This document shows positions 1 to 22,951 of a DNA stretch of 22,951 nt, piece after piece. Position 1 is the first letter of the stretch; every line of letters starts with the position of its first letter. A program made the translations under genes and the position numbers. The notes beneath the pieces are model-generated. The model had not been told where the DNA came from. It saw nothing but the letters and a program-made list of their open reading frames with translations, and did no database searches. The stretch is from a virus: the IMG/VR virus record IMGVR_UViG_3300045110_000104, positions 1 through 22,951 of that record; one strand, 5' to 3'.

Positions 1-1069
1 GCGCACGACGCCTCACCAGGCGCGGCTGGGGCCGCTCCATCGGCTCGGCGGCCTTCATGGCTTCAATCGTCGAGAGCGCCCGCGTGCTGGCCGCATGGCG
101 GGAATAGCGCCAGGTCTGCTGGGGCGAGCTGTGCAGCATCAATTCGGCGGTGCCGCGCTCATCGTGCGAGGTCGCGACGAGCCGCGTGCCGAACAGGTGC
201 CGCAAGTCGTACACGCGAAACCGAGACACCCCGGCCGCATCGCACCACCGGTGCAAGGTGCTATGGAGCGCCGAGCCGCTGAACGGCCCCCAGGCCTCGG
301 CCTCCGCAAACATCTTCAAGGCCTCGAGCGCTTGCGGCATGAGCGGCACCGTGCGCGGCTTCGTGCCGCCGCCTTTCTTGCGCCCGTGCACGAGCACCGT
401 CCCGGTGCGCCAATGAATGTCGGCCGGCCGCAACTGCTTCAGGATCGCCGAGGGCCACCCCGTCCAGAGCAGCACGCGCAGCCGCGCCTGCGACTTCACC
501 CCGCTCGGCCGCGGCCCGTCAAACCGCAACGCCTGATCGAACACGCGCAATACGTCCGCGCGGCTAGGGAGTGAGAGCGGCAGCTCGTGTTCGTGGTAGT
601 GCGGCGTGTCTTTCGCTGGGTTCGCGCCGCCGCGCCCATTCATCACCGTAAAGAAACTCATCAGCGCCGTCCGGTACACATTGAGCGTGCCCGGCTTTTT
701 GCCGGCCTTCCGCAAGGCTTCGAGCTGCTGCCGGATCTCCACCGCCGTGATGCTGTCCCGCGTGCGATGCCGGCCGAGCGTGTCCCGCCACCATTCGATC
801 CGATGCGTCCGATCCACGAGCGTCGGCAAGCCCGCCATCGCTTTCAGATATTCCTTCACGTCAGATTGGAGCGTCGGCCCCTGCGCCGCCTTCGCGACCG
901 TGAGCCCGAGATGCGCTCGAGCACGTACCGTCTTAAGCGCCTCGACGAGATCAGGCACGGGCGTGCCTGGCGGAAAGTGCTGCGAGATGAATTCGCCGTT
1001 GATACGGGCGTAAATCTGAAACCCGTTCGCCGTCTGGCGAATTCCTTTGGCAATCTTCACTGTTGTCAT
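1..1069 (-). CDS. int: Tyrosine recombinase/integrase, 3' end cut by the window edge
   Basis: Site-specific recombinase expected to integrate and excise the phage at a tRNA gene. Reading leftwards from ATG 1069-1067 gives 356 residues with no stop before the edge. An N-terminal arm-binding-like part (about 1-60) and a core-binding SAM-like domain (about 65-160) precede the catalytic domain (about 168-330). Visible catalytic features: the beta-hairpin lysine region K231/K232, the YDLRH box (Y287, R290), H313 in the LHSS motif and the nucleophile Y322 in WRY. The first catalytic arginine, normally in TGxR, is replaced: the motif reads TGWP with P206. The second-box His is Tyr, which is common. 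No Shine-Dalgarno is visible before the ATG. If the window ends are joined, the frame runs 17 more codons to a TGA at 22901-22899, giving 373 residues. Family assignment is firm; activity is uncertain because of P206. Confidence 0.9.
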   Translation of the reverse strand, partial: MTTVKIAKGIRQTANGFQIYARINGEFISQHFPPGTPVPDLVEALKTVRARAHLGLTVAKAAQGPTLQSDVKEYLKAMAGLPTLVDRTHRIEWWRDTLGRHRTRDSITAVEIRQQLEALRKAGKKPGTLNVYRTALMSFFTVMNGRGGANPAKDTPHYHEHELPLSLPSRADVLRVFDQALRFDGPRPSGVKSQARLRVLLWTGWPSAILKQLRPADIHWRTGTVLVHGRKKGGGTKPRTVPLMPQALEALKMFAEAEAWGPFSGSALHSTLHRWCDAAGVSRFRVYDLRHLFGTRLVATSHDERGTAELMLHSSPQQTWRYSRHAASTRALSTIEAMKAAEPMERPQPRLVRRRA

Positions 1070-1097
1070 ATATCGGTGGGTGCTGGTCGGTGGTGGT

Positions 1098-1639
1098 CTA
1101 TCCCGTCATCTTGGCGGGTTTACGGAGTTTGCCCGGCTTGCCCAAGCCGGCAACGGCCATCTCAAGCCGTCCGATGACGTGGAGCGTGTAGAGCGCCGAG
1201 AGCACCTCCTCGAGTTCCCTGGCGAGCGCTGGACTGCTGTGCTGTATCGCCCGCAACAATTTCCGAGAGCGCCCGAGCGAGCACTTGACCGCGCGTCCTG
1301 GGGTCGAGCGGAGCGAGGAGCGCGGCGACGGCGTGCGCGATCCAGTCTTGTGCACCAGGATGAGGGGAGATCGACGGCGGCGAGAGGACATCGGTAACGC
1401 CTTTCAGGGTGGACAGAGCCGGCACCAGACAGGTCGAAGAACTGTTGCATCGTCAGGCCGAGGATGGCGGCGATGTGCGGGAGGACACCGACGCCGGGTA
1501 AGTACTTGCCGGCCTGCCATTCACTCACGGTGCTTGGGTCCACGCCGGCCCGCCGCGCTAATTCCGCCGACAACCCGCGCACGTCTCGCACATCTTGGAG
1601 CCGTGCTCTCAGCACCATCACTGCGTCTTGTTGGTCCAT
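1098..1639 (-). pseudogene. Repressor-like XRE helix-turn-helix protein, frame broken twice
   Basis: The N-terminal part, from ATG 1639, is a clear XRE-type helix-turn-helix (LSAELARRAGVDPSTVSEWQ), as in phage immunity repressors, and the gene lies divergent from a Cro-like gene beside the integrase. Protein-like sequence then jumps frame. After the helix-turn-helix (about 1425) the plausible continuation (PALSTLKGVTDVL..., DWIAHAVAALLAPLD) is one frame over. From about 1250 it moves again, to the frame containing SSPALARELEEVLSALYTLH, ending at TAG 1100-1098. The formal frame-1 ORF instead runs into an Arg/Ser-rich stretch ending at 1106, which looks like shadow translation. Both jumps go the same way, as after two one-base insertions (542 nt = 180 codons + 2). 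Possible explanations are a decayed repressor, sequencing error, or a short protein followed by a reinitiated one at GTG 1425. Confidence 0.55.
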
Positions 1640-1743
1640 ACGCACATCACGCTACCACATAAAAGTTAACTGTGGCCAAATTTCACGAGAGGAAAGTACT
1701 TAGACGTTGACGAGTATGTTTGGACGGGACTAATCTTGGCGCC
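1640..1743. promoter_or_regulatory. Divergent early control region with candidate promoter and operators
   Basis: About 100 bp, AT-richer than its surroundings, separates the leftward repressor-like gene from the rightward Cro-like gene, the usual place for lysis-lysogeny promoters. Seen directly: TTGACG at 1707-1712 and TAATCT at 1731-1736, 18 bp apart, a moderate -35/-10 pair pointing right. Two 8-bp palindromes are present, AGTTAACT (1664-1671) and AAGTACTT (1694-1701), possible operator half-sites. The predicted transcription start would fall at or next to ATG 1744, which suggests a leaderless Cro mRNA. No convincing leftward promoter could be picked out by eye. Confidence 0.4.
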
Positions 1744-1959
1744 ATGCGGAGAAAGCGCGGACAGGCGTTAAAGACGCGGGTACGGGCGTTTCTGGCCGAA
1801 AAAAACATGAGCCAGCAGGACCTGGCGGCCTATATCGGCATCAGTGCCGCGCACCTCTCGACCATCCTCTCCCGCCGGGAAAACCCCTCCCTGCGTCTGG
1901 CCGTCCAGCTCGAAACCGTGACGGGCATCCCGGCTAGGGAATTTGCGGTGCGCCGATGA
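1744..1959 (+). CDS. Cro-like XRE helix-turn-helix regulator
   Basis: A 71-residue protein with one XRE helix-turn-helix: MSQQDLAAYIGISAAHLSTI lies at about residues 22-41, followed by RRENPSLRLAVQLETVTGIP, the usual fourth and fifth helices. Size and position (first gene of the rightward array, divergent from a repressor-like gene) fit a Cro-type DNA-binding protein that would switch early transcription. An alternative TTG start at 1720 adds eight residues but lies upstream of the predicted transcription start and has no ribosome binding site, so ATG 1744 is preferred. No Shine-Dalgarno precedes 1744 either, consistent with leaderless translation. The gene overlaps the next by ATGA. The helix-turn-helix call is firm; the Cro role is inferred from context. 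Confidence 0.8.
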   Translation: MRRKRGQALKTRVRAFLAEKNMSQQDLAAYIGISAAHLSTILSRRENPSLRLAVQLETVTGIPAREFAVRR

Positions 1960-2252
1960 GCCTGCTGTCCCGCGCCGCCGAGACGTACCTGCCACTTTCC
2001 GTGGCCTGCGAGCAAGTTGGCTATCCGACCGATCGTTTGGGCCAACGGAACTTACGCCAACATCTGCGGCGGAAGGGGTTTGGTCAGCACCTCCGACGAG
2101 TGGGCAATAACTTCTCGATCCAGGTGGCCGTCTGGCAGGCCTACCTCAAGCGGTGCGATCAGGACCGGGCCGCGCACCGAGCGCTGATTGGCGCGCAATC
2201 GAAAGGCCGCTGGGCGGAACGGAGGGCCGGCAGTGGCCTGGCTTCGGATTGA
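1956..2252 (+). CDS. Small basic hypothetical phage protein
   Basis: A 98-residue protein that I do not recognise. It begins at an ATG overlapping the stop of the Cro-like gene (ATGA), so the two are probably translationally coupled. Residues 11-60 (YLPLSVACEQVGYP..., LRQHLRRKGFGQHLRR) look like a small helical, basic, possibly DNA-binding domain. Its place right after cro would suit an excisionase, a CII-like activator or a replication accessory, but no motif settles this. Its end overlaps the next gene by 20 nt. It contains no Cys cluster or membrane segment. Confidence 0.6.
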   Translation: MSLLSRAAETYLPLSVACEQVGYPTDRLGQRNLRQHLRRKGFGQHLRRVGNNFSIQVAVWQAYLKRCDQDRAAHRALIGAQSKGRWAERRAGSGLASD

Positions 2253-3069
2253 AAGCAACTTCGCGAGTCACCGGAAAGTGCTCGCCGCCGGCCAGCAGCT
2301 CGGCAAAGGCGCGGTGGCGCGCGTGATCGGGATTTGGACGATCGGCGCCTGCTACGCCGTGGCACACCTGACGGACGGCCTGGTGCCCGGCCTCGTCCTC
2401 AAGGACACCCGCTACGACAAAAAGCCGGGGGAAGTCATCGAGGCGATGGTGGCCGCCCGGCTCCTCCATGTCGAGGGCGACAGCTACCGGCTCCACGACT
2501 TCCACGACTACAACCCGAGTGCCGCGGACGTGAAGGAAAAGCGCCAAACCGACCAAGCCCGCAAGCGGCAATTCCAGAAACTTTCCGCGCGGAATCCGAA
2601 CGGAAAAGCTGCGCCGGATCGCGGCGACGGCGCAACATGCGACGCGGTCGGCGCAAAATTTCCGCGGGTTCCGAATCCGAATCCGAATCCGAATCCGAAA
2701 GATCAAGATCTAAACCGAGAGCGGCGCGCGCCGCTCTTCACGCACGCCGAGCGTGGTACGCCGCTCGTCGGCAGTCACGTGCGCTGTTTCGACACCCCGG
2801 TCGCCTGCGCCCGCGGGTTGTGCGTCTCGCGTTATCTCGGCCTGCAATGGCGGCAGCAAGGTGCGACCGACGAGGCCATCCGGGCCTTTGTGCAGTCAAC
2901 CGTCGCCGGCCTCCCAGACGGCCCGATTGGTGACGACCCATTGAAGTTCTGGCGCGCGGCCTGGAGCGCGCGCCACGGCAGCCAAGCCCCGGCGCCGGCT
3001 GTACCAGCTGGGACGCACCAGCGCGCGGCTGACGTCACGCTCGCCACCCTGCGGCGAGGGAACCGGTAA
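2233..3069 (+). CDS. Probable phage replication initiator (winged-helix, O/DnaD-like)
   Basis: A 278-residue protein starting at GTG 2233, chosen because GGAGG at 2221-2225 sits 7 nt upstream; an upstream start at 2188 lacks such a site. The N-terminal domain (about 1-100: WLRIESNFASHRK, then a helical wing-like region ending LHDFHDYNPSAADVKEKR) matches the winged-helix domain with an H-D-x-x-D-Y-N/Q-P motif seen in phage replication organisers. A low-complexity linker with a Pro-Asn repeat (P147-P155) follows, then a C-terminal region (WRQQGATDEAIRAFV..., FWRAAWSARHG) of the kind found in primosomal phage proteins. It probably binds the phage origin and recruits the helicase through the loader encoded next. 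The neighbouring gene starts on its stop codon (TAATG). The family is inferred from motif pattern and context. Confidence 0.65.
   Translation: MAWLRIESNFASHRKVLAAGQQLGKGAVARVIGIWTIGACYAVAHLTDGLVPGLVLKDTRYDKKPGEVIEAMVAARLLHVEGDSYRLHDFHDYNPSAADVKEKRQTDQARKRQFQKLSARNPNGKAAPDRGDGATCDAVGAKFPRVPNPNPNPNPKDQDLNRERRAPLFTHAERGTPLVGSHVRCFDTPVACARGLCVSRYLGLQWRQQGATDEAIRAFVQSTVAGLPDGPIGDDPLKFWRAAWSARHGSQAPAPAVPAGTHQRAADVTLATLRRGNR
2671..2700 (+). repeat. Tandem hexamer repeat (CCGAAT) inside the initiator gene
   Basis: Four perfect copies of CCGAAT (2671-2694) followed by CCGAAA. They encode the Pro-Asn linker of the replication initiator and are followed by an AT-richer stretch (GATCAAGATCT, about 2701-2711). 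In lambdoid phages the origin iterons lie within the O gene, so this could be origin-related. The unit is much shorter than typical iterons, and a simple slippage repeat in a linker is equally possible. Confidence 0.7.
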
Positions 3070-3617
3070 TGGACGGGCTTCCCACGCTCGAGCGGTTGAT
3101 GCAGGTGGCGGCCGAGACCCCAGAGCCGGTGACCGTGGCGCCCGAGTTGCGCCGCGCCCTCGGCGTCCTGTCGCTCGCGCTCGGCCACGCGCTGAGCGAG
3201 GAGCAGCTCCTCGTCTACGCCTACGTGCTGCAGGACGTCGACCTGCGGCATCTGCGCCAGGCGTGCGTGCTGATCGCGCGGACCGCGCAGTGGTGGCCGA
3301 AGCCGGCCGAGCTCATCGCGCAGGTCGAGGCCCTGGCTCGAGACGAGGCGATCACCCGCCGGATGAAGCTCGAGGCGCTCCTGCCGGCGGCGGAAGAAGC
3401 GGACCCTCGGACGTGGGTGCGCTGCCAGAACTGCGCGGATGAAGGCTGGGTGATGCACACGTGCGCAGGCGGCGCGTCGCGGACATGTGGACGGCCGAGC
3501 AAAGGCCACTTCGTCACCGATCCAGCGACCAAGCACAGCTCGTACGTCGGCGCGTGCCGATCCTCGCATCTCTTCGCGGTCCGTTGTATGTGCGCGTACT
3601 TGCATCGTGAGGTGTAA
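3069..3617 (+). CDS. Probable helicase loader / replication accessory protein with zinc-binding C-terminus
   Basis: A 182-residue protein whose ATG overlaps the stop of the replication initiator. The N-terminal helical part (ALSEEQLLVYAYVL, LRHLRQACVLIART, then WWPKPAELIAQVEAL at about 78-92) resembles the P-like or G39P-like helicase-loading proteins of phages, which share a W-x-P-x-P-x-E-L motif. The C-terminal part holds cysteines C119-x2-C122, C132, C140, C163 and C173-x-C175 in the pattern CxxCxDxGW...CxC, seen in phage loader and primosome proteins and likely binding zinc. There is no Walker A motif, so it is not a DnaC-type ATPase. Placed next to the initiator, it probably hands the host DnaB helicase to the phage origin. 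The function is inferred. Confidence 0.6.
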   Translation: MDGLPTLERLMQVAAETPEPVTVAPELRRALGVLSLALGHALSEEQLLVYAYVLQDVDLRHLRQACVLIARTAQWWPKPAELIAQVEALARDEAITRRMKLEALLPAAEEADPRTWVRCQNCADEGWVMHTCAGGASRTCGRPSKGHFVTDPATKHSSYVGACRSSHLFAVRCMCAYLHREV

Positions 3618-4484
3618 ATGACCGCCAATCTCGCCACCGTGGCAACACTCCCTGGATCTCCCTACACGCGCGAGCAGATCGATCTCATCAAGCGCCAGGT
3701 CGCCGTCGGCGTCACCGACGACGAGCTCAAGCTCTTTCTCTATCAGTGCCAGCGCACCGGTCTCGATGCGCTCACGCGCCAGATCTACGCGATCAAGCGC
3801 GGCGGGAAGCTCACGATCCAGACGGCGATCGACGGCTTCCGGCTCATCGCGCAGCGGACCGGCGAGTACCGCGGCCAGGTGGGGCCGTTCTGGTGCGGCG
3901 AGTCGGGCGCCTGGATGGATGTCTGGCTCTCGAGCGATCCGCCCGTCGCCGCCAAGATCGGCGTCTGGCGCAAAGACTTCGCCGAGCCGGTCTGGGGCGT
4001 GGCGCGCACCGATGCGTACGCGGCACGCGGCGAGAGCGGCCGGTTCGCCGGCCTGTGGCGGACGATGCCTGACACGATGGTCGCCAAGTGTGCGGAAGCG
4101 CTGGCCTTACGTAAGGCCTTTCCGCATGAGTTGTCAGGTGTCTACACCGGCGACGAGATGGCCCAGGCCGTCAATCAGGACACCGGCGAGATCGTGGCCG
4201 AGACGCCAGCGGTCGACACGCCGGAGGTCGCGCGGCCCGAGACGATCGAGGTCAAGGTGCTCGGCATCGTCAAGCGCCAGGTCAAGAACGGCGCCCAGAA
4301 GTACGTCATCACCGCCGATAACCAGCAGACGTACCACACGTTTTCGCTGACGCTCGCCACCGCGGCGAAAGACGCGCAGGCGGCCGGCCTGCCCGTCCTC
4401 ATCACCTACACCGACACAAAATACGGCCGCACGATTTCACACCTGCGCGAGCGCGACGATCCGCGCCCAGAACCACCGCTTTGA
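3618..4484 (+). CDS. bet: Phage recombination protein Bet (RecT/Redbeta-type annealase)
   Basis: Single-strand annealing protein of phage recombination: it coats ssDNA and anneals complementary strands for repair and genome concatenation. The 288-residue protein has the Bet hallmarks: [20 protein letters not shown] (about 40-59), [13 protein letters not shown] (66-78), [14 protein letters not shown], and the [28 protein letters not shown] block. Residues of about 210-285 form an additional C-terminal domain ([15 protein letters not shown]..., [15 protein letters not shown]) of a kind attached to several phage recombination proteins; its role is unknown to me. The ATG directly follows the previous stop, with GAGG at 3609-3612. 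No classical lambda-exo or RecE partner is nearby; the DUF1064 nuclease at 5350 is the only nuclease candidate in this early group. Confidence 0.9.
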
Positions 4485-4490
4485 AATGTG

Positions 4491-4700
4491 ATGGCTAGTC
4501 GCATCATGACCACTCGTGCCCTCCACGCGGCACTACAGGTCGAGGGTTTCACGCTCCCGGAGAACTGCCGGGAAGTGCGGCTCATCCTGGGTGTGGACGC
4601 GGTGATGCTCCTGCAATTCGACGTGTTTGTCACAGACGAGAACCTGGCGCGCCTCGGTCGCGCCTTCCTGCGAATGTCGGAGAAGGAGAAGAAGGCATGA
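4491..4700 (+). CDS. Small conserved-looking phage protein, function unknown
   Basis: A 69-residue protein from ATG 4491. ATG 4506 is also possible and would begin nearer the coherent part, TTRALHAALQVEGFTLPENC. It is a soluble alpha/beta mix with a Glu/Lys-rich C-terminus (RMSEKEKKA). The gene begins a few bases after bet and overlaps the lipoprotein gene by 4 nt (ATGA), so it belongs to the same transcription unit. Its C-terminal coding end also supplies a purine-rich GGAGAAGAAGG ribosome binding region for the next gene. I do not recognise the family. Confidence 0.6.
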   Translation: MASRIMTTRALHAALQVEGFTLPENCREVRLILGVDAVMLLQFDVFVTDENLARLGRAFLRMSEKEKKA

Positions 4701-5107
4701 TGCGATCACTGCTTGTCGGACTCGTCGCGCTGCTCGTCGCCGGCTGCGGGGATACGATCGTGAACATTCCGACCACGCCGACGCCGACGCCGACCACGCC
4801 GGTGGTCGTGAAACATACGATCCAGTTCCGCGTCATTGGGAACGCGACGAGCGCCCGCGTCCGCTACTCGACGCCGCTCGACGGGCTCGGCCAGGTCGTC
4901 ACCAGCTTGCCCTATTTCAACTCGCTCACGATCTCGGGCGACTCGCTCTTCTTGTCACTCGAAGGGAGCCCGATCAGCTACGGCTACGGCGTGCTGTACC
5001 CGTTCCTGTCGGTGCAGATCGTCGTCGACAACGTCGTCTTTCGAGAAGCGACCTCGCAGGATTTCCTGACCGCGCCGCTCTCGGTCAGCGGGCAGTGGCG
5101 GCAGTAG
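4697..5107 (+). CDS. Phage-encoded lipoprotein with MmpS-like beta domain
   Basis: A 136-residue exported lipoprotein. It starts at ATG 4697 or the next ATG at 4700, behind a strong purine-rich site. Residues 1-17 are a short lipoprotein signal: RS, a hydrophobic run, then the lipobox VAGC with C17 as the lipidated residue. Gly follows Cys, so no inner-membrane retention Asp is seen at +2. A Thr-Pro linker (about 25-35) spaces a beta-rich domain (about 38-133: HTIQFRVIGNATSARVRYST, LPYFNSLTISGD, VQIVVDNVVF). This pattern resembles the MmpS-like extracellular beta domain of small lipoproteins. Lying among replication and recombination genes rather than lysis genes, it may be a superinfection-exclusion or lysogenic-conversion factor, or a passenger. 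The lipoprotein call is firm; the function is inference. Confidence 0.8.
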   Translation: MMRSLLVGLVALLVAGCGDTIVNIPTTPTPTPTTPVVVKHTIQFRVIGNATSARVRYSTPLDGLGQVVTSLPYFNSLTISGDSLFLSLEGSPISYGYGVLYPFLSVQIVVDNVVFREATSQDFLTAPLSVSGQWRQ

Positions 5108-5110
5108 ATC

Positions 5111-5353
5111 ATGGCGCCCCTGATCCCGAATCCGATCGCCGCGCTCATGCTCGACGATCTCCGCCGCGCCGCCGCCTATCTCGAGGAGATTGGCGAAGTA
5201 AACAAGAACGGCCCGATCGCGATGGAAGCGCGCAACCATGCCATGCGGCTCTGGGCCGCGTCCCAAGTGGTCGAGCGGTTGATTGTCGGCGTCGAGCAAC
5301 TGATCATCCAGGAGCGATCGCGAGTGATGCAGGAGGGGAGCGGCGAATCGTGA
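5111..5353 (+). CDS. Small helical hypothetical protein
   Basis: An 80-residue, almost wholly helical protein (ALMLDDLRRAAAYLEEI, AMEARNHAMRLWAASQVVERLIVGVEQLI) beginning 3 nt after the lipoprotein stop. It has no Cys, membrane segment or catalytic motif, and heptad-like hydrophobic spacing suggests oligomerisation. It ends in a GTGA overlap with the DUF1064 nuclease gene and carries that gene's ribosome binding site (AGGAGGGG, 5331-5338) in its last codons. I do not recognise the family. Confidence 0.6.
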   Translation: MAPLIPNPIAALMLDDLRRAAAYLEEIGEVNKNGPIAMEARNHAMRLWAASQVVERLIVGVEQLIIQERSRVMQEGSGES

Positions 5354-5748
5354 CGACCGAACGCGCCGCCTGGACGCGGGCGCTCAGCGACGACGAGCCC
5401 CTGCGCGCGAACAAGTATCACGCGCAGATCTGTACCGTCGACGGCATCAGGTTCGACTCGCGGAAAGAAGCGCGCCGGTACGAACGGCTGAAGTTTCTCT
5501 TGATGGTCGGCGTAATCCGCGACCTCGAGATGCAGCCGGAGTTCCCGATCACGGTCCTCGAGCTCTGGCGCGACGACGGGCAGCTGGTCCACTGCGGCCG
5601 CTTCACCGCGGATTTCCGGTACGTCGAGACGGCCAGCGGTGAAGTCGTCATCGAGGACACGAAGAGCCCGCCGACCAGGAACACCGCGTACCGTTTGCGC
5701 AAGCGCCTGGTGGAAGCGATTCACGGCGTCACGATTCGCGAAGTGTGA
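5350..5748 (+). CDS. DUF1064 family phage nuclease (PD-(D/E)XK-like)
   Basis: A 132-residue protein from GTG 5350, chosen for its 4-nt overlap with the upstream stop and the purine-rich AGGAGGGGAG site. It shows the complete DUF1064 signature: KYHA near residue 22, DGIRFDSRKEARRYE (31-45, with E40), a Q-P-x-F strand (62-65), GRFTADFRY (83-91, with D88) and VVIEDTKS (99-106, with E102 and K105), then a basic helix and a final beta strand (GVTIREV). The E...D...ExxK arrangement fits a minimal restriction-endonuclease-like nuclease. Such genes sit in phage replication and recombination regions, and it might cooperate with Bet or process replication intermediates. The family call is firm; the substrate is unknown. 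Confidence 0.85.
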   Translation: MTTERAAWTRALSDDEPLRANKYHAQICTVDGIRFDSRKEARRYERLKFLLMVGVIRDLEMQPEFPITVLELWRDDGQLVHCGRFTADFRYVETASGEVVIEDTKSPPTRNTAYRLRKRLVEAIHGVTIREV

Positions 5749-5840
5749 AACGTGTGAGCGAATGGACCAGATTCATGCACCGCCAAGAGTGGCGGTTACG
5801 ACGACTCCAACAATGGTCAAAAAAAGGAAGTAGACACCCG

Positions 5841-6122
5841 ATGCCCAGCCCAACATTCGACCCGATCATCGACGTGCAAGACACCATCGACGCCTGGCTC
5901 GCGGGCGATCCAGAGGCCCAGCAGTACGTGAAGAAGATCTACTACGTGCCCGACGGGGCCGAGATTCCCGGTGACGTCACACACATGAATCGCCTGACGT
6001 CGCTCGCGCATCCTGATCTCGAATTGCGCCTGGGCGTCGTCGCCACGGTCAAGACAGCCGCCCTCTCGAATGTGATCCTCGGCCTGATCGGCCGCGCGGC
6101 CGCCGATCCCAAACAGGAGTGA
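5841..6122 (+). CDS. Hypothetical phage protein
   Basis: A 93-residue acidic protein from ATG 5841, chosen for AAGGAAG at 5824-5830, 10 nt upstream. The frame is open back to a GTG at 5745 overlapping the DUF1064 stop, which would add a 32-residue basic N-terminus (WTRFMHRQEWRLRRL...); this longer form cannot be excluded and would fill the 92-nt gap. The sequence (FDPIIDVQDTIDAWLAGD, YVPDGAEIPGDVTH, HPDLELRLGVVATVKTAAL) has no motif I recognise. It lies in the early array with a 6-nt gap to the next gene. Confidence 0.6.
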   Translation: MPSPTFDPIIDVQDTIDAWLAGDPEAQQYVKKIYYVPDGAEIPGDVTHMNRLTSLAHPDLELRLGVVATVKTAALSNVILGLIGRAAADPKQE

Positions 6123-6128
6123 GCGGGA

Positions 6129-6395
6129 ATGGCTCATCACGATCAGGCGCCCGCGCGGCTCGTCATCTGTGCCCCAGCCAAGCTGCCGGCCATCTTCGGC
6201 AATGACCTCAAGGGCACCTGCGCGCTCTGCCGTCAGTCGGTCCGTTTTCGCCCGCATGTGCCGGCGCCCCGCGTGCTCGTCTGTCTGGAGTGTTACCTCG
6301 TGCACGCCGAGCCAGGCGCCAAGTGCGAACTCCTGCCCGCGGCCGCCCTCGAGCTCGAGCAGATGGGCTTCGACCCGCCGAGATGGGGTGACTGA
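6129..6395 (+). CDS. Small zinc-ribbon protein
   Basis: An 88-residue protein with two CxxC knuckles, C31-x2-C34 (GTCALC) and C52-x2-C55 (LVCLECY), spaced as in a zinc ribbon, plus an isolated C14. The N-terminal part (ARLVICAPAKLPAIF) reads like a short beta strand with a loop. It starts just after the previous stop, behind GGAGTGAGCGGGA. Zinc ribbons of this size in phage early regions usually bind nucleic acid or act as adaptors to host enzymes; no specific role can be assigned. The stop is immediately followed by the ATG of the next zinc-binding protein. Confidence 0.65.
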   Translation: MAHHDQAPARLVICAPAKLPAIFGNDLKGTCALCRQSVRFRPHVPAPRVLVCLECYLVHAEPGAKCELLPAAALELEQMGFDPPRWGD

Positions 6396-6590
6396 ATGCG
6401 CTGGCCGTTCTGGTGCAAGCACGCGCAGACCTGGCGCGACCGGACGGTCGACGGCCGCCTGGTGCTGGTCTGTCACGCCTGCGGCCGGCGTGTGCCGGTG
6501 ATCACGCGGACCGAGGAGGAACAAGCCGCGATGCGCGCCCGCTTCCCAGATCCGCCAGCGCTCTCGGCGCGCAAGGGGCCGCCGTCATGA
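6396..6590 (+). CDS. Second small zinc-ribbon-like protein
   Basis: A 64-residue protein whose ATG directly abuts the preceding stop. C7-x-H9 and C26-x2-C29 could together bind one zinc (WPFWCKH...LVCHACGRR), a pattern found in many tiny phage proteins. The C-terminal half is charged and probably disordered (EEEQAAMRARFPDPPALSA). It overlaps the next gene by 4 nt (ATGA). Function unknown. Confidence 0.6.
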   Translation: MRWPFWCKHAQTWRDRTVDGRLVLVCHACGRRVPVITRTEEEQAAMRARFPDPPALSARKGPPS

Positions 6591-6778
6591 CGATGGCTGA
6601 CCACGTCCTGCTGGTGCTCGCGCTGGGCCTGTCGCTCATGATGCTCGTGCTCACGCTCAAGTGCCTGCGGCAGATCAGCGCGCAGATGGCCGTGCTGACG
6701 CTCCGCATGATCGACCTCGTTGAGGCGATCAAGGAACTCGACACCGATCTGCGGGCCGAACTCGACCGGTTCCTCTGA
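6587..6778 (+). CDS. Single-pass small membrane protein
   Basis: A 63-residue protein from ATG 6587, overlapping the upstream stop by ATGA. Residues 6-25 (HVLLVLALGLSLMMLVLTLK) form a transmembrane helix. The rest (about 26-63) is an amphipathic, increasingly acidic helix (MIDLVEAIKELDTDLRAEL) likely to be cytoplasmic and oligomeric. The shape resembles phage membrane anchors or spanin/holin accessory proteins, but its place before the HNH and terminase genes, far from the tail end, argues against a simple lysis role. No signal cleavage site is seen. Confidence 0.6.
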   Translation: MTMADHVLLVLALGLSLMMLVLTLKCLRQISAQMAVLTLRMIDLVEAIKELDTDLRAELDRFL

Positions 6779-7110
6779 TGCCTGATCAGGCGCCTCACTT
6801 CTGTGTCGTGCCCGGCTGCGCCCAGCTCACCACGCGCCGCCGCTGTCTGGCCCATGCCGCCCTGGCCGAACACGCACGCCCCAACTACGCGCTCCGCCGG
6901 TGGTACCGTACGCCCCAGTGGAAGGCGCTCCGTGCCCGTATCCTGCGCGAGGCGTGCTACACCTGCGCCCTCTGCGGCCAGGTCTTCCTCGCCCTCGAGG
7001 TCGACCACATCACCCGGCACGAGGGCAACCCTGCTAGGTTCTGGGCTCGGGCAAACTTACAAGCGCTCTGTCGTCGCTGCCATCAGCAGAAGACGCAACG
7101 TGGGGAGTAA
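6778..7110 (+). CDS. HNH endonuclease
   Basis: A 110-residue HNH nuclease. The zinc ligands C63-x2-C66 and C98-x2-C101 frame the active site D76-H77 (EVDHIT), N93 (ANLQALC) and H102. It also has the WYRTPQWKALRARIL helix common to terminase-associated HNH proteins. An N-terminal extension carries a second possible zinc site (C9, C14, C23, H26). HNH proteins encoded just before the large terminase assist DNA cutting during packaging in several HK97-like phages, and this gene occupies exactly that place. Its ATG overlaps the previous stop (TGATG). The family is firm; the packaging role is inferred from context. Confidence 0.9.
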   Translation: MPDQAPHFCVVPGCAQLTTRRRCLAHAALAEHARPNYALRRWYRTPQWKALRARILREACYTCALCGQVFLALEVDHITRHEGNPARFWARANLQALCRRCHQQKTQRGE

Positions 7111-7264
7111 CAGCCGGCCGCTGGAGATGGGGAGATCCGACCGCTGGGATAATCCTGGGGCGATGTAGGAGGATCTGACGCACCCTGGGGGGAGGCGAAA
7201 AGTTAAAAAGTGGACACCCTGGAAACCATGCCAGCGCTACATACGACTTTTGCCTATCTGAACT
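7111..7264. other. Non-coding gap before the large terminase; no small terminase gene found
   Basis: 154 bp between the HNH and large terminase genes, where a small terminase gene or a cos/pac site would be expected. Directly visible: the 8-mer CACCCTGG twice (7181-7188 and 7215-7222), a related ATCCTGGGG at 7152-7160, a purine-rich TAGGAGGA near 7166-7173 with no start codon behind it, and a short AT-rich stretch (AAAAGTTAAAAAG, about 7199-7211). A 14-codon ORF from ATG 7228 ends at 7272, over the terminase start, and might be a coupling leader. I see no convincing promoter or terminator. Confidence 0.45.
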
Positions 7265-8881
7265 ATGCCTGATCTCGCCGTCATTCCGCTCAAACGTGAC
7301 CGGCGAGGCGGCTGGAACCGGAACGCACCGGTTCGCGACGTGGGCCTCTTGGAGGCACCGGCGGCCTCGCAAGATCCGATCGCGTTCATCAACAGCCTGA
7401 CCCACACGAAGGGCGCATTCGCCCGACAAACCTTCAACCTGCGGCCCTGGCAGGTGCGCATCATCAAGCGGTTGTTCAAGAAGCGGCCCGACGGGCGGCG
7501 CCAGTACCGGACGTGCCTGTTGATGCTGCCGCGCAAGAACGGCAAGACGGAGCTCGCGGCGGCGATTGCGCTCTATGGGCTCCTGGCCGATGGCGAGGCG
7601 GGCGCCGAGGTCTATTCCGCGGCGGCCGATCGCGATCAGGCCAGCTTAGTGTTTGGCGTGGCCGCCCAGATGGTCCGGAACGATGCGGCGCTCGAGGGCG
7701 CGTGTTACGTCGTCGAGTCGCAGAAGCGGATCGTGCACGCGTCGACCGGCAGCTTCTACCGCGCCATCGCGGCCGAGGCGCACAGTAAGCACGGCTTCAA
7801 TGCGTCGATGGTGATTTATGACGAGCTGCACGCGGCGCCCGATCGCCGGCTGTACGACGTGTTGTCGACGTCGATGGGCGCCAGGGAGCAGCCGCTCCTG
7901 CTCGTGATTTCAACGGCCGGGTACGATCGCCACTCGATCCTCTGGGAGCTGTACGCGCACGCGAAGAAGGTCCAGGAGCGGCCGGCGCTCGATCCGTCGT
8001 TTCTCCCGATCTTGTATGAGGCGCCGGAGGGGGCCGACTGGACGAAGCGCCGGGTGTGGCGGAAGGCGAATCCAGCGCTCGGCGATTTCCGCTCGCTCGA
8101 GGAGATGCAGATCTTGGCGGCCCGCGCGAAGCAGATTCCCGCGCAGGAAAACAACTTCCGCCGCTTGTATTTGAACCAGTGGACCGAGCAGGCCGCGCGC
8201 TGGATTCAGATGCCGGCCTGGGACGGCTGCCAGACGTCCGTGGGCGGCCGCCAGGCGCTCCACAAGCGTCGATGCTACGTCGGGATGGACCTGAGCACGA
8301 CGACCGACCTGACGGCGATCGTGGCGGTCTTTCCCGACGAGCTCGGCTTCGACGTGCTCGCCCAGTTCTTCGTGCCCGAGGAGCGGATCGTGGAACGGTC
8401 CCGCCGCGATCACGTCCCGTATGACGAATGGGCGCGCCAGGGCGTCCTGACCTCGACGCCTGGCGCGGTCGTCGACTATGACGTGCTCAGGCTGGTCCTC
8501 CTACAATGGGCCGCGGAGTTTTCCCTGCAGATGGTGGCCTTCGATCCGTGGAACGCGACCGACCTGGTGACGCGCCTGCAGCAGCAGGACGGGCTACCCT
8601 GCGTCTCGATGCGCCAGGGCTTCGCGTCGCTCTCGGCGCCGACCAAGTCGCTCGAGCAGGCCATCGTCGGCCGCCGGCTGCGCCATGACGGGCACCCGGT
8701 GCTCCGCTGGAATGTGAGCAACGTGGCCGTCGAGACCGATTCGGCGGGCAACCTGCGCCCGAGCAAGCACATCTCGACCGAGCGCATCGACGGTGTCGTG
8801 GCCCTCATCATGGCGGTCGACCTGATGAACCGCCTCGGGACAGCGTCGACGCCGAGTTACCAGATGCTGGTGGTCGGGTGA
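7265..8881 (+). CDS. terL: Terminase large subunit (HK97-type, Terminase_1)
   Basis: DNA-packaging motor and headful/cos nuclease, 538 residues, the normal family length. The ATPase domain shows a Walker A-like LPRKNGKT (88-95), Walker B MVIYDELH (182-189, D186-E187) and the coupling motif ISTAG (215-219). The nuclease domain has the expected acidic triad: D342 in YVGMD, D427 in AFDPW and D509 in RIDGVVAL. ATG 7265 is the first start after an in-frame stop at 7259 and has no visible Shine-Dalgarno, so translation may depend on coupling or a leaderless transcript. A GTGA overlap leads to the next gene. No small subunit is recognisable upstream; the HNH protein probably assists. Confidence 0.96.
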   Translation: MPDLAVIPLKRDRRGGWNRNAPVRDVGLLEAPAASQDPIAFINSLTHTKGAFARQTFNLRPWQVRIIKRLFKKRPDGRRQYRTCLLMLPRKNGKTELAAAIALYGLLADGEAGAEVYSAAADRDQASLVFGVAAQMVRNDAALEGACYVVESQKRIVHASTGSFYRAIAAEAHSKHGFNASMVIYDELHAAPDRRLYDVLSTSMGAREQPLLLVISTAGYDRHSILWELYAHAKKVQERPALDPSFLPILYEAPEGADWTKRRVWRKANPALGDFRSLEEMQILAARAKQIPAQENNFRRLYLNQWTEQAARWIQMPAWDGCQTSVGGRQALHKRRCYVGMDLSTTTDLTAIVAVFPDELGFDVLAQFFVPEERIVERSRRDHVPYDEWARQGVLTSTPGAVVDYDVLRLVLLQWAAEFSLQMVAFDPWNATDLVTRLQQQDGLPCVSMRQGFASLSAPTKSLEQAIVGRRLRHDGHPVLRWNVSNVAVETDSAGNLRPSKHISTERIDGVVALIMAVDLMNRLGTASTPSYQMLVVG

Positions 8882-9060
8882 AGCCCCGCGGCGGGCGCCC
8901 TCGTCTGGCCGCGGACGACTCCTCAGTGAGCGTGCACTTCAGGCTGCCTTCGAAGCAGTACGACCTGACGCAGAAGCAGGCCGACCAGGCGCGGCTACCG
9001 CTCGGTGACTGGCTCCGGCTGGTCGTCGAGCGCGCCTGTCGCCCGAAGCCGAAGGCCTGA
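8878..9060 (+). CDS. Small ribbon-helix-helix-like protein
   Basis: A 60-residue basic protein starting at GTG in a GTGA overlap with the terminase stop. A short basic tail (KPRGGRPR) precedes VSVHFRLPSKQYDLTQKQAD, DWLRLVVERAC, which fits a strand plus two helices as in Arc/CopG/MobC-type ribbon-helix-helix DNA-binding proteins. Such proteins can autoregulate or help DNA recognition. Next to a terminase lacking a small subunit, a part in packaging-site recognition is conceivable but speculative. Confidence 0.55.
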   Translation: MKPRGGRPRLAADDSSVSVHFRLPSKQYDLTQKQADQARLPLGDWLRLVVERACRPKPKA

Positions 9061-9080
9061 CCGGCGCCCCAACTGTAGAG

Positions 9081-9101
9081 GGTCCACGAGGTTTTGTGGC
9101 C
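9081..9101 (+). other. Hairpin in the gap before the capsid gene
   Basis: GGTCCAC (9081-9087) can pair with GTGGCC (9096-9101) across an eight-base loop, with one bulged T. It lies in the 83-bp gap (9061-9143) between the small ribbon-helix-helix gene and the protease-capsid gene. No U-run follows, so it is not a standard terminator; it might be an mRNA processing or stability element. The rest of the gap shows no clear promoter or ribosome binding site. Confidence 0.3.
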
Positions 9102-9143
9102 GTAAATAGACAGCCCGCCGCAAATACGTTCCACTCGTGAACC

Positions 9144-10994
9144 GTGGATCGTGCGTACGCGCTGCTCGAGGTCAAGACGGTCGAACCGGCCCGCCGGATG
9201 ATCAGCGGTATCGCGTCGACGCCTGAGCTCGATCGCCAGGGCGATATTTTCGACCCGGCCGGCGCCACGTTTCGGAATCCCGTCCCGCTCCTGCTCCATC
9301 ACGACGAGCGTCAGCCGGTCGGGACGGCTTATCTGGCGGTCACGCCCGCCGGCATCACGTTTGACGCGACGTTCCCATACGTCGAAGAGCCGGGGCCGCT
9401 CAAGGCGCGCATCGACGACGCCTGGCAGTGTCTCAAGGCCGACCTGGTTTCCGGGGCCTCGATTGGGTTCCGCATCCTCGCCGGCGGCGTGCAGTACCTC
9501 AAGAGCGGCGCCCGTAAGCTCGTCAAGACAGAAATCTGTGAGCTCTCACTCGTGACGATTCCCGCCAATGCGAGCGCCACGATCCGCCTTGTCAAATCAC
9601 TCGCGGCGCCGCGCCGCACGGAGACCCATGTCATGAAGCCAACGATCTCGGAACACATCCAGAACCTCGAGAACAAGCGCGCCGCCGTGGCGGGACGGAT
9701 GGCCGACATCATGAAGGGCGGCGCCGACGAAGATCGGACGCTGAACGACGAGGAGTCGACCGAACACGACGGCCTGGCCGTGCAGGTCAAGTCCATCGAC
9801 GCCGACCTGGGGCGCTGGCGCGAACACGAGAAGCTACAGATCACAAGTGCCGTCCCGGTCCCGGCGATCCCGGCGCCGCGGCCGGCGTACCAGTCGATCT
9901 CGGTCAAAGCGAACGTCCCGCTCGGGACGGCATTCGTCCGCGCCGCCTGCGCGCAACTGGTCTGCAAGAGCACGGGGCAGAATCCGATCGAATACGCGGA
10001 ACGCTGGAAGGATTCCACGCCTGAAGTCGCGCTGTACCTCAAGGCCGCGGTCGCGCCTGGCACGATCACCGATGCGACGTGGGCGTCGCCGCTCGTGAAT
10101 CAGAACGTCTCGAGCGAGTTCCTCGAGCTCCTGCGGCCGGCGACGATCCTCGGCAAGATCCCGAACATGCGGCAAGTGCCGTTCAACACGAAGGTCCCGA
10201 GCCAGACGGCCGGCGGCACGTATGGCTGGGTCGGAGAAGCGAAGCCGAAGTCCGTCACGAAGCTCGCCTTCTCGTCGACCTCGCTCGCCGTCTCGAAGGC
10301 CGCCGGCATCATCGTGCTGACGAAAGAGCTCGTGATGCTCAGCAACCCGAGCGCCGAGGCGCTGGTACGCGCGGATATGGTCGCCGGGATTGCGCAGTTC
10401 CTCGATCAGCAGTTCATCGATCCCGCTGTGGCCGCGGTCGCCGGCGTCAATCCGGCGTCGATCACCAACGGCGCGCCCACCGCGGCGGCGACGACCAATC
10501 CGCTCGCCGACATCATCGGGCTGATCTCACACTTCGCGACCAACAACATCGGCGTCGATGGCGTGACGTTCATCATGTCGGCAGCGAATGCGCTGTCGCT
10601 CACGTTCCGCACAAACCTGGACGGCTCACCCGAGTTCCCAGGCGTCACGATCAGCGGCGGGAGCTACAAGGGGCTGACGTTCATCACGAGCCAGGCCGCC
10701 GGCGGGAACGTGATCGCGCTCCAGCCGCAGCTGATCTTGTATGCCGACGATGGCGGCGTCTCGATCGACGCCTCCGAGCAGGCCTCGCTGCAGATGGACA
10801 GCGCGCCGGCCTCGCCGTCCGATGCGACGACCGTCTACGTCTCGCTCTGGCAGACCAACACGATCGGCCTGCGCGCGGAGCGGTTCGTGAACTGGGCGAA
10901 GGCGAACGCGAACGCGGTCAAGTACCTGACGGCGACCGCCTGGCCGGCGCCGACGGGCCTCGAGGCCGCTGGGACGAGCCGCAGCAAGGGCTAG
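9144..10994 (+). CDS. Fused HK97 prohead protease and major capsid protein
   Basis: A 616-residue single ORF holding two proteins that are normally separate. Residues 1-155 are an HK97/U35 prohead protease: start-region MISGIASTPELDRQGDIF, catalytic H53 in LLLHHDE, S106 in GASIGF, and ICELSLVTIPANASA near the end. Residues of about 164-615 are an HK97-fold capsid protein: a helical delta/scaffold region (ISEHIQNLENKRAAVAGRM), then a mature shell domain (YGWVGEAKPKSVTKLAF, LTKELVMLSNPSAEALVRADM, GVTFIMSAANALSL, AERFVNWAKANANAVKYL). No frameshift or stop is visible between them. GTG 9144 lacks a good ribosome binding site, while an internal ATG at 9633 (M164) has GGAG 9 nt upstream and could yield free capsid subunits. 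Domain calls are firm; how the fusion is expressed is inferred. Confidence 0.93.
   Translation: MDRAYALLEVKTVEPARRMISGIASTPELDRQGDIFDPAGATFRNPVPLLLHHDERQPVGTAYLAVTPAGITFDATFPYVEEPGPLKARIDDAWQCLKADLVSGASIGFRILAGGVQYLKSGARKLVKTEICELSLVTIPANASATIRLVKSLAAPRRTETHVMKPTISEHIQNLENKRAAVAGRMADIMKGGADEDRTLNDEESTEHDGLAVQVKSIDADLGRWREHEKLQITSAVPVPAIPAPRPAYQSISVKANVPLGTAFVRAACAQLVCKSTGQNPIEYAERWKDSTPEVALYLKAAVAPGTITDATWASPLVNQNVSSEFLELLRPATILGKIPNMRQVPFNTKVPSQTAGGTYGWVGEAKPKSVTKLAFSSTSLAVSKAAGIIVLTKELVMLSNPSAEALVRADMVAGIAQFLDQQFIDPAVAAVAGVNPASITNGAPTAAATTNPLADIIGLISHFATNNIGVDGVTFIMSAANALSLTFRTNLDGSPEFPGVTISGGSYKGLTFITSQAAGGNVIALQPQLILYADDGGVSIDASEQASLQMDSAPASPSDATTVYVSLWQTNTIGLRAERFVNWAKANANAVKYLTATAWPAPTGLEAAGTSRSKG
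9620..9635 (+). promoter_or_regulatory. Candidate internal translation start for free capsid protein
   Basis: GGAG at 9620-9623 lies 9 nt before the in-frame ATG 9633-9635 (M164 of the fusion). This is exactly where the HK97-like capsid domain would begin (MKPTISEHIQNLENKR). Initiation here would give a 453-residue capsid protein in addition to the less abundant protease-capsid fusion. A second ATG at 9628 is out of frame. Confidence 0.45.
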
Positions 10995-10997
10995 CCC

Positions 10998-12314
10998 GTG
11001 GGGGTCCTGGCGTCGATCCGCTCGTCGCTGCGCGCGGTCTTCGCACCGGGCGCGACGGCGCCAGGCACGGGCGCCTGGATGCCGATCGTCGGCGAGCCCT
11101 ACACCGGCGCCTGGCAAAAGAACGACGAGCTTCGCCTCGAGACGGCGCTCGCCAACCCGGTCGTCTTTCGCTGCGTCTCGCTCATCGCGTCCGATATCGG
11201 GAAGCTGCCGCTGCGGCTCGTCGCCGTCGATGCCAGTGGGATCTGGCACGAGACGACGAGCCCCGCGTTCTCGCCCGTCCTGCGCGTCCCGAATCGCTAC
11301 CAGACGCCGGCCCAATTCTTCGAATCCTGGATGTTTTCCAAGCTGCTCTGGGGCAACACCTACGTTCTGAAGGACCGCGATCAGCGCGGCGTCGTGACGG
11401 CGCTCTATGTCCTCGACCCGTGCCGCGTCAAGCCGCTCGTGGCGCCCGATGGGAGCGTCTATTACGAGCTCCAGACGAGCGACCTGGCCGGCATTCCGGC
11501 CAGCGGCGGCCCGCTCGTCGTCCCGGCGAAGGAGATCATCCACGACCGCTGGAACTGCGCGTTCCATCCGCTCGTCGGCCTGTCGCCGCTCTACGCCTGC
11601 GGCGGGGCGGCGCGGCAGGGGCTCGAGATGCAGGCGGCCAGCACGTCGTTCTTCTCGGGCGGCGGCCGGCCCAGTGGGGCGCTCATGCCGCCACAGGGCG
11701 CGCAGTCGCTCGATCAGAAGACCATCGAGCGCATCAGTGCCACGTGGAACAACCTCGGCGCCGGCCGCACGGCGATCCTCGGCGATTTCATGAAGTACGA
11801 GCCGATCGGAGCATCGGCGAGTGACTCGCAGCTCATCGAACAGATGGGCCTCACCGCGAAGATGATCGCCGGCTGCTTCGGCGTGCCGATCTCGATGGTC
11901 GATTCCAGCCAACAGCCGCCGTATGCGAACAACGAAGCGTCGACGCTCCAGTACCACTCGCAGTGTCTGCAGACACATCTGACGGGCATCGAGGCCGCCC
12001 TCGATGCGGGGCTCGAACTGCCGCCGCCCTACGGCACCGAGTTCGATCTCGACGACCTGATCTGGATGGACACGGCGACCAAGACCAAGGCCGCGCACGA
12101 TGCGATCAGCGCCGGCGCGATGTCGCCGAATGAAGCGCGCCTGAAGTACTTCGGGCTCGGGCCGGTGCCTGGCGGCGACACGCCGTACCTCCAGCAGCAG
12201 TACTACTCGCTCGAGGCGCTCTCGATGCGGGATCTGAGTGCCCCGGCGCCAGCGACGGCCCCCCCCGTCGTGGCGCCGGCCGATGTGACGGCGACGGAGG
12301 TCGAGACGCCATGA
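10998..12314 (+). CDS. Portal protein (HK97 family)
   Basis: A 438-residue portal, which forms the dodecameric DNA channel at one capsid vertex. Family hallmarks: ANPVVFRCVSLIASDIGKLPLRL (about 53-75), LRVPNRYQTPAQFFESWMFSKLLWGNTYVLKDRD (about 95-128), the clip/stem region with GLSPLYACGGAARQGLEMQ, and the late motif AGCFGVPISMVDSS...YANNEASTLQY. The C-terminus is an Ala/Pro-rich tail. It starts at GTG 10998 with AAGGGC a few bases upstream, 3 nt after the capsid stop, and ends in an ATGA overlap with the connector gene. It lies downstream of the capsid gene, the reverse of the usual portal-protease-capsid order. Confidence 0.94.
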   Translation: MGVLASIRSSLRAVFAPGATAPGTGAWMPIVGEPYTGAWQKNDELRLETALANPVVFRCVSLIASDIGKLPLRLVAVDASGIWHETTSPAFSPVLRVPNRYQTPAQFFESWMFSKLLWGNTYVLKDRDQRGVVTALYVLDPCRVKPLVAPDGSVYYELQTSDLAGIPASGGPLVVPAKEIIHDRWNCAFHPLVGLSPLYACGGAARQGLEMQAASTSFFSGGGRPSGALMPPQGAQSLDQKTIERISATWNNLGAGRTAILGDFMKYEPIGASASDSQLIEQMGLTAKMIAGCFGVPISMVDSSQQPPYANNEASTLQYHSQCLQTHLTGIEAALDAGLELPPPYGTEFDLDDLIWMDTATKTKAAHDAISAGAMSPNEARLKYFGLGPVPGGDTPYLQQQYYSLEALSMRDLSAPAPATAPPVVAPADVTATEVETP

Positions 12315-12646
12315 CGCTCACCTTTTCGCGTGTCACGCTCGCCGGTCCGCTCTGGACGGTCGCGGAAGTCAAAGCGATCCAGTTGCGCATCACCGACGCC
12401 GCGCACGATGCCGACGTGCAAGAAAAGCTCGACGCGGCCGAGGAATACGTCCTGGCGTATCTCGGCGCCGCCGCCGATGCGACCTGGACGCCGACCACGG
12501 CGCCCAAAATGGTCAAGCACGCGATCGTGATGCTGACGATGTATCTGTACGAGCATCGGGGCGACGACACGCCGGCCAATGATGCCGACGTGTGGTCGGT
12601 GCTGCGCAACCTGCTGGGCCAGTATCGCGATCCGGGGCTGGCCTGA
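12311..12646 (+). CDS. Head-tail connector (HK97 gp6-like)
   Basis: A 111-residue helical adaptor. WTVAEVKAIQLRITDAAHDADVQEKLDAAEEYVLAYL (about 15-51) matches the opening of gp6/gp15-like connectors, and the C-terminus VWSVLRNLLGQYRDPGLA is their typical last helix with an RDP motif. These proteins form a ring below the portal. Its ATG overlaps the portal stop and its own stop overlaps the next ATG (TGATG), marking a tightly coupled head-completion cassette. Confidence 0.85.
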   Translation: MTLTFSRVTLAGPLWTVAEVKAIQLRITDAAHDADVQEKLDAAEEYVLAYLGAAADATWTPTTAPKMVKHAIVMLTMYLYEHRGDDTPANDADVWSVLRNLLGQYRDPGLA

Positions 12647-12939
12647 TGGGGATTGGCGCGTATCGGCATCATGTGACGCTCGAGCATCCGGCAGTCGTGC
12701 TCGAGCCGCCGGACTGGTACTGCGCGATTCAGTCGGCGGCCGGCCAGGTCATCGACGGCCAGGCGGCCTACTTCGTCCGCGGCCGATTTCATCCGGGCAT
12801 CACGCTCGAGACGCGCGTGCTGTTTGAGGGGCGGAAGTTGCAAGTGCAGAGCGTGAGCGACGTCGACGAGCGGCATGTGGAGCTCGTCTTGATGTGTGTG
12901 GAGGTGGTCGCCCGTGGCCGACAACCAGCTACGTCTTAA
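12646..12939 (+). CDS. Head-closure / head-tail stopper protein (gp16-like)
   Basis: A 97-residue beta-rich protein, MGIGAYRHHVTLEHP..., RGRFHPGITLETRVLFEGRKLQVQSVSDVDERHVELVLMCVEV, matching the small beta-barrel head-tail joining proteins (SPP1 gp16 / HK97 gp7 type) that stop DNA leakage until the tail docks. ATG 12646 overlaps the connector stop. Its last 26 nt overlap the next gene and contain that gene's ribosome binding site (GGAGG, 12900-12904). Confidence 0.8.
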   Translation: MGIGAYRHHVTLEHPAVVLEPPDWYCAIQSAAGQVIDGQAAYFVRGRFHPGITLETRVLFEGRKLQVQSVSDVDERHVELVLMCVEVVARGRQPATS

Positions 12940-13396
12940 CGGGCTCGACGATCTGCGGAAGGCGCTGCTCGCGCTCCCGCCGCAGCTCGTGCAGGAGGCC
13001 GGAGTGATCGTCCACGCGCAGACCCAAGCGGCGGCGCGGGAGATCTACGCGGCCTATCCGGTCCACAGCGGCAACCTGCGCGAGCATCTGCGGGTCGAGG
13101 TCGGCGGCGATGCCGTGAGCGCGATCGGGCGGATCAAGAACACGGCGAAGCACGCCTGGCTCTTCGAAAACAGCAAGGGCACGCCGCGCCACTGGACGAA
13201 GGGCAGCACGACCAGGCCGTTCCGGAAGAAGGGCACGGCGACGATCCCCAACTGGGGCATTGGGAAGGCGACCGGATCGTTTTTCGGTCGCCATATGTTC
13301 ATTCCGATCGCGATGCAACGGCGTCGGATCATGCTCTCCGCCCTCATTGACCTGGTCGAGAAGGCGGGTCTGCACGTCAGCGGCGCGGCCGGCTGA
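12914..13396 (+). CDS. Tail completion / head-tail joining protein (HK97 gp10-like)
   Basis: A 160-residue protein starting at GTG 12914, chosen for GGAGG at 12900-12904, 9 nt away; a GTG at 12896 lacks such support. The sequence LNGLDDLRKALLALPPQLVQEAGVIVHAQTQ..., YPVHSGNLREHLRVE, HAWLFENSKGTPRHW, FGRHMFIPIAMQRRRIML matches the HK97 gp10-like family with its helical start, SGNL turn and wing-like insertion. It would sit at the head-tail interface or the tail terminator region. A 42-nt gap separates it from the major tail gene. Confidence 0.85.
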   Translation: MADNQLRLNGLDDLRKALLALPPQLVQEAGVIVHAQTQAAAREIYAAYPVHSGNLREHLRVEVGGDAVSAIGRIKNTAKHAWLFENSKGTPRHWTKGSTTRPFRKKGTATIPNWGIGKATGSFFGRHMFIPIAMQRRRIMLSALIDLVEKAGLHVSGAAG

Positions 13397-13438
13397 TCGT
13401 GTTCACGTTGACTATCTACGGCTGAAGGAGACACTCAC

Positions 13439-14062
13439 ATGGCTGCACCCGCTGCTCCCGTCAACAATCCCGGCACCCACGGCAAAGAAGGCATCGTCGC
13501 AATGAAGATGCTCGCGGGCGATCCGTACGTCGCCGTCGGCAACATCAGCGACTGGGCGCTGAACATGGCGAAGGATAAGGTCGAGACGACGAGTCTCGGC
13601 GACGCCAACAAGCGGTACGTGATGGGCAACAAGGATCTGTCCGGCTCGTTCACGGCGTTCTGGGACCGCTTGTCCGACGTCCTGTTCGACGCGTCGGATA
13701 CCGACCTCGGCTGCTTCATCGCGATCTACCCGTCAGCGACGTCGTCGCAGGCGTGGGAAGGCCCCGCGCATCTGGACGCCTCCATCAAGGGCGGCGTGAC
13801 CGCGGCGGTCACCATCGACGCGACCTTCGTCGCCAACGGCGCCTGGACGCGGACCTCGATGGTCGCGGCGACGGGCGCGAACGGCGTCTCGGCGCCGGGG
13901 TCGTTCACGCCGTCCGGCGCGATGGCGCCCGCGAACCTGGCCGGGATGACCGGCATCACGGCGAACCCCAACACGGCCTGGCCGGCGGGCAGCTACGTCA
14001 GACTCGGCGACGGGTCGACGGCCCACTGGAACGGCACGGCCTGGGTCGTCGGAATCGCCTGA
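13439..14062 (+). CDS. Major tail tube protein
   Basis: A 207-residue protein with the strongest ribosome binding site of the window (AAGGAG 13425-13430, 8 nt before ATG), fitting a highly expressed structural protein. Residues of about 20-140 (VAVGNISDWALNMAKDKVETTSLGD, KDLSGSFTAFWDRLSDVLFDA, DLGCFIAIYPSA, VTAAVTIDATFVANGAW) are a typical siphovirus tail-tube beta-sandwich. The Gly/Ala/Pro-rich C-terminus (about 145-207, ending HWNGTAWVVG) is an additional decoration-like segment. It is followed by a small gene, the tail chaperones and the tape measure, in standard order. Confidence 0.88.
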   Translation: MAAPAAPVNNPGTHGKEGIVAMKMLAGDPYVAVGNISDWALNMAKDKVETTSLGDANKRYVMGNKDLSGSFTAFWDRLSDVLFDASDTDLGCFIAIYPSATSSQAWEGPAHLDASIKGGVTAAVTIDATFVANGAWTRTSMVAATGANGVSAPGSFTPSGAMAPANLAGMTGITANPNTAWPAGSYVRLGDGSTAHWNGTAWVVGIA

Positions 14063-14065
14063 CCG

Positions 14066-14341
14066 ATGGCCCTGACCGGCCTCTCGCATCGGATCGTCAT
14101 CGAAGGCGTGGCGGCCACGGTCCGGCTCGGCTATCGCCAGGCCGCCACGCTCGGGCGCTGGAAGGTCGACGGCGACCTGTTCATCGCCGCGGTCGAGACC
14201 GTCGATGGTTTTCGCATCACCCAGACGCCGCTGACGCTCGAAATCCCGAATGCGGACGGCATCCCGACACGCCGCGGGCTGGCGGAGGTCACGGTCTATC
14301 AAGGGCAACTGTCGGCGCGACTGCTGAAAGGGACACGATGA
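14066..14341 (+). CDS. Small tail-region hypothetical protein
   Basis: A 91-residue beta-rich protein (HRIVIEGVAATVRLGYRQ, FRITQTPLTLEIPN, LAEVTVYQGQLSARLL) between the major tail protein and the tail chaperone. It starts 3 nt after the tail-tube stop and overlaps the next ATG (ATGA). It has no membrane segment or Cys. Placement suggests a minor tail or tail-tube accessory protein; I do not recognise the family. Confidence 0.6.
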   Translation: MALTGLSHRIVIEGVAATVRLGYRQAATLGRWKVDGDLFIAAVETVDGFRITQTPLTLEIPNADGIPTRRGLAEVTVYQGQLSARLLKGTR

Positions 14342-14763
14342 GTCGCTGGTACCTGAAACCCGAGGAAGTGCGGCTGGAGCTCGACGGCGGCGACTGGCTG
14401 CTCGTCAAAAAGCATCTCACGGCCGGAGAAACGCGACACTTGCAGGCGCGGGCGATCAAGGCCGGCTCGATGAAGGCTGGCACACAGCCTGAGCTCGACC
14501 TCAAGAATCTCGCGACGGCCCAGGCGGTCGAGTACCTGCTCGATTGGAGCATCACCGACGTCAACGACAACCCGATCCGCATCCGCGACCAGAGTGACGA
14601 CGTCATCGCCTCGGCGCTCGACGACATGGCGCCGGAAGGCTGCAAGGTCATCCTCGAGGCGATTCAGGCGCACGACGCCGCGATGGAGCGCGAGCGCGAC
14701 CACCAAAAAAAAGTCCGGGATGGCGCGACCGAACCCTCTCCGACCTTTACATCTGTCGCGTGA
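14338..14763 (+). CDS. Tail assembly chaperone, short form (gpG analogue)
   Basis: A 141-residue protein from ATG 14338 (SRWYLKPEEVRLELDGGDWLLVKKHLTAGETRHLQARA..., EYLLDWSITDVNDNPIRI, ALDDMAPEGCKVILEAIQAHD). This matches the first of the two tail assembly chaperones of siphoviruses, which coat the tape measure during tail assembly and are absent from the virion. Residues 123-125 are encoded by an A8 run where a -1 slip would redirect reading into the long form. After that run the zero-frame tail (VRDGATEPSPTFTSVA) is short and low-complexity, as usual for gpG. Confidence 0.8.
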   Translation: MSRWYLKPEEVRLELDGGDWLLVKKHLTAGETRHLQARAIKAGSMKAGTQPELDLKNLATAQAVEYLLDWSITDVNDNPIRIRDQSDDVIASALDDMAPEGCKVILEAIQAHDAAMERERDHQKKVRDGATEPSPTFTSVA

Positions 14764-14861
14764 TGGGCTGGACGTATGACGAGCTGCTCGAGCTGCCCGT
14801 CGACGTCTACAGCGTGCTCGTCGACGCCTTGAACGAGGAAGCCGCGCCCAGTCGAAAGTGA
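14338..14861 (+). CDS. Tail assembly chaperone, -1 frameshift long form (gpG-T analogue)
   Basis: Zero-frame codons 14338-14712 (125 residues), then, after a -1 slip on A AAA AAA, codons from 14712 to TGA 14859-14861, adding 49 residues for 174 in total. The extension SPGWRDRTLSDLYICRVMGW, then TYDELLELPVDVYSVLVDALNEEAAPSRK, is coherent and typical of the T part of siphovirus G/GT chaperones. It exactly fills the otherwise empty space up to the tape measure start at 14863. The -1 reading continues well upstream of the only ATG in that frame (14763), which favours frameshifting over independent initiation. The ratio of G to GT sets tail assembly in lambda. The recoding is inferred from sequence alone. 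Confidence 0.75.
14705..14712 (+). promoter_or_regulatory. A8 slippery run for programmed -1 frameshifting
   Basis: Eight A followed by G. In the gpG frame the codons are CAA AAA AAA GTC, so 14706-14712 reads A AAA AAA, a canonical -1 slippery heptamer. A GGAG at 14685-14688 upstream might act as a stimulator. No strong downstream hairpin was found by eye. Confidence 0.75.
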
Positions 14862-14862
14862 T

Positions 14863-17800
14863 ATGGCCCTTTCCGCGACCTTCACCGCGAACTTCGCCAG
14901 CTTCTACGACGCGGTCGATAAGGCCGACGCGAAGCTGAAGGATTTCGGCTCGGGCGCCGACAAGGTCGGCGGCCGCCTCAATACCCTCGCCAATCAGTTC
15001 TCCGGCCAGAAGATCGTCCAGGAAGCCACGATCGTGGCCAAGGCCGTCGAAGAAATCGGCGGCGTGTCGAACCTCACCGAACGGGAACTGCAAAAGCTCG
15101 GCAAGACGGCGCAAGAGGCGGCCGAAAAGCTCGGCAAGCTGGGAAAGGATGTGCCGGCCGGCATCGCGGAGATCGCCAACGCGGCGAAAGATGCGTCGGC
15201 GAAAACGTCGGTCCTGAACGAGACCTTCGGGCAACTGGTCTCGGCGTTGTCGGTCTCGTCCTTGATCAACAAAGCGGCCTCGGGCCTGGTGGGGATCGGC
15301 AAGGCGGCGATCGAGAACGCGGGAAAGCTCGTCGATATGAACGTCAAGACGGGCGTCTCGATCGAAGGCTTGCAGCGGATGGGCTTCGTTGCGGAGCATA
15401 CCTCGACGACGGTCGAGGCGTTCGCCGATGTCATCTTCAAGATGGGGACGAACGTCGAGAAAGGATCAAAGGAAACCGTACAGGCGGTCGAAAAACTCGG
15501 GATCTCGTTTAAGGATTTCCGCGCGCAGAGTCCCGAGGAACAGTTCAATACCCTGGTCAAAAACGTCGATAAGCTCGGGCCGGCCGGGGTGCGGAATGCC
15601 GATCTCGTCGCGATTGGCGGGAAGGCCGTCGGCGAAGCGATTTCCGGCATGGTGGACGGGTACGAACGGCTGGCGGCGCAAGCGACGGTCACGGGCGCGG
15701 AGCAAATTCGCGCGATCGATACGGCGTCGGAAAAGTGGGACGAATTTACCGCAAAAATCGGGACACATATTACGACGACGGCCGGCAATATCGTGATCTT
15801 GACGGGGGCGTTATCCGATAACAAGGTCACCTGGTCGGAATGGTTGAAGGTGGTGACGATGCAAGCGGGCGCCGCGCAAAATGCGGCGATCGCGGCGCTC
15901 GCCACGAAGGGCACGATCAACGAACTGACGGACGCACAGAAAAAACTGATTGCTGAGGAGGCGAAGCTCGGATCGTCGCTCGATTGGATCGCTGGACTGA
16001 CGCATGCATCGAAGGAAGCGATCGAAGCGTACGAAAAATCGTTGAATAGTGCGGCGGTCGCCCACCATAAGACGGCGGAGGAACTCGCGGCGGAGACGAA
16101 GGCGCAAAGCGAGCACGAGGCCGCGGTCAAAAAAGCGAACGACGCGATTCTCGCGCAAAAGGCGGCGATTCAGGCGCTGGCCGATACCTATACCGGCAAG
16201 GCGCTAGCCGCGGAGATTGCCAAAGTCACCGAAGCGATCCGCGTGGCCGGCGGGATCGAGCATATCTCGGGGCAGCAATTAGAGGCGCTCGCGAAACAGG
16301 CGAAGGCGTTTCAGGCGGCCGGCGGCACGCTCTCTCCGGTGCTGCAAACGATCGAGGCCAATTTTCTGACGTTCGCGGACGCCGGGATCAAGGTGGAGTC
16401 CGGCCTGGGGCGGCTGGTCAAGCTGTTACCGCAGGTCAAGCTCGAAGCGAAGGATCTGTCGGACGTGATCGCGGCGGAGGACGCGGCGTTCGCGTTGATG
16501 CTCGCGAAAAGTGACGCGCGCGGGTTGCCGCAATTGGGGATCAAGGGATCGCAGGGAACCAAAGTCACGCTCTCGCCGGAACCGGCGGCGAAAACCAACG
16601 AGTGGGCGCAACAAGTCGAACTGCTCTCGCAAGAATTCGTCAAGCTGGGGCAAGCGGCCGGCGGCTCGATCGGCTCGATTTTGAGCGGGACGGGGCAAGC
16701 GATCGTCTTGATGGAGGCGGCGCAAAAATCTACCGAACAGATCGGGATCAACGGGAAAAAGCTCGGCGGGTCGTTCGGGCCGATCTCGACGATGTTCAAC
16801 GACAACGCGACGTCGGCGCAAAAGTGGGGCGCGACGATACAAGCCGGGTCGGCGATCGCGTCGGGCGCGATGGATGTCTGGGCGAGCTCGGCGAATCAGG
16901 GGAGCAAAGCGGCGAACGTCCTGGGCGGGACGATGGCGGGCGCGAAGGCGGGCGCGGCGTTCGGGCCGTGGGGCATGGCGATCGGCGCCGCGGCCGGGGC
17001 GCTCACCGGGTTTATCCGGAATCTGACGGCGGGGCGCAAGGCGGTCGAGGAGTTCGCGAAAACGCAAGGCGGGTTCGATGAACTCCACAAGAAGCTCGGC
17101 CAGCTCGGCGCGGACGGCGAGAAGATGTGGGTCCAACTGACCCAAAACACCCGCAAGGGGGATCTCGCTGGCGCGCAAGCCGAGATCGACAAAATCAAGG
17201 CGGCGCTCGGCGGCGTCGAGGAGGCCTTCGCGAAAGCGGCGGCGAGTCCGGCCGGGACGATGTGGGACAAGTCGTTCCAGACGTTGATCGCCGATTCCGA
17301 AAAACTCGGGATGAATCTCGACAAGATCGCGGAACTCAAAGCTGGACAGGTCAAGAATGCGGCGGCCGGGTTTGCGAGCGCGGTGGGCGTGACGGCCGGC
17401 GCGGCGAAGCAATTGGCGGCCGATCAAGCCAAGTTGGCCGATGTGTTGGCCAAGGCGCCATCCGGCCAGGCGCTCGATCCGTCGACACAAGCCGAGGTCG
17501 AAGCGCTCAATCAGGATCTGAAAGATCAACAGGGCATCATCGATGCCACGGGGCTCCATTCGCAACACGCGGCGTCGGCGATCGCGGGCTCGATTGCCGG
17601 CATTATCGCGGCGAACATGGCGGCCGGCGAGTCGTTCGTCTCGGCGGTGCGGGAGGCCGGGCCGACGATCGAAGGGCTGGCCGATGAGCTCAAACGGACA
17701 GGGCTCGACGGCGGCGAAGCGTTTGCGTTTATCAAGTCGGAGGCCGATCTCGTCAACGACGCGGTGGCCGGGCCGGCGCTGACGGCGATCGAAGGGCTGA

Positions 17801-18549
17801 CGGCGGGCATGGTCGGGCTCTCGAATGCCGGACTCCTCACGCAAGACATGTTCGGCGGGTTGAGCGAACAGATTACGGGCACGTTCCAATCGCTCGTCGA
17901 TCAAGGGAAGGACGGGCCGGCGATTCTCGCGGCCATGCAGCCGGATCTCCAGGCGCTCTGGGAAGCGCAAGAGAAGTTCGGGTACACGACGGACGAGGCG
18001 ACACAAAAACTCCTCGATCAGGCGGAAGCGGCCGGGCTCGTCGGCGAGAAACATAAGCCGGTCAACGAACAGATGCTCGACGCGCTGACGAAGATCGAGG
18101 CGGCGGCCGGCCGGATCGCGGATGCGCTGGCGGGGCCGGGGCAAGGGTCGATCACGGCGGCGACCAAAACGGCGGCCGGCGAGCTCTCGAAGTTGCCGAA
18201 GTCGATCGACATTCAAGTCCAGGGGCGATACGTGCCGCCGGACATCCCCGGCGGCGGCGGCGCGGTCACGCCGCCGGACTATGGTGGGGCGCAAGCGGCC
18301 GGCGGTGATTACCTCGTCACCCGTCCCACGATGTTTCTGGCCGGCGAGGCCGGGGCCGAGCGGGTCACGTTCCGGCCACAGGGCGGCGGCCGCGGCGGCG
18401 CCGGCGGCGGCGTGAATGTGGGCGGCGTGTCGGTCAATATCTCGGGCGGCGCGATCGATGAGGCCTGGCTCCGGCGCGGCGGCGCGCGGCAGATTGCCGA
18501 TGCGGTCGCGGCGCATCTGGGCCGGTCGCTCGGAGTGGCGCCGGTATGA
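14863..18549 (+). CDS. Tape measure protein
   Basis: A 1228-residue protein that sets tail length and probably helps DNA entry. It is Ala/Lys/Glu-rich and largely helical, with coiled-coil stretches. Features: an N-terminal phage tail domain (FYDAVDKADAKLKDFGSGADKVGG), a hydrophobic segment near 120-145 (LVSALSVSSLINKAASGLVGIGKAAI), and the Gly/Ala-rich membrane-like stretch AGAKAGAAFGPWGMAIGAAA (about 692-711). The C-terminus is typical of tape measures (GGDYLVTRPTMFLAGEAGAERV, then a Gly-rich linker and a final helix). No lytic transglycosylase or peptidase motif was spotted. It starts 1 nt after the GT stop. From about 15.6 kb its Gln and Gly codons change in style (CAA and GGG instead of CAG and GGC). 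Confidence 0.93.
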   Translation: MALSATFTANFASFYDAVDKADAKLKDFGSGADKVGGRLNTLANQFSGQKIVQEATIVAKAVEEIGGVSNLTERELQKLGKTAQEAAEKLGKLGKDVPAGIAEIANAAKDASAKTSVLNETFGQLVSALSVSSLINKAASGLVGIGKAAIENAGKLVDMNVKTGVSIEGLQRMGFVAEHTSTTVEAFADVIFKMGTNVEKGSKETVQAVEKLGISFKDFRAQSPEEQFNTLVKNVDKLGPAGVRNADLVAIGGKAVGEAISGMVDGYERLAAQATVTGAEQIRAIDTASEKWDEFTAKIGTHITTTAGNIVILTGALSDNKVTWSEWLKVVTMQAGAAQNAAIAALATKGTINELTDAQKKLIAEEAKLGSSLDWIAGLTHASKEAIEAYEKSLNSAAVAHHKTAEELAAETKAQSEHEAAVKKANDAILAQKAAIQALADTYTGKALAAEIAKVTEAIRVAGGIEHISGQQLEALAKQAKAFQAAGGTLSPVLQTIEANFLTFADAGIKVESGLGRLVKLLPQVKLEAKDLSDVIAAEDAAFALMLAKSDARGLPQLGIKGSQGTKVTLSPEPAAKTNEWAQQVELLSQEFVKLGQAAGGSIGSILSGTGQAIVLMEAAQKSTEQIGINGKKLGGSFGPISTMFNDNATSAQKWGATIQAGSAIASGAMDVWASSANQGSKAANVLGGTMAGAKAGAAFGPWGMAIGAAAGALTGFIRNLTAGRKAVEEFAKTQGGFDELHKKLGQLGADGEKMWVQLTQNTRKGDLAGAQAEIDKIKAALGGVEEAFAKAAASPAGTMWDKSFQTLIADSEKLGMNLDKIAELKAGQVKNAAAGFASAVGVTAGAAKQLAADQAKLADVLAKAPSGQALDPSTQAEVEALNQDLKDQQGIIDATGLHSQHAASAIAGSIAGIIAANMAAGESFVSAVREAGPTIEGLADELKRTGLDGGEAFAFIKSEADLVNDAVAGPALTAIEGLTAGMVGLSNAGLLTQDMFGGLSEQITGTFQSLVDQGKDGPAILAAMQPDLQALWEAQEKFGYTTDEATQKLLDQAEAAGLVGEKHKPVNEQMLDALTKIEAAAGRIADALAGPGQGSITAATKTAAGELSKLPKSIDIQVQGRYVPPDIPGGGGAVTPPDYGGAQAAGGDYLVTRPTMFLAGEAGAERVTFRPQGGGRGGAGGGVNVGGVSVNISGGAIDEAWLRRGGARQIADAVAAHLGRSLGVAPV

Positions 18550-21500
18550 AGGTCACGATCAACGGCGGCGAGGTCACGGCGAACATCCGGTCGGCCTCGG
18601 GGGCCACGATTGGCCCCATGCGAGTGAATGAGCTCTCGACGGCGCATTTCCAGTTCCTCGATGGGACGGCGCCGAGTCGCGGCGACACGCTCGTGGCGTA
18701 CGGGCCTGACAATACGACACCGATTTTTGGCGGGCTGGTCCGCAAGCGGACGGCGACGGCGTATGAGCGCGGGCTGACGCAATTCTTCGTGGATTGTGAT
18801 GTGGACGATTGGTGGGTCTATCTGGACACGTCGATCGCGACGTCGCGCGTGTATGCGGCGCCCGTCACCTTGAAACAAGCGTTGATCGATCTGGTGGCCG
18901 ATTGCGGGCTCGGCGCGGCCGGCTTCACGGTCGATCCGGCGCAAGTGAACGGGCCGACCTTCGCGGCGTTTGCGTGGGCGCAAACCGGGGCGGCCGATGC
19001 GGTGCGGATGCTGTCCACCTGGGCGACATCGGGATCGACCAGTTACGTCGCGCGGATTTCGCCGTTGAAAGTGATCCGGATGTTCGTACCAGGTACCGAT
19101 CCGGCGCCCTTCGCGATCACGGACGCGGCGCCACATTGCGAGGATCTGACCTGGGCCGATCCGGATGCGATTGCCTATACCAAAGTCGCGCTCTGGTGCG
19201 GGCCGCCGGGGCCGATGGATTATCACCAAACGTGGACCCAGGCGGGCGGCGCGACGTTGTGGCTCGCGGATATTCCGGCGGCGAATGGAACGACGGCCGG
19301 GTACGTGATGGTCGGTGGCGTCTTCAAGACGGTCAGCGTCTACGGCGACGGGCTCGGGATGTATGAGTGGGATTGGGCCACGCGTACGCTCCATAAAGGG
19401 ACCGATGGGATTCCGGCGAACGGGACGGTGATCACGCTCGTCTATGCCGCCGCGTCACCGTTCCTGGTGACATCGGGGACGGGGTCGATTGTCAGTACGG
19501 CGAGCTCGCCCGAATCGCTCACGCTCGCGGACGGGCAACGGACGGCCGATGGGCTGTATGCCAGGGTGCACGGTGGCGCGAAAACGTGGGCCATTCTCAG
19601 TCACGATCACGGCTGGCGGCCGGGGCAAGGGATCACGATCAATCTCTCGGCGCCGGCCGTCAGTGGCCTCCTGACGATCAACGCGGTCACGATTCAAATC
19701 ATCACGGGGGCGATCTGGAAATATCAGATCGAAGCGGCCGAAACCGTCGTGTATCAGGGTAGTAGTAACGATCAATGGCGGGCGCTCTTGTCCGGCGGCG
19801 GTGGGGCCGTGGTCGCACCGGCACGCGTGACCAGCGGTGGCGACGGAACACTTCCGCCACTCGCGGCCGGACAGATTTTCGTCGGGTCGGCGGCGAATGT
19901 GGCAACGGCGCGGCCGATGACCGGCGACCTGGGGATCGATGCGTCGGGCGTGACGGCGATCGCGGCGGGCGTGATTGTCAACGCGGATATCAGCGCGACG
20001 GCGGGGATCGTCGATGGCAAGCTCGCGATCATTTCGTCACCTGGCAAGGTCGCGAATAGTGCGACCACGGCGGTCAGTGGGAATGTGCCGTTAGCGATTG
20101 TGTTGCGGGATAGTAACGGCGATGTGGGCGCGCATGAAGCGGTACTGGTCAGTGTCACGTCTCCATCTGGGTCGTTACTGCTCAAGGGCGCGAATGGGGT
20201 CGTTGAGGTGCCGTCCAGCTACGGCCTGGAAACAGGATATGCGTCTGGATTCGCCGGGTCGGGCTTTACGTTGAGTATGGGGCGGTATCCGCCGTACGGA
20301 TCGTATTGCGAGGTGGATCAGTTAACCGTACGCGGGCGGATGAACGTGTATGAATTACTCGTCCATCAAATTCGCGCGACCAACGGTAGCATCTTTGTGG
20401 CGAACACGGGGCGCATTAAAGCGGCGGCGGCGGTCGGCGGTGGCGGGTTCAATATCGATACGGAAGGCGCGCACGGGTTCGCGGTGGGGGATCTGATTCG
20501 CGCGCAACGGTTTACGACGGCGGGCGGCGGGGCAGCCGTCTATCAGTCGAATCTTGAAGTGGTCGGAGTGTCGAGTACCACGGCGTTCGGCGCGCATCTG
20601 TTTAGCGGGGATGTGCCGGCGAATGGCATGGATTACGTACGGATCGGCAATTCCTCAGATGCGTCTCGGCGCGCGTCGATTTATATGACGGCGGATGATG
20701 TCGGGGCGCCGTTTATCCAAATCAATAATGACGTGTCCACGTTCGGGGAATTTAATACGACGGCGAAAACGAAGGGCCGGATCGGCAATCTCAACGGGTC
20801 GTATAACTACAATGCGGACATCTACGGGATCGCGTTCGGGGATCAGGCGGGCGCGTGGTTGAAGTTGGAGCCGGTGAACGGCTTACGGCTCGGCTTCAAC
20901 AATACAACCTTTACGCAAATCGACGCGGCCGGGAATGCGCTGTTTTCGGGGTCGATCGCGGTCGGGAAAGTCACGATCACGACTAGCGGGATCGTGATCA
21001 ATCAAACGGGCGCGTACGATTGGACCGGCGGCGCGTATCGGTTCAATCTGCCGACCTGCAATAACGGGTTGAGCGGGTTTGATAACGGCGCGGGGAATCA
21101 GTCGCTCTATCTCAACAATCAATGGGTCGGCGCGGGTACCAAGAATTCACAGATCACGATTGGCGCGAATGGCGGCGGCGGGCACGGGGTCGAGATCCAA
21201 GTCAAATCGTTTGGGGCCAGTCTCGGATTGGTATCGATCGGCGGCGTGGGTGTCCTGAACATCACCGAAAATGGCGCGATCGATTGGAGCGGCGGTGCCT
21301 CGATCGCCAATTCCGATCTGGTCGCGCGTCGCGATGTCGCGAATACGTTTCTCGCCACACCGAGAATCAGTAGCACGCCGGAAGCGCATATCCATTTGTA
21401 CATGCCAACGGCGCCAGTGAGCCAAAAGTTTTATGAGATCGCGGCCGGCTCAAGTTATCTCACGTTCCGATTTTATGATGATGGATACAGCGGTGGGATC

Positions 21501-21893
21501 GATGCGTTTTATGCCACGCGATCAGGGACGGCGTTACAGACGATCCAACGGTACGACAATCAGGCGACGTGGAATACCACGTCAGACGCGCGCGCGAAAA
21601 CGAAGATCGAGGCGTTCGATCCGGTCGATCGGATGCGGCAGATTGCGATCCGATCGTTTGAGTATACCGGCGCCTTTGGGATGGCGCCGGGACGGGGCAT
21701 CGGGCCGATCGCGCAAGAGGTACAAGCGGTCTTTCCGGAGTTCGTCCAGTCGCGGACGTTTGGCGATGAGGACGTGTTGACACTGAATCCTGGCGGGTTG
21801 TTCATGGCGAATATTGCATATACGCAAGCGATCGACGCGCGGGTGACGGCGCTCGAAGCGATCGCGGCGCGTCTGGAACGGGGGCCAGCATGA
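18546..21893 (+). CDS. Giant tail hub-fiber protein with C-terminal S74 intramolecular chaperone
   Basis: 1115 residues combining parts that are often separate genes. The N-terminus (about 1-400: FGGLVRKRTATAYE, VTLKQALIDLVADCGLG, ADAVRMLSTWATSG, WADPDAIAYTKVALWCG) resembles a baseplate hub or tail-associated protein that caps the tube. The middle (about 430-1000) is Gly/Ala/Thr/Asn-rich beta fiber with GNVPLAIVLRDSNGDVGAHE-like repeats. The last 103 residues are an S74 chaperone: TSDARAKTKI with predicted self-cleavage before S1013, then GIGPIAQEVQAVFPEFV and a final helix (ALEAIAARLE). The chaperone trimerises the fiber and is released. It directly follows the tape measure with an ATGA overlap; no separate Dit gene is visible. 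Its base composition is less GC-rich in the fiber part than in the head genes. Confidence 0.85.
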   Translation: MKVTINGGEVTANIRSASGATIGPMRVNELSTAHFQFLDGTAPSRGDTLVAYGPDNTTPIFGGLVRKRTATAYERGLTQFFVDCDVDDWWVYLDTSIATSRVYAAPVTLKQALIDLVADCGLGAAGFTVDPAQVNGPTFAAFAWAQTGAADAVRMLSTWATSGSTSYVARISPLKVIRMFVPGTDPAPFAITDAAPHCEDLTWADPDAIAYTKVALWCGPPGPMDYHQTWTQAGGATLWLADIPAANGTTAGYVMVGGVFKTVSVYGDGLGMYEWDWATRTLHKGTDGIPANGTVITLVYAAASPFLVTSGTGSIVSTASSPESLTLADGQRTADGLYARVHGGAKTWAILSHDHGWRPGQGITINLSAPAVSGLLTINAVTIQIITGAIWKYQIEAAETVVYQGSSNDQWRALLSGGGGAVVAPARVTSGGDGTLPPLAAGQIFVGSAANVATARPMTGDLGIDASGVTAIAAGVIVNADISATAGIVDGKLAIISSPGKVANSATTAVSGNVPLAIVLRDSNGDVGAHEAVLVSVTSPSGSLLLKGANGVVEVPSSYGLETGYASGFAGSGFTLSMGRYPPYGSYCEVDQLTVRGRMNVYELLVHQIRATNGSIFVANTGRIKAAAAVGGGGFNIDTEGAHGFAVGDLIRAQRFTTAGGGAAVYQSNLEVVGVSSTTAFGAHLFSGDVPANGMDYVRIGNSSDASRRASIYMTADDVGAPFIQINNDVSTFGEFNTTAKTKGRIGNLNGSYNYNADIYGIAFGDQAGAWLKLEPVNGLRLGFNNTTFTQIDAAGNALFSGSIAVGKVTITTSGIVINQTGAYDWTGGAYRFNLPTCNNGLSGFDNGAGNQSLYLNNQWVGAGTKNSQITIGANGGGGHGVEIQVKSFGASLGLVSIGGVGVLNITENGAIDWSGGASIANSDLVARRDVANTFLATPRISSTPEAHIHLYMPTAPVSQKFYEIAAGSSYLTFRFYDDGYSGGIDAFYATRSGTALQTIQRYDNQATWNTTSDARAKTKIEAFDPVDRMRQIAIRSFEYTGAFGMAPGRGIGPIAQEVQAVFPEFVQSRTFGDEDVLTLNPGGLFMANIAYTQAIDARVTALEAIAARLERGPA

Positions 21894-22123
21894 GTATAAA
21901 TGGGACGGTGCCGGTCCTGTCCGAGATCGACGCATTGCGGCTTGAAAAAACGGTGGCGCTGTTTGAGCTGGCACATACCAAAAGTCTGGTCCTGCAAGGC
22001 GAGGCGCGACGGTATCAAGCGGAAGCGAACGCGTTACTGGAAGCGGCGGCGCGGGACGGGTACCGATTGCAGCGGGTCGAGGACGGGTCGTTCGTGTATG
22101 TCGCGATCGAGGCGCCGGCGTGA
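21890..22123 (+). CDS. Small coiled-coil protein after the tail fiber
   Basis: A 77-residue protein whose ATG overlaps the fiber stop (ATGA). Residues of about 10-55 form one long amphipathic helix (EIDALRLEKTVALFELAHTK..., RRYQAEANALLEAAARDG), then a short strand (YRLQRVEDGSFVYVAI). It may be a fiber assembly chaperone or a small tail component, because of its place and coiled-coil shape; the family is not recognised. It shares the CAA/GGG codon style of the tail block. Confidence 0.65.
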   Translation: MSINGTVPVLSEIDALRLEKTVALFELAHTKSLVLQGEARRYQAEANALLEAAARDGYRLQRVEDGSFVYVAIEAPA

Positions 22124-22163
22124 GCCGGGTGGGCTGTTTACCGGATTGCCGTAAGGGGGATCG

Positions 22164-22484
22164 ATGGCTGAGGAGTTGATTCTAACCGATCCGATCGTGA
22201 CACCGGATACCACGAAGTACCGGGTGTCGGCGTTTACGATGGATCTGGAAACGGTGTACGCGGTGACGGGAGATCCGGGGATCGTCACGATCAAGCTCAA
22301 GGACGATACGGGGAAGTACTCGTCGTACCAATACACCGGGCAAACGGCGATCACGATGATCAAGCAACTGAATACGGCGAACCTCAGCACGAAAAGCCTC
22401 CAAAAGCGGATTCTCGAAAAGTTGTCGGCGGATGGATTTTTACCCGGTACGGTGCAGGGCACACCGGACGCGGTGACAGAGTAG
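22164..22484 (+). CDS. Hypothetical late phage protein
   Basis: A 106-residue protein with AAGGGGGA just before ATG 22164. The sequence (FTMDLETVYAVTGDPGIVTIKLKDD, YSSYQYTGQTAITMIKQLNTANLSTKSLQKRILEKL) suggests a small beta-sheet followed by a DNA- or protein-binding helical part. No lysis motif, membrane segment or signal peptide is present. Genes of this shape often sit among tail and lysis genes of small siphoviruses, but I cannot assign a function. Confidence 0.65.
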   Translation: MAEELILTDPIVTPDTTKYRVSAFTMDLETVYAVTGDPGIVTIKLKDDTGKYSSYQYTGQTAITMIKQLNTANLSTKSLQKRILEKLSADGFLPGTVQGTPDAVTE

Positions 22485-22510
22485 GGCGCCATGATAAGGG
22501 GAGGGTTGTG

Positions 22511-22690
22511 ATGGACCTGGTGATCCTCGTGCTCGTCGTCGCGCTGATAGGCTTCCTCGTCTACATCGTCACGACCAAGATCCCCATGCCGGCCGGCTGG
22601 GCGACGACGCTCCAGGTGTTCGCGCTCGTGGTGCTGGTCGTGTGGCTCCTGTCGCATTTTCTGGCGGTGCCGAACGTGCTGCCGCGATGA
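22511..22690 (+). CDS. Small two-helix membrane protein, holin candidate
   Basis: A 59-residue protein from ATG 22511, chosen for GGAGG at 22500-22504, 6 nt upstream; a GTG at 22508 is less likely. It has two transmembrane helices, residues of about 3-22 and 33-53, joined by a short loop KIPMPAGW. An I-P-M motif between two helices, with a WLLS-like end, is common in small phage-associated membrane proteins of unknown or holin-like function. It is the last rightward gene, where a lysis gene is expected, yet no endolysin is adjacent. Codon use returns to the C-ending style of the head genes. Confidence 0.65.
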   Translation: MDLVILVLVVALIGFLVYIVTTKIPMPAGWATTLQVFALVVLVVWLLSHFLAVPNVLPR

Positions 22691-22706
22691 GGCTTCACAC
22701 GGACAA

Positions 22707-22735
22707 AGTTGCAGGTTGGGCTGTTGCGAGTTGCA
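22707..22735. repeat. Left pair of AGTTGCA repeats beside the attachment core
   Basis: AGTTGCA occurs at 22707-22713 (extended AGTTGCAGGTTGG) and 22729-22735 (AGTTGCAGTTGG), 22 bp apart in the same orientation, about 35-60 bp left of the tRNA fragment. Together with copies on the other side these look like arm-type integrase binding sites. Confidence 0.5.
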
Positions 22736-22769
22736 GTTGGCTAAAACATTAGGGAATTAGAGCGAATTA

Positions 22770-22819
22770 TCGCCTTCACACGGCGAGGGTCACTGGTTCG
22801 AGTCCAGTAGCGCCCACCA
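22770..22819 (+). other. Phage attachment core: 3' half of tRNA-Val(CAC)
   Basis: 50 nt match the 3' part of a tRNA gene: anticodon stem TCGCC/GGCGA around the loop TTCACAC (anticodon CAC, 22777-22779), variable loop GGGTC, T-arm ACTGG-TTCGAGT-CCAGT (22792-22808), acceptor strand AGCGCCC, discriminator A and encoded CCA (22817-22819). The 5' half is absent: no GGGCGCT strand lies upstream and the D-arm is not formed. This is the usual form of a phage or integrated-element attachment site in which the phage copy restores the tRNA 3' end. It is not a functional tRNA gene by itself. Confidence 0.85.
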
Positions 22820-22951
22820 CCTCTTTTCCTAACGAAATCGTGCAAAACACTCAGCAAATAGACCGAATCTACTCCTGGCGCCTCGTCTCGTGTCCGTCTC
22901 AAAACACGACACAATACGTCCAAAAACACCGCAAAAGTTGCACCTGCAACT
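22820..22951. other. Region right of the attachment core: host flank or phage P arm
   Basis: 132 bp, less GC-rich than the rest, without a gene lying entirely inside it. If the window is a prophage this is host DNA beyond attR. If the window is a circular phage genome, it is the other attP arm plus the last codons of the integrase: reading leftwards from position 1 into 22951, the frame stays open to TGA 22901-22899. Confidence 0.5.
22936..22951. repeat. Right-hand inverted pair of AGTTGCA
   Basis: AGTTGCA (22936-22942), CC, then TGCAACT (22945-22951) forms a near-perfect palindrome. The minus-strand copy reads AGTTGCAGGT, identical over 10 bp to the copy at 22707. This supports shared integrase arm sites on both sides of the tRNA fragment. 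Confidence 0.5.

What the first reader, a model, noticed from the sequence alone, without database searches (positions are those of the whole stretch)
9144..10994. Prohead protease and major capsid protein fused in one ORF, with a candidate internal capsid start
Protease residues H53 and S106 and a complete HK97-fold capsid region share one uninterrupted frame. HK97-like phages normally encode these as separate adjacent genes. Capsid subunits must far outnumber protease, so either every subunit carries its own protease or an internal start makes free capsid. GGAG at 9620-9623 lies 9 nt before an in-frame ATG at exactly the expected capsid start (M164), offering a nested-gene solution.
Basis: partly seen in the sequence, partly recalled or inferred. 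Interest (0 to 1): 0.65.

Follow-up and report, generated by a model that had tools for sequence, protein, structure and literature searches.

The report
Nested protease–capsid gene with internal start
In this virus of bacteria, the enzyme that matures the capsid and the capsid protein are read from one continuous gene, and comparison with about 150 relatives indicates that a second start signal inside the gene makes the capsid protein on its own in larger amounts; the fusion was known, but I found no account of the built-in second start.

Summary
ORF 9144-10994 (616 aa) joins an S78 prohead protease (invariant H53, S106, E133) to an HK97-fold capsid protein. GGAG lies at 9620-9623 and an in-frame ATG (M164) at 9633. 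The fusion itself is not new (PHROG 617; phage PAJU2 is annotated "prohead protease fused capsid protein").

The nested-start idea is strongly supported by comparison. Across 76 fused contexts the joint codon is ATG in 75 and GTG (also a start codon) in one, inside a linker that otherwise varies freely. Shine-Dalgarno (SD) strength at the joint far exceeds other in-frame Mets and synonymous-recoding controls, and equals that of split relatives whose capsid gene really starts there. Twenty relatives are split at this joint, eleven with a 4-nt ATGA overlap; fused and split forms mix on the tree (9 changes). In the window's clade the upstream protease start has almost no SD. A distinct fusion family (NF045541, different capsid family) shows the same arrangement.

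Most likely two products: a scarce 65-kDa protease–scaffold–capsid fusion that carries protease into the procapsid, and abundant 47-kDa scaffold–capsid subunits, as in lambda C/Nu3. Protein-level proof is missing. In the window alone, the GGAG is not beyond chance.

The parts
9144..10994 (+). Full ORF: protease-delta(scaffold)-major capsid fusion, 616 aa, 65.0 kDa; GTG start
   Evidence: PHROG 617 matches residues 3-600 end to end
9144..9146 (+). GTG start of the protease/fusion product; no Shine-Dalgarno (duplex energy +0.6)
   Evidence: preceded in frame by TGA, so it is the earliest possible start
9195..9596 (+). S78 prohead protease domain, residues 18-151 (H53, S106, E133 invariant)
9597..9632 (+). 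Hypervariable, disordered linker (residues about 152-163) holding the internal Shine-Dalgarno
   Evidence: (pLDDT under 50 at 151-165)
9620..9623 (+). GGAG, internal Shine-Dalgarno core (duplex energy -6.6)
9633..10994 (+). Nested capsid gene: ATG (M164) start, predicted 453-aa, 47.4-kDa delta-capsid product
9645..9848 (+). Delta/scaffold domain: two long helices (168-195, 202-235)
9858..9911 (+). Disordered region 239-256 with conserved V254-K255; proposed maturation cleavage site, leaving about 37 kDa of mature capsid protein
   Evidence: the cleavage position is inferred
9927..10943 (+). HK97-fold capsid domain, residues 262-600

Best explanation
One ORF encodes two proteins by in-frame nested translation. 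Weak initiation at GTG 9144 gives a minor 616-aa protease-scaffold-capsid polyprotein. Stronger initiation at ATG 9633, helped by GGAG 9620-9623, gives the major 453-aa scaffold-capsid subunit. Both carry the same scaffold and capsid domains, so they co-assemble. The fused minority thereby brings a fraction of protease into the procapsid. The protease then cuts the scaffold (probably near K255) from all subunits, including its own carrier, leaving an identical mature shell. Shown here: the anatomy, the conserved internal start and SD, homology of the joint to real gene starts, and the weak first start in this clade. Inferred: use of the start in vivo, the product ratio, co-assembly and the cleavage site.
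For: Joint codon ATG in 75 and GTG in 1 of 76 fused contexts (entropy 0.1 bit against about 2.5-3.5 bits for the codons around it). The one substitution, L115 (Comamonas), is to another start codon and keeps a strong SD. SD duplex energy at the joint averages -5.7 kcal/mol in 53 representatives, against -2.6 at other in-frame Mets (p = 2e-18) and -3.6 after synonymous recoding (Wilcoxon p = 5e-8). In 27 prophage or isolate fusions it averages -7.1 against -2.6 and -4.9, not different from the capsid starts of 20 split relatives (-6.6, p = 0.91). The SD core falls in all three codon phases and in different peptides, so the peptide does not explain it. Twenty relatives are split at this joint, 11 of them with a 4-nt ATGA overlap. 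Fused and split forms interchange on the tree: 9 changes, at least 4 forced by strong branches. In the window's clade the first start, judged generously, has mean SD energy -1.8 and is GTG or TTG in half the cases; the joint is stronger in 42 of 47 (p = 2e-8), and the joint is more open in predicted RNA structure (p = 2e-9). Known stoichiometry fits: about 60 protease per 415 capsid subunits in HK97 and about 90 per D3 Prohead 1 (PMC12749128). The separate NF045541 fusion family has the same SD + ATG at its joint (17 of 23 by alignment column, two more slightly displaced; p = 1e-9 against other Mets).
Against: No proteomic, ribosome-profiling or N-terminal data were available. In a few relatives (L041, L043) no SD is recognisable at the joint ATG. 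The window's own GGAG is not significant on its own. In enteric relatives and many prophages the first start also has a strong SD, so the ratio cannot be set by SD strength alone everywhere. The sequences are related, so p-values overstate independence.
Confidence: 0.88

Rival explanations
1. Every capsid subunit is made as the 65-kDa fusion. Each procapsid then carries one protease per subunit, and maturation cuts off protease and scaffold together. The joint Met is a relic of the unfused ancestor.
For: The frame is open and the protease residues intact in all fused relatives. Many prophage relatives have a good SD at the first start.
Against: A relic in a linker this variable should decay, yet the start codon is kept in 76 of 76 and changes only to GTG. 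The SD exceeds the synonymous null. The first start is weak in the window's clade.
Confidence: 0.05
2. A single fused precursor is cut at the linker (near residues 150-165) by the protease itself, so free capsid protein arises only by proteolysis.
For: The linker is predicted disordered and so accessible.
Against: The linker peptide is not conserved and no shared cleavage motif is visible. What is conserved is a start codon and a purine-rich SD at nucleotide level. This would also leave protease made 1:1 with capsid.
Confidence: 0.02
3. The internal start is used, but as a minor or regulatory product, with the fusion as the main structural subunit.
For: In enteric and several alphaproteobacterial relatives the first start has an SD as strong as, or stronger than, the joint.
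Against: In the window's clade the joint start is stronger in 42 of 47. Known HK97-type proheads hold several-fold less protease than capsid.
Confidence: 0.05

Closest known systems
PHROG 617 / PAJU2 ORF003-type protease-capsid fusion (PAJU2, JLK-2012, SP-016, RHph_X2_26)
   Same: End-to-end homologous fusion of S78 protease and HK97-fold capsid; gene order terminase-fusion-portal
   Different: Annotated as a single fused protein (PAJU2: 'prohead protease fused capsid protein'); no internal start is annotated in these records
NF045541 'prohead protease/major capsid protein fusion protein'
   Same: Protease and capsid in one ORF, with SD and ATG at the joint
   Different: Capsid part belongs to another Pfam family (PF25209 rather than PF05065); our protein scores 21.5 bits against a cut-off of 525
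Phage lambda C/Nu3 and herpesvirus UL26/UL26.5 (own knowledge; the lambda C/nu3 overlap is also mentioned in PMC11739229)
   Same: Protease gene with an in-frame internal start that yields an abundant C-terminal assembly protein, so protease co-assembles through the shared domain
   Different: There the nested product is a separate scaffold; here it is the major capsid protein with its own scaffold domain. The proteases and folds differ
HK97 gp4/gp5 and D3
   Same: Protease, delta/scaffold domain and HK97 capsid fold; protease scarcer than capsid (PMC12749128)
   Different: Protease and capsid are separate genes
Thaumarchaeal proviruses Nvie-Pro1 and NCAV2-Pro1
   Same: Protease fused to the capsid protein (PMC6563490)
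   Different: Archaeal; in Nvie-Pro1 the protease is chymotrypsin-like; internal starts not examined here

Membership tests
HK97-type prohead protease (Peptidase_S78) | S78 domain above the curated cut-off | tested here: met
   36.1 bits against a cut-off of 21; below the stricter TIGR01543 equivalog cut-off (36.2 against 59)
HK97-type prohead protease (Peptidase_S78) | Conserved catalytic His, Ser and acidic residue | tested here: met
   H53, S106 and E133 invariant
HK97-fold major capsid protein (PF05065/TIGR01554) | Profile match and HK97 fold | tested here: met
   55.7 bits, 47.1 bits; Foldseek to Bxb1 and HK97 capsids, E down to 1e-12
PHROG 617 protease-capsid fusion | Full-length match across both domains | tested here: met
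   E 4.7e-113, residues 3-600 on profile 11-626
NF045541 fusion family | Score over the curated cut-off | tested here: not met
   21.5 bits against 525; capsid domain of a different Pfam family
Nested in-frame protease/assembly-protein gene pair (lambda C/Nu3 type) | In-frame internal start with SD, conserved in relatives | tested here: met
Nested in-frame protease/assembly-protein gene pair (lambda C/Nu3 type) | Both products detected in infected cells | not testable with these tools
   no proteomics available
Nested in-frame protease/assembly-protein gene pair (lambda C/Nu3 type) | Nested product is a scaffold separate from the capsid protein | tested here: not met
   here the nested product is delta domain plus capsid

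The most novel reading that the evidence does not exclude
Protease-capsid 'fusions' of tailed phages are in general not simple fusions but nested in-frame gene pairs. At least two distinct capsid families reached the same layout, and fusion and splitting are nearly neutral changes around a permanently retained capsid start.
Probability: 0.7. Interest if true: 0.68.

Novelty: new variant of a known kind. Interest (0 to 1): 0.6.

Why it matters
Phage annotation pipelines call these genes single fusion proteins, so the main capsid subunit of many phages would be mis-annotated by about 160 residues. A nested start also solves a stoichiometry problem (scarce protease, abundant capsid) and a delivery problem (protease enters because it is fused to a capsid subunit) with one gene. 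It gives an experimental handle: one codon change separates the two products. The mixture of fused and split relatives offers a natural series for testing how protease dose affects capsid assembly.

Tried and rejected
Considered an assembly or frameshift artefact: rejected, since 80 metagenome contigs and isolated phages have the same frame. Considered that the Met is conserved for peptide reasons: rejected, since flanking codons vary freely, the SD core lies in all three codon phases, and one relative has GTG. Considered that the GGAG alone proves the case: rejected, not significant in the window by itself. Searches of the open-access library for a published internal start in protease-capsid fusions found none; this is not proof of absence, and Duda et al. 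2013 on the HK97 protease was not held. PMC4936722, PMC3185647, PMC5537653 and PMC13119297 had no bearing. The first NF045541 search failed for want of a genome handle, and a first pass over those loci ignored strand (replaced).

Full report
The observation. The window holds one uninterrupted frame from GTG 9144 to the stop at 10994, 616 codons. An in-frame TGA two codons before the GTG makes it the earliest possible start. Pfam finds Peptidase_S78 at residues 45-151 and Phage_capsid at 317-596. H53 and S106 are invariant among 39 aligned relatives, and so is E133. GGAG stands at 9620-9623, nine bases before ATG 9633, codon 164.

Surroundings. Upstream lie an HNH endonuclease gene (6778-7110) and the large terminase (7265-8881); downstream lie portal (10998-12314), head-tail connectors, tail completion protein and major tail protein. 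This is a normal head module, except that the portal follows the capsid gene. The same order is seen in PAJU2, SP-016 and JLK-2012.

The fusion is real and known. All 80 best IMG/VR relatives (48-90% identity) carry the same open frame. PHROG 617 covers the whole protein (E 4.7e-113). Isolated phages of Pseudomonas, Rhizobium, Salmonella and Escherichia have it, and PAJU2's record says 'prohead protease fused capsid protein'. Fusions of protease to capsid are also published for thaumarchaeal proviruses (PMC6563490).

Domain anatomy. The AlphaFold2 model (mean pLDDT 72) gives a protease domain at 18-151, a disordered linker at 151-165, a two-helix delta/scaffold domain at 168-235, a disordered stretch at 239-255 and an HK97-fold capsid from 262. 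The best Foldseek matches are Bxb1 and HK97 capsids. M164 sits exactly between protease linker and scaffold domain, where a free HK97-type capsid gene would begin. The stretch around V254-K255 is conserved and is the likely maturation cleavage site; this is inference.

Is the joint a start? In an alignment of the window, 80 metagenome relatives, four isolated phages and three split Moraxella phages, the linker varies in length and sequence, but every sequence has a Met at the joint. Over 76 fused contexts the joint codon is ATG 75 times and GTG once; its entropy is 0.1 bit against about 2.5-3.5 bits for codons on either side. The single GTG (L115, Comamonas) is preceded by a strong SD, so start-codon function is kept rather than the amino acid. 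One caution: the joint Met was picked as the last Met before the conserved scaffold helix, but no sequence lacked one.

Shine-Dalgarno. Duplex energy with the 16S tail was computed for the region 4-20 bases upstream. At the joint it averages -5.7 kcal/mol over 53 representatives under 85% identity, against -2.6 at 541 other in-frame Mets (p = 2e-18) and -3.6 after synonymous recoding of the same peptides (p = 5e-8). In 27 prophage and isolate fusions the values are -7.1, -2.6 and -4.9. The SD core occurs in all three codon phases and in different peptides. The joint is also more open in predicted RNA structure (0.49 against 0.38 unpaired, p = 2e-9). Relatedness inflates these p-values. For the window alone the GGAG is not beyond the synonymous null (p = 0.44).

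Natural splits. A scan of bacterial genomes gave 46 further loci, nearly all in Pseudomonadota. With isolates, 29 loci are fused and 20 split. The split capsid genes begin at the homologous ATG, 11 with a 4-nt ATGA overlap with the protease stop, and their SD strength (-6.6) does not differ from that at the fused joints (-7.1, p = 0.91). On a 73-sequence capsid tree fused and split forms interchange nine times at least by parsimony, four forced by well-supported branches. Direction was not determined. The simplest reading is that the capsid start is always used, and whether the protease frame stops just before or runs on matters little.

Relative strength of the two starts. In the window's clade the first start is GTG or TTG in half the cases and has little SD (best-case mean -1.8; window +0.6), whereas the joint averages -5.5 and is stronger in 42 of 47 (p = 2e-8). 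Portal starts in the same loci average -4.5 (also a best-case pick), so these phages do seem to use SD. In enteric phages and many prophages the first start has a strong SD too, so other controls must matter there.

A second case. NF045541, which NCBI names 'prohead protease/major capsid protein fusion protein', has a capsid of another Pfam family (PF25209) and was found over its cut-off in 18 of 299 genomes drawn from the phylum of a Pseudomonas host. Of 23 loci, 17 have an ATG in the joint column with SD such as AGAGGAGCTGAAATG; mean energy -7.2 against -2.4 at other Mets (p = 1e-9), and with two displaced members it beats the synonymous null (p = 6e-6). The layout therefore seems general. 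Its protease part may be distantly related to the window's, so only the capsid part is clearly of another family.

Mechanism. The best reading is nested translation: a scarce 65.0-kDa fusion and an abundant 47.4-kDa scaffold-capsid protein that co-assemble, so the protease enters as a minority passenger and then removes scaffold and itself. HK97 holds about 60 proteases to 415 capsid subunits and D3 about 90 per Prohead 1 (PMC12749128), which such a layout would match. This works like lambda C/Nu3 and herpesvirus UL26/UL26.5 (own knowledge), but the nested product here is the capsid protein itself. Internal initiation, ratio, co-assembly and cleavage site are inferred.

Verdict. Observation confirmed; interpretation supported by strong comparative evidence; the fusion is known, the nested start was not found described in the open-access library searched. 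Classed as a new variant of a known kind.

Noticed in passing
L148-L165 (NF045541 loci): A second, distinct protease-capsid fusion family shows SD + ATG at its joint, so nested capsid starts look general for such fusions.
   Followed up: partly
window 10998-12314: Portal gene lies after the protease-capsid gene instead of before it, as in PAJU2, SP-016 and JLK-2012.
   Followed up: no
window 18546-21893: Tail-fibre-like protein ending in a Peptidase_S74 intramolecular chaperone domain (self-cleaving trimerisation domain).
   Followed up: no
window 14863-18549: 1228-aa ORF with no Pfam or PHROG match, in the position where a tape measure or tail protein would be expected.
   Followed up: no
L082 (Stenotrophomonas phage SOVA965) 3501-5586: Protease and capsid relatives are annotated in three pieces, the capsid itself in two overlapping ORFs; sequencing error or real split not resolved.
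   Followed up: no
window and the contigs of L002, L010, L012, L015: Several close relatives are on contigs of 22.9-24 kb, near the window's 22,951 bases, which may be the full size of a compact genome.
   Followed up: no
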